NCBI GenBank assembly: GCA_002699125.1
Contig: PABI01000078.1
Coordinates: 62,001 to 126,000 of the forward strand
Length of the DNA: 64,000 bases
From: Anaerolineaceae bacterium
GTDB taxonomy: Bacteria > Chloroflexota > Anaerolineae > Promineifilales > Promineifilaceae
Reading direction: 5' to 3'
How positions within the stretch are numbered: position 1 is the stretch's first letter; each line of letters begins with the position of its first letter. The notes under the pieces were generated by a model, which was given only the letters and a program-made list of their open reading frames with translations, searched no databases and was not told where the DNA came from. Shown piece after piece: positions 1 through 64,000 of the stretch. Position numbers and translations under genes: made by a program.

Positions 1-1106
1 TCGTCGGCCTCAATTTCCAGGCCAGGGATGGAGTCGGCACGGGCGGTTTTGTCCAGCATCAGGTTCCGATTGGCCTGGAAGCCATCGATTTTCTGCGAGC
101 CGGGCAGCGCTTTGATCATGCCCTGCCACACGGTGCGGGATTTTTCGCGCAGCGCCCCTTTGTAGAGCAGGTCGCTGACGGTGTCGCCCGCATTGTGGTT
201 TTGCTGTGTATCCAGGTCCAGGTGCTGACGGCCGTTGGTAAAGAAAATCCCCGACATGCGGCCCCAACCACCGGGCTTGTCCAGCTCCAGCGTTTGGAAC
301 GCTTTGGTCAGGCGGGTGCCCATCATGCTTGTCACCCAGTCTAGCTTGCCATCGCGGCCGACGCGGCCCCGTTCGTGGTTAAACTGCCACATATTCTGGC
401 CAAAATCTTGCAGGCCAGCGTAAATCAGATTGGCATTGTCGCCCACCAACAGCTCGATTACGCCGTTGTGCAGCCCCGCGGCATCGCTGTCTTGGGAAGC
501 ATACTCGTCCATGAAGATCGCTTCGGCACCTTCTTCCAGCACCACCAGGGTGTGGGTAAACGTTTTGCCGTTCACCGACCAGAGTACGCTGTGCAGCGGC
601 GCTGCGGCCTTCACGTTTTTGGGCACATACAGGAAAGTGCCGCCGCGCCAGAAAGCGCCGTGCATGGCAGCGAATTTGCCTTCGCTCACTTGTACGCAAT
701 CGGTCATGAAATATTTCTTCACGAGATCGGGATGTTCGGTTACGGCCGTATGCATATCGCAGAAAATAACACCCTGTTCCTTCAAGGCGTCGCTAATCCG
801 GTACTGGCGCGTCACGCCATCGATCTGCAAAATGTTGCCGCCAACCTCTTCACCGGTGAGTTCTTTACCCAGGAATTCTGGGATTTCCCAACTGGTCGCG
901 GCGTCACCGTTCACCGAAGGGCCAATCTCATCTGGCTTAAAGCGGCGGATATTGGTACGTCGCCATGCCTCGTCCGTGGTGGTAGGCATGGGCGTATTTT
1001 CGTAAATTTCAAACGCCTTGAGTCGGAACTGTAACATCCAGTCCGGCTCATTCAGCGTTGCGGATAATTGTTTAACTGCGTCTTGTGTAAATGTAGTCAT
1101 CATCAT
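1..1106 (-). CDS. sufD: Fe-S cluster assembly protein SufD (truncated at left window edge)
   Basis: Manual reverse translation from ATG at 1106: MMMTTFTQDAVKQLSATLNEPDWMLQFRLKAFEIYENTPMPTTT...GGTFLYVPKNV...ARADSIPGLEIEADD; SufBD-family motifs; adjacent to sufB and sufC. Absent from the ORF track because it is open at the edge. Confidence 0.93.
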   Translation of the reverse strand, partial: MMMTTFTQDAVKQLSATLNEPDWMLQFRLKAFEIYENTPMPTTTDEAWRRTNIRRFKPDEIGPSVNGDAATSWEIPEFLGKELTGEEVGGNILQIDGVTRQYRISDALKEQGVIFCDMHTAVTEHPDLVKKYFMTDCVQVSEGKFAAMHGAFWRGGTFLYVPKNVKAAAPLHSVLWSVNGKTFTHTLVVLEEGAEAIFMDEYASQDSDAAGLHNGVIELLVGDNANLIYAGLQDFGQNMWQFNHERGRVGRDGKLDWVTSMMGTRLTKAFQTLELDKPGGWGRMSGIFFTNGRQHLDLDTQQNHNAGDTVSDLLYKGALREKSRTVWQGMIKALPGSQKIDGFQANRNLMLDKTARADSIPGLEIEAD

Positions 1107-1127
1107 TTCTAATGGTTAACTGTAAAC

Positions 1128-1162
1128 GGTAAATGGTTAACAATTAAAATTAACCATTTACC
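1128..1162. repeat. Inverted repeat in the sufD-sufB spacer (GGTAAATGGTTAA / TTAACCATTTACC)
   Basis: 13-nt perfect arms at 1128-1140 and 1150-1162. Confidence 0.8.
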
Positions 1163-1168
1163 ATTTTA

Positions 1169-2614
1169 TTACCCAATCGAGCCCTCCATCTGCAATTGAA
1201 TCAAACGATTCATCTCGATGGCATATTCCATTGGCAGCTCTTTCACCAGCGGCTCAATGAAACCATTTACAATCATGGAGGTAGCAGTTTCTTCATCAAT
1301 GCCGCGGCTCATCAGGTAGAAGAGTTGCTCTTCACCCACCTTGCTCACCGACGCTTCGTGGCCGATGTTCACATCTTCCTCTTCAATTTCGATGTAGGGG
1401 TAGGTGTCAGAACGGCTGGTTTCATCCAGCAGCAGCGCATCGCAAACCACGTTGGATTTACAGTGGTAAGCGCCCTTGTTCACCTTGAGCAGACCACGGT
1501 AGGAAGAGCGGCCGCCATCTTTACTAATCGACTTGGAGATGATGCGGCTGGTTGTGTTCGATGCGGCATGAACAACCTTGCCACCGGCATCCTGGTGCTG
1601 GCCCTTGCCGGCAAAAGCGATGGACAATACTTCACCGTGTGCCCCTTCGCCCGTCATGTAAACGGCCGGGTATTTCATCGTCACTTTGGAACCCAAGTTG
1701 CCATCGACCCACTCCATGGTGGCATTTTCTTCAGCGATGGCCCGCTTGGTTACCAAATTATAGACGTTGTTTGACCAGTTTTGGATGGTGGTGTAACGGC
1801 AGCGGCCACCTTTTTTCACGATGATTTCTACCACAGCAGAGTGCAGCGAATCCTCAGAGTAGATGGGCGCGGTGCAGCCTTCAACGTAATGAACGTAAGC
1901 ACCTTCATCAATAATGATGAGTGTGCGCTCGAACTGGCCCACGTTTTTGGCGTTGATACGGAAGTACGCCTGGAGCGGCATCTCCACATGGACCCCAGGG
2001 GGTACATAGATGAAAGAACCACCGGACCAAACGGCCGTATTCAGCGCCGCAAACTTGTTGTCATTGTGGGGAATAATGGTGGAAAAATATTCTTTTACCA
2101 GCTCAGGATATTTGGCCAGCCCATCATCCATCCCCAAGAAGATAACGCCTTTCTCTTCCAATTCCTTCTTAATGTTGTGGTAAACCACTTCAGATTCGTA
2201 CTGAGCCGCCACGCCTGAGAGGAACTTCTGCTCCGCTTCCGGGATACCTAGCTTGTTGAAGGTATCTTTAATGTAACTTGGGATATCTTCCCAGGTATCA
2301 CCATCGCGCTCATTTGGTTTGATGTAGTAAAAAATGTCCTCGAACTTAATACCGCTCAAATCTGCACCCCAATCGGGCATCGGCCGTTCCAGGAAATGCT
2401 GATACGCCTTCAGGCGAATGTCCAGCATCCATTCCGGCTCATTTTTACGGAGCGACATGGCGCGAATCAGATTTTCGTCCAGCCCCTTTTCGGCCTTAAA
2501 GAAATAATCTTCAACGTCAGAGAAACCGTATTTTGTAGCGTAATCCTGGTTGACCAGGGAAACAACTTCTTCTTCACTTAGATCTGGGTTAATGTCTAGA
2601 ATGTTTTCTGCCAT
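1169..2614 (-). CDS. sufB: Fe-S cluster assembly protein SufB
   Basis: [45 protein letters not shown]...; strong SufB hallmarks ([24 protein letters not shown]). Start chosen at the internal Met (2614) rather than 2701. Confidence 0.97.
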
Positions 2615-2615
2615 A

Positions 2616-3398
2616 TTAAGCCTCCTCAAGAGTGCTATACTTTTCGCGAAGCCAATCGTATCCTTTTTCTTCCAGCTTGATGGCCAGTTCAGGACCGCCA
2701 CTTTCTACGATACGGCCGTCCATCATAATATGGACATGGTCTGGCTCAATGTAGTTCAGAATACGTTGGTAATGAGTTATGACCAAAGCGCCCATGTTGA
2801 ACTCCTGGCGCAGGCGGTTTGCCCCTTCAGACACGACGCGCAGGGCATCAATGTCCAGGCCGGAGTCCGTTTCGTCCATAATGGCGATTTTCGGTTCTAC
2901 CGTCGCCATTTGTAAAATTTCTACACGCTTCTTTTCCCCACCGGAGAAACCTTCATTTAGGTAACGACCAGCAAATTTGTGGTCGATGCCCAACATATCC
3001 ATTTTCTCCTTGAGCAAACGACGGAACTGGGGAATAGAAATCCCTTTGTCATCCGGGTCTTCTGCCTGACGGCGCGAATTAATGGTTTGGCGCAAGAATT
3101 TGGCTAAGGTAACGCCAGGAACGGAAGCGGGGTATTGAAAAGCTAAAAACAGGCCGGCGCGTGAACGCTCATCGGCTTCCATTTCAAACAGGTCTTCACC
3201 ACCCAGGATAACCTGGCCGGCAGTGGCTTCATAAGAGGGATGTCCCGCCAATGTGTAGGCCAATGTGCTTTTGCCAGAACCGTTGGGCCCCATCAGCGCA
3301 TGGACTTCTCCTTGCTTAATCAGTAAATCAATCCCCTTCAAAATAGGTTGATCACCTATGCTTACGTGTAAATTTTTGATTTCTAAGGCTATTGTCAT
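2616..3398 (-). CDS. sufC: Fe-S cluster assembly ATPase SufC
   Basis: Walker [10 protein letters not shown], signature FSGGEKKR, SufC-like size and context. Confidence 0.97.
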
Positions 3399-3461
3399 CG
3401 TTCGTTTTAGTCTCCTGTCGTGTTTCTGTGCAATCTATACGTTGCCCATATACGATGAAAA

Positions 3462-3490
3462 ATTATAACATAGGCAGATAGCATCGTCAA
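3462..3490 (-). promoter_or_regulatory. Predicted sigma70-type promoter for sufCBD (TTGACG-N17-TATAAT on minus strand)
   Basis: -35 at 3490-3485, -10 at 3467-3462, 17-bp spacer, 64 bp upstream of sufC ATG. Confidence 0.75.
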
Positions 3491-3493
3491 TTA

Positions 3494-3511
3494 TTATCAT
3501 AAATATGATAA
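3494..3511. promoter_or_regulatory. Candidate operator: palindrome TTATCATA-AA-TATGATAA between divergent promoters
   Basis: 8-bp perfect arms, 2-nt spacer, centred between the two -35 boxes of the suf/sufR-like promoters. Confidence 0.6.
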
Positions 3512-3523
3512 AAATAGCATAAA

Positions 3524-3552
3524 TTGACAATTCAGTCTGGCGTTGTTATACT
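3524..3552 (+). promoter_or_regulatory. Predicted sigma70-type promoter for the sufR-like gene (TTGACA-N17-TATACT)
   Basis: Near-consensus hexamers with 17-bp spacer upstream of the CDS at 3616. Confidence 0.75.
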
Positions 3553-3615
3553 TTTTGACAAATTTTTGTGGGAAATCTGGCTAAAATGCTGTAAAAGTAG
3601 GCAAAGGATTTTATC

Positions 3616-4278
3616 GTGAAATCAGTAACAAGCAAGGGTAACCAGAGCACACGGGACCTCATTCTTCATGAACTCAAAGCGTCTGCCCAATGCAATATTG
3701 AAGCATTGGCCGAGGCTGCTGACATCTCCCCGGTTACTGTACGTCATCACTTGAATGCTTTGCAGGCCGAAGGGCTGATTAAAGTGGAAAGTGTACGGCG
3801 AAAGGTGGGACGGCCGTATTACGTCTACAGTCTCAGCGAAAAGGGAAATGAACTGTTTCCCCAAAAATATTTCAGCCTCACCAACCGTCTGCTGGAAGAG
3901 CTAAAAGATCGTCTGCCGCCGGAAACTGTTAATGAAATCTTCATTAGCCTGGTAGAACGGATGATGGAAGAGCGTGAGGGCGAGTTTGAAGGTTTACCGT
4001 TCGAAGAACGGCTCAATTATGTGATAAACTTACTGGGCAAAGAAGGCTTTTTGGCCCGGTGGGAAAAAATGGGAGACGGCCGTTACCAAATTATCGAATA
4101 CAGCTGTCCGTACATTTCGATGGGCCAGCAGCATACCGAGGTGTGCACACTGGACAAACAGCTAATGATTACTGTGCTGGGAACGGCCGTTGAGCAGCAC
4201 AGCTGCATGTTACACGGCGATGACTGCTGCCAATTTACACTGCCGTTACGGCCAGCAGATATTCAAGTAAATTCATAA
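3616..4278 (+). CDS. sufR: SufR-like helix-turn-helix regulator with C-terminal cysteine cluster
   Basis: N-terminal winged HTH (NIEALAEAADISPVTVRHHLNALQAEGLI), C-terminal YSCPY...EVCTLD...HSCMLHGDDCCQF; divergent to sufCBD. Confidence 0.8.
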   Translation: MKSVTSKGNQSTRDLILHELKASAQCNIEALAEAADISPVTVRHHLNALQAEGLIKVESVRRKVGRPYYVYSLSEKGNELFPQKYFSLTNRLLEELKDRLPPETVNEIFISLVERMMEEREGEFEGLPFEERLNYVINLLGKEGFLARWEKMGDGRYQIIEYSCPYISMGQQHTEVCTLDKQLMITVLGTAVEQHSCMLHGDDCCQFTLPLRPADIQVNS

Positions 4279-4319
4279 CAATAAATGCGCCTCCTGAAAA
4301 ACCATCACAGGGGTGCAAA

Positions 4320-4371
4320 AACGCAGAGAGAATCGAACGAAAAATCTGCGTAAATCTGCGAAATCTGCGGT
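4320..4371. repeat. Dispersed spacer repeat, CGCAGAG / AAATCTGCG type
   Basis: aaaaatctgcgtaaatctgcgaaatctgcgg; related words recur at 42035, 49071, 55670, 57558, 59083, 63681. Confidence 0.6.
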
Positions 4372-4391
4372 TTTTTCAGTGAAACCGCCAA

Positions 4392-4718
4392 ATGGAATTA
4401 AGGAACAAAACAATGATTGCCAATAAAGAAGAAGAACTGATTGAATCTCTACGTAGCGTTATTGATCCGGAAATTGGATTAAATGTTGTGGAATTAGGCC
4501 TGGTGCGCAACCTGGACATTAACGAAGAGACCGATGCGGCCAATATCACCATGATCCTCACCACCCCATTCTGCCCTTACGGTCCGCAAATCATTGAGCA
4601 GGTGCGCATGGTTGGCGGCCAGGTGATGGAAGGTGGCGTTTCCGTAGAAATTGGCACCGAATTGTGGGACCCCTCCATGATGGAAGAAGGGGCCGGTGGC
4701 GACTGGGGCTTATTCTAA
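4392..4718 (+). CDS. MIP18/DUF59-family Fe-S assembly protein (SufT-like)
   Basis: EELIESLRSVIDPEIGLNVVELGLV...TTPFCPYGPQIIEQV; suf context; start may be the second Met at 4413. Confidence 0.88.
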   Translation: MELRNKTMIANKEEELIESLRSVIDPEIGLNVVELGLVRNLDINEETDAANITMILTTPFCPYGPQIIEQVRMVGGQVMEGGVSVEIGTELWDPSMMEEGAGGDWGLF

Positions 4719-4734
4719 ACAATCGAAATTATGC

Positions 4735-4798
4735 AGGTGCGGCGCACTTGCCCGACGTGAAGTGCAGCTAAACTCGCTAAAGAAGGTGCGTCGCACCT
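4735..4798. repeat. Paired AGGTGCGnCGCACyT palindromes
   Basis: AGGTGCGGCGCACTT (4735-4749) and AAGGTGCGTCGCACCT (4783-4798). Confidence 0.6.
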
Positions 4799-4808
4799 CT
4801 GAAACCTG

Positions 4809-5738
4809 TTACCGATAAGGCTCCCGTAGTGGGAGCTTTTTCTTGTCACGGCGACGCCACAAGAACCGCTCGTAGAAGAAGCCGGTGGCGTTGGCGGCCT
4901 GGGTCAAACAAAGCATTCCGGTCAAAATGTAAGCCCGAATATCACGGGCCATCGTTAAGGGGAAGCTAACCAACTTTAGGTAGAAACCGGGTGGTTCCAG
5001 CCGCACAACCTCTTGTTTACGCTGGCTGCGCAGCCAACGATACAGCCAGGCGCCCCGACCATAGTTGAAATGCTGCCGCCAAAACGTGAACGGCCGTAAA
5101 TCATGCTCATGCAAAATAACTGCCCGCGGCCAATAGATCATTTTATAGCCATGATCCAGCCAACGGTCACACAACTCACGGTCTTCACCGGCCGCTAGAG
5201 GCATTGTCTCGTCAAAACCACCTATCTGCCAAAACAGGTCAGCCGCCACGGCAAAATTGTTTGAGGTAAAAAATAAGGCGCGTGATTCCGTCTGGTTGTA
5301 ATAATGGTACAAAAAGTCAATGAGAAGCTGGCTGGTGATGGAAAACGGATTGCGTGGCAGGGCATTTCTGGTGTAGCCACCAATCATTGCCTGCGGATTA
5401 TTCTCTAAACCTTGCGCCAAGAAAGTAAGCCAGGTCGGCGTTGGCGCACAATCATCATCCGTAAACGCCAGGTATTGGCCCTGGGCCAGCTTTGCCCCTG
5501 TATTGCGGGCCACAGACGGCCCCAGATTCGGCTGGCGATGATACCGCAGGGGCATCTCGTTCTGAAATGGCGCAACCACCGGTGCCAGCGAAGTGGAACT
5601 GCCATCATCAACCACAATCACCTCAAACTGATCCGGTGGATATTGCTGCAAAGCCAGGGCTGCCAGACATTGGCTGAGCAGCTGCGGACGGCCGTACGCG
5701 GGAATGATAACAGAGAAAAACGGCCGTTTCTCACTCAT
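4809..5738 (-). CDS. Glycosyltransferase family 2
   Basis: FFSVIIPAYGRPQLLSQCL...VVDDGSS...ARNTGAKLAQGQYLAFTDDD. Confidence 0.92.
   Translation of the reverse strand: MSEKRPFFSVIIPAYGRPQLLSQCLAALALQQYPPDQFEVIVVDDGSSTSLAPVVAPFQNEMPLRYHRQPNLGPSVARNTGAKLAQGQYLAFTDDDCAPTPTWLTFLAQGLENNPQAMIGGYTRNALPRNPFSITSQLLIDFLYHYYNQTESRALFFTSNNFAVAADLFWQIGGFDETMPLAAGEDRELCDRWLDHGYKMIYWPRAVILHEHDLRPFTFWRQHFNYGRGAWLYRWLRSQRKQEVVRLEPPGFYLKLVSFPLTMARDIRAYILTGMLCLTQAANATGFFYERFLWRRRDKKKLPLREPYR
4820..4841 (+). terminator. Intrinsic terminator for the plus-strand sufT-like gene, inside the 3' end of the convergent CDS
   Basis: GCTCCC-GTAGT-GGGAGC-TTTTT. Confidence 0.7.
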
Positions 5739-6985
5739 AACGTTTCCTCATCAAGCAGCCAGTGGGAAGGTGGCGCCAGCACGCCTTTCTCCCCCACACC
5801 CTGGGTCACCAGCAGCGGGTAGACATGCCAATGGTAATCGTAGGCGTGGGACCAGTTCGCCTCGTACAAACCCACATCTACAAAGTAAGCTCCCTGCACC
5901 AAATCAAGACGGTCTAGCACCAATGAAATACGCCCTTCCCCCTCCTTTTCACGAAGCTTTATTCCACCTGCCTCCGTATGCGTGTCAAAACAAACAAAGC
6001 CATCTTCCCGGCTAACGGTCACGCCAACAATGGGCATTTTGATGGGTGTCGGGGCCTGGTAAGTGATTTCTACCTGCAATGGACTGCCACTTTCCATTTC
6101 AGAGACGGCCGTGCCATCTTCATCAAGCAGGCGAACGGCCGTAATCTCCATTTCCAGCGAGCCAAAACGATTCTTGTTAATTTGCAGCGTTGTGCCCGAA
6201 CTGGTGTGCAGGGTTGGGGTCACCGCCGGAGTGCGGCGGCGCGTTTGGTCAGCCATGTCGGCCACATACTGCCCCACCACAATTTCTGGCTCGCCGTGGG
6301 CCACCGTCTGTCCTTGCCGCAGCCACAGCACCTCATCGCACAATTTCTGCACCTGATCTGCGTCATGAGAAACCAGCAAAATGGTGCAGCCAGCAGCGCG
6401 AAACTGGGCAATCCGGTCCAGACATTTACGCTGAAACGCCAGATCGCCTACGGCCAGCACTTCATCAATCAGCAGCACATCGGGATCAATGTGAGCGGCA
6501 ATGGCAAACGCCAGCCGCATTTGCATCCCGGTGCTGTAGGTGCGCAAAGGATTGTCAATAAAATCTTCCAGCTCGGCAAAAGCAACGATGTCATCAAACC
6601 GCTGGCTAATCTCCTGGCGCAGCAAACCAGAAATGACGCCGCTGATGTAGGTGTTCTCTCGCCCTGAGAGATCGGGATGGAAGCCGGCACCCAGGTCCAG
6701 AAGGGCACCGATACGGCCGTTTACCTGAATACGGCCGTTGTCTGGCTGCCCCACGCCGCCAATCAGGCGCAGCAGGGTCGATTTGCCCGCCCCATTCTTG
6801 CCAATTACACCCAACATTTGCCCCTGGCCAATCTGGAAGCTCACGTCACGCAGCGCCCAAAACTGGTCAGCAGCGCGCAGTAAGTTAGGGCCTTTCACCA
6901 CCAGCTCGGCAATCGTGTTGGGTCTTTGCGGATGATAGGTGCGAAACTTCTTGCTGACGTTTTGCACCGTAATGGCAGCAGACAT
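5735..6985 (-). CDS. Polysaccharide ABC exporter ATP-binding protein (Wzt-like, with C-terminal Wzt_C-like domain)
   Basis: GKNGAGKSTLLRLIGG, YSTGMQMRLAFAIA, LLIDEVLAVGD; ~150-aa C-terminal beta-rich extension. Confidence 0.93.
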   Translation of the reverse strand: MSAAITVQNVSKKFRTYHPQRPNTIAELVVKGPNLLRAADQFWALRDVSFQIGQGQMLGVIGKNGAGKSTLLRLIGGVGQPDNGRIQVNGRIGALLDLGAGFHPDLSGRENTYISGVISGLLRQEISQRFDDIVAFAELEDFIDNPLRTYSTGMQMRLAFAIAAHIDPDVLLIDEVLAVGDLAFQRKCLDRIAQFRAAGCTILLVSHDADQVQKLCDEVLWLRQGQTVAHGEPEIVVGQYVADMADQTRRRTPAVTPTLHTSSGTTLQINKNRFGSLEMEITAVRLLDEDGTAVSEMESGSPLQVEITYQAPTPIKMPIVGVTVSREDGFVCFDTHTEAGGIKLREKEGEGRISLVLDRLDLVQGAYFVDVGLYEANWSHAYDYHWHVYPLLVTQGVGEKGVLAPPSHWLLDEETL

Positions 6986-9900
6986 TTACAGTTCCTCTAC
7001 AAAGCGGTAGCTGGTTCGCAAAAAGAGTTGGTACCCGACAACCAACAATCCCAGCGACCCTGACAATAAAATCAGCAGCGTTACAAAATTAGGCGCCTGA
7101 CCATTGATAAAAATCGCCCGATAGGCGTCAAGCAGCATCAGCAGGGGATTCAGCTTAAACAGCCATTGAATTCTTTCTGAAAAACGGCCGGCATCATAAA
7201 AAATGGGGGTCAGATAAAACAGCAGCAGCAAAAAGACGTTCAAAAGATGCTGCGTGTCGCGGAACATCACATGAAAAGTGGCCACAAAATAGGCCAGGCT
7301 CAACGTGAATAGAAACTGGAGCACAATGATCACGGGCAACCAGAAAACGTTTGGGGTCAGCACAATGTTGGTAAACAGCAAAAAAAGCAGCAAGATGGGC
7401 AGCGAGAGCAAAAAATGTATCAGGTTGGAGCCAACGGTTACCACCGGCAGCACAATTGGCGGGAAGCCAGGCCGACGAATCAGGTCGCGGCCTTCCAGAA
7501 TCACCGTGGCTGAAGCCGTGAGCGAGGCATTGAACCAACCCCAGGCCAGCAGGCCGGTGAAGAGATAGGCAGGATAATTGGAAATATCCAGCGGCAGCAG
7601 TGCCTGAAAGACAAAGCTAAACACCAGAAGCTGGGTAAATGGGTTTAGCAGCGACCACAAAATGCCCAAAATGGACCCCTTGTAGCGCAGTTTGATGTCC
7701 CTGGAAATCAATTCTCGCATGAGGTCGCGCAGGTAAAGCCAGCGGCGCGAGCTAAAAAAGGCGCCCACAATTTGCCAACGCTGCTTTTGTCTGGCCGCAA
7801 GATAACCGCCTGACAGCACAACCAGACCCAAGCCAAGCCACAAAGGCCAGCCCCAACCAGGTGCCCGCGTCACGAGTTGCTGCATCTGAATGGTGAGAGA
7901 CGGCCGTATCTCAACCACCTCACTCTCCACCGCCGTAACTTGATAATCAGCTCCTTGATTGGTATCCCACACCTCTACCCGCTCTGCGCCATTGTCAACA
8001 AACGTTTGAAAAACATAATCCAGTTGGGTTCTTTGGGCCACCGGCACCGTTACCGAGAAGCCATCCTCCCCAGGCGACATGGGCGTGTACAGCAGGCCGT
8101 CCACTAATTCCGTATCTGGCGGCCAATATTGCGTCGGCAACGACTGCCAGCCATTGATCCCCCACACCAGGTTAACGGCCGTTGCCCCCGGCAGCCGGTA
8201 GCGAATCTCTTGTGTGGTAACGGCCGTTTCTGCCAGGTAGGTACGCTCATCCACGGAGAGACCGGACTCATGGATTACCGACTCATTTGTGCCCACCAAA
8301 ATCTGGTAATCTTGCCCATTTTGCGTGTCCCATAGGTCAACCGGAGCATGCTGCTGGCCTTCCGTCACCTGAAAAACGTAGTCGAGCGCGGTTTCCGGCG
8401 GCACTTGCACCTCGGCCACAAATGTTTCCCCTTCTTTTTGCATGGCCGTTACCATGAGGTTGTCGATGACGGCCGTTTCTTCACGCTGAGATGCTGGTGG
8501 CAGTAGCTGCCAGCCATCAACACCCCACACCAGTTTAACGGCCGCAGCCTCCGGCAGTCGATAGCGGATCACCTGCGTCACCATTGGGCCGGCGGCAACA
8601 GCAGCATCCATTTGGGGCCGATTGGCAAACAATGATAGCTCGACCCCGTAGAGTGGAAACTGTTCGGCAGTTTCGTAAAGAGCAGTTAATCTTTGGGCCA
8701 CCACACCTTCTGTATCATTGCTGTTAGCCTGGACCAACCAGACACGATTAGCATCAGCAACCAGCTTGTCTATCTCTCCAAGATCGCGGTACTGTTCTTC
8801 GTCCGTATAGGAAGTGGCTAGATCAAATGGTAAATCCAGCGGCACCTGGCGCATGTCGTTGCGTCCAAAATAGTAGGCAAAAGCATTTTCCCTAATGCCG
8901 CCAGGATTGAACACAATCACGTCCCCAGCTTGCCCTTTGTCCTCTAAACGAGCGGCAACCTCGCGCCACTGCTGCTTGTCTACAAAAGCGTAATAACGAC
9001 TGACACCCATCAACGAGGTGAGAGCAATCAAAACCAGCAGCCCGTAACGCAGCGATGGCCAGCGGATGTGCCCCAGCGCCGCTGCCACCAGCAGGTACAA
9101 TCCCAGGGAAGCAGCAATGGTGTAGCGCGGAATCAAAAATGGCACGATGAGGCGGGAGGCTACAAAGGGCACAATTACTGGCAAGATCAGCCAAAGGAGT
9201 AGGAGAAGATAAACGGCCGTTCTATCCTGCCAAATTGCATGCACCCCGGTCTGGTTGAGTGAGGAACGGCCGTTCACCACCACAAACAAAACAAGTCCAG
9301 CAAACAAAAACAGCAGCAGCGTCGATTCAGACGCATAATCCAGGGCCGTGCTCCACAACGTGCCCACCGTCGGCACCGGAATCCAAACGCCAGTCGCCTG
9401 CATTGCCTGGACTTCCAGCAGCAAATAGCGCAGCCAGGGGGCAAACAATAGCAGTGTCGCTGCTTGAAGCGCCACCCAGCGCTGCCAGGTTAACGGCAGT
9501 ACTGGCCGTCGTTGCCAGTACATGAAGAGCCAAAACAAATTTTGCGCCGCCACAATGAAGACACCAAAAAAGTGCGTATAAAGCAGCACCACATTTACCA
9601 GCACGTAGCCTACGGCCGTCCAGCGCGAAAACCGTTCAAACAACCTGACAAACAGGAACATTGAAAGCAAGACCAGAAGCACCATCAAGCTGTAAGCCCG
9701 GGCTTCCTGGGAAAATTCGATGTGAAACAAAGAAATGGCCAGCAAAAAAGCGCTCAGCAGCCCCGCTTGTCGCCCCAACAGGCGGCGACCCAGCCAAAAC
9801 ATAACCGGCAGAGACAGGGCGCCAAACAGGGCCGAAAGAAACCGTAACGCCAGCTCCGAATCGCCGAAAATCTCTACCCAATAATGAAGGAGAATGAAAT

Positions 9901-10147
9901 AAAAAGGGGGATTCTTAAAAATGCGGTTGGCCAAAATGCCCGGCAGCGAAAGTCTGGCAACGGAAATGGACGTCCCTTCATCAACCCATAAACTTTCCGC
10001 GCCCAACCCGTAAAAACGCAGCGCAGTGCCCAGCAGCAAAATGACAATGAAAAAGATCTCGGCGCGCAGGAGCGTAAAAATCTTTGACTGCCAGCCAGAC
10101 GCTGCTTGATTTTGCTCGCTGGCACCAACCACATTTGGTATGCTCAC
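6986..10147 (-). CDS. Fusion: N-terminal GT-C/ArnT-PMT-like membrane glycosyltransferase, two tandem carbohydrate-binding-like modules, C-terminal ABC-2 (Wzm-like) permease
   Basis: N-term LRFYGLGAESLWVDEGTS...FSQEARAYSL; repeats IRYRLPEAAAVKLVWGVDGWQLLP / IRYRLPGATAVNLVWGINGWQSLP; C-term LISRDIKLRYKGSILGILWSLLNPF...SYRFVEEL. Confidence 0.9.
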   Translation of the reverse strand: MSIPNVVGASEQNQAASGWQSKIFTLLRAEIFFIVILLLGTALRFYGLGAESLWVDEGTSISVARLSLPGILANRIFKNPPFYFILLHYWVEIFGDSELALRFLSALFGALSLPVMFWLGRRLLGRQAGLLSAFLLAISLFHIEFSQEARAYSLMVLLVLLSMFLFVRLFERFSRWTAVGYVLVNVVLLYTHFFGVFIVAAQNLFWLFMYWQRRPVLPLTWQRWVALQAATLLLFAPWLRYLLLEVQAMQATGVWIPVPTVGTLWSTALDYASESTLLLFLFAGLVLFVVVNGRSSLNQTGVHAIWQDRTAVYLLLLLWLILPVIVPFVASRLIVPFLIPRYTIAASLGLYLLVAAALGHIRWPSLRYGLLVLIALTSLMGVSRYYAFVDKQQWREVAARLEDKGQAGDVIVFNPGGIRENAFAYYFGRNDMRQVPLDLPFDLATSYTDEEQYRDLGEIDKLVADANRVWLVQANSNDTEGVVAQRLTALYETAEQFPLYGVELSLFANRPQMDAAVAAGPMVTQVIRYRLPEAAAVKLVWGVDGWQLLPPASQREETAVIDNLMVTAMQKEGETFVAEVQVPPETALDYVFQVTEGQQHAPVDLWDTQNGQDYQILVGTNESVIHESGLSVDERTYLAETAVTTQEIRYRLPGATAVNLVWGINGWQSLPTQYWPPDTELVDGLLYTPMSPGEDGFSVTVPVAQRTQLDYVFQTFVDNGAERVEVWDTNQGADYQVTAVESEVVEIRPSLTIQMQQLVTRAPGWGWPLWLGLGLVVLSGGYLAARQKQRWQIVGAFFSSRRWLYLRDLMRELISRDIKLRYKGSILGILWSLLNPFTQLLVFSFVFQALLPLDISNYPAYLFTGLLAWGWFNASLTASATVILEGRDLIRRPGFPPIVLPVVTVGSNLIHFLLSLPILLLFLLFTNIVLTPNVFWLPVIIVLQFLFTLSLAYFVATFHVMFRDTQHLLNVFLLLLFYLTPIFYDAGRFSERIQWLFKLNPLLMLLDAYRAIFINGQAPNFVTLLILLSGSLGLLVVGYQLFLRTSYRFVEEL

Positions 10148-11970
10148 GGTCGTGCCCCTTTGCTGTTAGCACCTGCACACAGGCGGTTAAGCAGCGAGGT
10201 GGGATCCGTTAACGGCCGTTCCAGCAAAGCATGTTGCACCACCGCCCGGCATAGATCAAAATCGGCTGCCTGCGTGAGCGCCGCGCGCAGCCGTTGTGCC
10301 GGGATACGTCCGGTCTCGGTCGGCAGCGTCACCGTCGCCACCGGTTCGCCCGCCACGGTCAGGGTTATGGCGGCCTCAGCCCCATTCACCAATAAATCGG
10401 GTGTTGGCTCGGCTAACGCCAGGGTCACGTTGCTTTCAATCTCCCGGGTAGGCAGCTCGCCCCGCTCCACCATCGCCTGATCGTAGAAATAAGCAGATGG
10501 CCAGGTGGAGCGCCGCCATACCTCTTGCAAAAACAGCTGCCAGCCAACTTCATTCCAGGCGTGGGTCCAAAATGCATCCGGTTCTGCCGGCGGCACCGTG
10601 CCAAGAAGCAGCGAGCCGCGCCACAAGGAAACGCTCGCGTCGCCTTCTGCCTTCTCCAGCTTAGGGAAAAGATGGTAAGCAAAGTACCGGCCTAAAATCG
10701 GCCAGGCAAACGCCTGTGCAATCTCTTTCACGACGCACTCGGTAGTAGCGTTTTTGGTTAGTGCCACCGCCCCCAAATAGGCACCTTCGAGCAAGACCTC
10801 ATACCGGCAAACGGCCGTTCGCCGCGGCGGAGAAACAAGCACAATCGGCTCAGACACCTCCACAGCCATGGCCCAGGTACGCCCAACTGTACACGGCCGT
10901 TCCCGAGGCGAATGCTCCAAAATGAGCCGTTCCAAATGACGCAGGGCGGGCTGAACCAGATCCGGCGCCTGAACCTGTTTGGCCAGGGCCGACAGGAACG
11001 CTTTAACCAGGCCATCTATTTTCGGCCAGAGCAAATCCCAACCGTCAGTGCCCATGCCATGCGGCAAAAGGGCCGCCTCAAACAAAAAAGCCGCTACGTG
11101 CTCCGGATCGAGGTCTGGATAACTATCGTCACCCAGCAGCGCCAGAAACGGCCGTGGATCTTCTCCGCTGCCTAGCATCAGCCCAAACGGCCAGCAAGCA
11201 TAGCGAATGCGAGCCCCAGCAGCCTGGGTAGACGGCATCCCTTGTGGGTATGGCGAATCGGCAAACGTCGGATCTGGCCTGTGCGCCTGGTTGATGACCC
11301 GCAGACCAACGCGAAGAAGCCTTACGCCTTTCAAGGAAACAGAACCGGGACGGGTGCGATACAGTGCCAAAACTTCCCGTACCGCGCCAAATCGTGCCCC
11401 GGCACGGGCAATGCGCTGCCAAAAATCCCAATCCTGGCAAGACGCCAACGAGGCATCAAATCCGGAAACGGCCGTTACCAACGCACCCCGCACCACACAG
11501 GCATTCGGCTGAAAAACACACCGTTCGGCAAACAGCGGAAATAAATCCGGCGCGTCAGGCGCAAAGTGAGGCTGGTCCCAACTGCCATCCGGGGCAACCC
11601 GGTGCCAGCCGCAGTGCACAGCATCCAGGCTGGCATCTTGCCGCAGCGCTGCCGTCATTTTTTCCAGATGGGCGGGCAGCAGCCAGTCGTCGGCATCCAA
11701 AAACAACAGCCACTCATGGCGAGCCTGGCCAATGCCCTTGTTGCGCGCCGCGCTGCCGCCGGCATTGGCCTGCTGCCACAAGTGAATACGGCCGTCTTGC
11801 TGTGCATAGCGCTGCACAATTGCCGCCGTCTCATCCATCGAACCATCATCCACCACAATCAATTCCCAATGGGGCATCGTCTGCGCCAGCACAGACTCAA
11901 TCGCCGCGCCAATGGTGGCTGCCGCATTGTAGGCTGGCATCACAATAGAAACTGGCAAAAACTCATTCAT
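10144..11970 (-). CDS. Glycosyltransferase family 2 with ~300-aa C-terminal extension of unknown function
   Basis: VSIVMPAYNAAATIGAAIESVLAQ...VVDDGSMDET...ARNKGIGQARHEWLLFLDADD. Confidence 0.9.
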   Translation of the reverse strand: MNEFLPVSIVMPAYNAAATIGAAIESVLAQTMPHWELIVVDDGSMDETAAIVQRYAQQDGRIHLWQQANAGGSAARNKGIGQARHEWLLFLDADDWLLPAHLEKMTAALRQDASLDAVHCGWHRVAPDGSWDQPHFAPDAPDLFPLFAERCVFQPNACVVRGALVTAVSGFDASLASCQDWDFWQRIARAGARFGAVREVLALYRTRPGSVSLKGVRLLRVGLRVINQAHRPDPTFADSPYPQGMPSTQAAGARIRYACWPFGLMLGSGEDPRPFLALLGDDSYPDLDPEHVAAFLFEAALLPHGMGTDGWDLLWPKIDGLVKAFLSALAKQVQAPDLVQPALRHLERLILEHSPRERPCTVGRTWAMAVEVSEPIVLVSPPRRTAVCRYEVLLEGAYLGAVALTKNATTECVVKEIAQAFAWPILGRYFAYHLFPKLEKAEGDASVSLWRGSLLLGTVPPAEPDAFWTHAWNEVGWQLFLQEVWRRSTWPSAYFYDQAMVERGELPTREIESNVTLALAEPTPDLLVNGAEAAITLTVAGEPVATVTLPTETGRIPAQRLRAALTQAADFDLCRAVVQHALLERPLTDPTSLLNRLCAGANSKGARP

Positions 11971-11991
11971 ACCATGTCCAATGGGTCACTT

Positions 11992-13347
11992 TCACCTCAG
12001 CTCTATCAGGTCGGTTTCGGGGGAACGGCCGTTTTCACCAACAGCAGCGCCGCCAATCGGATTTGCACCAGGGCCATTCAGCCGCCGATGCTGGCGCACC
12101 GCCCGCCAAAAAGCCAGCGGGCCAACCAGATTCCCCCAAATTTCCAGCAAAACCAGCCGCAGCGAATAATCCTGACGGCCGCGCACAATTTCCCAAATGC
12201 GGCGCACATGCCATCGAGGCAAGTCCCACAACAGTTGGCGAATCACCCGCCGGTCGCCGTCCGTCACCAGCGTGCGCAGCTGGTAGCTGGTCTGGCCCTT
12301 GTTGTAATTGTAAAGCTGCTGGCGCAGCGCCCGCATCGTTGTGCGGTGCTTATGCCAGACGTAGGCCGCCGGCTCATAATAACAAATATGGCCGGCCTTG
12401 AGGATACGGTAAAACATGTAAATATCTTCGCCGACGCCGGTTGGCTGCCCTGGCCCCAAAGTCTCATCAAACATGCCGGAATCTGGCAGCACGCTTTTGC
12501 GAATGGCCACGTTGGCCGTACCACCCAGATCCCAGGTGTGTACCACATGTTTGGGCGAGCGGAAAAAACGTTCGTCAAAAAGGCGCGGCCGGTAACCGCG
12601 CCCCAATGCGCCATACTTCTCAAACATTTCCTGGCTTTCGTTTTCCATTTCCAAAGGCAAAACCAGGCCGCTGACGCACATCACCCGCTCGTCGGCAAAA
12701 GGGGCCAGGATGCGGCTAGGCCAATGAGCTGGCACTTTCACGTCGTCATCAATGTAGGCCACAATGTCGCCTTTGGCGGCGATGAGACCTTTGTTACGGC
12801 CGTATGCCACCCCGGGCCGCAGCTCTGCTTCATACCGCACTTGCGGAAAGTCGGCCACCACCGCTTCGGTTTGCCCCGACGCCGGGTTATTGTCCACTAC
12901 AATGATCTCCAACTGGTGGCGGCCTGGCTCCAGCGCTACCAGCGTTTCCAGACACATCTGCAAATCCTGGGGGCGATCGCGGGTGCAGACCACAACGCTC
13001 AAGAAAAAGCGGCGGCCAGTTTTAGGTGACAAAGCAGGCAGCAGATCGGCCAGCTCCGGCTCTGCGGCCCATTCGGCACCTGCCTGGCGCGGCGCGCAGC
13101 CAACCGCCTGGGCAAAATCAGGGGCGTGCACATCTTGCCCTTGCAGCAGCTGCTTGCCCAGCTGGCGCAAAATTTCGCTGCGTAGTTGAATGGCCAACAC
13201 CGGGGTGCGACAGTTGTCAATCACCACCTGGCCGATGGGAATGCCATGCCGCCGCACAATCGCCCAGACGGCATCGTATCTGGCAGCATCGGCGACCTGA
13301 GTGGGCAACGGCCGTTCCAAATCAATCGCCACTATCTTTGTCGGCAT
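11992..13347 (-). CDS. Glycosyltransferase family 2 with N-terminal ~100-aa module
   Basis: VVVCTRDRPQDLQMCLETLVALEPG...IIVVDNNPAS...AYIDDD; start at MPTKIVAIDLERP overlapping the upstream stop (TGATG). Confidence 0.9.
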   Translation of the reverse strand: MPTKIVAIDLERPLPTQVADAARYDAVWAIVRRHGIPIGQVVIDNCRTPVLAIQLRSEILRQLGKQLLQGQDVHAPDFAQAVGCAPRQAGAEWAAEPELADLLPALSPKTGRRFFLSVVVCTRDRPQDLQMCLETLVALEPGRHQLEIIVVDNNPASGQTEAVVADFPQVRYEAELRPGVAYGRNKGLIAAKGDIVAYIDDDVKVPAHWPSRILAPFADERVMCVSGLVLPLEMENESQEMFEKYGALGRGYRPRLFDERFFRSPKHVVHTWDLGGTANVAIRKSVLPDSGMFDETLGPGQPTGVGEDIYMFYRILKAGHICYYEPAAYVWHKHRTTMRALRQQLYNYNKGQTSYQLRTLVTDGDRRVIRQLLWDLPRWHVRRIWEIVRGRQDYSLRLVLLEIWGNLVGPLAFWRAVRQHRRLNGPGANPIGGAAVGENGRSPETDLIELR

Positions 13348-14606
13348 CAGGTAGGCTCTCCCAACAGTGGCGGCAGCGGCTGCTCGCCAAACTGCTGCTG
13401 GATGCGGCGCACGTGGCGGCGTGACTGCCAATACGCCAGCGGGCCGCGCAAAGCGCCCACCGCCTCGACCATCACCAGCCCGCGCGGATACCCTTTGGGG
13501 CGACGCAGCAGCCGCTTGACAAACCAGCCACCAAACCAGAGCGTAGCAAAGGTCAACGTGCGCCAGCGCATTGGGGCATCGTCAAAAAAGGTTTTGGTCC
13601 AAAAAGCGTACACACCCCGACCAAAATCATACAATTGGTCGCGCAGCTTCTCGTAAGAAGGACGATGATAATGCCAGATTAGCGCCGCTGGCTCATAGAC
13701 GAGGATGTAGCCCGCTCGCAGCGTACGGTAAAACATGTCGTGGTCGCCCGCGCCGTGTGTGGGCGTGCCCACGTCCAGCGCCGGGTCAAAGTCGCCGATT
13801 TTGGCGAACAAACTTTTACGATAAGCCATGTTGCAGCCGGTGCCAAACACCCCGGCTCCCAATGGCCAAAAGCGCCAATGTTTGCGCATCCCCATCGTGT
13901 AATAACGGCACTCAAAGCCCCGGCCAAAACCACCATACTCTTCAAAGATGTTCTGTGCGGCCGTTTCCCGCGCCGCCGGGGCCACCAAACCAGTTACACA
14001 CATCACTGCTTCATTGGCAAAGTGACGGGCCAATGCCTTGACCCAAAGGGGATCAACGGCCACGTCGTCATCGGTGTAGGCCACGATGCTGCCCAATGCT
14101 TCGCGGGCGGCGCAAATTCTAGCCCAGTTTAGGCCGGGGCGCGGCTCCATCACATAGCGAATTTGGGGGAACTCGGCGACCAATTTGGCGGTGGCATCAT
14201 CTTCCGGCGCGTTGTCAATAATGAGCAAATCCAGCAAGTGAGGCGGATAATCCAGCTCGACCAATGTGTTGAGCGTGCGGCGCAGGCTCTGCGGCCGACC
14301 GCGCGTGCAAATGGCCACGGTGACATGCGGCAGCTCCTCGTCGCCATTCTCCAGCAAATGATCCGCTTCGCCCAACAGTGACAGCAATGCCGCCTGATTC
14401 AACTCGGCGAACAGCTGCTGCTCAATGACCGGGCGCAAATATGACTCCTGTAAAAAGCGGGGGCTTTTGGCCTCCACCCAAACATAGCCGATGGGGTGAT
14501 CTTTTTGCCGCACCAAAATTTGCAGGTGCGAATAACGCGCCAAATCCAGATGATCCAGAGTAGGAAACGGCCGTGTCAACTCCACCGCCAATACTTTAAC
14601 GGCCAA
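13347..14606 (-). CDS. Glycosyltransferase family 2 with N-terminal ~100-aa module (probable TTG start)
   Basis: VAICTRGRPQSLRRTLNTLVELDYPP...AYTDDD; ORF track extends to 14717, but (L/M)AVKVLAVELTRPFPT aligns with MPTKIVAIDLERPLPT of the neighbour, favouring TTG at 14606. Confidence 0.85.
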   Translation of the reverse strand: MAVKVLAVELTRPFPTLDHLDLARYSHLQILVRQKDHPIGYVWVEAKSPRFLQESYLRPVIEQQLFAELNQAALLSLLGEADHLLENGDEELPHVTVAICTRGRPQSLRRTLNTLVELDYPPHLLDLLIIDNAPEDDATAKLVAEFPQIRYVMEPRPGLNWARICAAREALGSIVAYTDDDVAVDPLWVKALARHFANEAVMCVTGLVAPAARETAAQNIFEEYGGFGRGFECRYYTMGMRKHWRFWPLGAGVFGTGCNMAYRKSLFAKIGDFDPALDVGTPTHGAGDHDMFYRTLRAGYILVYEPAALIWHYHRPSYEKLRDQLYDFGRGVYAFWTKTFFDDAPMRWRTLTFATLWFGGWFVKRLLRRPKGYPRGLVMVEAVGALRGPLAYWQSRRHVRRIQQQFGEQPLPPLLGEPT

Positions 14607-16752
14607 GCGGTTCACCTCCGTTGCGGGCAGCCATCGGCTGCTTAAGCGTGAATTGGCCAACTTGAGCCGAGGTCCGGCGCAGCTGCCGTCGCCCTTGCCA
14701 GTAAGCCCAGGGGCCACGCCAGCTGGCCCGCCAGCCGGCCCAGGCCAGGGCCGGCGTCAGGCAGTCACTGCGGGTCAACGCCGTCCACAGCTGCTGGGGA
14801 TAATAACGCAGCCAGAGGCCAAGTAACATGCGTACGGCCGTCCAATCCCCCTGCATGCCCCATTTTGCGTAAGCGGCGGCCGTGCCGCGGCCATAAGCAG
14901 CGCTCAACCGGCGGGCCGCTCCTGCTTCCCGCTGGTGCCGGTGCCAGACGAATACGGCCGGCTCGTAGATGAGCGACTCGCCAGCTTGCAGTAAGCGGTA
15001 AAAGATGTCGATATCGCCACCCGCCTGGGCAGGCGATCCGGGATCCAACGCTTCGTCAAAGCCACCTATCTTTTGCAAGGCTCGACGACGAAAGCTCATG
15101 TTGGCCCCCACGCCAAGCTGCGGTGCCTCCTGGCGTTCGGCTGCGCCAAGAAATTGGCGGCGGGCAAAACCACGACCCAAACCACCCAGGGCTTGTTCAA
15201 ATAGTTGTTGTTCAACCGTTTCCAGTTCAGCCGGTAAAACCAGGCCCATCACGCCTGCCACTGTTTTGTTTTGAGCGTAAACGGCCGTTAACGTCGCCAA
15301 CCAATCCGCAGTCACTACCACATCATCATCCAGATAGGCCACGACTTCTGCCTGGGCCGCCGCCAGCCCCCGGTTGCGCGCCCGGCACAATCCAGGGCGC
15401 GGCTCGTGCAAAAACTGTGCGTCAAATTCGGCAGCGATGACTGCTGTCTGGGTCGGATTGGCACTGTTGTCGACCACAATGAGCTGGGTTAGGAACGGCC
15501 GTATCCCCACCAAACTGCTCAAACAGGCGCGCAAAGCATCCGGCCGGTGCCGCGTGCAAACAATCACGGCCAAAGAAGGCGTCGTCTGCTCATTTTGCTC
15601 AGACCCGCCTGCCGACGAATCCGGCAGCTCAAGATTTTTCGATAGCTGCTGCAAACGGTGCTGTGAAACAATTTCGCCCGGCGCATGTAAATATTTTGTC
15701 TCCAGCGGACGCTTACCAGCTTTGAAAACTAGCAGCAAATCATTTTTGGTCGGATTGGGAATATCGGTGAGGGTTTTATGATCGCAATCAACGGTAGTTA
15801 CTTCGGCTGCTGGCCAATTTTGCTGCTGGCCTGTTTTGGCCCGGTACCGCGCCTGTAAATAAGCCCACGGCCCGAGAAAATTGCCCGCTGCCTCCAAAAA
15901 GGTTAGCCCAAGCGGCACACTGTCCGGGCGATTGGTCAAGCGCTGCCAGACATGGCGCAGCAGCAGCACAGCCTGCTGCCGGCACAATCGAGAGACCTGC
16001 CCTTTCAGCGTGGGTTCTTCAAACCACACTTTGCTCATGAGGGCAGTGAACGTTTTGCCGTAGGCCAGAAATTGTTGGCGGGTAGCGGCGGCAGTGGGGC
16101 GATGTTCATGGTAAACCAGCAGCGTGGGATCGTAGACGGCCGTAAAACCCGCCAGCAGCAGTCGGCGAAAAATATCCAAATCGCCGCCGCCCCCGGTAGG
16201 CATCCCCGCATCTAATGCCTCATCAAACAAGCCAATGCGATCAAACACGCGGCGCTGAAACGCCATGTTGCAGCCGGTACCTAAATGGTAGGGATGAATG
16301 GGGAACCAGGATCGCTGATCATTCTTGGTAAATCGGTCGGGGTGTGGCCCGCGGTCAAAAGAGAAACGAGCTTCAAAATGGCGCTGGGCCGGTGTATCCA
16401 GCCCGGTGGGCAGAACACGTCCTGTCACACAGTCCACGGTTTCATCGGCAAAGGCGGCTTGTAATGCTGTTAGCCAATTTTCACCAACCAAAACATCATC
16501 GTCAATGAAGGCGATGATTTCACCTTTGGCGTGGCGCACGGCCGTATTTCGCGCCACATCAAGCCCAGGACGAACTTCACGCACAAACCGTGCCCCAACT
16601 TCCCGGGCCAGATGAAGTTCGGCGTCGCTTGTTGGCGCACTGGCTACCACCAACAGCTCGCTTTGCTTATTGATTTGTGGTTGTAGTGTGGCCAGGCACC
16701 GCTGTAACTGCGTCGGTCGGTCACGGGTGCAAACAGCAATCGTCAAAAACAT
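14596..16752 (-). CDS. Tandem glycosyltransferase (two GT2 domains in one polypeptide)
   Basis: FLTIAVCTRDRPTQLQRCLATLQP...FIDDD and LAVIVCTRHRPDALRACLSSLVGI...AYLDDD. Confidence 0.92.
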   Translation of the reverse strand: MFLTIAVCTRDRPTQLQRCLATLQPQINKQSELLVVASAPTSDAELHLAREVGARFVREVRPGLDVARNTAVRHAKGEIIAFIDDDVLVGENWLTALQAAFADETVDCVTGRVLPTGLDTPAQRHFEARFSFDRGPHPDRFTKNDQRSWFPIHPYHLGTGCNMAFQRRVFDRIGLFDEALDAGMPTGGGGDLDIFRRLLLAGFTAVYDPTLLVYHEHRPTAAATRQQFLAYGKTFTALMSKVWFEEPTLKGQVSRLCRQQAVLLLRHVWQRLTNRPDSVPLGLTFLEAAGNFLGPWAYLQARYRAKTGQQQNWPAAEVTTVDCDHKTLTDIPNPTKNDLLLVFKAGKRPLETKYLHAPGEIVSQHRLQQLSKNLELPDSSAGGSEQNEQTTPSLAVIVCTRHRPDALRACLSSLVGIRPFLTQLIVVDNSANPTQTAVIAAEFDAQFLHEPRPGLCRARNRGLAAAQAEVVAYLDDDVVVTADWLATLTAVYAQNKTVAGVMGLVLPAELETVEQQLFEQALGGLGRGFARRQFLGAAERQEAPQLGVGANMSFRRRALQKIGGFDEALDPGSPAQAGGDIDIFYRLLQAGESLIYEPAVFVWHRHQREAGAARRLSAAYGRGTAAAYAKWGMQGDWTAVRMLLGLWLRYYPQQLWTALTRSDCLTPALAWAGWRASWRGPWAYWQGRRQLRRTSAQVGQFTLKQPMAARNGGEPLGR

Positions 16753-16889
16753 AAACCTATACTTTTAAGCAGTTTACTTGGGACCTGTAATGACATGGTT
16801 GCAATGATTTAGCCCAAAACCCCGAGCCACAGCGTAACAAAATCAGCTTACGGTAGGGCTTACACGGTACGAAGGCGTATAATGGCGGT

Positions 16890-19800
16890 ATGAATGGATT
16901 AAACGGCCGTATTTCTCATCTGTTTACCAGTCTGTTCCTGGCCGTAGGCGCGGTTGTCTGGCTGCTTTTCCTGCCACAGCGCTTGCATTCACAACCTGCG
17001 CCGCTACCCCAAGCCAAAATAGCGTCCGACCTGCTGGCTGAAATCGAAGGCAACCAGCCCGGCCAACCGGTGCGCTTTATTGTTGATTTTCAGGAAACGG
17101 CCGTTTCCACACTCAACCTTAAAGGTACAACCGAAACGGAACAGCGGACCAGTCTGGTGAATCAGCTGCAGCAAACGGCTGCCGCCAGCCAGGCCAAAAC
17201 ACTCGCCACGTTGAACAATCTGGCAGCAAGTGGAGACGTAACGGCCGTTCGCCCTCTGTGGATTGTGAACAGCATCGCCGCCACCGGAAATGTTACGGCC
17301 GTGCAGGCCATTGCCGGCCTGCCGGAGGTAGCCCAGGTACGGCTGGATATCGTCGTGCAAAAAATTGACCCTAGCGATGTGCTCACCGACACGCTCCTGG
17401 CCGTTAACGCTGCCGTGGTCACCGGTCCAGTTGCCAGTTGGGGCATTGAGAAAATCAACGCCCCCGCCGTCTGGCACGGGCTGGGCGTGGATGGCAGCGG
17501 CGTCACCGTGGCCATTATGGACACAGGTGTAGATTGGCAGCATCCGGATTTGACTGAAAACTATCGGGGCAACCAGGGCGGCCCGGTCGATCACAGCGGC
17601 AGCTGGTTCAACGCCGTTTTCCCCACAGACACCGTCCCGGTTGATAACATTGGGCATGGCACGCACGTGGCGGGAACGGCCGTTGGCCACAATGGCATCG
17701 GCGTAGCGCCAGGAGCAAACTGGATCGCCGTCAACATCGCCGATCCATTTGGCTTCATTTGGGAAAGTGATGTGCATCGTGGTTTTGAATGGCTGCTGGC
17801 CCCCAATGGCGATGCTTCATTGGCACCAGACGTGGTCAACAATTCCTGGGGCAGCCCAACGCCTCATACAGCATTTGTTGACGATATTGCTGCCCTGCAC
17901 GCCGCCAACATTAAAGTTGTCTTCTCCGCGGGCAACAGCGGTCCATTTACCGGGACGGTGGGCTACCCGGCCGGCAATGCCAGTGTGCTGTCTGTCGGAG
18001 CCAGCGACGAGATTGACGAAGTTGCCTGGTTTTCCTCCCGCGGCCCCTCGTACCTGACAGAAGAACAAAAGCCGTGGCTGGTTGCGCCTGGCTGGCAAAT
18101 CTGGTCGGCCCAGCCAGATGGGGCGTATGCTTTGTATAATGGCACCTCGATGGCCGCGCCGCATGTTGTAGGCACCCTTGCCCTGCTGCTGAGTGCCAAT
18201 CCCAGCCTGACGCGCACTGAATTGAACGAAATTCTGGCAGAAACGGCCGTTCCCATCGCCCCTATCCATCCCAACATCAACAGTGGCTGGGGCCGATTAG
18301 ACGCCTACGCCGCCGTCGCCAGCCAAACAGCCGGGGGGCAGCTCACCGGGCAGCTTTTGGCCGATGGCGTGCCCTTGCCCAACGCTGTGGTGACCATCAC
18401 CACCCCCTCAGGCGCGCAGCTGCCCTTTGTGACGGATGAGAACGGCCGTTACACAGCCAGCCTGCAAAGCGGCAGCTACACCCTCAGCAGCCAGCCGTTT
18501 GGCTACACGCAAACGACCATCAGCGGCATTGTGATCATCAATGGGCAAACCGTTACGCGCAACATTGCGGTCAGTTTGCTGCCCAATGGCCGAGTTGAGG
18601 GGATTGTGCGGGCCAGCAGCGGCTACATGCCCCTGGCTAATGCCCAAATTGAAGTGGTTAATACGCCCATCACGGTGATGACCGATGGCAACGGCCGTTT
18701 TGACATCACGCTCCCCACCGGCAGCTATGAGCTTATTGTAACCAAAACCGGCTACCAGCAGCAGCGGGCGAGCGTGTGGTTGGCAAGTGGAACGGCCGTT
18801 GTGCAATATTTCTTCCTGGCCGATGCGCCCACCATCCTGCTGGTAGACAGCGGGCACTGGCATTTCAGCAGCCAATCGGCCTTCTACGGCGAGGCGCTCA
18901 CCGCGCTCAACTACAGCTTCGACACCTGGACCATCCGCAATCCCATCGCCGACGTGCCCCGTCTGGATGACTTGTCGCCGTACGACTCGGTCATTTGGTC
19001 CAGCCCCCTGGATTCCCCCGGCTACCTGGGCCTTGGCAGCGTGATTACCGATTATTTGGGCCTCGGTGGGCATCTGTTCATCAGCGGGCAAAATGTGGGC
19101 GCATTTGATGGCGTGGGGTCAGGTACACAACTGTGGTGGTACCGGGATTTGAACGCCAATTTTTTGGGCAAAACGGCCGTTACCAACACCATCTCCGGCA
19201 GCAGCGAATCGCTTTTTAACGGGCTGTCGTTTGACCTGAACGGCGGCAGCAGCAGCAACAACCAGGGCGCACCAGACGTTTCCAGACCCCGCCTGGAAAA
19301 TTATTCCGATCCGGCGTTTGTTTATGAAGACGGCCATGCTGCCGGGCTAACCGCCGGTTACTGCACCCCGTTCCGGCTGGTTTACCTGGGCTTTGGCCTG
19401 GAAGGCGTGTCCGACGCTGCCGATCGGGCCGAGATTTTGCGACGCAGTTTTGTCTACTTCGACCAGCCGCGTGAACAGTTGGGCGTGCAGTTTTCGCCGA
19501 AGGCCATTGACGAACTGGCCATCCCCGGCGAGCAAATGTCGTATGCGCTCAAAATCTTCAACCGCAGTGAAACCGTCACCGACACGTTCACGCTGTCTCT
19601 TTCCGGAGTCGATTGGCCAACTAGCCTGCTGACCAAAACGCTGACGCTGGGACCGTGCCAGACGGGGCAAACGGTGCTGTCTTTGGACATTCCACCGGAT
19701 TTGCCGCCGGATGTGGTGGAACGTGTGCAGGTAACGGCCGTTTCTCAAAACAATCCCACCATCAACGCCCAGCTTACGGTACAGCACAAATCCCCCGGCA

Positions 19801-21188
19801 ACATTTTGTTTGTCGACGACGACCGCTGGTACGACCAAACTGACGAATTGACCGCCGCGCTGGACAGCATGGGCCTTCGCTACGATACGTGGGACACGGA
19901 ACACGCCGCTGCTTCGCGCAATGGCCCGCCGCTGCCCCTGCTGGCTCAGTACGATTTTGTCATCTGGTACACGGGCTACGATTGGTTCCAACCGATCACC
20001 TCTGCCGAAAACCAGGCGCTGACAGCGTACCTGGCCCAGGGCGGTCGGCTGTTCCTCACCAGCCAGGATTTTTTGTATTACCATCACCGAACGGCGCTGG
20101 CGAAGCATTATTTTGGCGTGGCGGAATATTGGGAATCGGTGGAACCGACGCAGTTAATTGGTGCGGAGCATACGGCCGTTGCCCCTGAAGCCATGCCGCC
20201 CATCCTGCTAGATTTTGAACCTTACCAAAACCACGGCGACGGCATGGTGCCCGCGCCGCACAGCCAGCCGTTCTTCTGGCACGATCGGGCACTGCCGGCT
20301 GGAACCGCCACCGCCGGCGACAATTGGCGCGCTGTCTTTTGGGGTGTGCCGTTTGAAACGATCAGCCCTACGCAGCAGGCAGACGTGATGAACCGGGTAA
20401 TGGGCTGGCTCAGCGACTTAGGTGATTCCAGCTTCACAGTGGATCAGCGGGTGGGGCAAATTGGCGCACCGCGCACCTACACCATTACCGTGCGGCAAAT
20501 GGACAATGGCCTGAGCAATTCCGTCTGGCTTACCAACACCCTGCCTGCCTGGCTGCAAATCGACCTGGATTCGGTGACGGGTGGGGCAGTTTACAATGCG
20601 GCAGCGCGGCAGCTTACCTGGTCCGGCAGCCTGCCTGGCGGTGGCAGCCACGTTATCACCTACCAGGCGGCAACGCAAGGTTTACTGCCCTGGGGCCACA
20701 TGCTGGAAAACGTGGTGGAACTGCACGACGGCCGTCACGATCTCACTTTTACGCGTAAGGCCACCAGCTGGCTACAGACGCCAAATGTGGTAGCGACGAT
20801 AACGGCCGTTCCTAACCAGCCGCTCGCCGCCAACATTTTTACCTACACGGTGGGGCTGCAAAACGTGGGGCTGGTCCCCTCCAACGAAATTTCTACTGTG
20901 GTAAGCCTGCCCAACTCTTTCCACATGATCACCGACACGCTAACCAGCAGTGCCGGCAGCGCCGCCGTGGGCGACCGGCGACTGTACTGGAGCGGTGATT
21001 TGGCCGTGGCTGAATCAGTTACGTTGACGTTGGTGCTGACGCGGGAGATGACGGCCGTTCCCCAATGGGTTGCGGCCACGGCGCTGGTTGATGATGGTGT
21101 CACTACGCCTGCCTTTTTTATTCAGTGGGAACATCTGCCCGTTTACACTCAATTTTTGCCGATCATTTCGCACGTAAAAATTCCGTGA
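16890..21188 (+). CDS. Secreted subtilisin-like (S8) serine protease with carboxypeptidase-regulatory-like and DUF11-like domains
   Basis: Catalytic motifs MDTGVDWQHPDL, GHGTHVAGT, GTSMAAPHVVG; N-terminal hydrophobic segment. Confidence 0.93.
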   Translation: MNGLNGRISHLFTSLFLAVGAVVWLLFLPQRLHSQPAPLPQAKIASDLLAEIEGNQPGQPVRFIVDFQETAVSTLNLKGTTETEQRTSLVNQLQQTAAASQAKTLATLNNLAASGDVTAVRPLWIVNSIAATGNVTAVQAIAGLPEVAQVRLDIVVQKIDPSDVLTDTLLAVNAAVVTGPVASWGIEKINAPAVWHGLGVDGSGVTVAIMDTGVDWQHPDLTENYRGNQGGPVDHSGSWFNAVFPTDTVPVDNIGHGTHVAGTAVGHNGIGVAPGANWIAVNIADPFGFIWESDVHRGFEWLLAPNGDASLAPDVVNNSWGSPTPHTAFVDDIAALHAANIKVVFSAGNSGPFTGTVGYPAGNASVLSVGASDEIDEVAWFSSRGPSYLTEEQKPWLVAPGWQIWSAQPDGAYALYNGTSMAAPHVVGTLALLLSANPSLTRTELNEILAETAVPIAPIHPNINSGWGRLDAYAAVASQTAGGQLTGQLLADGVPLPNAVVTITTPSGAQLPFVTDENGRYTASLQSGSYTLSSQPFGYTQTTISGIVIINGQTVTRNIAVSLLPNGRVEGIVRASSGYMPLANAQIEVVNTPITVMTDGNGRFDITLPTGSYELIVTKTGYQQQRASVWLASGTAVVQYFFLADAPTILLVDSGHWHFSSQSAFYGEALTALNYSFDTWTIRNPIADVPRLDDLSPYDSVIWSSPLDSPGYLGLGSVITDYLGLGGHLFISGQNVGAFDGVGSGTQLWWYRDLNANFLGKTAVTNTISGSSESLFNGLSFDLNGGSSSNNQGAPDVSRPRLENYSDPAFVYEDGHAAGLTAGYCTPFRLVYLGFGLEGVSDAADRAEILRRSFVYFDQPREQLGVQFSPKAIDELAIPGEQMSYALKIFNRSETVTDTFTLSLSGVDWPTSLLTKTLTLGPCQTGQTVLSLDIPPDLPPDVVERVQVTAVSQNNPTINAQLTVQHKSPGNILFVDDDRWYDQTDELTAALDSMGLRYDTWDTEHAAASRNGPPLPLLAQYDFVIWYTGYDWFQPITSAENQALTAYLAQGGRLFLTSQDFLYYHHRTALAKHYFGVAEYWESVEPTQLIGAEHTAVAPEAMPPILLDFEPYQNHGDGMVPAPHSQPFFWHDRALPAGTATAGDNWRAVFWGVPFETISPTQQADVMNRVMGWLSDLGDSSFTVDQRVGQIGAPRTYTITVRQMDNGLSNSVWLTNTLPAWLQIDLDSVTGGAVYNAAARQLTWSGSLPGGGSHVITYQAATQGLLPWGHMLENVVELHDGRHDLTFTRKATSWLQTPNVVATITAVPNQPLAANIFTYTVGLQNVGLVPSNEISTVVSLPNSFHMITDTLTSSAGSAAVGDRRLYWSGDLAVAESVTLTLVLTREMTAVPQWVAATALVDDGVTTPAFFIQWEHLPVYTQFLPIISHVKIP

Positions 21189-21305
21189 GTATCCCAATAA
21201 CAGTCCTAATGGCCCATGCGTAATCCCTATACAAAATCAAGCGAATCGGATATGATCCCTGAGAGATAAAACCGTTTAATTGCGAAAAATGCTTTAGAGG
21301 CAAAG

Positions 21306-21704
21306 ATGCTGAATAACACCATGCAGGACCATGTAAAAATTGCTTATGTTGAAGACGAGCCAAGTATTGCGCAACTGCTTGTGAGCGGCCTGGGGTTGTT
21401 TGGCATCGAAGTAAAACCGGTCTTTATGAGTGCTGAAGATTTGCTAAGCAAAGTCGAAGGCCCTGAACTGGCCCAGGTCGATCTATTTTTCTTTGATATT
21501 CGCCTGCCCAAGATGACGGGGATGGAGCTAGCCTACAAATTACGCGAGCATGGGGAGGAACGGCCGTTTGTCCTCGTGAGCGCCTGGCCTCCACCCACAG
21601 AAGCAGATTTAAAGAAAATTGGGGCCGAATTCCTGCCCAAACCATTCGACTTCCCCGACGTTATTCAAACCATCCAAAAGTTGACAAAACAGAATGGGCA
21701 GTAG
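21306..21704 (+). CDS. Single-domain response regulator receiver protein
   Basis: IAYVEDEPSIAQLL...LFFFDIRLPKMTGMEL...KPFDFPDV. Confidence 0.9.
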   Translation: MLNNTMQDHVKIAYVEDEPSIAQLLVSGLGLFGIEVKPVFMSAEDLLSKVEGPELAQVDLFFFDIRLPKMTGMELAYKLREHGEERPFVLVSAWPPPTEADLKKIGAEFLPKPFDFPDVIQTIQKLTKQNGQ

Positions 21705-21783
21705 GTCGGTGTGCAGTGATCAGTGCATCAGTAATCATTGAATCCACTTTTTACTTTTCACTCATCACTTTTCACTCTACCCC

Positions 21784-22278
21784 CTACCCAGACGACGACA
21801 CATCCGCCAACCGCGCCCCGGTAAGTTTGCGCAAATCAGCTGGCGCCAGCTTAATTTGGGTGCCACGCTCCCCGGCGCTTATGTAAATTTGCGCCCGCTC
21901 TGCGGCCAACTCATCCAGATAAATGGCAAATCCTTTGTTAATCAGCGCCAGCGGCGAAATGCCGCCTACTTGCAGACCGGTCATTTCTTCTGCTTGCTGG
22001 TGCGTGGCCATCTTCAACTTTTTGACATTGATCAGTTTGGCCAGCTTTTTCAGGTCAAGCTGGCGATTGGCGGGAATGACGACGAGGAGCGGTTTTTGCG
22101 GGGAACGGCCGTCTTTCGGTGCAGCCACCACCAACGTCTTAAAAACCTGCTCAGGCGGCACGCCCAATTGAACCGCGATCTTTTCCGCGTCTCGCTCGCT
22201 GGCATCATACGTTATCGCTTCGTACGGGACCTTTTTGCCTTCCAACAAACGCATCGCCAATGTTTTGTTCACCGCCAT
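21784..22278 (-). CDS. ybaK: YbaK/EbsC-type Cys-tRNA(Pro) deacylase
   Basis: NKTLAMRLLEGKKVPYEAITYDASERDAEKIAVQLGVPPEQVFKTLV...VGGISPLALINKGFAIYLDE; start at internal Met. Confidence 0.92.
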   Translation of the reverse strand: MAVNKTLAMRLLEGKKVPYEAITYDASERDAEKIAVQLGVPPEQVFKTLVVAAPKDGRSPQKPLLVVIPANRQLDLKKLAKLINVKKLKMATHQQAEEMTGLQVGGISPLALINKGFAIYLDELAAERAQIYISAGERGTQIKLAPADLRKLTGARLADVSSSG

Positions 22279-22282
22279 GCCG

Positions 22283-22819
22283 CTACTCCCCTGACAAATA
22301 CCCCAGCTCACGCATGGCATTACGCAGCGGTGAATCATCAGTCAGCACCATGGCCCCGGCACGCCAATCGCCGTTGCCACCCATAAAAAGATAGCGCGAA
22401 TCGGCGTGGGTGCCATCCAGCGGAATTAACAGTTGGGTGATGCCATTCATGCGCACCCGCGTGTTAAATGAAATATCTTGCCCATAGTACGATTCAATCA
22501 CCAGCTCTTCTTCCGCGTAACGGCGCAATGTTTCATCTGACAAACCAATGGAGACCAGCGCATTGTTATCAAAGCCATTGGCAAACGTTTCGGTTAGCGC
22601 TTGAGATAGCTCGGTGAAGCCTGGCGCGCCAGGTTGAAGGTCAATTGTTTGGCCATAATTCCGCACCAGAATGCGCGTTGGCTGGAAAGTTGGCTGAACC
22701 GGGAGAAACCAAAAAATGTTGCCGGTGTTTAAAGCATTGATTGCCCAGAAAATAAGAAGAAAGACAAACACTAAAATGAGAAGCGGCTCGCGCAATTTAA
22801 ACTTCGGTAATGTTTCCAT
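22283..22819 (-). CDS. Hypothetical membrane-anchored protein
   Basis: One N-terminal TM segment (LLILVFVFLLIFWAIN), 178 aa; stop adjacent to ybaK start. Confidence 0.75.
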   Translation of the reverse strand: METLPKFKLREPLLILVFVFLLIFWAINALNTGNIFWFLPVQPTFQPTRILVRNYGQTIDLQPGAPGFTELSQALTETFANGFDNNALVSIGLSDETLRRYAEEELVIESYYGQDISFNTRVRMNGITQLLIPLDGTHADSRYLFMGGNGDWRAGAMVLTDDSPLRNAMRELGYLSGE

Positions 22820-22963
22820 TAAAACTATAATCCTTTAGGAAATTGAATCAGAAATGTGTTTCCTTTAACAAACTTTTTTATATTTTGGTACTCTTTCCTT
22901 AAAATACGCCATTAATCATTTAAGAAAACTGCCTATAATAGGGGGTATGAGGAGAACGACTAA

Positions 22964-24427
22964 ATGAGCATTGCAACCCCAGATTGGGTAAAGGACGCTG
23001 TATTTTACCAAATATTTCCCGATCGTTTTGCCAAGAGCGGCCGTTTTGGCCAAAATGGCTACCTGCCCAAACCAACCAACCTACAACCCTGGGGGTCTAC
23101 GCCAACGTTTCATGGGTTTCAGGGCGGTGACTTGCTCGGCATCACCGAAAAATTACCCTATCTGCAGGATTTAGGCATCAACGCTATCTTTTTGAATCCT
23201 ATCTTCGCCTCGGCTTCTAACCACCGCTACCACACGCATGATTATTATCACGTCGATCCAATCCTGGGCGGCAATCAGGCCTTGGCCGAGCTGCTGGCTG
23301 AAGCCCACAAGCGGGACATACGCATCATTCTGGACGGCGTTTTCAATCATGCCAGCCGGGGCTTTTTCCAGTTTAACCATCTCATGGAATGCGGCCAGGA
23401 ATCACCCTACACCGATTGGTTTAATGTGCACGGCTGGCCCGTGAACGCCTTCCAGGAAGATCAATCGCCCAATTTTGATGCCTGGTGGGGCATTCCTTCT
23501 TTGCCAAAGTTTAATACCAACACGCCAGCCGTCCGCGAATTTCTTTGGCGGGTGGCAACCCATTGGCTCAAGCAAGGCATCGATGGCTGGCGGCTGGACG
23601 TGCCCAATGAAATTGACGATGATGATTTCTGGCGTGAATTTCGTCGCCGTTGCAAGGCGATAAATCCAGAGGCCTACATTGTGGGCGAACTGTGGGGCGA
23701 GGCCACGCGCTGGCTGCAAGGCGATCAATTTGATGGCCAGATGAATTATCTATTTACCAGGGCGGCGCTGGGCTTCTTCTCGGGGCATAACATGGACCAA
23801 ACGGACACCGTGCGAATGGGATACGGCTACATTCAGCCGCTGAACGCTACGCAGTTTGCCACCGAGCTGGATCGGGTTTTTAACAAGCTGTATGATTCAG
23901 AGATTGTTGTGTCGCAAATGAATATGCTGGGGAGCCATGACACACCGCGCAATCTGACCATTGTCAGGCATGACAAGACGATATTGCGCCTGATGTACCT
24001 GTGCCAGATGACTGTTCCCGGTGCGCCCAATATTTATTACGGCGATGAAATTGGCATGTCTGGGGCGCATGACCCGTACTGCCGAGGGGCTTTTCCCTGG
24101 CATGATGAGGGTAGTTGGGACACAACTCTGCTGGAAGATATTAAGCAGTACATTCAGCTAAGGCATGAATCGCCAGCGTTGCGCCGGGGCAATTTTCGCA
24201 TTATGTATGCCAATGAGCACGTGATCGTTTATAAGCGAAAGTATCGGGGGCAAACGGCCGTTATCGCCTTTAACCTGGGTGATCATGAAGAGATCATTAT
24301 TGCTCCGCCCGGCTTTGCCCTGCATCTGGAAGAAAAGTTAAATCCAGATGGCATCCCTTTTAAGGCAAATTCCACAATAACATTGCCGCCGAAAAACGGC
24401 CGTGTCTGGATTGATCACCTTGATTAA
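22964..24427 (+). CDS. GH13 alpha-amylase family glycosidase (neopullulanase/maltogenic type)
   Basis: [19 protein letters not shown]...[11 protein letters not shown]...[11 protein letters not shown]...VGELWGEA...[10 protein letters not shown]. Confidence 0.94.
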
Positions 24428-24712
24428 ATGGATTATTCACTTTTTTCGTATCCTTAACGGCGTTATGGTTTGAGAATCGCTATTATTTGAAGATACCGGT
24501 TATTATCTCAGGTAAACAGTCTCTTTTTTACCCGAATATTTGATGGGAAACGGCCGTTTACTTGAACCAAACTGCGGCACAGTTTAATATAGACGTTAAT
24601 CGAGAAAGTAAGCCATCGTCGTTTTACTTAAGCAGTTGGCTTATATGGAGCCATTACATGCACACGCCGCAAAAATATAATCCGGTTTCCTAATAAAAAA
24701 GGTAGACACCCT

Positions 24713-25147
24713 ATGAGTAATGCCTCAGTAAGAACTCCAGTTGATCCCAAAGACGCCTACATTCTTGTCGTTGAAGATAATGTTTCCAACTTTGTCCTCA
24801 TTGCCCGCCTGCTAGCCTTTATGGGCGTGCAAAAATGTGAATGGAAAACAACCGGCTGGGGGGTCGTGGATTTTGCCAACACGATGTCCCGCGTCGATCT
24901 TATCCTTATGGACCTGCGCTTGCCCCACGAAGATGGCTACGAAGCGCTCAAACAAATTCGCACCGATCCCCATTTGCAAAACACGTTGGTGGTTGTGGTT
25001 ACGGCCCATGGCAGCAGCGCCGAGATGCAAAAAGCGCGCGAAGCTGGTTTTGATGGCTTTTTATCCAAACCATTGGATGCGGATCGCTTCCCCGAGCAGA
25101 TCAAGCAAATCCTAAGCGGGGAGTCTGTGTGGGACTTGGGAATCTAA
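24713..25147 (+). CDS. Response regulator receiver protein
   Basis: ILVVEDNVSNFVLIARLL...LILMDLRLPHEDGYEAL...LSKPLD. Confidence 0.92.
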   Translation: MSNASVRTPVDPKDAYILVVEDNVSNFVLIARLLAFMGVQKCEWKTTGWGVVDFANTMSRVDLILMDLRLPHEDGYEALKQIRTDPHLQNTLVVVVTAHGSSAEMQKAREAGFDGFLSKPLDADRFPEQIKQILSGESVWDLGI

Positions 25148-25154
25148 ACCCTTT

Positions 25155-27968
25155 ATGCTTGCCTCATTAAATCTTCTTAAAATCCGGACAGATGATGTAG
25201 AAACGCAGCGCAAAGGTGCCCTGCTGCAAGGCTTGATTGTTGCTTTAATTGGCCTAAGCATCGTCCGGGCAATTTTTGAGATTTTTCAGCCAGCTGAAAT
25301 ATCCCCACAGGCAGCCCTCGGCCAAATTATTACCTCCACTTTATTTGGCATACTTTGCCTGTGGGTGGTCCGCACGGGCAACATTCGTCTGGCAGCCCAC
25401 CTCTTTTTTGCCGTTCTTAACACAATTTTTTTTGTCCTGCTTATTACAATCTCCAGAAACCTGTTTTTCCCCTACCTGATGCTTATTTCAGTTGTGGCCA
25501 TTGCCACGCTGGATTCAGTCCGTGCTTCAGTTTTGTACAGCGTTATCACGCTTACGGCCGTTACTTCATATTTCATTCTGACAGGTACACTTTCACTGCT
25601 GGCAGTTGTGGAATTTTCGGTGACGTGCCTGGGTATTAGCATTGTGGCCTGGGCTACATCAGACTATTTACAGACCGCGCTGCGCAACTCTAAAACGCTG
25701 GCGGGCGAGCTGCTTAACCAAAGCAATTTATTGCAGCGGCGCGCCCAGCAGCTGCAATTTAGCGCCGAAATCGCCGAAAAAGGCAGCAGTTCTCTGGATT
25801 TGGCCCAACTTTTACAGGAAACGGCCGTACTCCTCAAGTCGCAGTTTAGCTTTTACCATGTCTCCATTTTTCTCACCGATCCCAGCAAAACAGCCCTGCA
25901 TTTGCGTGAGGTAGCCACCGACGTTCATATCGATTTGATCAATTTGCAATATAAACTGCCCATCGATAATCACTCCGTTGTGGGCTGGGTTGGTCTGCAC
26001 CGAGAGCCACGCATTGTAGACGATGTGGAAACAGACGAAGCATACAAAGAAGAACCATTTTTGCCTCACACCCGCACAGAATTGGCGCTGCCTTTGGTGG
26101 CACGAGGTGAACTGCTGGGTGTACTTGATGTTCAGGGCGACCAGCCAAACATCTTTGCCCAAGAAGATATCGCTATTTTACAAATCATTGCCAACCAGAT
26201 TGCCATCAACATCGACAACGCGCGACTGTTTGCTAAAACAGAATCACGCCTCAACGAAACGCGCATTTTGTATGAATTTAACACGCTCCTCTCCGGCACC
26301 TTAGATGTGGGTGAGCTGCACCGGCGCTCAGCACGCGCCTTAACCACCTGGCTGCACGCTTCCCGCTGCATCATTTACTCTTGGGACAAAGAAGAGGAAA
26401 CCGTGACGGCCCAGGTTGACTTTATTTATGATTTGGTAGCCGGGTCTATTGACCAATATCTGCTTGATTTGCCCACCTATGAGCTGACAGAGCGGCACAG
26501 TATGCACAAGGTACTGACTTCCGGACAGCCTAAGGTGTGGCGCTTAGAGGACATCCAACTCGACGAGATTGAACGGCAGCACCTGGAAGCGATTAAGCTG
26601 TCCAGCTATTTAGATATTCCCCTGGTACGCGGCAAAGATACGCTAGGAATCATTCGCCTCTATCGCAATAAATCGCAAGGAACGTTTACCGACAGCGAGA
26701 TTCAACTGGCACAGGCGATGGGAAATGAAACGGCCGTCTCCCTGGCCAACGCCACACTCACATCAGAATCACAGGCCAGAGTAGCCCAGCTCAGCTCGCT
26801 GAACCGGCTCAGTCTGGCTTTGTCAGAAGCCCCGGATCTGCCACAAGTTTTCAAATCCACCAGACGGGAAATTCTCTCCCTCGTAGAAGCGACCGGTTTA
26901 GCCATTTTCTTGCTCAATGAAAAGCGTACGCGGTTAAACTGGTTATATCTTCATGATTATGGTGAAGAAGTTGATTTGTCCAACATCCCGCCGCTCACCC
27001 TGGATTCAGGTTTTAGCGGACACGTTGCCCGCTCCCGTTCTCCATTGCATATTCAATCCACGCCAGAAAATCGTGCCAAATACAATTCTTTCCAGGTCGG
27101 CAGCACTGATGATGCCCACGAATTTTGGCTCGGTTTGCCGCTCATTGTAACCAATGAGCTTATTGGCGTGCTCTCTTTACAAAATCTGGAGCCGTTTAGC
27201 GACCGCGACATTGAACTATTGACAACCATTGCCGGTGCATTGGCCATTGCTATCAACAACCTGCTGCAATTAGAGGCTATACAAAAAGCGCTCAATGTTC
27301 AGTTCCAGCAGCGCCTGCAAATTCAAACGGCCGCAGAGGTCGCTGCCGCCGCCACAACAGTTTTGGAACAAAACACGCTGGCTCAAGGGGCGGTCGAACT
27401 CATCAAAGATCGGTTTAATTTGTATTACGTGGGGTTGTTCCTGGTAGAAGATAATTATGCCGTGCTGAAGGCCGGTACCGGTGAGGCCGGCGAAGCTCAG
27501 CTGGCCGCCAAGCGGCGACTGGAAGTTGGCGGACACTCTCTCATCGGTGGGGCAACCAACGACGGTAAGCCCCGCATTACCCAGGATGTGACGACAGACC
27601 CGGAATGGCTGCCCAATCCCCATCTACCAGATACCCGCTCAGAATTAGCCCTACCCCTACGGGTGCGGGAGAGAACGATCGGGGCGCTGACGGTGCAAAG
27701 CCTTACGCCCAACTTGTTCACTGACGATCTGATTGGGGCGCTGCAAATTATGGGCGACCAGCTCGCGGTTGCTATTCAAAACGCGCAGTTGTTGGCCAAT
27801 GCCGAAGCACGCGCCAAACGGCAGGCACATCTAAATGAGATCAGCGCCCAGCTGCACCAATCAGCCGATGTGGAAACGATTGTGGGGATTGGCCTGCGCG
27901 CTTTATCCAAACAGCTTAAGGGAACGGCCGTTGAGCTTGAGCTCGGCCGCCATACAAAAACATCATGA
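25155..27968 (+). CDS. Membrane-anchored multi-GAF sensor protein without kinase domain
   Basis: N-terminal TM helices; repeated GAF modules (SELALPLRVRERTIGALTVQS...LQIMGDQLAVAIQNAQLLA). Confidence 0.88.
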   Translation: MLASLNLLKIRTDDVETQRKGALLQGLIVALIGLSIVRAIFEIFQPAEISPQAALGQIITSTLFGILCLWVVRTGNIRLAAHLFFAVLNTIFFVLLITISRNLFFPYLMLISVVAIATLDSVRASVLYSVITLTAVTSYFILTGTLSLLAVVEFSVTCLGISIVAWATSDYLQTALRNSKTLAGELLNQSNLLQRRAQQLQFSAEIAEKGSSSLDLAQLLQETAVLLKSQFSFYHVSIFLTDPSKTALHLREVATDVHIDLINLQYKLPIDNHSVVGWVGLHREPRIVDDVETDEAYKEEPFLPHTRTELALPLVARGELLGVLDVQGDQPNIFAQEDIAILQIIANQIAINIDNARLFAKTESRLNETRILYEFNTLLSGTLDVGELHRRSARALTTWLHASRCIIYSWDKEEETVTAQVDFIYDLVAGSIDQYLLDLPTYELTERHSMHKVLTSGQPKVWRLEDIQLDEIERQHLEAIKLSSYLDIPLVRGKDTLGIIRLYRNKSQGTFTDSEIQLAQAMGNETAVSLANATLTSESQARVAQLSSLNRLSLALSEAPDLPQVFKSTRREILSLVEATGLAIFLLNEKRTRLNWLYLHDYGEEVDLSNIPPLTLDSGFSGHVARSRSPLHIQSTPENRAKYNSFQVGSTDDAHEFWLGLPLIVTNELIGVLSLQNLEPFSDRDIELLTTIAGALAIAINNLLQLEAIQKALNVQFQQRLQIQTAAEVAAAATTVLEQNTLAQGAVELIKDRFNLYYVGLFLVEDNYAVLKAGTGEAGEAQLAAKRRLEVGGHSLIGGATNDGKPRITQDVTTDPEWLPNPHLPDTRSELALPLRVRERTIGALTVQSLTPNLFTDDLIGALQIMGDQLAVAIQNAQLLANAEARAKRQAHLNEISAQLHQSADVETIVGIGLRALSKQLKGTAVELELGRHTKTS

Positions 27969-28804
27969 CCCAGGCAGATCACATAGACAGCCCAGACCAA
28001 CCCAATACCTCTGCTTTTTTGGACACCAGCTTGCCTAACGTGGCCCGGATTTTTGACTACCTGGTCGGGGGCACAGCCAATTTTGAAGTAGATCGCCAGG
28101 CCGCGCAAGAGATGCTTAAATTAATGCCATCGCTGCGCAAATGGGTGCGGCTGCGGCGGGCTTTTATTCAAGAAGCCGCCCAGCTTTTGCGCCAGGAAGG
28201 GTTTACCCAATTTCTAGACATTGCCTCGGGGATGCCGTCTGATGACCACCTGCACACCATTGTTGCTGACAGGCGAATTGTGTACAGCGACGTCAATCCT
28301 GTGGCGGTGAGTTACGGCCGTAGTCTGTTTAGCAATCACGAAGATATTGCCTACATTCGGGGGAATGCCCTGGAGCCGGAAACCATTCTAATGACCCCTG
28401 AGGTTCTTAAACTTATCCATCTGGACGAGCCCGTTGCCATTGGGCTGAATGGCATTCAGCTTTTTATTACGCCGGAGCAAACGCAGCGTTTAGCCCACGC
28501 CCTGTACGAGTGGGCACCCAATGGCTCCAAGCTGTTCCTGGTTTTCCAAACGCACGGCGAAATGGATGATCCTGAAGGATATTATGAATTCCTAGAATTA
28601 TGCCGCCGGGCCAATTTACCAATTCGCCTAAACACGCTGGAAGAATCTGTAGAAATCCTCAAGCCGTGGCATCCCAGTCTGGTTGAACCCATCACCCAAT
28701 TTTTAGGGCTGCCCGCCGATTTTATTACCGAAGACGACCGCTCAGGCATCGATATGGCCTTTTATGCCGCCTTTTTTCTGAAGCAAGAGTTTGCAGCCAA
28801 TTAA
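27965..28804 (+). CDS. SAM-dependent methyltransferase of the PF04672-like family
   Basis: SLPNVARIFDYLVGGTANFEVDRQAAQEML...FLDIASGMP...VYSDVNPVAVSYGRSL; 4-bp ATGA overlap with previous CDS. Confidence 0.85.
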   Translation: MTQADHIDSPDQPNTSAFLDTSLPNVARIFDYLVGGTANFEVDRQAAQEMLKLMPSLRKWVRLRRAFIQEAAQLLRQEGFTQFLDIASGMPSDDHLHTIVADRRIVYSDVNPVAVSYGRSLFSNHEDIAYIRGNALEPETILMTPEVLKLIHLDEPVAIGLNGIQLFITPEQTQRLAHALYEWAPNGSKLFLVFQTHGEMDDPEGYYEFLELCRRANLPIRLNTLEESVEILKPWHPSLVEPITQFLGLPADFITEDDRSGIDMAFYAAFFLKQEFAAN

Positions 28805-28807
28805 CCA

Positions 28808-31800
28808 ATGCAAGAACAAAAGCACGAGCAAGACACAGCCACCATTTGGGGCGCTGCCGTAAACGAACTGGAAACAGCTCTTTACAACGCCTTCATTCGG
28901 CACGCCATCGATAATCGCGGAGTGCTCACCTCGCCGCGGCGCGGCCGGCAAGTGGCCAGCCAAATTTCGTCTTTGGTGCAGCAATACCTGGCATTCGAGG
29001 CCAATGAATCAGATATTACGGCCGCAGCCACCCAGCTGGCCGAACAGGGCATGGCCATGGTCACGGCGACGCAGATGATGCGTGTTCTGCATCGCGCGGA
29101 ACATAATTTGGTGGATACGGCCGTTGCCCGCCGCCTCAACGATTTCCAAATTCTCTTTCTGGAAAAGGTAGCCAACGCGCGTGAAATTGTGCAGCAGCGC
29201 TTTCAGGAAACCGCCCAAACTGCCTTACAGCGTGCCCTGCACACCCAGCTAGAACAACAAATCTCCCTGCACGAACTCCAAAAACAGCGCAATGCCAATC
29301 TTAACCAGATTTTGCAGCTGAATGCCCGGCTTAGCCAGGCAAACGATGAAGCCACGCTGCTGCGCGAAGCCGTAACCGGTATTTGCCAGGCGTTGGATAT
29401 CACCAACGTCACCCTGTTTGAAGCCCTGGAGCCACCAGATGTGTGGCGGGTCATCACCACCACTGCCCCCTTTCTGAACCAGGGTGATAATGCCCCGGCC
29501 AAAACTGCCGATATGCTGGCCACAGCGTTTGGCAAAGACGGCGAAGTCGTGCGCGCTTACCAATCTGAAGAAGGTGACGATGGCATCTCTGTGGGCATTA
29601 TTTTGCGCGTGGGGCAGCGGCTTTTAGGTGCCATGGTGGCCAACCACGGCAGTCTGGCCACCGAAAGTTACGAAGAATATCTCATTCTGGTGCGCACCTT
29701 TGCCCAAAACCTGGCAGCCCTGTGGCACAATCTTTATTTGCTCAACGAAACCCAGCAGCGCGCCCATGAACTAGAAATATTGCACGGCCGTTATCTGGAC
29801 AGCATCTGGAACACGCCCGAAGCAACCTTACAAGCCCGCGCCGACGACAGCAGCCTGAACATTGTGCGTGAAGTCACAGAGCAAGCAGCGCCACTGCCGA
29901 CAGCACAATCAACGGTTTACCCATTACAACTTGGCGACAACAGCTTTGGTCAGATTCGCATCCCAGGCCTGGAGAATTTGTCTGAAGAAGAGCGGGACTT
30001 TGTACAAGACCTGATTCGGGAGATGGGCAGCGCCCTGAACAACGCCCAGTTTGTGCAAACGACCCGCGCTTATTCCAACCAGCTGCGCCTGGCGTCTGAA
30101 GTTTCCCGTGCCGCCAGCACCATTCTGGATCGCGATCAGCTCATCCAGGAAGTTGTAGAGCTAATCCGCTCGCGCTTTAATTTGTATTACGTTGGCCTGT
30201 TTTTGGTGGACGAAAAGGCCAATACGGCCGTTCTCCGCGCCGGTACCGGTGAAGCAGGTCGTCTGCAAATTGAGCTCAACCACAGCCAGGAAATTGGCGG
30301 CGGGTCTATGATTGGTACGGCCGTAGCCACCGGCGAGGCCCGCGTCGAACAAAACGTGCAGCAAGCCACCGCCTTCAAACCCAATCCCCTGCTGCCAGAC
30401 ACCCAGGCAGAATTGGCCCTGCCGCTCAAAACAGGTAACAAAGTCATCGGTGCCCTTACCGTGCAGAGCAGCCAACAAGGCGCATTTGCCAGTGAAACGG
30501 TCACCGTTCTGCAAAGTTTGGCCGACCAGCTGGCCATTGCCATTGAAAACGCCAACCTGTTTGCTCAAACAGAAAGCACGCTTGACGAAACAAACCGCCT
30601 GTACACCGCCAGCCGCCGCATTGGGCAGGCCACCAACGCCTACGAAATCTACAAAACGCTGGTCGATTTTGCCCGCAACACTGAAATCGCCCAGGTTGTA
30701 AAAATCATCATCGCCGATCCAAAAGCACCAGATTTTGTCATCATCCCCGTCGCCTGGAGCTCAATTGATATTGAGATTGAGTCAAACCTGCGGATGCCGC
30801 GCGAGACGTACAGCTTTGGCGACAGGCTCATCGATACCGACGTTCTTGTTGTGGCCGACGCCCAGGCGCAATCGGGCATTGATGAACATTCCCAACAAAT
30901 GTTTGTGCAAAATGATCTGCACGCCGCGGCCTTGATCCCCATTTACATCGAGCAGGAATGGTTGGGCACGCTGGCTTTAGCGCACAAAAAGCCAAATGCG
31001 TTTGCCAACGCCTCCCTCCAGCCTATGCGCACGCTGGCCGACCAGGCAGCTACTATTTTGGCCAACCAACGGCTGCTGCGCCAGACAGAGCTGCTTTATC
31101 GCATTGGTCGCGCCCTCAACCAGGCCATCACCCGTGATGATGCCCTGGATATTGCCGTGCGCGAGATTCAAGCGTACACCGGAGCGTATCAGTGCCGTTT
31201 TGTCAACTATAAGCCAGGTGCAAGCAGCGGCAGACTGCTGGCAAACTCCAGCAGCCAGCGCGTCGATAAGAATGCCCATCTGCCGCTGACGGGCGATTAC
31301 ACTTTTGAATATCTCAGCCAAGAGCAAAAGCCGCTGCTGCTTTCACCGCGCAATGATGCGCTCCCCAAAGAGACAATCGAGCAGCATGTAACGCAGTTTG
31401 GGGCATACGCTTCCTTGCTCATTCCGGCGGCCAGCCAGCAGGAGCTGCTGGGGTATCTAGCTATTGATTCGGTGAGTGGCGAACGGCCGTTCACTCGTTC
31501 CAACATCATCTTTGCCCAAACCGTTGTAGACCACCTCACCACCCAGCTAGAAAACGTTAAGCTGCTGGATGAAGCGCTGCACCGCGCCCAGGATTTGATA
31601 ACCCTGAACCAGGTACAGGCCAACATCTCGCGTGCGCTGGATTTGGAAATATTGGCCAGAATCATCTATGGTGAGGTAGGACGCCTGCTGGATAACACCT
31701 GCTTCCAACTGGCCCTATACGAAAAAGAAACCAACCAATACCAACCCGTCCTTACGATGGTTGAAGATAAACCTGTTGCTACCCAAGAACGCACCCTTTC

Positions 31801-32851
31801 ACTGGACGAGCCGCTGTTTACGTTTCTCAATCAGGACAAGCCGCAGCTGCTGGATGCCCACGCGCCGCTGGCCCAGACGGAGCAGTTTGCCCAGAACGGC
31901 CGTACAACCCAATCAAGCCTGTGGGTGCCCTTGCTCCAAGATGGTGTGCCAGTCGGCCTCATCAGCGTGCATTCTTACGAACCGCTTGCTTATGGCGAAA
32001 GCGACACGCAGCTGCTGCGTAGTATTGCTACCCAAACCAGCCTGGCCATTGCCAATGCACAGCTGTTCCAGCAAACCCAGCAGCAAAATGAAGAGCTGCG
32101 CGAACTGGACCAACTTAAAACCCAGTTCCTGGCCAACATGTCCCACGAGTTACGCACGCCGCTTAACTCCATCATTGGCTTCTCGCGCGTGATTCTCAAA
32201 GGGATCGACGGCCCCACCACCCCTGCCCAGGAAGAGGATCTGCAATCAATTTATACCAACGGGCAGCATTTGCTCATGTTGATTAATGAGATTTTGGATA
32301 TGGCCAAAATTGAAGCCGGTAAGATGTCGCTCAACTTTGAAATGATTAATCTGCATACGGCCGTTGCCCCAGCCCACGACACCATGCGCAGCCTGATCAA
32401 CAGCGAGCGGGTTAATTTTATTTGGGACGTGCCCGAAGATTTACCGGAGATTGAAGCAGATGCTATCCGTCTCCGCCAAATTTTGTTGAATTTGTTGTCT
32501 AATGCCGCCAAGTTCACTGAAGATGGGGAAATCCACCTGTATGCCTATGCCGATGATGAGACGATCCATATTAAAGTGAAGGATACAGGCATTGGCATCG
32601 CCCCCGAGGATTTTGATAAGCTATTCATGCCTTTTGCCCAGGTTGACACGTCTAATACCCGTACGTCGAGTGGTACAGGTTTGGGTTTGCCCATCACAAA
32701 ATGGCTGATTGAAATGCACCAGGGTAGTATCAACTTTACCAGTCAACCGAATGAGGGCACCACCTTCCATGTCATTTTGCCGGTTCGTCAAAACAAAGAC
32801 AGACCGACAGAAATCCCCCTCGTACAACCAACCACCGACTCCATCAATTAA
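28808..32851 (+). CDS. Multi-GAF histidine kinase
   Basis: Several GAF repeats; HisKA FLANMSHELRTPLNSIIGFS; HATPase DTGIGIAPEDFDKLF...SGTGLGLPITK. Confidence 0.93.
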   Translation: MQEQKHEQDTATIWGAAVNELETALYNAFIRHAIDNRGVLTSPRRGRQVASQISSLVQQYLAFEANESDITAAATQLAEQGMAMVTATQMMRVLHRAEHNLVDTAVARRLNDFQILFLEKVANAREIVQQRFQETAQTALQRALHTQLEQQISLHELQKQRNANLNQILQLNARLSQANDEATLLREAVTGICQALDITNVTLFEALEPPDVWRVITTTAPFLNQGDNAPAKTADMLATAFGKDGEVVRAYQSEEGDDGISVGIILRVGQRLLGAMVANHGSLATESYEEYLILVRTFAQNLAALWHNLYLLNETQQRAHELEILHGRYLDSIWNTPEATLQARADDSSLNIVREVTEQAAPLPTAQSTVYPLQLGDNSFGQIRIPGLENLSEEERDFVQDLIREMGSALNNAQFVQTTRAYSNQLRLASEVSRAASTILDRDQLIQEVVELIRSRFNLYYVGLFLVDEKANTAVLRAGTGEAGRLQIELNHSQEIGGGSMIGTAVATGEARVEQNVQQATAFKPNPLLPDTQAELALPLKTGNKVIGALTVQSSQQGAFASETVTVLQSLADQLAIAIENANLFAQTESTLDETNRLYTASRRIGQATNAYEIYKTLVDFARNTEIAQVVKIIIADPKAPDFVIIPVAWSSIDIEIESNLRMPRETYSFGDRLIDTDVLVVADAQAQSGIDEHSQQMFVQNDLHAAALIPIYIEQEWLGTLALAHKKPNAFANASLQPMRTLADQAATILANQRLLRQTELLYRIGRALNQAITRDDALDIAVREIQAYTGAYQCRFVNYKPGASSGRLLANSSSQRVDKNAHLPLTGDYTFEYLSQEQKPLLLSPRNDALPKETIEQHVTQFGAYASLLIPAASQQELLGYLAIDSVSGERPFTRSNIIFAQTVVDHLTTQLENVKLLDEALHRAQDLITLNQVQANISRALDLEILARIIYGEVGRLLDNTCFQLALYEKETNQYQPVLTMVEDKPVATQERTLSLDEPLFTFLNQDKPQLLDAHAPLAQTEQFAQNGRTTQSSLWVPLLQDGVPVGLISVHSYEPLAYGESDTQLLRSIATQTSLAIANAQLFQQTQQQNEELRELDQLKTQFLANMSHELRTPLNSIIGFSRVILKGIDGPTTPAQEEDLQSIYTNGQHLLMLINEILDMAKIEAGKMSLNFEMINLHTAVAPAHDTMRSLINSERVNFIWDVPEDLPEIEADAIRLRQILLNLLSNAAKFTEDGEIHLYAYADDETIHIKVKDTGIGIAPEDFDKLFMPFAQVDTSNTRTSSGTGLGLPITKWLIEMHQGSINFTSQPNEGTTFHVILPVRQNKDRPTEIPLVQPTTDSIN

Positions 32852-32995
32852 CCATTAGCATAGCAATTTAGAACCAAACGGTACTTTTTGCCCATTCGCT
32901 AAATTCATGCTTTATTTTCAAATGGGTGGGTACTAAAGATGTAACGTAAGCACCTTACCTCAAACTTAGCCGTATAAGTCGAGGAGATTTCTGTA

Positions 32996-34714
32996 ATGAG
33001 TAGCATAAAAATTGTATGTCGCGCCTGTGGCGCTAAATTTGATTTTGAACGGCCGTTACCCACCTGCCCCAACTGCAACAATCAATGGCTGGATGCCGAA
33101 TATGAACTGACCCATCCGCAGCAAAACGGCCATCTGGCCCAAAAAGGGCATGATTGGCTGCGCCAGCTAGACAAACGCGGCGCAACCCTGTGGCGCTACC
33201 GCGAACTGCTGCCCATTCACGATGATGAAAACATCATCACCCTCGGCGAAGGCTGGACGCCTTTGCTGCGGGCCCACAATTTGGGCCTCATGCTGGGTCA
33301 CCCCAACATCTACATCAAAGATGAGCGCCAGGGGCCAACCGGCTCATTTAAAGACCGCCAGGCAGCGATTGCCATCAGCGTCATGAAAGAGGCAGGCATC
33401 AAAGAAGCTGTTGTTTCATCTACCGGCAACGTAGCCATTGCTTATTCCGCCTACAGCGCCCGGGCCGGCATCAAAATGTGGGTGTTTGTCACCAGCTCGG
33501 TGCCCGCCGACAAAATGCGTGAAGTGGCGCTGTACGGCTCTGAAGTCATTAAGGTTGCCGGCACCTACGATGAAGCCAAACGCATTGCCGCTGAATTTGC
33601 CACCAGCAAAAATCTATTCCTGGATCGGGGCATCAAAGGCATTGCCGCTAAAGAAGCGATGAAAACATTAGCCTTTGAAGTCGCCGAACAGCTGGGCAGC
33701 ATCCACGCCGGGCAAAGTTCGACTATCCTCAACGGCAGCCAGCATCGCTGGCGCACGCCAGATTGGTACTTACAGGCCGTCAGCGGCGGATTGGGTCCGG
33801 TCGGCGTGATGAAAGGGTTTGCCGAATTAAAACGGCTGGGCCTGGTAGAAAAAATGCCCAAAATGGGTCTGTTCCAAACCAGCGGCTGTGCCCCCATGGC
33901 CAGCTCCTTCCACAAAGGGCTGGCCATTGCCGAAACGGTAAAAGAGCCGCGTACCGACATCACCACCCTGGCCACCGGTGCCCCCGGCGAAGCGTATGAA
34001 GTGCTGCGAGAGCTTATTAATGAATATGGCGGCACAATTGATGCCATCACCGACATAGAGGCGTTTAGCGCACTCCATCTGGTGGCCAAGATGGACGGAA
34101 TTTCGGTGGAACCGGCAACGGCCGTTACCTTTGCCGGCCTTTTTAAACTGATTCGTGAAGGTAAAATCCTGCCCCATGAAACCGTCGTGCTCAACTGCTC
34201 TGGCCACACCTTCCCCGTCGAAAAACATATCATTGGTGACCAGTACACGCGCGACATGACCCTGCCCGATACTGGCGAATTGACCCGCAGCAACCGCAGC
34301 CGCGAAGAAGGGCTGCTCACCGCCTTAGAAGAGCTGGACGACCGCGTCCAGCGCATTACGATTGTGGAAGATCATTTAGATGCAGCTCGGCTCATCCGCC
34401 GCATTTTGCAGGCACAAGGAGATTTCCTGATTGATGAAGCCCATGACGGGCAGACCGGGCTGCAGCTAATTCGCGAAACCCGACCCAACCTCGTCATTCT
34501 GGACTTAATGATGCCCGGTCTGGATGGCTTTGCCGTGGTGGAAGCCATGAAAGCCGATCCCGTGCTAAAAGAAACGCCCATCATTGTTATTACCGCCAAA
34601 GAGCTTACCGATGACGAAAAGCAGCGGCTGGACGGCCAAATTAAGGCATTGCTGCAAAAAGGCTCTTTTATGGATTCGGACTTGTTGAACGATATTCAAA
34701 AAGCTTTACCTTAG
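32996..34714 (+). CDS. Threonine synthase (PLP) fused to C-terminal response-regulator receiver domain
   Basis: Zn-ribbon-like CRACGAKF...CPNC; PLP motif GPTGSFKDRQA; STGNVAIAYSAY; C-term ITIVEDHLDAARLIRRIL...LVILDLMMPGLDG...IIVITAKEL...LLQKG. Confidence 0.93.
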   Translation: MSSIKIVCRACGAKFDFERPLPTCPNCNNQWLDAEYELTHPQQNGHLAQKGHDWLRQLDKRGATLWRYRELLPIHDDENIITLGEGWTPLLRAHNLGLMLGHPNIYIKDERQGPTGSFKDRQAAIAISVMKEAGIKEAVVSSTGNVAIAYSAYSARAGIKMWVFVTSSVPADKMREVALYGSEVIKVAGTYDEAKRIAAEFATSKNLFLDRGIKGIAAKEAMKTLAFEVAEQLGSIHAGQSSTILNGSQHRWRTPDWYLQAVSGGLGPVGVMKGFAELKRLGLVEKMPKMGLFQTSGCAPMASSFHKGLAIAETVKEPRTDITTLATGAPGEAYEVLRELINEYGGTIDAITDIEAFSALHLVAKMDGISVEPATAVTFAGLFKLIREGKILPHETVVLNCSGHTFPVEKHIIGDQYTRDMTLPDTGELTRSNRSREEGLLTALEELDDRVQRITIVEDHLDAARLIRRILQAQGDFLIDEAHDGQTGLQLIRETRPNLVILDLMMPGLDGFAVVEAMKADPVLKETPIIVITAKELTDDEKQRLDGQIKALLQKGSFMDSDLLNDIQKALP

Positions 34715-34927
34715 CTTTCATGCACAGCAAATGTCAGGAGCAAAAAAGTATAAAAAGAGGGTGAATTACGGCCGTAACGTATCCCCCTTTTCTCCTCCCA
34801 GTACAAACGCACCATTCATTTCGCTTGTCCAAAAGCCAAAATAGGACCACAATGTGAATTGCAAAAATATTGATATCTATGGCACAATAATCGCGCTTGA
34901 TACACACTAACTTGGTCAGCTAACTAT

Positions 34928-36202
34928 ATGTATATGGACAAAACAACAATACCGCTTGCAAAAATCTTGTACATCGAAGACGATCCCGCCAGTCGCCGGT
35001 TGGTACAGCGCGTGCTGGACAATAAAGGGTACGATGTGGTTGTAGCCGCCGATGGGCTTGAAGGCATTTCCATGGCCCGCGAACACCATCCCAACCTTAT
35101 CCTAATGGATATCAATCTGCCAAGCATGGATGGTCGTGAAATTACCACGCGTCTACGCAGCCTGCCTAACTTTTCAGACACGCCCATTGTGGCCCTAACC
35201 GCCAACCACAGTCCGGGAAGCCGTGAACTGGCCCTGGCCGCGGGTTGTACCGGCTTTCTTACCAAGCCAATTGATGTTTCCATATTCCCCAACCAGGTGA
35301 ATGCCTACCTGCACGGCCATGCCGAGCCCCTCTCCAAAGAAGAGCACAGCGAGCATCTCCAGCGGCATGCCCAAAATCTGGTGGAACGGCTGGAAAGTAA
35401 AATTCATGAGCTGGAAAGCGCCAACAAACGACTGCGCGAACTGGACCGCCTCAAGAGCGATTTTATCATCATGGTTTCCCATGAGCTGCGCACGCCGCTG
35501 ACCTTAATCAGTGGCTACGCCCATTTGTTGGATGAACAGGTAAAGCAAACCGATAATACACTGCCCGCGGAAATGGTCTCCGGCGTGGCCGAAGGGCTAA
35601 ATCTAGGCGTTACGCGCATGCGGGATGTGGTGAATGAAATCATCAAAGTTGCTCGCATTGCCTCCGGCACGCTGGACCTGGCTTTAGGCCCCGTGCGCAT
35701 CTCTGAAGTTGTTCAAGATATCTTTGAAGAGTTTGGTGAAGTGTGCAATAAGCGGCGGCTCAATGTGCAAATTGGGGATCTCTCCAAGCTGCCAATCGTC
35801 CAGGGGGATGGCGAACAGTTGAAGTCGGCTATTTACCACATTTTTAGCAACGCTGTAAAATACACGCCAGACGGCGGCAGTATTTTTGTTGTCGGTCGTG
35901 CTGTTGGTGATACGATTGATTTGATTATTCAAGATACCGGTATTGGCATTCCGGACAGCGAACATCGTCGCATTTTTGACCAATTTTATACGCTGGGTTC
36001 TATTGAGCACCACTCAACCAGCAAATTTGCTTTTCAAGGTGGCGGTTTAGGATTAGGGTTGGCCATTGTAAAAGGAATTATTGAGGCACATAACGGCCGT
36101 GTTTGGGTAGAGAGTGAACGACGCGATCCAGACCAATTCCCGGGCAGCACCTTCCACATTTTGCTACCTTTGGAGCAAGTAAACCAGACTGTAGAACTTT
36201 AA
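34928..36202 (+). CDS. Hybrid receiver-histidine kinase
   Basis: ILYIEDDPASRRLVQRVL...LILMDINLPSMDG; HisKA FIIMVSHELRTPLTLISGYAHLL; DTGIGIPDSEHRRIFDQF. Confidence 0.93.
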   Translation: MYMDKTTIPLAKILYIEDDPASRRLVQRVLDNKGYDVVVAADGLEGISMAREHHPNLILMDINLPSMDGREITTRLRSLPNFSDTPIVALTANHSPGSRELALAAGCTGFLTKPIDVSIFPNQVNAYLHGHAEPLSKEEHSEHLQRHAQNLVERLESKIHELESANKRLRELDRLKSDFIIMVSHELRTPLTLISGYAHLLDEQVKQTDNTLPAEMVSGVAEGLNLGVTRMRDVVNEIIKVARIASGTLDLALGPVRISEVVQDIFEEFGEVCNKRRLNVQIGDLSKLPIVQGDGEQLKSAIYHIFSNAVKYTPDGGSIFVVGRAVGDTIDLIIQDTGIGIPDSEHRRIFDQFYTLGSIEHHSTSKFAFQGGGLGLGLAIVKGIIEAHNGRVWVESERRDPDQFPGSTFHILLPLEQVNQTVEL

Positions 36203-36358
36203 CTTCAACCGTACGCCAGAACGATTAATCCGGGCTCTTACCCATCCTGTATCCTTGCCGACTCACCCATTTTCATACATACCTGACGCGCCTAACGCTC
36301 GTTAGCCTATGTGTTTTCCAATTTGTCATTTGTTCAGTTTGTACTGTAATGGAGAAAC

Positions 36359-37357
36359 ATGGCAACGCCACCCGGCAAACCCTCAGCAGTAAGCGTTCCA
36401 ACAGAAAAAGAACCTGAGGAAACGTCTGCTCAGGCTAGCAGCCAGCAGTGGAGTTTAGGACTACTTTGGGGATTGTTATCACCACTCTTTTTGGGCATTG
36501 TGCCTATTTTGGCCAAAGTGGCTTACGCGGCCGGTGTCAACGTCCTCACCGTAGTTGCATTTCGAACGGTCATTGCGGCCGTTTTTTTGTGGCTGGGGAT
36601 GCTGCTGTTCAAACGTCAGCTCATTCGCAGTTCACTGCCGGCCGTCCTTAGCAGCATGATCGCCGGAGCCATCAATGGTCTGGGCTCCATCTTCTTCTAC
36701 ACCAGTCTAACCCGCATCGACGCCTCTCTGGGCCAATTGGTCAACATCACCTATTTGGTGTTTGTAACGGTTTTTTTGCGGCTGGCGGGGCAAACCATTT
36801 CCGTGCTCACCATTTTTCGCACGATCCTGACAATTGGCGCGATCTACCTGCTCACGCGCGGGGGCGCGGGGCCGGCAGATTGGCTGGGGGTAGGCATGAT
36901 GCTTGTTGCCGCCATCACCTATGCCATTCAGCTGGTGCTCAGCCAGCGCATTATGCTGGACATACCTGCACCCACCATGACGCTGTACGCCATCACTGCG
37001 ATGGCGGCCGTTGTGACCGTGGCCTGGTTTGTCGCCCCGGTGGATCTGGCGCTGGTTAGCACAGACGGCTGGCAGGCGATTGGTTGGATGGCCCTGGTAA
37101 CCGCGCTTTCTCGCCTGACGCTCTTTTTGGGGGTCAAAGCCATGGGCAGCATTCAAACGGCACTGCTGGGTGTGTCCGAAGTGGTGGTAACGATTGTGAT
37201 TGCGGCCATTTTTCTGGGTGAGCGTCTAACGTTGCTGCAATGGGTAGGTGCGGCTGTTTTAATGGTAAGCATCTTCCTAGTGCGCTTTGAAAAAGGCGTG
37301 CCCCGCTTCATCGACTGGTGGCAGTTCCTCTGGCGCCGTTTTTTGCCAAAGAAGTAA
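36359..37357 (+). CDS. EamA/DMT-superfamily transporter
   Basis: About ten hydrophobic segments with EamA repeats (ILAKVAYAAGVNVLTVVAFRTVIAAVFLW; FLGERLTLLQWVGAAVLMVSIFLV). Confidence 0.88.
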   Translation: MATPPGKPSAVSVPTEKEPEETSAQASSQQWSLGLLWGLLSPLFLGIVPILAKVAYAAGVNVLTVVAFRTVIAAVFLWLGMLLFKRQLIRSSLPAVLSSMIAGAINGLGSIFFYTSLTRIDASLGQLVNITYLVFVTVFLRLAGQTISVLTIFRTILTIGAIYLLTRGGAGPADWLGVGMMLVAAITYAIQLVLSQRIMLDIPAPTMTLYAITAMAAVVTVAWFVAPVDLALVSTDGWQAIGWMALVTALSRLTLFLGVKAMGSIQTALLGVSEVVVTIVIAAIFLGERLTLLQWVGAAVLMVSIFLVRFEKGVPRFIDWWQFLWRRFLPKK

Positions 37358-37390
37358 TCATCCGTTTTCTTCCCCGTTTAAATGATGCGG

Positions 37391-37438
37391 GAAACGTGAT
37401 GCATGAGAAAATTCAGTCAGTTTCACGCATCACGTTTC
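37391..37438. repeat. Inverted repeat between convergent genes (GAAACGTGATGC / GCATCACGTTTC)
   Basis: 12-nt perfect arms at 37391-37402 and 37427-37438. Confidence 0.8.
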
Positions 37439-37441
37439 ACT

Positions 37442-38761
37442 TCATGTTTGTTGTACCGGTTCCAGCGGCACGTCAGCCACCCTGGGCACCTGATCCTCCG
37501 CCTGTCGGGTAATGAGCAAGGCGGGACGGCTGTGCGTAAAGTAGCTCCAGGCCCACTGCAAAAAGACAATCAGTCGGTTCTGGAAGCCAGCTAGGTAAAG
37601 CAAATGAACAATCCACCAGAGATGCCAGGCCAGCACGCCCACCAGCCGCAGCGAGCCGATTTGCACCACGGCCGTTTGCCGGCCAATTTGCGCCATGTCA
37701 CCCCGATTTTTGTAGCGAAACGGCCGTGCCGTTTTGCCGTTCCAGCGGCGTTGCAGCAGCTTCGCCACGTACAGCCCCTGCTGAATTGCCACCTGGGCCA
37801 CGCCGGGCAGCGGTTGGCCGTCTTCATTTAAAACGTGCGCCAGATCGCCAATGACAAAAATGTTTTCATGTCCCGGCACGCTCAAGTCTGGCAGCACCTG
37901 CACCCGGCCCGTGCGGTCCAGTGACGCCCCCGACGCTTCGGCCAGCGCTTCACCCAGCGGCGACGCTTTGACACCCGCTGCCCACAGCACGGTTCGCGCC
38001 GGGATAACTTCTTCGTTGGTTTCGGCTTTGAGCGTGACGGTGGTGGGGGAAACGGCCGTTACCCGCGCCTTGGTGCGCACCGTAACCCCCATTTTCTCTA
38101 AAGCCGCCGCCGCCTTTTGCGACAATGTCGCATCGTAGGTGGGCAAAATGTAGTCGGGCGACTGCACCAGGATGATGCGAGCATCGGCCGGATTGATGCG
38201 GCGGAATTCGTGGCGCAGCGCTTTGTGGGCCACTTCGGCCAGGGCTCCGGCCATCTCCACACCCGTTGGTCCACCACCGATGATGACAAACGTCAGCCAG
38301 GCGCGCATCGTTTCCGGGTCCACAGCCCGTTCCGCCATTTCAAAGGCAGACAGCACCCGCCGTCGAATCTCCAAAGCGTCTTCCACCTTTTTAAGGGGGG
38401 GTGCCCACTGCTGCCACTCGTCGTTGCCAAAATAATGGTAGCCCGCACCCGCCGCCACAATGAGCGTGTCGTAAGGCACGGTGCCATCGCGCAGCAGTAC
38501 TTCCTGTTTGTCAACATCGAATCCGGTCACTTCGCCCAGAAGCACGCGGGCATTTTGCTGCCTTTTAAACAGCCGACGCAGCGGCGAAGCAATATCGGCC
38601 GGAGAAAGATGGCCAGTCGCCACCTGGTAAAGCAATGGTTGGAATAAATGATGATTACGGCGATCGATCAGCGTCACCTCAACAGGTGCCCGCTTCAATG
38701 CCTGGGCGACGTTCACGCCGCCAAAGCCACCACCGACAATTACAACTCGTTTTGGGTTCAT
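37442..38761 (-). CDS. ndh: Type II NADH dehydrogenase (NAD(P)/FAD-dependent oxidoreductase)
   Basis: RVVIVGGGFGGVNVAQAL...HHLFQPLLYQVATGHLSPADIA...GGGPTGVEMAGALAE. Confidence 0.92.
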   Translation of the reverse strand: MNPKRVVIVGGGFGGVNVAQALKRAPVEVTLIDRRNHHLFQPLLYQVATGHLSPADIASPLRRLFKRQQNARVLLGEVTGFDVDKQEVLLRDGTVPYDTLIVAAGAGYHYFGNDEWQQWAPPLKKVEDALEIRRRVLSAFEMAERAVDPETMRAWLTFVIIGGGPTGVEMAGALAEVAHKALRHEFRRINPADARIILVQSPDYILPTYDATLSQKAAAALEKMGVTVRTKARVTAVSPTTVTLKAETNEEVIPARTVLWAAGVKASPLGEALAEASGASLDRTGRVQVLPDLSVPGHENIFVIGDLAHVLNEDGQPLPGVAQVAIQQGLYVAKLLQRRWNGKTARPFRYKNRGDMAQIGRQTAVVQIGSLRLVGVLAWHLWWIVHLLYLAGFQNRLIVFLQWAWSYFTHSRPALLITRQAEDQVPRVADVPLEPVQQT

Positions 38762-38852
38762 TGTTATGCCTCCTTGCAAAAATGAATCTGCAAGCAGCAT
38801 ATTGTTTTAGGGAGTAAAAGTGATCCACCGAAGGGATGAGCAGGGGGTGGAT

Positions 38853-41525
38853 TTAAGGTTGAATTAAACCAAGCTCCTGGGCGCGGGAGACCGCCTGGAC
38901 GCGGCTGGAAACGCCCAGCTTGCCGTAAATGTTGTTGACGTGGGATTTTATGGTGCTGAGGGCCACAAATAGCTCCTCAGCAATTTCCCGGTTTTTTAGG
39001 CCAGCGGCGATGAGATTAAGTACCTCTAGTTCGCGTTCGCTGAGAGGATCAATAAGAGGCTGTTGGCGTTCTGGCTGGAGTTTTGGAGGAACGGCCGTAT
39101 CCACGCCACCACCCGCTTGCATCACAGGCGCAGGCAAATTGGCCTTCAACCAATGCACCACTTCATCCACCCCCATTTCAGATGTAAAAGGAAAGGTCTC
39201 CGGATTAACGTTGGCCGGCAAAAACGGCTCCACCTGTTCTTTTATAATCTGTACACCCAGGGGATGATGGTAAACGTAATGCAAAACGGCCGCACCCCAC
39301 GGCTCCTGCGAGAACTCTGTGACGCCAAAACGGCCGAATGCCGCCAGCACCTCCAACGTCTGCGGCACCAGTTGGGTTTTGTGCGCTTCATCCAGCGCCC
39401 GCCACAAATAATGGTAGGCCAGCTCGGTGCTGCCGGCGCGATCGGCCATAATGCCCAGGCCTTCCAACGTTTGCACCAGGCCGCCCCGATCGCCATTTTC
39501 CTGATAGATGGCCAGGCTTTGCTGATAAAGTTGCTCAGCTTGAGCAAAATCACCCTCCTCTGTGGCAATCTCGGCCAGCGAGCCCAGGGCAAGCGCCATG
39601 CCGCCCGTATCGGCAAACGCTTCGCGAATGTCGTACCCGGCCTGGTAATGCTGCCGGGCAGCGGCCAAATTCCCCCGCAGGCGCATGATCGTGCCCAACT
39701 GGTTGTGGATAGATGCTAAAAACCAATGATTTTTTGCCTGGGTAACAGCATTAAGGGTGCTCTGCGCCAGACGATAAGCTTCGTCCAAATTCCCTTCATG
39801 CAAAGCAGCGCTGATGAGGCTGTGGCCGGCGTAGGCCAAATTTTGCCGGTCGTGGCGCGCTTCGGCCCGCTGCCACGCCTCCTGCCCCAGTTCAATGCCA
39901 CGCTTCACGTCCCCGGCAATGACGGCCAACAACGAAAGCGGTGCCAATGGGTCCGTGCCGGCACCGGGCGGCGGCAGCTTGTCCAGCTTTTCATAGAGGG
40001 CTGCGGCCGTTTCCGCCATTTCCGTTGCTTCAGCAATGCGGCCAAAGCGCATTTCTAACCAGCTGGCGCAGGTGAGCAGTTGGGCCAGGGCGCAATCTCG
40101 TGCAGTGGAAGGGGGTGCTTGTTGCAGGCTGGTAACGGCCGTCTGGAACATCCCCACCCCTTCCCGAAAACGGCCCTGGTATTGGAAAAACGTGTGCAGT
40201 GCCGTCGCCGCCTCTTCCAAAGCAGCTGCATCCTGCTGCTCCGCTGCCCACCGCCACGCCACCCGGATATTTTTGAGTTCTTCAGCCACCTCCAGCACCA
40301 TCTGCTTTTGCGCGCCGCCGGTCATCGGTTCAAAGCGATCGCGTAAAAAGTGGGTGAAGGTATGGGCGTGACGGTTCAGGATGTCGTGATGCTCCTCGGG
40401 GAATTCAGCCAGCTTTTCGTAGGCAAACTGGCAAAGGAGTTCGTGGATTTGGTAACGGCCGTTTTCCTCCAACCGCAGCAGCGATTTATCTACCAGCGCC
40501 GACAGCACCGGCAGGGAAGCCTCGGCCACAATCTCGGCCACCTCCCGCCGGAAACCGCCGCGAAAAACAGAAAGCCGGGCAAAAACTTGCTGCTCCTCTG
40601 ACGATAAGGTTTGCCAGGAATAGGCAAAAACCGCCCGCATGCTGCGATGCCGCTCTGGCACGTCACGCAAAGCCGTGGCGAGAAAATCCAGGTTTTGGCG
40701 AATCTCTTTGACAATGTCGGCACAGGTGAGGGAGCGCAGCCAGGAGGCAGCCAGCTCCAGCGCTAGGGGCATCCCCTCTGTCAGCCGGCAAATCTCGATA
40801 ACCATTTCAGCCTCATCCTCCAGGGAAAAATCCCAGCGCACCTGACGGGCTCGTTCAGCAAAGAGGGCTACGGCATCACAATCCTGCCATGCTGTCATTT
40901 GGCGGCTGGTGGGTGTGAGCAAGCCCGTGAGCGAGTACACCCATTCGCCGCCTAAATTGAGCCGCTCACGTGAGGTAACCAGGCATTTTACCTGGGGTGC
41001 GCCGGCGAGGAGTTGGGTGAGAACGGCCGCACCTTCCAGCAGCTGCTCAAAATTGTCCAACACCAGCAGCAATGTTTTTTCAGCCAGATAGCTGCCTACC
41101 TGCGCCAGCGGCTCACCCTGGCCGGACAGAGAAACGCCCAGCGCGTCGGCAATGGTCGCAACAAGCAGTTCTGCCGACGACACCGCCTGCAACGGCACAA
41201 AAACCACCCCATCGGCAAATTCAAATTGCACAGCGTGGGCCAGTTCAATCGCCAGGCGTGTTTTGCCCATGCCGCCTGGACCAACCAGCGTCAACAGACG
41301 GCAAGCCGGATCGGTCAAAAGGCGCGTGGCCTCCTGGCATTCACGCTGGCGGCCAATAAATTGGGTCAGATGCGCAGGCAGATTAGACAAAATTGTTGAT
41401 CCCTGTTTGTTGGTGGCTGCGAATTGCTTATCGAGCGCCGATTCTACCATCTCTTGAGAGATTGTCAGGGGGTATCCCTTACGAATTCCACCCCCCATTC
41501 CACCCTTCGGTGGGTGACGCTCCAT
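38853..41525 (-). CDS. LuxR-family transcriptional regulator with AAA/NB-ARC-like ATPase and TPR region
   Basis: LVGPGGMGKTRLAIELA; TPR-like repeats; C-term LSERELEVLNLIAAGLKNREIAEELFVALSTIKSHVNNIYGKLGV; start may be internal (41450). Confidence 0.9.
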   Translation of the reverse strand: MERHPPKGGMGGGIRKGYPLTISQEMVESALDKQFAATNKQGSTILSNLPAHLTQFIGRQRECQEATRLLTDPACRLLTLVGPGGMGKTRLAIELAHAVQFEFADGVVFVPLQAVSSAELLVATIADALGVSLSGQGEPLAQVGSYLAEKTLLLVLDNFEQLLEGAAVLTQLLAGAPQVKCLVTSRERLNLGGEWVYSLTGLLTPTSRQMTAWQDCDAVALFAERARQVRWDFSLEDEAEMVIEICRLTEGMPLALELAASWLRSLTCADIVKEIRQNLDFLATALRDVPERHRSMRAVFAYSWQTLSSEEQQVFARLSVFRGGFRREVAEIVAEASLPVLSALVDKSLLRLEENGRYQIHELLCQFAYEKLAEFPEEHHDILNRHAHTFTHFLRDRFEPMTGGAQKQMVLEVAEELKNIRVAWRWAAEQQDAAALEEAATALHTFFQYQGRFREGVGMFQTAVTSLQQAPPSTARDCALAQLLTCASWLEMRFGRIAEATEMAETAAALYEKLDKLPPPGAGTDPLAPLSLLAVIAGDVKRGIELGQEAWQRAEARHDRQNLAYAGHSLISAALHEGNLDEAYRLAQSTLNAVTQAKNHWFLASIHNQLGTIMRLRGNLAAARQHYQAGYDIREAFADTGGMALALGSLAEIATEEGDFAQAEQLYQQSLAIYQENGDRGGLVQTLEGLGIMADRAGSTELAYHYLWRALDEAHKTQLVPQTLEVLAAFGRFGVTEFSQEPWGAAVLHYVYHHPLGVQIIKEQVEPFLPANVNPETFPFTSEMGVDEVVHWLKANLPAPVMQAGGGVDTAVPPKLQPERQQPLIDPLSERELEVLNLIAAGLKNREIAEELFVALSTIKSHVNNIYGKLGVSSRVQAVSRAQELGLIQP

Positions 41526-41596
41526 CCCCTTGGCCAGTATGCTGGCAGCAACTTAATAACACGGACCGGCACGTAGGTGCCCAGAAGGAGATAAAC

Positions 41597-42025
41597 ATGA
41601 TTACTGTGGATTTAAACAACCTGGATTTAACCGAGTTCAGCGGCAAAGAAAAAGCCGGACTGCACTGCCTGGCAACTTTTCCGCTTTTTGGTGCCCACGG
41701 CAGCGAAAACTCGGCCACCGTCTATTTTGAGCTGGAGCCGGGCGATGCGCTGGGCTGGCACACAGACAGCGTGGAAGAACTGCTGCTCATCCTGAAAGGC
41801 GATGTAGAAGTCAGCGTCGGCGAAGAAACAGGCAAGCTAAAAGAAGGGCAGATTGCGCTGGTGCCTACGATGGTGCGGCACAATTTGCGCAACATCGGCA
41901 GTGAAAAAGCGCGTGTGTTGGGCTTTTTTGGCAGCGCCAACTTTGTGGCCACCTTCGACGAGGTCTGGCTGCCCACAAACTCGAACATGGTGGATACGGC
42001 CGCAATGGTCGCCCAGGCTGCTTAA
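41597..42025 (+). CDS. Cupin-domain protein
   Basis: FELEPGDALGWHTDSVEELLLILKGDVEVSVGEETGKLKEGQIALVPTMVRHNLRN; RBS-like ggag upstream of ATG at 41597. Confidence 0.87.
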   Translation: MITVDLNNLDLTEFSGKEKAGLHCLATFPLFGAHGSENSATVYFELEPGDALGWHTDSVEELLLILKGDVEVSVGEETGKLKEGQIALVPTMVRHNLRNIGSEKARVLGFFGSANFVATFDEVWLPTNSNMVDTAAMVAQAA

Positions 42026-42034
42026 TTTAGAAGC

Positions 42035-42100
42035 AACCGCAAAGGCGCAGAGAACGCAGAGTTAAAAAAACTCCGTGTTCTCCGTGTCCTCCGCGGTGAA
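42035..42100. repeat. Dispersed spacer repeat, CGCAGAGAACGCAGAG...CTCCGTGTTCTCCGTGTCCTCCGCGG type
   Basis: Similar to 59083-59148. Confidence 0.65.
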
Positions 42101-42112
42101 TTCTTTTTCAGG

Positions 42113-42544
42113 ATGGATGAGATGAACGATTTAAGCCCAAAAGAAGTAGTGTTGGCCTTTTTTGAGCAGGTTCGGACAGGCAAAAATGTGCAGGCGGCAT
42201 ACGAACTGCTGGCCGAAACCCATCTGGCGCACCAGGTCGTTTCCGGCTGCGAATACGCTATCACCCGCACCCCGGCCGACTACGCGGCCCACATCGCCGA
42301 GATGCACGCTACCTATGGTGATTTCCGCCTGACGGTGGAAGAGCTGCTGGCCGAGGGAGACAAGGTATACGTGCGCTGGCAGCAGCAGGGCGTGCATTCT
42401 GGCCAACTTTTTGACATCGCGCCCACACAACGGCCGCTTAGCGAACGAGCCAGTGCCGTTTACCGGGTAGCCCAGGGAAAAATCGTTGAGTACTGGATTC
42501 AGATCGAAACAGACGGCGTGCGGCGGCAGTTGGAAAGTTTTTAA
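42113..42544 (+). CDS. SnoaL-like polyketide cyclase / NTF2-fold protein
   Basis: FFEQVRTGKNVQAAYELLAETHLAHQV...KVYVRWQQQGVHSGQLFDIAPTQRPLS. Confidence 0.8.
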   Translation: MDEMNDLSPKEVVLAFFEQVRTGKNVQAAYELLAETHLAHQVVSGCEYAITRTPADYAAHIAEMHATYGDFRLTVEELLAEGDKVYVRWQQQGVHSGQLFDIAPTQRPLSERASAVYRVAQGKIVEYWIQIETDGVRRQLESF

Positions 42545-42580
42545 AGTCTGCCATTTATAAGAGATCATGGAGGAATCCCC

Positions 42581-43051
42581 ATGCAACCACAATTAGTTCT
42601 GACCATCATGGACAATTTCGCCACTGAAGCGTTTAACCAGGCAGTGCGCAAGGGAACGTGGCGCGCCATTGTAAGCTGGTTTACCAGACAATGTAACTGC
42701 TTGCTGCCACTCGATCGGGATAAGCTCAGGCGCATCATGCGCGGTCAGCGGTACCTTGGCCTGCAAACCGTGCCGCTGGACCAGATTGTGGGCAGTGAAG
42801 GCCGGCACCAGGAATTCGACCGGGCCTTTTTCCCCCGCCAGACCCACACCATGGAGCGCTGGCTCAGCCTGGCCAAAGCACACTATCAATCAGTAACGCT
42901 GCCACCCATTAATCTGATTAAGGTGGACAACAACTACTTTGTCACCGACGGCAACCATCGTATTTCGGTGGCACGGGCTTTAGAACAGCAGTTTATTGAG
43001 GCGGAAGTGGTGGAAGTTTTGACAGCCGTTCCCTTCCCATCACCCTGCTAA
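42581..43051 (+). CDS. ParB N-terminal-like (ParB/sulfiredoxin-fold) domain protein
   Basis: TVPLDQIVGSEGRHQEFDRAF...LPPINLIKVDNNYFVTDGNHRISVARALEQQFIEAEVVEV. Confidence 0.75.
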   Translation: MQPQLVLTIMDNFATEAFNQAVRKGTWRAIVSWFTRQCNCLLPLDRDKLRRIMRGQRYLGLQTVPLDQIVGSEGRHQEFDRAFFPRQTHTMERWLSLAKAHYQSVTLPPINLIKVDNNYFVTDGNHRISVARALEQQFIEAEVVEVLTAVPFPSPC

Positions 43052-43174
43052 CATTTTTTCGCCCTCTTCACGGGGCAGTAGGGTTTCAGTCGAACGGTCG
43101 TACATCAGCAGCGGGCAAACTCTGGCAGAATAAATTCATCGTATTATCAAGCATTTGGTATTGGAGTCTCGAAC

Positions 43175-44413
43175 ATGAAACATTATTTATCACTATCTAT
43201 ATTTTTCATTCTGCTGCTGGCCGCCTGCCAACCCACGCCAGCCGATGAGCCATCACTGCCAACCCTGATGCCCACCAACATCACCGTTGAGCCAACGCCC
43301 ACGTTGGCTGAGGCTACAACTGAACCGGGGGAAGCTACGGCCGTTCCCACCCAATCCGCTACGGCTGAATCAACGGCCGAACCTGTGCCAGCAACAGCCA
43401 CACCAACGCAGGCACCCGTTTCCAATCCACAGTTTAGCAACCTGGCGCTGCTGCCTAACCGGGCCAGCCTCAGCGCCGGCTGGCCGCAGCCGTACACGCC
43501 CATCGCCACCGATGAGCTGTACGCGGTGTGGAACTATTCCGGCATGACCGCCGCTGACCAGCTGGAGCGACTGTGGTATTACAACGGGGATCTCTGGTTG
43601 GAGCGCAGCGAAGCGTGGGATATGAATAAATATGGGGCAAACGGCCGTGTCGAAGACATCTACGTTTACGATTACGAACCCAATCTGCCCCCCGGACATT
43701 ACCGCGTCGTGCTCAAGGTCAACGGCGTTGAGCTGGCCAGCGCCGAACACACCATCCCGGCCAATACCGTTGGCCCTAAAGTGGAGCCAAACAGTGGCTT
43801 CACGGCAGCGGTGCAGAATAACAAGACGCTGGTTTTGCGCCGTGTGGATGGCACCACCGCCTCCTGGAACTCTTTTGGCGACATTGTCGATTTTGCCTGG
43901 CTGCCCGGCGGGCAAGGCATTGTGTACACAGAGCAAATTGTGGTCAATGCCGAACTGCCGGGTACGCTGGGGCTGCGCCACAATCTGTGGTTGCAAAACG
44001 TCGTCACCGGCCAAAAGCACCAATTAGGCAGCACCGATGAAGATTTGCACACACCAATTGTCTCGCCAGACGGCCGTTACCTGGCCCTCTACTCCGGCAC
44101 GCTGTACGGTGACGCCTGTGGCGTGGATGCCGATCTGCACATTATGGAGCTGACGGCCGATTTACAACGCGCCAACCTCATCGACCTGGCCGATTTTAGC
44201 GGCTTCCCGGTTGTGGCAGGCGCTATCCCCCAGCCAAACCTGTGGGGTCCTGGTGATGGCCCCGCTGAACCCATTCCCGGTAAATGGGTAGACGGCCAAA
44301 CATTAGAAGCCAGAGTCATCTGGATTTGTGCTGAGACGAAAGCACATGGCACCTATCAACTGGATATTAACGACCGTACCGTTGAAAAAGTAGCCAATCT
44401 GAATATCCAATAA
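43175..44413 (+). CDS. Lipoprotein of unknown function with Pro/Thr/Ala-rich linker
   Basis: Lipobox ILLLAAC; low-complexity TPTLAEATTEPGEATAVPTQSATAESTAEP. Confidence 0.8.
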   Translation: MKHYLSLSIFFILLLAACQPTPADEPSLPTLMPTNITVEPTPTLAEATTEPGEATAVPTQSATAESTAEPVPATATPTQAPVSNPQFSNLALLPNRASLSAGWPQPYTPIATDELYAVWNYSGMTAADQLERLWYYNGDLWLERSEAWDMNKYGANGRVEDIYVYDYEPNLPPGHYRVVLKVNGVELASAEHTIPANTVGPKVEPNSGFTAAVQNNKTLVLRRVDGTTASWNSFGDIVDFAWLPGGQGIVYTEQIVVNAELPGTLGLRHNLWLQNVVTGQKHQLGSTDEDLHTPIVSPDGRYLALYSGTLYGDACGVDADLHIMELTADLQRANLIDLADFSGFPVVAGAIPQPNLWGPGDGPAEPIPGKWVDGQTLEARVIWICAETKAHGTYQLDINDRTVEKVANLNIQ

Positions 44414-44437
44414 TTTTCCTTTTTCCTCCTCCTCCCT

Positions 44438-44468
44438 GGCCGAGTCAGATATTCTGGCTCGGCCTTTT
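44438..44468 (+). terminator. Intrinsic terminator downstream of lipoprotein gene
   Basis: GGCCGAG-TCAGATATTCTGG-CTCGGCC-TTTTT. Confidence 0.85.
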
Positions 44469-44674
44469 TAATTTCTACCCATCCCACAGCTTCCAGGTAA
44501 GATTTTTTACGCCAATGACGTCATACATAGGCGGCATTCGGTCTTTATCTAATGCTTCAATGAGATTTCGTTGTATCCTACACGTTCCCGGCTATAATGA
44601 AACTGTTTGCGGAAGAGCGAGCAACTCATTACAAACATTAGCAACTTGCACTAAAAAGGATATTTCTCGCGATA

Positions 44675-45679
44675 ATGGTTACTGAATTGATCAATGGCAG
44701 TGATGTATTTTCCGTATTGGCCGACGAATGGGATGATTTGGCCCAGCGCGGCATGACCGATACCCCTTTTCAAACGTTAGCTTACCAAAAAGCATGGTGG
44801 ACCCATTTGCATCCGGAAAACGGCCGTCTCCACACCGTCACCGTGCGCAATGAGCAGAAAGAGCTACTGGCTATCGCCTGCTTCTATAACCTGGAAGGCA
44901 CCCTCTACTTTAACGGCTGCGTGGAAGAAACCGATTATTTAGACCTGATCGTCACCGCCGAACACGCTGAAACGGCCTGGCAAGCGATCCTCGACTGTTT
45001 GTGTAGCCCCAACTTTCCCGAATGGCATGGTATTGATTTATGCAATATTCCTGAGACCTCACCAACGCGCACCATCCTTCCCCAAGAAGCGCAGCGGCGA
45101 GATTTTTTGTTTGATGAGCGGGTCAATGAGGTATGCCCTGTGATTCACCTGCCCGATTCATTTGAAGCCTATCTGGATGGCATCGACAGTAAGCAGCGGC
45201 GCGAGATTAATCGCAAGCTGCGCCGCGCCAGGGGTGCCGTTGCCGAACTTGTGGTAATCAGGCCAGACGATGATGTGGATACGGCCGTTACCGACTTCCT
45301 CGACCTGCTGCAAAAAAGCACCTTTGAAAAGCGAGACTGGCTCAACGAAGGTCGCCGCGCCGTCTTTTATGATGCCGCCCGCGCCGCGCAAAAAGCAGGC
45401 ACACTCCAGCTGCTCTTCATTGAGGTACGCGGCAAAAAAGCCGCTGGACTGTTCAACTTCGACTACAACGACCGCATCTGGGTCTATAACTCCGGGCTGG
45501 ACCCCGAGCTGTTTGGTGCCCTGAGCCTGGGCGTGGTGATTACGGCGAAAGCGATTGAACATGCCATTGAAAACGGCCGTGCCACCTTCGACTTCCTGCG
45601 CGGCAACGAAACGTACAAATACCGCTTCGGTGCCGAAGACACCACCATTTACCGGCTACATTTGGAGCCCAATTCCTAA
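44675..45679 (+). CDS. FemAB/BioF2-like GNAT-fold acetyltransferase
   Basis: VLADEWDDLAQRGMTDTPFQTLAYQKAWWTHLHPENGRLHTVTVR...IDSKQRREINRKLRRARG...GALSLGVVITAKAIEHAIENGRATFDFLRGNETYKYRFG. Confidence 0.83.
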   Translation: MVTELINGSDVFSVLADEWDDLAQRGMTDTPFQTLAYQKAWWTHLHPENGRLHTVTVRNEQKELLAIACFYNLEGTLYFNGCVEETDYLDLIVTAEHAETAWQAILDCLCSPNFPEWHGIDLCNIPETSPTRTILPQEAQRRDFLFDERVNEVCPVIHLPDSFEAYLDGIDSKQRREINRKLRRARGAVAELVVIRPDDDVDTAVTDFLDLLQKSTFEKRDWLNEGRRAVFYDAARAAQKAGTLQLLFIEVRGKKAAGLFNFDYNDRIWVYNSGLDPELFGALSLGVVITAKAIEHAIENGRATFDFLRGNETYKYRFGAEDTTIYRLHLEPNS

Positions 45680-45699
45680 ACCCCCACTGGAGCAAACCG

Positions 45700-46974
45700 A
45701 TGACACAAGCAGCCAAACCAAAAATCCGACGCGTTGCCATGCTTAGCGTACACACCTGCCCCCTGGCCATGCTGGGTGGCAAAAAAACCGGCGGTATGAA
45801 CGTCTACGTGCGCGATTTCAGCCGCGAGCTGGGCCGACAGGGCATCCTTGTTGACGTTTTCACCCGCTCCCAGGATGATTGCGCCCCCCGCATTGTGCAC
45901 GATTTGGGTAGTGGCGGCCGCGTCATTCACATTCCTGCCGGTCCAGAAAAACCAATCCCGGTTGACCAGGTGGCAGATTATCTGGATGAATTCACGACCG
46001 GCGTGCTTCACTTCGCTGCCAGCGAAAACATTCAATACGACCTGATCCACAGTCATTACTGGCTTTCCGGGCTGGTCGCCGACAGGCTGCGTAATGCCTG
46101 GCACACGCCAATCGTGCACATGTTCCATACCTTAGGCCACATGAAAAACAAGATTGCCCAAAGCGACAGCCAGCTTGCCTCCGCAGCCCGTCTCGCGGGT
46201 GAATACCAGGTCATGGCCCTGGCCGACAAGCTTATCGCCGCTACACCTGCCGAAGAAGCCCAACTCATCGAGCTGTACAATGCCGATCCGAGCAAAATTG
46301 CCATCATTCCGCCCGGCGTTGATTTAGAGCGGTTCCAACCCATTGCCAAAGACGTGGCCAAAAAGCGGGTGGGCATCCCCTGCGGCGACACCAATATTTT
46401 GTTTGCCGGCCGCATCGAGCCGCTCAAGGGCATCGACACCATGCTGCGGGCAATGGCCCTCATCCAGGAACGCCGTCCTGAGGTGCTGCACAACGCCTGC
46501 ATGGCCATCATCGGCGGCGATCCCTGGGCCGACGACCTCGACGAAGAAATGGCGCGCCTCCAGCAGCTCCGCACCGATTTGGACATCCACGATTTGGTTA
46601 CTTTTCTAGGAGCCAAAGACCAGGATTTGCTGCCCAACTATTATGCCGCTGCCGAAATGGTCGTCATGCCCTCCCACTACGAGAGTTTTGGCATGGTGGC
46701 GTTGGAAGCAATGGCCATGGGCACGCCGGTTATCGCCTCAGAGGTCGGTGGCCTGGCGCATCTGGTGAAACATGGCGTTACGGGCTACCATGTGCCCAGC
46801 CGCGACCCGGAAGCATTAGCCGCCCGCATTTACGAACTGCTCTCCAACCAGGACTGCCGCCAGGTGCTGGGGCAGCAGGCCCGCGAATACGCCCGCCGTT
46901 ACGATTGGGCCAATATTGTGGACCGTATGATTTCGGTTTATGAAGAAGTTGTGGCGGGAGAGTTGGTCCGTTGA
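45700..46974 (+). CDS. GT4 glycosyltransferase (MshA/sucrose-phosphate-synthase-like)
   Basis: GGKKTGGMNVYVRDFSRELGRQGILVDVFTR...HSHYWLSGLVADRL...FAGRIEPLKGIDTML...PSHYESFGMVALEAMAMGTPVIASEVGG. Confidence 0.92.
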   Translation: MTQAAKPKIRRVAMLSVHTCPLAMLGGKKTGGMNVYVRDFSRELGRQGILVDVFTRSQDDCAPRIVHDLGSGGRVIHIPAGPEKPIPVDQVADYLDEFTTGVLHFAASENIQYDLIHSHYWLSGLVADRLRNAWHTPIVHMFHTLGHMKNKIAQSDSQLASAARLAGEYQVMALADKLIAATPAEEAQLIELYNADPSKIAIIPPGVDLERFQPIAKDVAKKRVGIPCGDTNILFAGRIEPLKGIDTMLRAMALIQERRPEVLHNACMAIIGGDPWADDLDEEMARLQQLRTDLDIHDLVTFLGAKDQDLLPNYYAAAEMVVMPSHYESFGMVALEAMAMGTPVIASEVGGLAHLVKHGVTGYHVPSRDPEALAARIYELLSNQDCRQVLGQQAREYARRYDWANIVDRMISVYEEVVAGELVR

Positions 46975-47474
46975 AAATAAGACAAAAAGGATGGCGACAG
47001 CTAAAGTTCATTGCCATCCTTTTGATTCTTTTTCTGCCCCTTTATTTCTGGTTTCTGGTCAATCTCTACCAGACTGCCATTCAAATACCCAGAGAATGGA
47101 AACAATTTAGAACACAAGAAACATCAATTCTGAATGCTCTGGATAAGTTTTCATCTGAAAATCAACATTACCCCGAAACCTTAGCTCAATTACTCGAGCC
47201 GTCCGTTTGGCAATCAGAAAACTGGTCTTTTCGGTATGGCACTGACGACAAAGGTGGATACATTTTGCAAGCCGACCTGCCAAAATTATGGTTCAGTTGG
47301 CCAACGCGGAGAGTGTGTCATTCGCAGCAGGATGATTCTGTTGCCTGCAATTTCTATTACATTTGCTACTCTAGACAGGGTGCACAATGGCTCAGTGATC
47401 CAATTCAGGAAAACGAGCCCGGTCGTCCATTGCTAGGAACTAGCGGCGCTTCCCCGTGTGTAAGCAGTAGTTGA
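46971..47474 (+). CDS. Hypothetical protein with N-terminal TM segment
   Basis: FIAILLILFLPLYFWFLVNLY; 4-bp ATGA-type overlap with previous CDS. Confidence 0.65.
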   Translation: MKIRQKGWRQLKFIAILLILFLPLYFWFLVNLYQTAIQIPREWKQFRTQETSILNALDKFSSENQHYPETLAQLLEPSVWQSENWSFRYGTDDKGGYILQADLPKLWFSWPTRRVCHSQQDDSVACNFYYICYSRQGAQWLSDPIQENEPGRPLLGTSGASPCVSSS

Positions 47475-47589
47475 GTCATTGAAGGTAGCTGCGGCCGCCT
47501 CTCAGTCCCGAAGGGCTGTTCTCCAGACCAAGCCACCTGGTAGCACAGTTGCGCATACATGCGCCGACACCGACCACAGCTAGAGTAAT

Positions 47590-47669
47590 TGTCATTCCGA
47601 ATGAAATGAGGAATCATTCATCTCGCTTGATTAAAAGATTCCTCACCCCTGCGGGGATTCGGAATGACA
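47590..47669. repeat. 80-bp MITE-like/REP-like inverted-repeat element with TGTCATTCCGAAT termini
   Basis: Perfect 13-nt termini TGTCATTCCGAAT / ATTCGGAATGACA. Confidence 0.75.
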
Positions 47670-47675
47670 GCTCCC

Positions 47676-49049
47676 CTATTCTGGTTCAATCACCTCAAGG
47701 CCACCCATGTACGGCCGTAACACCTCCGGTACCACAATCGATCCATCCGCCTGCTGATTGTTTTCCATAATGGCAATCATTACGCGGGGCAGCGCCAGAC
47801 CGCTGGCGTTAAGCGTATGTGGGTGGCGCAGCTTGCCGCCCTCCGTTGGCCGGAATTTGATGTTCGAGCGCCGCGCCTGAAAATCCTCCGAGTTGCTGAT
47901 CGAGCTGACCTCCAACCATTCGCCACAGCCCGCCGCCCACACCTCAATGTCATACGTCTTGGTCATGGCAAAGCTCACGTCACCCGTGGCCAAATCCACA
48001 AAGCGGTAGCGAAAACCGAGCGCGTCACAGATGTCCTGAGCGTACCGCTTCATATCTTCCAGCACTTCATAGCTCTTGTCGGGATGGACAAACTGGTACA
48101 TCTCCACTTTGTCGAACTGGTGACCGCGCTTGATGCCGCGCACGTCCTTGCCGGCGCTCATCTTCTCGCGCCGCCAGCAGGGCGTGTAGGCCACGTACTT
48201 CAGCGGCAGGTCGGCCTCGTCTAGAATCTCGTCGCGGTGCAGGTTGGTCAGGGCAATTTCGGCCGTGCCCAACCACATGAAATCTTCCTCGGCATCCCGA
48301 TAAATGTTGTCGAAGAATTTGGGCAGCTGCCCGGCTCCTTCAAACACATACGAGCGCACCATGAACGGCGGGTAAATCTCGGTAAAGCCATGCTTTTCCA
48401 GGTGCGTGTTAAGCATGAACTGGATAAGCGCCCGCTGCAAACGCGCCCCAGCCCCGCGCAGCACGTAAAAACGGCTGCCGCTCAACTTTACCCCGCGCTC
48501 AAAGTCGATGATGTCGAGCTCCGTGCCTAAATCCCAATGTGGCTTTGGTTCAAAATCAAACTGCGGCTCGGGCGCACCTTGCGGCTCGTGGAACACGTTG
48601 TGCGCTTCGTCCGGACCGACAGGAACGCTCTCGTGGGTCAGGTTGGGCACCCACAGCAGATTCTCGTTCAGGCGCGCTTCCACTTCACGCAGTTCCTCAT
48701 CGTGGGCCGCAATTTTGTCGCCGATTTCGCGGGTTTCGTCTTTGGCCTGCTCGGCATTGTTTTGTAATGCCGCTACCTGGGTGCGCAGCGCCTCAACAGG
48801 CTGGCCAACATCTTGCCCGGCTTCGGCGCGGCGCAAATCAGCTTCCATCTTCTTCAGGCTGCCCATCCAACGGCCGATTTGTTTCGAGCTTTCGTTCCGC
48901 TGGCGACGCAGTTCTTCTACTTCAAGCAGTATCTCACGGCGACGGCCATCATCGGCCAAAATTTCATCGATGGGGGCCTCAACGTTGCGCTTGGCGATCT
49001 GTTGTTTGACCCATTCCGGTTTCTCTCGTATCAAGTTAATATCAATCAT
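47676..49049 (-). CDS. serS: Seryl-tRNA synthetase
   Basis: MIDINLIREKPEWVKQQIAKRN...FTEIYPPFMVRSYVFEGAGQLPKF...YTPCWRREKMSAGKDVRGIKRGHQFDKVEMYQF. Confidence 0.97.
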   Translation of the reverse strand: MIDINLIREKPEWVKQQIAKRNVEAPIDEILADDGRRREILLEVEELRRQRNESSKQIGRWMGSLKKMEADLRRAEAGQDVGQPVEALRTQVAALQNNAEQAKDETREIGDKIAAHDEELREVEARLNENLLWVPNLTHESVPVGPDEAHNVFHEPQGAPEPQFDFEPKPHWDLGTELDIIDFERGVKLSGSRFYVLRGAGARLQRALIQFMLNTHLEKHGFTEIYPPFMVRSYVFEGAGQLPKFFDNIYRDAEEDFMWLGTAEIALTNLHRDEILDEADLPLKYVAYTPCWRREKMSAGKDVRGIKRGHQFDKVEMYQFVHPDKSYEVLEDMKRYAQDICDALGFRYRFVDLATGDVSFAMTKTYDIEVWAAGCGEWLEVSSISNSEDFQARRSNIKFRPTEGGKLRHPHTLNASGLALPRVMIAIMENNQQADGSIVVPEVLRPYMGGLEVIEPE

Positions 49050-49070
49050 CAGGTTCTCCTAAACAATTTA

Positions 49071-49088
49071 ACGCAAAGGCGCAGAGTA
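49071..49088. repeat. Dispersed CGCAAAGGCGCAGAG spacer repeat
   Basis: aacgcaaaggcgcagag; same words at 42035. Confidence 0.5.
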
Positions 49089-49105
49089 GGGGTTAGGGAA
49101 ATTTA

Positions 49106-49177
49106 AGCGCGCTTTGCATTCATTGTAGCCGAGGATTCAATTCCTCGTTTTGCGCGCTAAGAAAGCGCGGCTACGGT
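49106..49177. repeat. Nested inverted repeat in the serS leader region (GTAGCCGAGGA...GGCTAC)
   Basis: GTAGCC/GGCTAC and CGAGGA/TCCTCG arms, flanked by GCGCGCTT/AAGAAAGCGCG. Confidence 0.55.
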
Positions 49178-49315
49178 TTTTGGCAAAAGTTATGGACACA
49201 TTACCCTGCTAGAGATAGAGGTGGCAACGGTGGCAAAACGGCCGTTTCGTCCCCACTTAGCCTGCTTTTGCGAAATCTGCAATTTGTATCTCATCACAAA
49301 CCTCCATCTGAAACT

Positions 49316-49350
49316 AAAAAGCCCCCTCGTCTGTTTCCAGGACGAGGGGG
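49316..49350 (-). terminator. T-box attenuator terminator
   Basis: Minus strand CCCCCTCGTC-CTGGAAACA-GACGAGGGGG followed by CTTTTT. Confidence 0.9.
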
Positions 49351-49600
49351 CCCGTGGTGCCACCTGGTTTTGCCGGTAATCTGTAATCAGTGAATCAGCA
49401 ATCAGTTTTTTACTGATTACCGGCCACCTATTTACTGAACACTGGCCTCAAAAAAGCTGTAACGGGCTGACCCGGCTGGCCTTGTTTCGGCAGCGACTCT
49501 AGAGTGGATTTCCGGCTGGACAATCATTCGCTTACACCGTCCGCGAACTCTCTGGGGATTGTGACGGCCGTACTTGTCTCTTTCATCGTCGGTATGTATC
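49316..49600 (-). ncRNA. T-box riboswitch leader of serS (candidate specifier UCC, Ser)
   Basis: Minus-strand RNA has GAUGAAAGAGACAAGUA, CAGAGAGUUCGCGGACGGUGUAAGCGAA, GAA-A-UCC-ACUCUAGAG, T-box AGGUGGCACCACGG, then terminator; upstream of serS. Confidence 0.88.
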
Positions 49601-49612
49601 TTGTTGAGGGGC

Positions 49613-49641
49613 ATTATAGCTGGGCGGGAAACGGCCGTCAA
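49613..49641 (-). promoter_or_regulatory. Predicted promoter of the serS T-box transcript (TTGACG-N17-TATAAT)
   Basis: -35 at 49641-49636, -10 at 49618-49613, 17-bp spacer; predicted TSS about 49606. Confidence 0.75.
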
Positions 49642-50525
49642 CCAAAGAAATATTCGTGGAAGTCGGCAACGGCCGTATATCCAATCTTCTCGTAAATATG
49701 GTTCGATACAGGATTACTTAAGTCTGTGAACAGCGTGCAGAACTGGTAACCTTCGTCCAGCAGCTGCTGGCTGAGCGTGGCCACGCAGGCAGTAGCGTAA
49801 CCGCGACCGCGCAGTTCGGCCGGCGTGTACACCAGCGAAATGGTGATGCCGTGCCGCGTCGGGCGCGCTTTGGCGGCCATCGTTACCGGCTCACCTGCTT
49901 CATTTTCCCACAGAAACAGATCGCCATTCTGCATTTTACCCCGCGCCAACAGCTCGGCCGATTCTAAATCATCACGAATGTTGGCATCTTCATGAAATGC
50001 CTGGACCCAGCCAACGACGCGCTCAAAATCATCGGCATCGGCTAAACGGAGTTGGCCTGGCGGTAGCGTGAGCGGCTGCACCTGCCGTAATTCAAAAACG
50101 CGCTGCCTCATGCCCGGTTGAGGGGAACGCCTGCCCTGAGCGGAGTCGAAGGGGCCGTTCCGCTTCTCCCACAGCGCTGCCCAGGCATCAGCCACGTTGG
50201 CCGGCCCCAGCACCGCTGGCACCGACCAGCGGCTTTCATCCAGCGTGTCCCACAACGCCTGCACCACCGGCTGGCAATCCGACAAATGACTATACAAGAT
50301 CATTTTTCGCGGTGGGGTCATGACGGCTGCGCCAACCAATTTCCCGTCATCCTCAACCACCGCTAAAAACGGCCGATTCCGCCGCCGTGGTGCGCTCTGG
50401 CTCAGTCGAAAGACGATCCCCAGCATGAGCCCATTTAACACTTCAAATGCTTCGAGATAATTGAGTGCGTTATCCAAAAAATCATTCGGGTTCTTAAACA
50501 ACCTGACGTTCATTTCATTTCCCAA
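49638..50525 (-). CDS. GNAT-family N-acetyltransferase
   Basis: C-term LVYTPAELRGRGYATACVATLSQQLLDEGYQFCTLFTDLSNPVSNHIYEKIGY. Confidence 0.88.
   Translation of the reverse strand: MGNEMNVRLFKNPNDFLDNALNYLEAFEVLNGLMLGIVFRLSQSAPRRRNRPFLAVVEDDGKLVGAAVMTPPRKMILYSHLSDCQPVVQALWDTLDESRWSVPAVLGPANVADAWAALWEKRNGPFDSAQGRRSPQPGMRQRVFELRQVQPLTLPPGQLRLADADDFERVVGWVQAFHEDANIRDDLESAELLARGKMQNGDLFLWENEAGEPVTMAAKARPTRHGITISLVYTPAELRGRGYATACVATLSQQLLDEGYQFCTLFTDLSNPVSNHIYEKIGYTAVADFHEYFFG
50130..50153. repeat. 24-bp in-frame insert encoding PFDSAQGR, apparently interrupting an ACGGCCGT octamer
   Basis: ggaACG|cctgccctgagcggagtcgaaggg|GCCGTtcc; removing 24 nt restores GGAACGGCCGTTCC. Confidence 0.7.
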
Positions 50526-50530
50526 CGCCG

Positions 50531-50610
50531 CCCGAACGTAAACGTCCGGGCTAGATATGGAAGCCCCATAGGGGCTTTACACAACTAGCCGAGGGCTTTA
50601 GCCCCCGGCG
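50531..50610. repeat. Cluster of small inverted repeats in spacer
   Basis: cccgaacgtaaacgtccggg, gaagccccataggggcttt and gagggctttagccccc. Confidence 0.6.
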
Positions 50611-50620
50611 ATCTGGCCGA

Positions 50621-52450
50621 TCACGATCGCACATCATTCACAAACTGCCGTTCATACAGTTCACGATACAGTCCCTCTTGCGCCAGCAAATCTTCGTGAA
50701 CACCTTGCTCAACGATACGGCCGTCTTCCACCACACAAATCAAATCGGCGCGACGAATGGTGCTCAGCCGGTGGGCAATAACGATGGCCGTGCGCCCTTG
50801 CAGCAAGCGCTCCAACGCCTCCTGGATCAGCGCTTCGGTTAGCGTGTCTACATTGGCCGTCGCTTCGTCCAGAATCAGCAGGCGTGGATCGGCCAACACG
50901 GCCCGGGCAATGCAGATGAGCTGCCGCTGCCCCAGCGAAATGTTCACCCCGCCCTCCAAAATCTGTGTCTCGTAGCCGTCCGGCAGGGCAGCGATAAATT
51001 CGTGGGCGTTGGCCATTTGAGCAGCTTGGGTGACGGCCGTATCCGCCGCTGCTGCATTGCCAAAGCGAATATTTTCCCCGATGGTGCCCGAAAAGAGGAA
51101 TGGGTCCTGCGACACAATGCCCGTCTGCGCCCGCAGCGATTGCTGCTGCACCGATTGTACATCCATGCCGTCGATGAGCACCTGCCCTTCGGTGGCGTCG
51201 TAAAAACGGGCAATCAGGTTGGCAATGGAGCTTTTACCCGCACCCGTTGGCCCCACCAGAGCCACTGTCTGCCCGGCGGCGATGTGCAAGTTGATGTTGT
51301 GCAGCACCTGCGGCGTCTCCGGCCGGTAGCGGAAGGAGACATCTTTCAGCTCAACCTCACCGCGCACGCGCGGCATTTCTGTTGCATCGGGCGCGTCGGC
51401 TACCGTTGGCTCCGTATCGATCAGGCGCAGCACCTCTGCCCCGCCGGCCATGGCCGACTGCATCGTCGTGTAAAGCTGGCTCAGCTCCTGGATGGGCTGG
51501 AAGAAGCGGGTAACGTAGGCCAGAAAAGCAACCAGAACGCCCAGCGTCACCTCGCCCCGACTTACAGCCACGCCGCCAAACCAGAGCACCACGCCTGTAG
51601 CCAGCATCCCCATGAACTCAATCGTGGGCAAAAACACAAAAGAAAGAGACATCGCATCGACGTGGGCGTCCTTGTTCGATTCGTTGATTTCGTCGAAGCG
51701 GGCCTGGGCTACCTCTTCCTGGGCAAACGCCTGGATGACGCGCATCCCGGCAATGCCTTCGGCCAGATCGCCCACCACGGCGGCCACGCTGGAGCGCGTG
51801 CGCCGGAAAGCGACCTTGGCCCGTCGCGAAAACAGTACCGTCACCAATATCATCAATGGCAAAACGGTAAAAGTGATCAGCGCCAGCCGCGGACTCATCG
51901 AGAGCATGACAATAATAATGCCCAGAAGCACTAGCAAATCGCCAATCAACGTCACCAACCCCTGCGACAGTAAATCGTTGATAACGGCCACGTCGTTCAT
52001 CACCCGCGAAACGGTGACACCAACGATGTGCGTGTCGTGGTAGGCCAGCGGCAGTGCTTGCAAGTGACGGAACATCCCCTCGCGCAAATTGGCTAAGACG
52101 CGCTGCCCCACCCAGCCCAGCAAATAGCGCTGCCCGGCAGACGCACCGTAGAGCAGCACAAACGACCCGGCAGTATAAATGGCTACGCGAATTAAGCCAT
52201 CTGTATTGCCCTGAGCAATGTGCTCGTCGATGGCGATTTTGATCAAGTATGGCACCAACAGCGTCATGCCGGTAGCGATCAACATTAAAAAGGTGGCGAT
52301 GGCCATGTAACGGCCGTATGGCTTCAAATAGGCCAGCATCCGCACCACCACCCGCTGATCGAATAGCTGCCCAGCCTCTTCCTGGCCGAAGCGGTGCAAT
52401 GCCCCGCGTGGCCCCATGTTGGGACCGGTTGATCCGATTGAAAAACTCAT
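50621..52450 (-). CDS. ABC transporter half-molecule (permease-ATPase, MDR type)
   Basis: VALVGPTGAGKSSIANLIARFY, LGQRQLICIARAVLADPRLLILDEATANVDT. Confidence 0.94.
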   Translation of the reverse strand: MSFSIGSTGPNMGPRGALHRFGQEEAGQLFDQRVVVRMLAYLKPYGRYMAIATFLMLIATGMTLLVPYLIKIAIDEHIAQGNTDGLIRVAIYTAGSFVLLYGASAGQRYLLGWVGQRVLANLREGMFRHLQALPLAYHDTHIVGVTVSRVMNDVAVINDLLSQGLVTLIGDLLVLLGIIIVMLSMSPRLALITFTVLPLMILVTVLFSRRAKVAFRRTRSSVAAVVGDLAEGIAGMRVIQAFAQEEVAQARFDEINESNKDAHVDAMSLSFVFLPTIEFMGMLATGVVLWFGGVAVSRGEVTLGVLVAFLAYVTRFFQPIQELSQLYTTMQSAMAGGAEVLRLIDTEPTVADAPDATEMPRVRGEVELKDVSFRYRPETPQVLHNINLHIAAGQTVALVGPTGAGKSSIANLIARFYDATEGQVLIDGMDVQSVQQQSLRAQTGIVSQDPFLFSGTIGENIRFGNAAAADTAVTQAAQMANAHEFIAALPDGYETQILEGGVNISLGQRQLICIARAVLADPRLLILDEATANVDTLTEALIQEALERLLQGRTAIVIAHRLSTIRRADLICVVEDGRIVEQGVHEDLLAQEGLYRELYERQFVNDVRS

Positions 52451-52502
52451 AGAAAACCCTTTGTTTTTAAATTTTCAGGTGTTCAACTGAATGACAAGTG
52501 GG

Positions 52503-54338
52503 CTACTTGCTCACTTGTTCACTTGAAAACTTGACCACCTCTCTCTCCTGCGGCCGCAGCTGCTTATTATAAATCTCTTGATAATGGGCCGATTGGTTTA
52601 GCAGCTCATCGTGCGTACCGCGGGCCACAATCTCCCCTTTTTCCAGAACCAAAATCAGGTCGGCGCGGCGCACGGTGCTCAGGCGGTGGGCGATGACGAA
52701 AGTGGTACGGCCGTGCATCAAATTCTCCAACGCCTGCTGAATCAAGCGCTCCGTTTGCGTGTCCACGCTGGCCGTGGCGTCGTCCAAAATGAGGATGGCC
52801 GGATCGGCCAGCAAGGCCCGGGCAATAGCGATGCGCTGCTTCTGCCCGCCAGACAGCGTCACGCCGCGCTCGCCTACGTGCGTCTCGTACCCCTTGGGCA
52901 GCTCACTGATGAAGTCGTGCGCCTGGGCCGCTTTGGCCGCCGCGATGATGTCCGCTTCGGTAGCATCCGGGTGGCTGAAGGCGATGTTTTCGCCAATGGT
53001 GGCGGCAAACAGCGTCGTCTCTTGCAGCACGATGCCCATCTGGCTGCGCAGCGAGGCCAGCGTCACCTGGCGCAAATCGTGCCCATCGACCAGCACCCGC
53101 CCGCCGGTGGGATCGTAAAAGCGGGGCAGCAAATTCATGATGGTCGATTTGCCTGCACCCGTTGCACCAAGCAGAGCAATCACTTCGCCTGGCTCGGCAG
53201 CAAAGTTGATATTTTTCAGCACCCGATGCCGCTTCAGGTAGCCAAACGACACATCCTCAAACTGCACCTTGCCCATGATTTTGGGTAGATCAAAGGCATC
53301 TGGTGCGTCATCCACGTCGGGAATCTGGTCTAGAATCTCAAAGATGCGCTCACCAGAAGCCGAGGCCATGATAATGGCCGGCAGCACCAGCCCGATGCGG
53401 CGCACTGGCGTGGTGAGCTGGCCTAAATAGGTGGTGAAGGCCACCAGTTCGCCCAGCGTCAGCGCGTCTTGCGTGACCAGCCAGCCACCGTAGCCAATCA
53501 CGGCCACCGTGCCCAGGTTGGCAATCAGGTCCATCATCGGGATGTTGATCGCCTGCAAGCGGGACGACAGCGCCGAGAGGGAAAACCACGTTTCGTTTTG
53601 GTTCACAAAACGGCCGATTTCCGCATCCTCCTGGGCAAACGCTTTGACCACCCGCGCCCCGCGCAAATTTTGCTCTAAATAAGTCGTCAGTACCGCCAAC
53701 TGGTCCTGAATCGCCAGGGAAAGGGGGCGGAAGCGGCGGCCAAAACCCAGCGAGCGCCAGACGAGCAGCGGCATGGTGAGCATCACCAGCAGCGCCAGGT
53801 TGGGGCTCATGACGAAGAGGACAACGGCCGTTGTCAGCAGCAAAAACGCGCCGTCGATGATGCGAAAAGCGGCCCGCCCGGTGAGGAAGCGAATCCGCTC
53901 CACGTCCTGAATGGCGCGGGAGAGCAGTTGGCCGGTTTCGGTGCGGTCGTGGTAGGAGAAGGGCAGGACGGTGAGTTTGTTCTGGATAGCATTGCGCAGG
54001 TCGTAGGCCACGGTTTGCGAGGCTACTTCGGTCCAGCGCCCCTGGAAGAAGGTGAAGATACCCTTGACCAGTGTCAGCCCCAGCAACGCCAGGACTGACC
54101 AGCCCAAAAAGCCAATCTCCTGCTGGCGGATGCCACGGTCGATGATGAGCCGGATAAATTGGGGAATGACCAGGCTCAGCCCGTTGATGATAATCATGGT
54201 GGCGTAGGTGCCGATGACGAGGTTGCGATACGGCCGTAAATAACCAAACGCCCGCCACAAAATGCGCCAGGTATCGCGGTCTCCCCGCTCCACCACGGGC
54301 ACGTCAGGCGTTTCTAGAGGTGTGTTGATCGATGTCAT
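52503..54338 (-). CDS. ABC transporter half-molecule (permease-ATPase, MDR type)
   Basis: IALLGATGAGKSTIMNLLPRFY, LSGGQKQRIAIARALLADPAILILDDATASVDT. Confidence 0.94.
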   Translation of the reverse strand: MTSINTPLETPDVPVVERGDRDTWRILWRAFGYLRPYRNLVIGTYATMIIINGLSLVIPQFIRLIIDRGIRQQEIGFLGWSVLALLGLTLVKGIFTFFQGRWTEVASQTVAYDLRNAIQNKLTVLPFSYHDRTETGQLLSRAIQDVERIRFLTGRAAFRIIDGAFLLLTTAVVLFVMSPNLALLVMLTMPLLVWRSLGFGRRFRPLSLAIQDQLAVLTTYLEQNLRGARVVKAFAQEDAEIGRFVNQNETWFSLSALSSRLQAINIPMMDLIANLGTVAVIGYGGWLVTQDALTLGELVAFTTYLGQLTTPVRRIGLVLPAIIMASASGERIFEILDQIPDVDDAPDAFDLPKIMGKVQFEDVSFGYLKRHRVLKNINFAAEPGEVIALLGATGAGKSTIMNLLPRFYDPTGGRVLVDGHDLRQVTLASLRSQMGIVLQETTLFAATIGENIAFSHPDATEADIIAAAKAAQAHDFISELPKGYETHVGERGVTLSGGQKQRIAIARALLADPAILILDDATASVDTQTERLIQQALENLMHGRTTFVIAHRLSTVRRADLILVLEKGEIVARGTHDELLNQSAHYQEIYNKQLRPQEREVVKFSSEQVSK

Positions 54339-54442
54339 AAACTGGAACGTATCACGAAAAAATGATTTGGCAAGCAGGGAATATTACTATTTTGGGGTGA
54401 ATACGGCCGTTATAAACAAAGGCTCATCTCCCCGGCAATTGT

Positions 54443-55204
54443 TCACTTTTCACCAGCCTGTTTTGCTTCCAATTGCATTAGCATTTCAAGCGCCTGCGCT
54501 TCAGACGGAGCTTGCAAAACATTGTTACTGGCAAACGCTTCTGCGTCAGGATAGCTAGACTGTCGAATTCGATCAGCTGCCTGAACCAGATCATATTTTG
54601 TGTGCTGCAAGGCAATCTCTCCGTCCAGCAAAAGCCAATCCGCCCTGGTTTGGCCAAACGGCATCCCTACACTGCCCGCATTAACCACGCGCGCGTTTCC
54701 AACTGTTCGCTCAAACTGCATGTGGGTGTGGCCACAAACAACCAGCGAAGCGTTCACTTCCTTAAACCAGGGCAGCAATTTTTCTTCCGGCGTTAAGCGG
54801 GTGAACACCTGGATATCGCTGCGAGGCGTGGCGTGGCAAAACAGGACCTGTCCCCACCCCGCCACCTCTAGCGTGACGGCTGCCGGCCAACTGGCTACGA
54901 ACTGCTTGTGCTCAGGCGTCAATGTTTTAGCCAGCCAATGGGCTTCCTCGTCCGCCCGTTCTGAAAGGCCGCCAGGCGGTTCACCAACCAGAACGCGCAA
55001 AACCTCCGATTCGGCATTGCCACGGATGAAATGTGGGGGGAGCGTGATGCTTTGCAGAAGCTGCAACGTTTCATTGGGCAGTGGGCCAGCCACAACATCG
55101 CCACCGACAACGACAGCATCCACCGCCATATGCTCAATCACCCGGAGCACGGCTTCAAGTGCCGGTAAGTTGCCATGAATATCGTAAACGGCCGCAACAC
55201 GCAT
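54443..55204 (-). CDS. Metallophosphoesterase
   Basis: VAAVYDIHGNLPALEAVL...GGDVVAGPLPNET...IRGNAE...CGHTHMQFE. Confidence 0.92.
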   Translation of the reverse strand: MRVAAVYDIHGNLPALEAVLRVIEHMAVDAVVVGGDVVAGPLPNETLQLLQSITLPPHFIRGNAESEVLRVLVGEPPGGLSERADEEAHWLAKTLTPEHKQFVASWPAAVTLEVAGWGQVLFCHATPRSDIQVFTRLTPEEKLLPWFKEVNASLVVCGHTHMQFERTVGNARVVNAGSVGMPFGQTRADWLLLDGEIALQHTKYDLVQAADRIRQSSYPDAEAFASNNVLQAPSEAQALEMLMQLEAKQAGEK

Positions 55205-55205
55205 C

Positions 55206-55643
55206 TCAATCACCCCCTTTTGCCGCCTGACGCTTTACCAGCGGGTGATCATCATTCAGCTGGAGCAAATCCCACAAGTTGCCGTACAAATCTTCAAACA
55301 CAGCCACGGTGCCATATTCGGCTTGCTTGGGCTCGCGGACAAAGTTGATGTCTTTGGCAACCATGCTGCGGTAATCGCGCCAGAAGTCATCCGTGTGCAG
55401 AAATAAAAAGACCCGACCGCCCGTTTGGCGACCAATGAACGGCTCTTGCTCCGGCTTTGCGGCGCGGGCCAGCAAGACGGTTGTTCCGCTTGAGCCCGGC
55501 GGGGCCACCACCACCCAGCGCTTGTCCTGTTCTGGCTGGTAAGTGTCTTCGATGAGTGTGAAATTGAGTTTCTCCGTGTAAAAGGCGATGGCCTCATCGT
55601 AGTCACGCACCACCAGGGCAATATGAATAATTTCTTGTTTCAT
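55206..55643 (-). CDS. VOC-family (glyoxalase/bleomycin-resistance-like) protein
   Basis: IHIALVVRDYDEAIAFYTEKLNFTLIED...VAVFEDLYGNLWDLLQ. Confidence 0.92.
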   Translation of the reverse strand: MKQEIIHIALVVRDYDEAIAFYTEKLNFTLIEDTYQPEQDKRWVVVAPPGSSGTTVLLARAAKPEQEPFIGRQTGGRVFLFLHTDDFWRDYRSMVAKDINFVREPKQAEYGTVAVFEDLYGNLWDLLQLNDDHPLVKRQAAKGGD

Positions 55644-55669
55644 TTTGCAGTCGTTACCTTAAAAGAATG

Positions 55670-55731
55670 GGACGCTGATAAACACTGATTTTTTGTTTTC
55701 AATCTGCGTCAATCCGCGTTTATCAGCGTCC
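55670..55731. repeat. Inverted repeat GGACGCTGATAAAC / GTTTATCAGCGTCC overlapping the gntK stop
   Basis: 14-nt perfect arms at 55670-55683 and 55718-55731. Confidence 0.85.
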
Positions 55732-56229
55732 AATAATTTCAGAAATCATGGAAGCGATATCTTGATCGATGTCTACTACGATAGCTGTGGTTGGGTCTGG
55801 TTCTTCCAAAGCATCAAACTGGCTTTGCAGCATCTCGGCCTTCATGTAATGGCCTTCGCGGTGCTGCATGCGCTGCCAGATGAGATCGAAGCTGCCTCTG
55901 AGATAGACAAAAATGACATTTTCCTGGCCTCGTTTTAGCCGCTGGCGATACTTTTCTTTGAGGGCGGAGCAGGCGAGTACGGCCGTTTCCCCCTGCCCCA
56001 AATGTTCTGCCATCAAATCAGCCAGACGGTCCAGCCACGGCCAGCGATCTTCGTCGTTGAGCGGAATGCCCTGGCTCATCTTGGCTACGTTTGCGGCCGG
56101 ATGAAAATCATCGCCGTCGTAAAAAGAACAGTCCAGCCGCTGCGCCAGCGCCTGACCCACGGTAGATTTGCCGCAGCCAGAAACACCCATCACCACATAC
56201 ACGCGCCCCGATTCAAGTTTGCTCATCAC
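55723..56229 (-). CDS. gntK: Gluconokinase
   Basis: VMGVSGCGKSTVGQALAQRLDCSFYDGDDFHPAANVAKMSQGIPLNDEDRWPWL. Confidence 0.94.
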   Translation of the reverse strand: MMSKLESGRVYVVMGVSGCGKSTVGQALAQRLDCSFYDGDDFHPAANVAKMSQGIPLNDEDRWPWLDRLADLMAEHLGQGETAVLACSALKEKYRQRLKRGQENVIFVYLRGSFDLIWQRMQHREGHYMKAEMLQSQFDALEEPDPTTAIVVDIDQDIASMISEIIGR

Positions 56230-56902
56230 TGACCGACTCCTCTACTTGTTCAAGGCCTAACATTTTTAAATCGTCTTCATCCAGATAACGCTGCATGATG
56301 CGCCACGCGCCCCAATACGTGATGAGAGCGGCGGCAGTAAAGGAAATAGTGAGGAAGGTAATACGCGGTAAAAGCAAACTGGCCAGCAGGATGCCAATCA
56401 CGACAAGGGCGACCAGCACACCCCAAAAGGGATGGGCCAAGGCTACGCGCAGTCCATTTTTGAGCAGGCTGCGCAGCGGTTGATCCAGCGTCACGAGCAA
56501 TGGCCAGGCATACACGTTGACCACAACAAGAAACACGCCAAACAATACGGTGAGCGTGAAGGCCGGAACCGCAATAAATTGCTCAAATCCCATTCCGCGA
56601 ATAGCCAGCAGGTTCAAAACGATCAGCCCACCCAAAACCAGGTCGATGATGCCCATCATTGTCGCTTTGAACCAGTAGCGCCGGACGGCCGTCCAAAAGC
56701 TGCTCAACGGGGCATTCGGTGATTGTCCCCGTGCCCACGGTGCAACCGAAGCAAATAAAGCGGCCGTCATCGCCGGAATGGTGACAATCAGCAGCGAACC
56801 AAACAGCCAAAACAGGTTCAACAGAACAAAATTGGCAATTGGGTTTAATCGCTCCAGCCAATCGAGAAGAGGGGAACGGCCGTTTGATCCAGACTCCAAC
56901 AT
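56213..56902 (-). CDS. YesL-like (DUF624) membrane protein
   Basis: LERLNPIANFVLLNLFWLFGSLLIVTIPAMTAALFA; 4-5 TM segments. Confidence 0.8.
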   Translation of the reverse strand: MLESGSNGRSPLLDWLERLNPIANFVLLNLFWLFGSLLIVTIPAMTAALFASVAPWARGQSPNAPLSSFWTAVRRYWFKATMMGIIDLVLGGLIVLNLLAIRGMGFEQFIAVPAFTLTVLFGVFLVVVNVYAWPLLVTLDQPLRSLLKNGLRVALAHPFWGVLVALVVIGILLASLLLPRITFLTISFTAAALITYWGAWRIMQRYLDEDDLKMLGLEQVEESVSDEQT

Positions 56903-57544
56903 TTAAGTTAACAGCACCAGATGCAATTCACGCGGTCCGTGCATCCCCATCACAAGCTGCATGGCGATATCGGCCGTGCGGCTGGGGCCGGTGATGACGG
57001 CAATGTTGCTGTGCTGTCGCGTCTGCTCCAGTCCAGATACTTTTCGCGCCGCCCACCAACTTTCTAAATCGGGCACAATCTGGCCAGCGGTGAGCACGGC
57101 AATGTGAATGGGGGGGAGGAGAGACGAGGCGCGGAAACGGCCGTTACCACTCATCAGCACCAAACTCCCCGTTGCCGCCAGCGCCGCATCCACCCCGGTG
57201 ATGCCCACGCGGACGTCGGCATCCAGCCCCACGCGGCTGACGTTGGCTTTGTCCAATGCTTCAGGCAGACCGGGGACAGGGATGTGAGCCAGGTCCCAAC
57301 TGGAGACGGCCATATCCTCCCCCACAATTTGCAAAATCTCAGCAATCGCCGCTGCTGGACTGCTAGCCTGATGCACCACGCAGGCCGCCTTTTCTGCTTC
57401 CTGCACAAAGCGGGCCTGCAACGCCACTGGCGAGGTATCGCTGAGGGGGACGACTTTTTGGTGGGCTGTAGGTGGTGTGACGGCGGGGAACGGCCGTTTC
57501 GCCTGGCGCAGCTTGCCTAAAATTTCCTCTCGACTACTCATCAT
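56903..57544 (-). CDS. lutC: Lactate utilization protein C (LUD domain)
   Basis: GITGVDAALAATGSLVLMSGNGRFRASSLLPPIHIAVL...ITGPSRTADIAMQLVMGMHGPRELHLVLL. Confidence 0.92.
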   Translation of the reverse strand: MMSSREEILGKLRQAKRPFPAVTPPTAHQKVVPLSDTSPVALQARFVQEAEKAACVVHQASSPAAAIAEILQIVGEDMAVSSWDLAHIPVPGLPEALDKANVSRVGLDADVRVGITGVDAALAATGSLVLMSGNGRFRASSLLPPIHIAVLTAGQIVPDLESWWAARKVSGLEQTRQHSNIAVITGPSRTADIAMQLVMGMHGPRELHLVLLT

Positions 57545-57557
57545 AGTTTCTTTAATG

Positions 57558-57620
57558 GGACGCAGATTGCCCTGATTTATCTGATAAAAATGATCAGGGC
57601 AATCAGGAAAATCTGCGTTC
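57558..57620. repeat. Inverted repeat with CGCAGATT / AATCTGCG flanks (GATTGCCCTGAT / ATCAGGGCAATC)
   Basis: 12-nt arms at 57565-57576 and 57593-57604. Confidence 0.8.
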
Positions 57621-57652
57621 TATTTTGATTCGTGATAAAAATTCGCGGATAC

Positions 57653-59059
57653 TCATTTTTCTTGCTCCTGCCACAGCTGGTGAAACGATTTGGGCGCAAA
57701 TTTGGGCATCGTGCGATATTTCGTCCAGCCGCTCAGCGGCCCCGGCAGCGACTTGGGCTTGAGCAGATTGGTCGCCCTGGCCGCTATCTTGCCGCCAAAA
57801 ACAAAGCGCCCTGGCGAGCGGTTGCCAAAAGCCCACGCTTTCATCCCTATATTCCAGACGGTGTCCCCCTGACCGCGCTGCACCAGCTCATGGCGCAAAT
57901 CCAGCAGCATCCGGGGGATGTCGATGTCCACCGGGCAAACCTGCTTGCACATGCCGCACAGGGTGCTGGCGTGCGGCAACGGGCTAGCGTTTTCCAATCC
58001 GGTGAGCAGCGGCGTGATGACTGCACCAATCGGCCCGGAATAGACCCAGCCGTAGGCGTGGCCGCCAGCCACCTGATAAACGGGACAACCGTTCAAACAC
58101 GCGCCACAGCGGATACAGGCTAGCGCTTCGGCATAATCCGTGTTGTAGATTTGGGAACGGCCGTTATCCACCAAAATCACATACACATGCTCCGGGCCGT
58201 CAGGCTCATCGGAACGACGCGGACCATTCACCAGATGCGTGTAGACTGCCAACGCCTGCCCGGTGGCGCTGCGCGGCAGTACCTGGGTCAGCAGAGCGTA
58301 ATCGGCCACGGTGGGCACGATTTTTTCGATGCCGACCAGCGCCACATGAACGCGGGGTAGACTGGTGACCATACGGCCGTTCCCCTCGTTCATCACCAGC
58401 CCAATGGAGCCGGTTTCGGCCAAAATAAAGTTGCCGCCGGAGACGCCCATATCGGCGCTCAAAAATTTTTGGCGCAGCGTTTTGCGGGCAAAGCGGGTCA
58501 TCTCATTGACGTCGTCGGTAGGTGGCATCGCCGCTTTTTCGATGAGCAAATCGCGGATGCTTTCCTTCGTTTTGTGCACGATGGGGGCCACGATGTGGCT
58601 GGGCGTTTCGTCGCCTAGCTGCACGATGTATTCGCCTAAATCCGTCTCCAACACATCAATGTTGGCCGCTTCCAGCGCGTGGTTTAGCCCCACTTCCTCG
58701 GTCACCATGCTCTTGCTTTTGACTACGGAACGCACGTCGTGCCGCTGGGCAATGTCCAACACATGCTGGTTGGCTTCAGTGGCGTCAACCGCCCACAGCA
58801 CCTCGATGCCATTGGCCTGCATGTTGGCTTCAGCCTGCTCCAGCAAATCGGGCAGGTTGTTGAGGGCATGCCGCTTGACAGCCGCCGCCTGCTGCCGCAG
58901 CATCTGGCCGTGCTCCTGGCTGACGGCATACATAGATGCCTGCCGCTTGGTGAAGGCGGAGTGGGTGCCGGTGGTCACGGCCGTTTGCAAATCCACATCA
59001 TTTATCGCAATCCGCGCCGTCGGGATAAAATTGTTCGACTGAACCTTCATAGCATACAC
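57653..59059 (-). CDS. lutB: Lactate utilization protein B (LutB, Fe-S)
   Basis: CIRCGACLNGCPVYQVAGGHAYGWVYSGPIGAVITPLL...LCGMCKQVCPVDIDIPRML. Confidence 0.95.
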   Translation of the reverse strand: MYAMKVQSNNFIPTARIAINDVDLQTAVTTGTHSAFTKRQASMYAVSQEHGQMLRQQAAAVKRHALNNLPDLLEQAEANMQANGIEVLWAVDATEANQHVLDIAQRHDVRSVVKSKSMVTEEVGLNHALEAANIDVLETDLGEYIVQLGDETPSHIVAPIVHKTKESIRDLLIEKAAMPPTDDVNEMTRFARKTLRQKFLSADMGVSGGNFILAETGSIGLVMNEGNGRMVTSLPRVHVALVGIEKIVPTVADYALLTQVLPRSATGQALAVYTHLVNGPRRSDEPDGPEHVYVILVDNGRSQIYNTDYAEALACIRCGACLNGCPVYQVAGGHAYGWVYSGPIGAVITPLLTGLENASPLPHASTLCGMCKQVCPVDIDIPRMLLDLRHELVQRGQGDTVWNIGMKAWAFGNRSPGRFVFGGKIAARATNLLKPKSLPGPLSGWTKYRTMPKFAPKSFHQLWQEQEK

Positions 59060-59082
59060 TTACCCAAAGTTCTAGAAAATTT

Positions 59083-59148
59083 GCCGCGGAGGACGCGGAG
59101 AACACGGAGAAAAAATGTCAGAATCAATCTCTGCGCTCTCCGCGGTGA
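59083..59148. repeat. Dispersed inverted repeat CCGCGGAGGACGCGGAGAACACGGAG...CTCTCCGCGG
   Basis: Related to 42035-42100. Confidence 0.7.
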
Positions 59149-59161
59149 AAAAAATCTGCTT

Positions 59162-59956
59162 CTATTTTTTTCTTTTCTGTTGGATACCTTCGGCCAAAAC
59201 GTCGGCGATGTGGCGCACGGACGGCCGTTTACCCTGTTTCTCCAGCCCGCCATTCATGTGCATCAGGCAGCTGATGTCGCCGGTAACCACGCAGTCGGCA
59301 CCGCTGTCAATGATGTGGGCCAGCTTTTTGCGCAGCATTGCGCCGCTCACGTCGGCCATCTTCACGCTGAACAGGCCGCCGAAGCCGCAGCAAATTTCAC
59401 TGTTGTCCCATGGTTGCACGGTTACGTTCTCCGTGTTTTCCAGCAATGTTTCGGCGGCGTCCTTTAAATTGAGCAGGCGGAGTCCGTGACAGGCGTGGTG
59501 GCAAACGGCCGTTTGCTGTTCCGGCAGTTGCGCTTGCAAATCGGTAATGCCCAGGCCATCAACGATAAATTCGCTGAATTCCCAGGTAAGGCTGGCCAAG
59601 CGTTCCGCTTCGGTCAACAACATAGGCTCGTCGGCAAAGAGGCGCGGGTATTCGTGGCGCACCATCGCCGCGCAGGAGCCGGACGGGGTGACAATCACCT
59701 CGGCCTCGCGGAACGTTTCGATGAAATGGCGGGCCACCTGGCGTGACTCATCCCAGTAGCCAGAGTTAAACGCCGGCTGGCCGCAGCACGTCTGCCCCGC
59801 CGGAAAATTAACCGTCAGGCCGAGATGTTCCAGCACCGCCACTACCGACATCCCGGTTTGCGGCGAAAGCATATCGACCATGCAGGTCACAAACAGCGAA
59901 ACCCGTTTCCCTTTTGGCGATGGTCTGTCAATCATAGTTTGGTCCGTTGCCAGCAA
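59162..59956 (-). CDS. lutA: Lactate utilization protein A (LutA, (Fe-S)-binding)
   Basis: VSLFVTCMVDMLSPQTGMSVVAVLEHLGLTVNFPAGQTCCGQPAFNSGYWDESRQVA...EICCGFGGLFSVKM. Confidence 0.95.
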   Translation of the reverse strand: MLATDQTMIDRPSPKGKRVSLFVTCMVDMLSPQTGMSVVAVLEHLGLTVNFPAGQTCCGQPAFNSGYWDESRQVARHFIETFREAEVIVTPSGSCAAMVRHEYPRLFADEPMLLTEAERLASLTWEFSEFIVDGLGITDLQAQLPEQQTAVCHHACHGLRLLNLKDAAETLLENTENVTVQPWDNSEICCGFGGLFSVKMADVSGAMLRKKLAHIIDSGADCVVTGDISCLMHMNGGLEKQGKRPSVRHIADVLAEGIQQKRKK

Positions 59957-60012
59957 AATTGTCGTTTGACGAGCAAGAAATTAATCAACTGATTTCCTCA
60001 AAACACCTAATC

Positions 60013-60113
60013 TTGTCATTTCGACCAAAGGGAGAAATCCCTGAAGCTACAGTCAGATTATGAATTGGCTGGATTTAGAGGGATTTCTCGCCAAAAGCGG
60101 CTCGAAATGACAA
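60013..60113. repeat. 101-bp MITE-like nested inverted repeat with TTGTCATTTCGA termini
   Basis: Outer 12-nt arms TTGTCATTTCGA/TCGAAATGACAA; inner 11-nt arms GAGAAATCCCT/AGGGATTTCTC. Confidence 0.8.
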
Positions 60114-60182
60114 ATAATGGTTGCTTGCTGTTCGCCAATCATTTTCTGAAAGAGCTAAAAGTCTCTTGAAGTCTCTGCCTGT

Positions 60183-62369
60183 TTAACGTAAGAATGCTTC
60201 GTGCAGGCCGCCATCGACGCTGATGATTTGCCCGGTAGTTTTGCTGAGCTTGCTGCTGGTGAGCAAATAGGCCGCCTCAGCCTGGTCGGCCAGAGTGATA
60301 GGCGCTTTGGTCAGCGTGCGCTGGGCATAGAAATTGGCCAGCTTGTCGCGCAACGCCTCGGTGTCCTCACTTTCGTCGAAGGCGATCTCGTACTTCGTCA
60401 GCGAACTGATGACCCGGTCACGGGGGAACATGCTGCTGCCTTCCACCACCGTCGCTGGAGCCAGACCGTTGGCCCGCACCAGCGGGGCCAGTTCAATGGC
60501 CAGTTCGCGCACCAGGTGGTTGGCGGCCGCTTTGCTCGTGTCATAAGCCACGGAGCCTTTTTTGGCCACGGCCGCATTCACGCTGGTCGTAAGCACAAGT
60601 GTACCCGACAGCCCCTGTGCTTCCCAAATCTTGCGTGCCTCATCGGCAATGAGGTAGCCACCTTTCACGTTGACGGCAAAGGTTAAATCCCATTGGGGGT
60701 CGGTGATACGGCCGTCTTTCGTCGGTGGCACAAACACACCGGCCGTCACAATGATGTTGTCGATGCCGCCATAAGCCAAAATCACCTGATTCAGCATGTT
60801 TTGCACCGATTCGCGGTTGGTGATGTCGGCGCGCAGGCCAATGGCCGGACCACAGGCGGAGATGCCCGTCCCGGCCACGCCGATGCCCATGCCGTATTTG
60901 TTGGTGAGTTCTGCGGCCGTTTCCTGTGCTGCTTCCTCGTTTAAATCCACACAAACCACATGCGCCCCTTCCTGGGCCACGCGATGGGCCGTCGCTTTGC
61001 CAATACCGCTGCCCGCTCCCACGACGATGACGACGTTGCGCGCTAACTCTTTTTCTGGTGGCATGCGCTGCAACTTTGCTTCTTCCAGCAGCCAATATTC
61101 GATGTCAAACGCTTCCTGGCGCGGCAAGCCCTGGTATTGGCTGATGGCTTCGGCAGCACGCATCACTTCGATGGCCAGGGAGTAGAATTCGGCTGTGACG
61201 CGGCTCTCGCTTTTGTTTTTGCTCCAGGCAATCAGCCCCACACCAGGAATGAGAATCACGGTCGGATTGGGATCACGCATGGCAGGGGAATTGGGATGTT
61301 TGCACGCCTCGTAATAAGCAGCATAATCCTCACGATAACTGGCCAAACCCGTCTCCAGCTTATCCAGCAGCGCCGCAAAATCTTCGGTTTGCGGATTCCA
61401 ATCCACGTAGAGCGGCTTGATTTTGGTGCGCAGAAAATGATCCGGGCAGGAGGTGCCAATCTCCGCCAGACGGACTGCATCGTGACTGTTAACAAATTCG
61501 AGCACGCTGTCGGTGATGTGCACGGTGCCGATGAACCGCTTCTGTTGTGATACCATGCCGCGCAGCGTGGGCAGGAGCTGAATGAGCAGCACTTCCCGCT
61601 CGGCCTTCGGCAGCGATTGGTATTTGGCACCGCCAAACGTGGCTTCTCCTTTGTCACGAGCTGCGATAAATTCGGCCGCTTGTTCGATGAGCGTCAGCGT
61701 CAATTCATAACATTCCTTGTCGTCATCAGCCCAATTAATCAGGCCGTGCTGGCCCATCACCAGCCCTTTGAGCTTAGGGTTTTTTGTGGCCATCGCACCC
61801 ATCACCAGTCCGAGGTCAAAACCGGGGCGCTGCCAGGGCACCCAGCCTACTTCGTCGCCGTACACTTCTTGGGTGAGCTGCTCCTGGTCTTTGCAGGCGG
61901 CAATGGCAATGGCGGAGATAGGATGCATGTGGTCCACGTGCCGCGCCGGAATGAAGCCGTGCAGCGGCGTGTCGATGGAGCTGGCGCGTGGGTTGAGGTT
62001 AAACGTGGTGTGCGGGTACATCGCCACCATTTGGTCCTCAATTTCCGTTTTGACGCCCTTTACTTCGGCCGCGTCGTAAATTTCTTGCAGTGCCAGCAGC
62101 TTGTCCATGTAAAGCGAGGCGAAGTTGGCGCGGGTAGAGGTGCGCAAATCGCCGCCGGAGCCTTTGACCCAGAGCACGTCCACTTCTTCGCCGGTCAGCG
62201 GGTCGGTCATCATCACTTTGGAGGAGGTATTGCCGCCGCCTGTGTTAGTGATGCGCTGATCATCGCCCAGAATGTTGGAACGGTAGCGCAGCCGCTCGAC
62301 GGGATCGAGCTGGTCGGCAACGCTGTCGTCCCAGTTGTAATCTACGTGTTTGAATTGTTTGTTTGACAT
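60183..62369 (-). CDS. rhaD: Bifunctional rhamnulose-1-phosphate aldolase / short-chain alcohol dehydrogenase
   Basis: N-term class II aldolase NTGGGNTSSKV...; C-term SDR VVGAGSGIGKATAHRVAQEGAHVV...YDTSKAAANHLV. Confidence 0.92.
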   Translation of the reverse strand: MSNKQFKHVDYNWDDSVADQLDPVERLRYRSNILGDDQRITNTGGGNTSSKVMMTDPLTGEEVDVLWVKGSGGDLRTSTRANFASLYMDKLLALQEIYDAAEVKGVKTEIEDQMVAMYPHTTFNLNPRASSIDTPLHGFIPARHVDHMHPISAIAIAACKDQEQLTQEVYGDEVGWVPWQRPGFDLGLVMGAMATKNPKLKGLVMGQHGLINWADDDKECYELTLTLIEQAAEFIAARDKGEATFGGAKYQSLPKAEREVLLIQLLPTLRGMVSQQKRFIGTVHITDSVLEFVNSHDAVRLAEIGTSCPDHFLRTKIKPLYVDWNPQTEDFAALLDKLETGLASYREDYAAYYEACKHPNSPAMRDPNPTVILIPGVGLIAWSKNKSESRVTAEFYSLAIEVMRAAEAISQYQGLPRQEAFDIEYWLLEEAKLQRMPPEKELARNVVIVVGAGSGIGKATAHRVAQEGAHVVCVDLNEEAAQETAAELTNKYGMGIGVAGTGISACGPAIGLRADITNRESVQNMLNQVILAYGGIDNIIVTAGVFVPPTKDGRITDPQWDLTFAVNVKGGYLIADEARKIWEAQGLSGTLVLTTSVNAAVAKKGSVAYDTSKAAANHLVRELAIELAPLVRANGLAPATVVEGSSMFPRDRVISSLTKYEIAFDESEDTEALRDKLANFYAQRTLTKAPITLADQAEAAYLLTSSKLSKTTGQIISVDGGLHEAFLR

Positions 62370-62383
62370 TTTTTCCTCTTCAT

Positions 62384-63670
62384 TTACACAAGCCCAAAGG
62401 CCTGTTCTAAGTCGTGTATTTCTTTGTCGCCGATGGGAACGAGCTGGCCAAGAACGGCCGTATCAATCAAAGACCGTGCACTGTATTCGGCCACTTCCAG
62501 GCGATCAAAGGCATTCAAAATATCCGTGCCTACCGTCAGAACGCAATCGTTCTGCACCATCAACACCGGCGTGCTGAGCGAGATCATGTCGGCTACGGCT
62601 TCGACCTTCGTGTAAAGGGTCTTGAACGGAATCAGGGGGATATCGCGCAGCAAAATGAAGCTTTCCGGGATGGTGCGTGAATCGAAGTTGGCGGCGGTGA
62701 TAGCATAAGCGGTGGCGTTGGGGCATTGGGCGGTCATTACGCAGTTGATGTCAGCATGCCGGGCGTAAATCGCCTCGTGCAGCCGCACCGCCCGGCTGGG
62801 CAGCTTGCCCGCTTCGCGCACCCCGCTGCGGATGAGGACGACATCTTCGCCAGACAACAAACGCCGGTCGTGCCCGGTGGGCGTGATGAGGAAGCTGGTC
62901 TCATCCAGCCGTGCCGAAACAACGCCTTCGGTGCTGATCATCAGGTGACGGTCGTAGGCGCGGGTGGTGATCTCCACAATTTGCTGGCGCAGTTCGCGCT
63001 CGCGGCTGCTGTGCGCTGTAGGCACAAATTCGGGCAGCAAATTGTGACGCTGGTCAAACAAGTTTAGCGTGGGATCGGCCAACGTTTTCACCTCGCCCAG
63101 TGCCCGGGCGCGAATGAGGGTGCGGGCGCAAAAGTCAAGCGTTTCCAGACGGTGGAAGGCGTCCAGCAGCGTGGCCCCGGCGGCAGCCATGCCATGATTT
63201 TCCAGGATGACGATGTTGTACCCCTCGGCAAAGGTGGCAGCGATGCTCTCGCCCAGCATCTCACTGCCGGGCAGGGCATACGGTGCGTAGCCGACCGGTC
63301 CACAAATGCGGTTAGCCTGGGGAATGATGTGCGTTTCCGGCACCTTGCGCACAATGCTGAAGGAAACCAGCGCCGGCGGATGGGCGTGGACGATGGCGTT
63401 CAGATCGGGGCGCAGTTTGTAAATGGCGCGGTGGAACGGAAATTCTGAAGATGGCTTGTGTGGCCCTTCGATTGTGCCATCGGTTCGCACCAGCATCATA
63501 TCTTTGGGTGTCAGCTTGCCCTTGTCGATGCCGGAGGGGGTGATCCAGATGTCGCCGTTGTCGTCCTTGATGGAGAGGTTACCGCCGCTGAGGGTGGTCA
63601 TGCCGTTGTGATAAATGCGATTCATGATGGCGACGAGTTGGTCGCGGGGGTGTAAGAGTTGGAAGTTCAT
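62384..63670 (-). CDS. Tandem class II aldolase/adducin-domain protein
   Basis: First domain TTLSGGNLSIKDDNGDIWITPSG...AIVHAHPPALVSFS...ILENHGM; second homologous domain lacks HxH (MTAQCPNA). Confidence 0.88.
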   Translation of the reverse strand: MNFQLLHPRDQLVAIMNRIYHNGMTTLSGGNLSIKDDNGDIWITPSGIDKGKLTPKDMMLVRTDGTIEGPHKPSSEFPFHRAIYKLRPDLNAIVHAHPPALVSFSIVRKVPETHIIPQANRICGPVGYAPYALPGSEMLGESIAATFAEGYNIVILENHGMAAAGATLLDAFHRLETLDFCARTLIRARALGEVKTLADPTLNLFDQRHNLLPEFVPTAHSSRERELRQQIVEITTRAYDRHLMISTEGVVSARLDETSFLITPTGHDRRLLSGEDVVLIRSGVREAGKLPSRAVRLHEAIYARHADINCVMTAQCPNATAYAITAANFDSRTIPESFILLRDIPLIPFKTLYTKVEAVADMISLSTPVLMVQNDCVLTVGTDILNAFDRLEVAEYSARSLIDTAVLGQLVPIGDKEIHDLEQAFGLV

Positions 63671-63680
63671 AATGTTTATC

Positions 63681-63710
63681 CGCAGATTGCGCAGATTACG
63701 CAGATTTTTG
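63681..63710. repeat. Dispersed CGCAGATTnCGCAGATTACGCAGATT spacer repeat
   Basis: atccgcagattgcgcagattacgcagattttt. Confidence 0.65.
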
Positions 63711-64000
63711 GCTTGTTTGATGGGCGAGTTGTTGGTATCGGCCGTATGCTTCATCCCACACGGCCGTATCCACCGGCTCGTATCTTCTTAATTCATCCAT
63801 CTCGGCCACAATTTGCCGCGCCTGGGTCAGGTCGGCGATTTCGCCAAGGGTGATGAACTGCACCAGGGCGTTGCCAATCACGGTGGCCTCAATGGGTCCG
63901 GTGACGACGGGCAGGCCGGTGGCGTTGGCTGTGAGCTGGTTGAGGAGCCGGTTTTGTGTACCGCCGCCAACGATGTGCAGGGTGGAAACAGGTTGGTTAG
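63696..64000 (-). CDS. rhaB: Rhamnulokinase C-terminus (truncated at right window edge)
   Basis: Reverse translation STLHIVGGGTQNRLLNQLTANATGLPVVTGPIEATVIGNALVQFITLGEIADLTQARQIV. Confidence 0.88.
   Translation of the reverse strand, partial: NQPVSTLHIVGGGTQNRLLNQLTANATGLPVVTGPIEATVIGNALVQFITLGEIADLTQARQIVAEMDELRRYEPVDTAVWDEAYGRYQQLAHQTSQKSA

Follow-up and report, generated by a model that had tools for sequence, protein, structure and literature searches.

In the WzmWzt O-antigen ABC transporter, as known from Aquifex aeolicus (PDB 7k2t, 6m96), the permease Wzm is a separate protein, and the transporter's only carbohydrate-binding module (CBM) is cytoplasmic, being located on Wzt, where it checks the chain end prior to export (PMC9445017; PMC11231755). 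A CBM on the other side of the membrane has been described for GT136 ORF12 of Citrobacter youngae O1, a GT-C ribofuranosyltransferase with an outside, C-terminal, Ig-like CBM that binds the unmodified O-polysaccharide once this has been exported by an ABC transporter; in the tests made, this CBM proved dispensable (PMC11127046). Likewise, the arabinosyltransferases EmbC and AftD are GT-C membrane enzymes with one or more outside CBMs touching the acceptor glycan (PMC11127046). For the starch-type module CBM25, residues W34, W74, H26, D81 and N76 are known to contact the ligand (PMC4625611). Here we describe a locus where, in contrast to the known transporters, Wzm is joined on the outside to two predicted modules and a GT-C enzyme.

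The window, by which we mean the whole stretch of 64,000 nucleotides that was analysed, carries on its minus strand an ORF with a GTG start at position 10147, a stop at 6986-6988 and no internal stops. Its upstream neighbour is a GT2 gene, and Wzt starts on the base directly after the end of the ORF (Table 1). Domains in the fusion ORF and the neighbouring genes were called with Pfam profiles, which placed PMT_2 at residues 78-239 (E 3.9e-11; 43.9 bits versus a cut-off of 26.1) together with a PMT match (1.3e-6), and ABC2_membrane at residues 811-1013 (2.8e-18). A preliminary description, made from the letters of the DNA, had claimed a single uninterrupted ORF of 1053 residues with an ArnT/PMT-type transferase at its N-terminus, two tandem repeats resembling starch-binding or other CBM modules, and a complete Wzm directly followed by Wzt. 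The ORF and its exact coordinates were confirmed, and all three domain calls proved right in the Pfam searches, the repeats being further borne out by their mutual identity and their fold matches (see below).

Table 1. Features of the fusion ORF and its surroundings (positions are those of the window).
Feature	Position	Strand	Basis
GT2 glycosyltransferase, same cluster	4809..5738	-	Pfam
Wzt ATPase with C-terminal Wzt_C glycan-recognition domain	5735..6985	-	Pfam ABC_tran, Wzt_C
Fusion ORF: GT-C transferase, two CBM53-like modules, linker transmembrane helix, Wzm permease	6986..10147	-	1053 aa
Wzm ABC-2 permease part, residues 800-1053	6986..7750	-	Pfam ABC2_membrane; TM-score 0.84 to A. aeolicus Wzm 7k2t
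Linker transmembrane helix, residues 767-785, predicted to bring the chain back to the cytoplasm	7793..7849	-	Hydropathy, K/R distribution
CBM53-like module 2, residues 648-750	7898..8206	-	Pfam CBM53, profile, fold search
CBM53-like module 1, residues 527-628	8264..8569	-	Profile match of the 5.5e-48 to 8.6e-48 class; fold search
GT39/PMT_2-type GT-C transferase part, residues 1-520	8588..10147	-	D56-E57 motif, QEARAY motif; Pfam PMT_2/PMT
GT2 glycosyltransferase with C-terminal extension, 4-nt overlap with the fusion	10144..11970	-	Pfam
Three more GT2-domain ORFs (11992-13431, 13347-14717, 14596-16752)	11992..16752	-	Pfam

As an observation on the window as a whole, the palindrome AACGGCCGTT, found for example at 8174-8183 and 9212-9221, occurred in 38 copies versus 0.06 expected, and in the 8.05-Mb genome (G000) it was counted 3388 times versus 42 for a reversed-string control. 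Many genera of the organism's own family have it in abundance, and other genera and the other sampled families have it at or near the control level; its behaviour is like that of the cyanobacterial HIP1 palindrome. We found no paper on it.

The transferase part is polytopic, as judged by hydropathy, and its residues D56, E57, R150 and Y152 are kept in all eight aligned GT39 relatives. The acidic DE motif is of the catalytic type, intact, and located in the first outside loop; throughout the GT-C class, active sites face the outside. A PDB sequence search with this part gave nothing useful, and in a model of the full-length protein the modules and Wzm were confident while the GT-C core was poor past residue 150 (mean pLDDT 66).

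The two repeats are 41% identical to each other over 111 residues (E 5e-27), which is far beyond chance. Pfam CBM53 matched in two stretches, with 28.4 bits for the whole protein against a cut-off of 27.6, whereas module 1 alone reached 19.5 bits, below the cut-off. Since PDB sequence searches with the modules gave nothing useful, a fold search was needed, and with a model of the tandem modules (mean pLDDT 80.5) the best matches included CBM26, CBM25 and CBM20. The TM-score to CBM25 with maltotetraose was 0.65 (by target length) at 26% identity. Pilin and antibody folds, with low TM-scores, were also in the match list, as expected because the modules are beta-sandwiches. An invariant Trp and an invariant Asp were each present in 10 of 10 modules, and a WD pair was near-invariant (9/10). 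By motif and spacing (WDx5D), the window modules have counterparts of W34, W74 and D81 of CBM25; H26 and N76 are without one. Pfam and fold thus characterize the modules as CBM53/25/26/20-like, and glycan binding is what these matches predict; a fold of the starch-binding type is no proof that the ligand is an alpha-glucan. Aromatic positions and spacing agree with this assignment, but the described members of these families are mainly found in amylases and starch synthases, whereas the window modules reside on a glycan-export membrane protein.

Residues 390-766 form a single long K/R-poor stretch, which is followed by the linker helix and then by 51 residues, including 11 K/R, that lead into Wzm. 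Because of this charge pattern, and because signal peptides precede the homologous modules in another genome (L136, see below), the modules are most likely located outside the membrane, as hydropathy, charge and homology all indicate. The Wzm part has the fold of the known permease, and its Wzt likewise ends in a glycan-recognition domain; the domains and their adjacency predict that the two presumably export a polysaccharide. In contrast to known WzmWzt, the window system would combine Wzt_C inside with two modules outside.

As PF16760 by itself gave few and weak matches in the class, the modules were searched with profiles built here. In overlapping sets, matches came from 3 of the 52 family genomes, 3 of 56 of the order, 3 of the 396 in the class sample, 1 of 12 of the G246 family and 1 of 400 in the phylum sample, the last being that of the window. 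Four genomes in total carried modules, each time in Wzm or in genes directly before it. One of these, Anaerolineae HKST-UBA12 (L136), belongs to another family of Anaerolineae than the window's organism, and has three consecutive genes followed by Wzt with Wzt_C, in which a signal peptide, two modules and a membrane helix are combined with a PMT_2 transferase, a sulfatase-superfamily membrane enzyme and Wzm, respectively. The intact 581-residue protein of the third gene (L136:15335-17080) is collinear with window residues 518-1053 (42% identity, 544 columns, E 3e-144), the alignment taking in both modules, the linker helix and the whole Wzm. It differs in having a signal peptide in place of the GT-C part; the PMT_2 enzyme is encoded apart from it and bears a module pair of its own. 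The sulfatase-superfamily enzyme (L136:12399-15242), which carries its signal peptide and double CBM53-like module directly beside this CBM-Wzm fusion, may be a phospho-transferase.

In two further genomes (L040/L069 and L041/L060), one C-terminal module is joined to a polytopic protein in which Pfam gave no confident transferase match and which differs from the membrane protein of the window; this protein ends 13 bp (L040/L069) or 7 bp (L041/L060) before an unfused Wzm. Among the genomes searched, a module joined directly to a PMT_2 part in the window order was seen in the window only. Of the species genomes scanned (85,462), the 80 closest Wzm relatives were kept, and nearly all of these were plain permeases, with the L136 protein (L109) and two FkbM-methyltransferase-Wzm fusions as clear exceptions. 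In the latter, from two genomes of one genus (L042:8450-10249, identical to L074, and L044:3-1472, identical to L124 and cut by the contig end), the methyltransferase lies ahead of Wzm; being without a signal peptide, this fusion is probably cytoplasmic, recalling chain-end methylation ahead of export. Separate PMT_2 genes were found in Wzm/Wzt clusters at L057 (28 bp upstream), L066, L069, L080, L086 and L115, and the fact that such a frequent neighbour became fused points to a functional partnership. A protein of ~390-400 residues starting like 'MATAVLDLEF..LPA.I.G...Y..ALILLR' was also observed upstream of Wzm (L059, L060, L066, L080, L086, L115 and others), and the window ORFs 11992-13431 and 13347-14717 have a similar start ahead of their GT2 domain. 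In a tree of Wzm, the module-linked permeases did not form one strongly supported clade: the window grouped with L069 at 92/75, with L060 and L109 nearby. They may have had one origin with subsequent losses or have arisen by repeated gains, the tree fitting both. The complete three-part fusion was present in no other genome searched and is known from the window's genome only, and no plasmid record covered most of the module-Wzm part.

In the sister species (G003), we compared L043:1013-9116 with positions 1169-11970 of the window. The order there is Suf genes (96% identity), a 220-residue ORF (93%), GT2 (73%), Wzt (55%) and a plain Wzm of 274 residues (43%), which occupies the place of the fusion. 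The steep drop in identity between the flanking genes and those for export looks as if a surface-polysaccharide cassette may have been replaced at a fixed chromosomal site.

The best reading of these data, in our view, and a fairly probable one, is that an ABC-exported glycan is finished outside the cytoplasm in a process coupled to its export. In the cytoplasm, the GT2 enzymes would make a lipid-linked polysaccharide, to be exported by Wzt, with its Wzt_C domain, together with the fusion's Wzm part. The two outside modules beside the channel mouth would catch the emerging chain, and the GT-C part would then add one or more sugars, the likely donor being a polyprenyl-phosphate-sugar. A three-component extracytoplasmic glycosylation system would also include a lipid-phosphate-sugar synthase and a flippase; among the neighbours annotated with Pfam, none was a flippase. 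If Wzm dimerises like the known WzmWzt, each exporter would hold four modules and two transferases. Support for this reading is drawn from the single polypeptide, the identities of its domains, the outside position of the modules, the Wzt/GT2 neighbourhood, and the presence of modules on both exporter and membrane enzymes in L136; we infer the glycan binding, the donor, the acceptor and the timing. The order would be export, capture and modification because the active sites of GT-C enzymes and the modules face the outside while the chain is presumably made inside. The preliminary description had likewise envisaged a single machine that modifies and exports a glycan, an idea that persists in our best reading, but it had the modules hold the glycan between transfer and export; this step order is reversed by the topology, which would let export come first, followed by holding and modification.

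Supporting the finishing of an exported glycan, the double module in L136 is carried by three proteins encoded one after the other directly before Wzt, namely a PMT_2 transferase, an enzyme of the sulfatase superfamily and Wzm. GT136 ORF12 offers a precedent, being a GT-C enzyme with an outside CBM that binds an exported backbone. Speaking against it are the missing counterparts of H26 and N76, the poorly modelled GT-C core and the restriction of the architecture to one genome, and the dispensability of the CBM in GT136 ORF12 makes it less supported as well. ORF12 also differs from the window protein in being apart from the exporter, in belonging to another GT-C family with one CBM of another kind, and in being experimentally characterised, whereas our assignments are sequence-based; EmbC and AftD have no transporter fusion and belong to other enzyme families. 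Conceivably, and we propose this only tentatively, the shared outside double module could serve as a tag that organises a complex for finishing the glycan in step with its export; the exporter and several membrane enzymes would carry this tag, and the chain would be passed from channel to enzymes while emerging. Exporter, tag and enzyme would then have been merged into one protein in the window organism.

Alternatively, the GT-C part could attach rather than decorate, moving the newly exported lipid-linked glycan, held in place by the modules, to an acceptor that may be a protein, a lipid or the wall. GT-C folds do include oligosaccharide transferases and ligases, and fusion to an exporter would suit a transferase that uses the exported chain as donor, but we regard attachment as unlikely: the nearest Pfam families, PMT_2 and PMT, are typified by enzymes with single-sugar lipid donors, and modules on the sulfatase-superfamily enzyme of L136 fit decoration better. 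An equally doubtful possibility is that the modules bind no glycan and serve as spacers or protein-protein assembly domains keeping exporter and membrane enzymes together. The weak Pfam scores of single modules, the absence of H26 and N76 counterparts and the double module on three neighbouring L136 proteins, which could serve mutual assembly, would be in line with this, whereas the aromatic and acidic positions conserved at ligand-site spacing and the fold matches to starch-binding modules are not. A further alternative is that the fusion arose by accident, through gene loss or a read-through that became fixed locally, and has no specific function, its parts working independently. This appears quite improbable even though the fusion occurs in one genome and relatives encode the parts as separate genes, since the frame is open across three domains, the motifs are intact, the transmembrane helix keeps the correct topology, and the CBM-Wzm half is kept in another family. 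Finally, although the assembly (8.05 Mb, 96% complete, source contig C80) is split into 188 contigs, with contamination estimated at 8.4%, we judged a misjoin or misassembly unlikely, and an artefact uniting a GT part and a module-Wzm part from different places or organisms improbable in the extreme, as the CBM-Wzm junction is kept in the collinear L136 homologue, the organism's characteristic palindrome ACGGCCGT is present in both the GT and the module parts, G003 has the flanking genes in the same order at 93-96% identity, the three parts are similar in GC (0.53/0.56/0.51), joins of a polytopic protein to a C-terminal module have analogues in L040 and L041, and no second copy of the fusion was found in the organism's own genome.

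Each part is already known singly, as is the combination of GT-C and CBM; what is new is that modules and an enzyme are carried on the exporter. The earlier statement that such parts are not known in this fused order is right for the complete three-part protein as far as the collections searched go, but not for its halves, as two modules are joined to Wzm in L136 and GT-C enzymes with CBMs are known from GT136, EmbC and AftD. In the open-access literature, we found no description of the complete three-part architecture, nor of outside modules on an exporter permease that are shared with neighbouring membrane enzymes; the rarity of the fusion holds for the genome collections searched. The window permease itself would thus bear a second possible recognition site, on the outside and linked to an enzyme that likely finishes the glycan. 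If this is true, export would be physically coupled to post-export modification, a coupling made testable by the separately encoded versions in relatives, and the locus gives a clue to the way in which surface glycans are finished in Chloroflexota.

Follow-up and report, generated by a model that had tools for sequence, protein, structure and literature searches.

Domains of the fused ORF and its neighbors

The window analyzed here, a stretch of DNA of 64,000 nucleotides, carries one uninterrupted ORF of 572 aa (32996-34714, forward strand, no internal stop) in which a fold-type II PLP enzyme is joined to a response-regulator receiver (REC) domain (Table 1). Both parts are recognized by Pfam far over the cut-off (PALP, E 5.9e-58; Response_reg, residues 454-557, E 3.8e-19), in agreement with a preliminary description of the locus, which had read the ORF as an enzyme with a Zn-ribbon-like N terminus, a catalytic Lys in the motif GPTGSFKDRQ and an intact C-terminal REC. 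Alignment places that Lys at residue 119 and identifies, in addition to the phospho-acceptor D503, the acidic pair (E458 and D459), the conserved Thr (T533) and the conserved Lys (K555) of the receiver, the last of these preceding Gly (KG), where Pro is usual. The predicted structure (mean pLDDT 81.7) consists of the PLP-enzyme domain and the receiver with a linker between them; residues 405-438 have a pLDDT below 50, and the linker is thus predicted to be flexible. The flanking genes are also those first reported, a multi-GAF histidine kinase and a REC-HisKA-HATPase protein, and Pfam further identifies an EamA-family transporter and two more genes on the same strand.

Table 1. Coordinates in the window of the fusion gene, its domains and residues, and the neighboring genes
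Feature	Position	Strand	Basis
Zn-ribbon / PALP enzyme / REC fusion protein, 572 aa	32996..34714	+	ORF, Pfam, orthologues
N-terminal Zn-ribbon-like region, residues 5-36 (C8, C11, C24, C27)	33008..33103	+	Alignment
PALP (fold-type II PLP enzyme) domain, residues 81-403	33236..34204	+	Pfam; threonine synthases in the fold search
Catalytic PLP lysine K119 (aligned with K61 of T. thermophilus threonine synthase)	33350..33352	+	Alignment
Residues 209-224, LDRGIKGIAAKEAMKT, in place of the threonine-synthase motif NSxNPxRxEGxKT	33620..33667	+	Alignment
Residues 402-410, SGHTFPVEK, conserved end of the enzyme domain; S402 at the T. thermophilus T317 position	34199..34225	+	
Inter-domain linker, residues 411-451, of variable length across the family	34226..34348	+	Alignment and model
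REC (receiver) domain, residues 452-572	34349..34711	+	Pfam, alignment, model
Phospho-acceptor D503	34502..34504	+	Alignment
Conserved REC lysine K555 (KG motif)	34658..34660	+	Alignment
Multi-GAF histidine kinase (GAF, HisKA, HATPase_c), candidate phospho-donor, without a REC of its own	28808..32851	+	Pfam
REC-HisKA-HATPase_c protein, second candidate partner, orthologues beside the fusion in many relatives	34928..36202	+	Pfam
EamA-family transporter	36359..37357	+	Pfam
Multi-GAF protein lacking a kinase domain, synteny kept in close relatives	25155..27968	+	Pfam
S-adenosyl methyltransferase family protein (Methyltransf_19), synteny kept in close relatives	27965..28804	+	Pfam

Distribution and conservation of the fused family

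Given that the window comes from a draft genome (188 contigs, 8.39% contamination), the joined ORF might be an assembly artefact, a read-through or a chance joining of two genes. The same one-piece ORF is found in many independent assemblies, several of them consisting of one contig, and the 32 fused members in the enzyme-domain tree fall into a single clade (support 100/100). The independent genomes already refute an artefact, including the assembly error involving two separate ORFs that had been envisaged beforehand, and we consider that this explanation has practically no chance of being right.

In a search for relatives, about two dozen genomes proved to encode enzyme domains with 54-94% identity; below an identity gap, ordinary synthases follow at no more than 40%. 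Among 396 genomes of the class Anaerolineae, 146 match the enzyme with an E value of up to 1e-65, and among the matches listed, ORFs are long enough to hold the receiver; the contig that carries the one clearly short ORF that we examined (G333, 486 aa) has a length of only 3,558 bases. The family extends over much of the phylum, with members also outside this class, in f70 and in the genus g254. The cultured type strain Herpetosiphon aurantiacus 114-95T (DSM 785) very probably carries the fusion, and this probable member makes the family testable. None of 249 Pseudomonadota genomes matches at E 1e-58. No relative was found in viral contigs, no phage record covers most of the query, and plasmid matches stay below 60% identity (at most 37% among the matches listed); a mobile or viral origin was rejected on these grounds. 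The family includes a second architecture, PALP-REC-REC, of about 700-744 aa. At five loci (L097-L101) such proteins, of about 700-720 aa, each have a histidine kinase before them, and three of these loci have a lone REC of about 120 aa after them.

Conservation was counted residue by residue over 57 distinct members, 56 of which have a complete receiver. The results show that K119, the carboxylate-binding loop S142-T143-G144-N145 (STGN), the four Cys of the Zn-ribbon and D459 are invariant (57/57), and that D503 and K555-G556 are present in every member with a complete receiver (56/56), so that neither the catalytic Lys nor the phospho-acceptor Asp is lost on alignment, a prospect that the preliminary description had left to be checked. 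The receiver of the fusion thus has the acidic pair, acceptor Asp, Thr/Ser and Lys of a response regulator, and the output domain keeps its catalytic residues, as required of a response regulator with an enzymatic output. Both halves look active, and the invariance of the catalytic residues argues for real catalysis rather than for an enzyme fold that serves as a mere signalling output, which was the other possibility raised at the outset.

Substrate site of the enzyme

The enzyme had been named a threonine synthase, and threonine synthases are its best NCBIfam models, its best fold matches in the PDB (21-31% identity) and the solved structures that match it best in sequence. It has in common with them the fold, the catalytic Lys and the STGN loop, as well as a Zn-ribbon as in the PRK08197 type. 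The fusion nevertheless misses every curated NCBIfam threonine-synthase cut-off (253.9/303, 178.9/421 and 160.9/167.1 bits). A check for a standalone thrC, which had been proposed, revealed three other synthase-like genes in the same genome, one of which passes PRK08197 (L002, 571 bits vs 303) and two TIGR00260 (thrC; L003 and L004), together with a thrB over its cut-off.

We then compared the substrate sites. The motif of true synthases, NSxNPxRxEGxKT or STxKEPYRxEGxKT (T. thermophilus has NSVNPHRLEGQKT, and ordinary relatives have STLKEPYRxEGKKT), is absent from the fused family, where a different fixed stretch takes its place (LDRGIKGIAAKEAMKT in the fusion), with D210, G212, M222, K223 and T224 invariant. 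At the position of T. thermophilus R160, Arg never occurs in the 57 members, which have Ala, Ser, Gly, Thr or Val instead; S155 and N188 of T. thermophilus are each replaced by Gly, and T317 by Ser in most members, while R111 and D210 are newly gained and invariant. From the published structures, we take S155, R160 and N188 of T. thermophilus to be contacts of the substrate phosphate. It is uncertain whether phosphate can no longer bind, as 29 of 31 members have a Lys or Arg next to the position where R160 is lost. Among the fold-type II PLP enzymes, we see the fusion as a descendant of the threonine-synthase branch with a remodelled substrate site, and this remodelling makes it probable that the substrate is an amino acid other than O-phosphohomoserine.

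A genuine threonine synthase, with an activity set via phosphorylation of the fused receiver, is in our assessment an unlikely reading of the protein. Such a reading would account for the matches to threonine synthases and for the conserved K119 and STGN, and phosphate could still be bound by the conserved basic residue next to the former Arg; it has against it the missed cut-offs, the exchange of the substrate motif for another fixed one, and the presence of thrB and three further synthase-like genes, all of which weaken a role in the threonine pathway. In addition, the fused enzymes, with mostly Ser at the T317 position, stand apart from the PRK08197 and TIGR00260 synthases in a clade of their own, whose stem amounts to 1.84 changes per column. 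The name threonine synthase is therefore unsupported, and the members are enzymes likely to carry the annotation threonine synthase that probably catalyze another, undiscovered reaction. Regulation added to a threonine-synthase fold is known from the plant enzyme (1e5x, 2c2b), which is among the best fold matches and is activated by binding of S-adenosylmethionine, where the fusion has a receiver instead.

Neighboring kinases, possible origin of the receiver and proposed working

To place the fusion in its context, we compared 40 loci. In 34 of them, the gene directly upstream, on the same strand, encodes a histidine kinase, and no kinase immediately precedes the fusion at L062, L102, L103, L107, L110 and L111; the H-box was found in 40/40 upstream kinases examined. 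The next gene downstream encodes a receiver or receiver-kinase at 22 of the 40 loci, and an EamA transporter occurs within three genes downstream at 16. Close relatives have the operon-like order of the window, that is, multi-GAF protein, methyltransferase, GAF kinase, PALP-REC, REC-kinase and EamA. A sequence search for a solved relative of the EamA transporter found none. At one locus (L104:11788-12573), the multi-GAF protein and the kinase are separated by a gene for a 262-aa ParA/BcsQ-like ATPase, and ORFs of similar size, without a match to the genes of the window, occupy the same position at L105, L109, L116 and L131.

In more distant members, the upstream kinase ends in two receivers. 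In a REC tree, whose rows were picked for similarity to the PALP receiver, the PALP receivers and the last receiver of these tandem-REC kinases share a branch (SH-aLRT 99), together with one row from elsewhere in the genome, whereas the first receiver of the kinases, the receiver-kinases encoded downstream and almost every other receiver of the genome fall outside. Moreover, the linker of the fusion contains GLLTALEELD, which resembles the DLVTALERLN found before the last receiver of the kinases. The shared branch and the similar linkers suggest that the receiver was captured from, or is shared with, the neighboring kinase.

Of the earlier proposal, a biosynthetic enzyme controlled by phosphorylation, the threonine-synthase identity lacks support, as seen above, and there remains a fusion that is real, ancient, conserved and located next to histidine kinases, of which phospho-control of the enzyme is the natural reading. 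We thus favor, with a probability of roughly 0.55, a response regulator that has a working, specialised PLP enzyme as its output and is switched by the neighboring kinase. According to this model, the adjacent kinase would sense a signal through its GAF domains and pass a phosphoryl group to Asp503, and the phosphorylated receiver would turn the activity of the tethered enzyme up or down, probably via altered docking or oligomer state; the linker, which starts right after the conserved SGHTFPVEK, is a possible coupling path. The EamA transporter may carry the substrate or product of the enzyme. Against the model stand the predicted flexibility of the linker, the lineages that lack a kinase immediately upstream and the basic residue next to the R160 position. 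A more far-reaching version, namely a phylum-wide module in which the kinase directly switches the synthesis of an amino-acid-derived compound that is exported by EamA and possibly serves as a cell-to-cell signal, is speculative and, we think, quite improbable.

Information could also run in the opposite direction, from the enzyme fold to signalling, if the PALP domain were mainly a sensor whose bound amino acid or PLP adduct sets receiver phosphorylation or the choice of partner. PLP-fold sensors are known in the MocR-type regulators (PMC5320631), the locus is rich in signalling genes, with a second receiver or receiver-kinase so often following the fusion, and PALP-REC-REC forms exist. A full catalytic set that is invariant in 57 proteins is however more than a sensor would need, and EamA transporters recur next to the fusion, so that we regard a sensor as rather unlikely. 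We find it still harder to credit that the receiver is a fixed, unphosphorylated structural add-on for oligomer formation. This has a precedent in the extended AAT-fold lysine/ornithine/arginine decarboxylases, PLP enzymes whose N-terminal wing derives from a CheY-like receiver (PMC8503589); those enzymes belong to the unrelated aminotransferase fold, while the fusion combines a PALP domain of fold type II with a C-terminal REC. Unlike the wing, the receiver of the fusion keeps its phospho-acceptor, with D503, D459 and K555 retained wherever it is complete, and it adjoins kinases.

The favored reading, a kinase-switched enzyme, brings the fusion close to response regulators with enzymatic outputs (CheB, GGDEF, EAL, HD-GYP), with which it shares a complete receiver, an enzyme and an adjacent histidine kinase. 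It differs from them in its C-terminal REC, in its distribution over much of a phylum rather than one genus or family, and in its output, a fold-type II PLP enzyme of amino-acid metabolism, whereas most known enzymatic outputs make signals or modify proteins. Bacterial two-component systems act mostly via gene expression or second messengers. The joining of a metabolic enzyme to a receiver, beside a sensor kinase in many Chloroflexota, suggests that an outside signal may set the enzyme directly; if so, a receiver inside a small-molecule PLP enzyme would provide a direct route from stimulus to metabolite, rather than one via a gene, and response regulators would gain an amino-acid-type PLP enzyme among their outputs. 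Fusions of a receiver to an enzyme are already known, for example the archaeal ones to KaiC, a glycosyltransferase, thioredoxin reductase and pyruvate phosphate dikinase (PMC5847659). In the open literature we found no paper describing a PALP-receiver fusion, which is weak negative evidence.

In the genome of the window, the PRK08197-type synthase has a lone REC gene just upstream of it (G000:C87, about 8446-10176; L002, L115); as a parallel link between receiver and synthase this pair is weak, its neighbors being an MFS transporter and a tyrosyl-tRNA synthetase. At another locus (L130), PALP-REC is followed by a lone REC and then by a PRK08197-type synthase.
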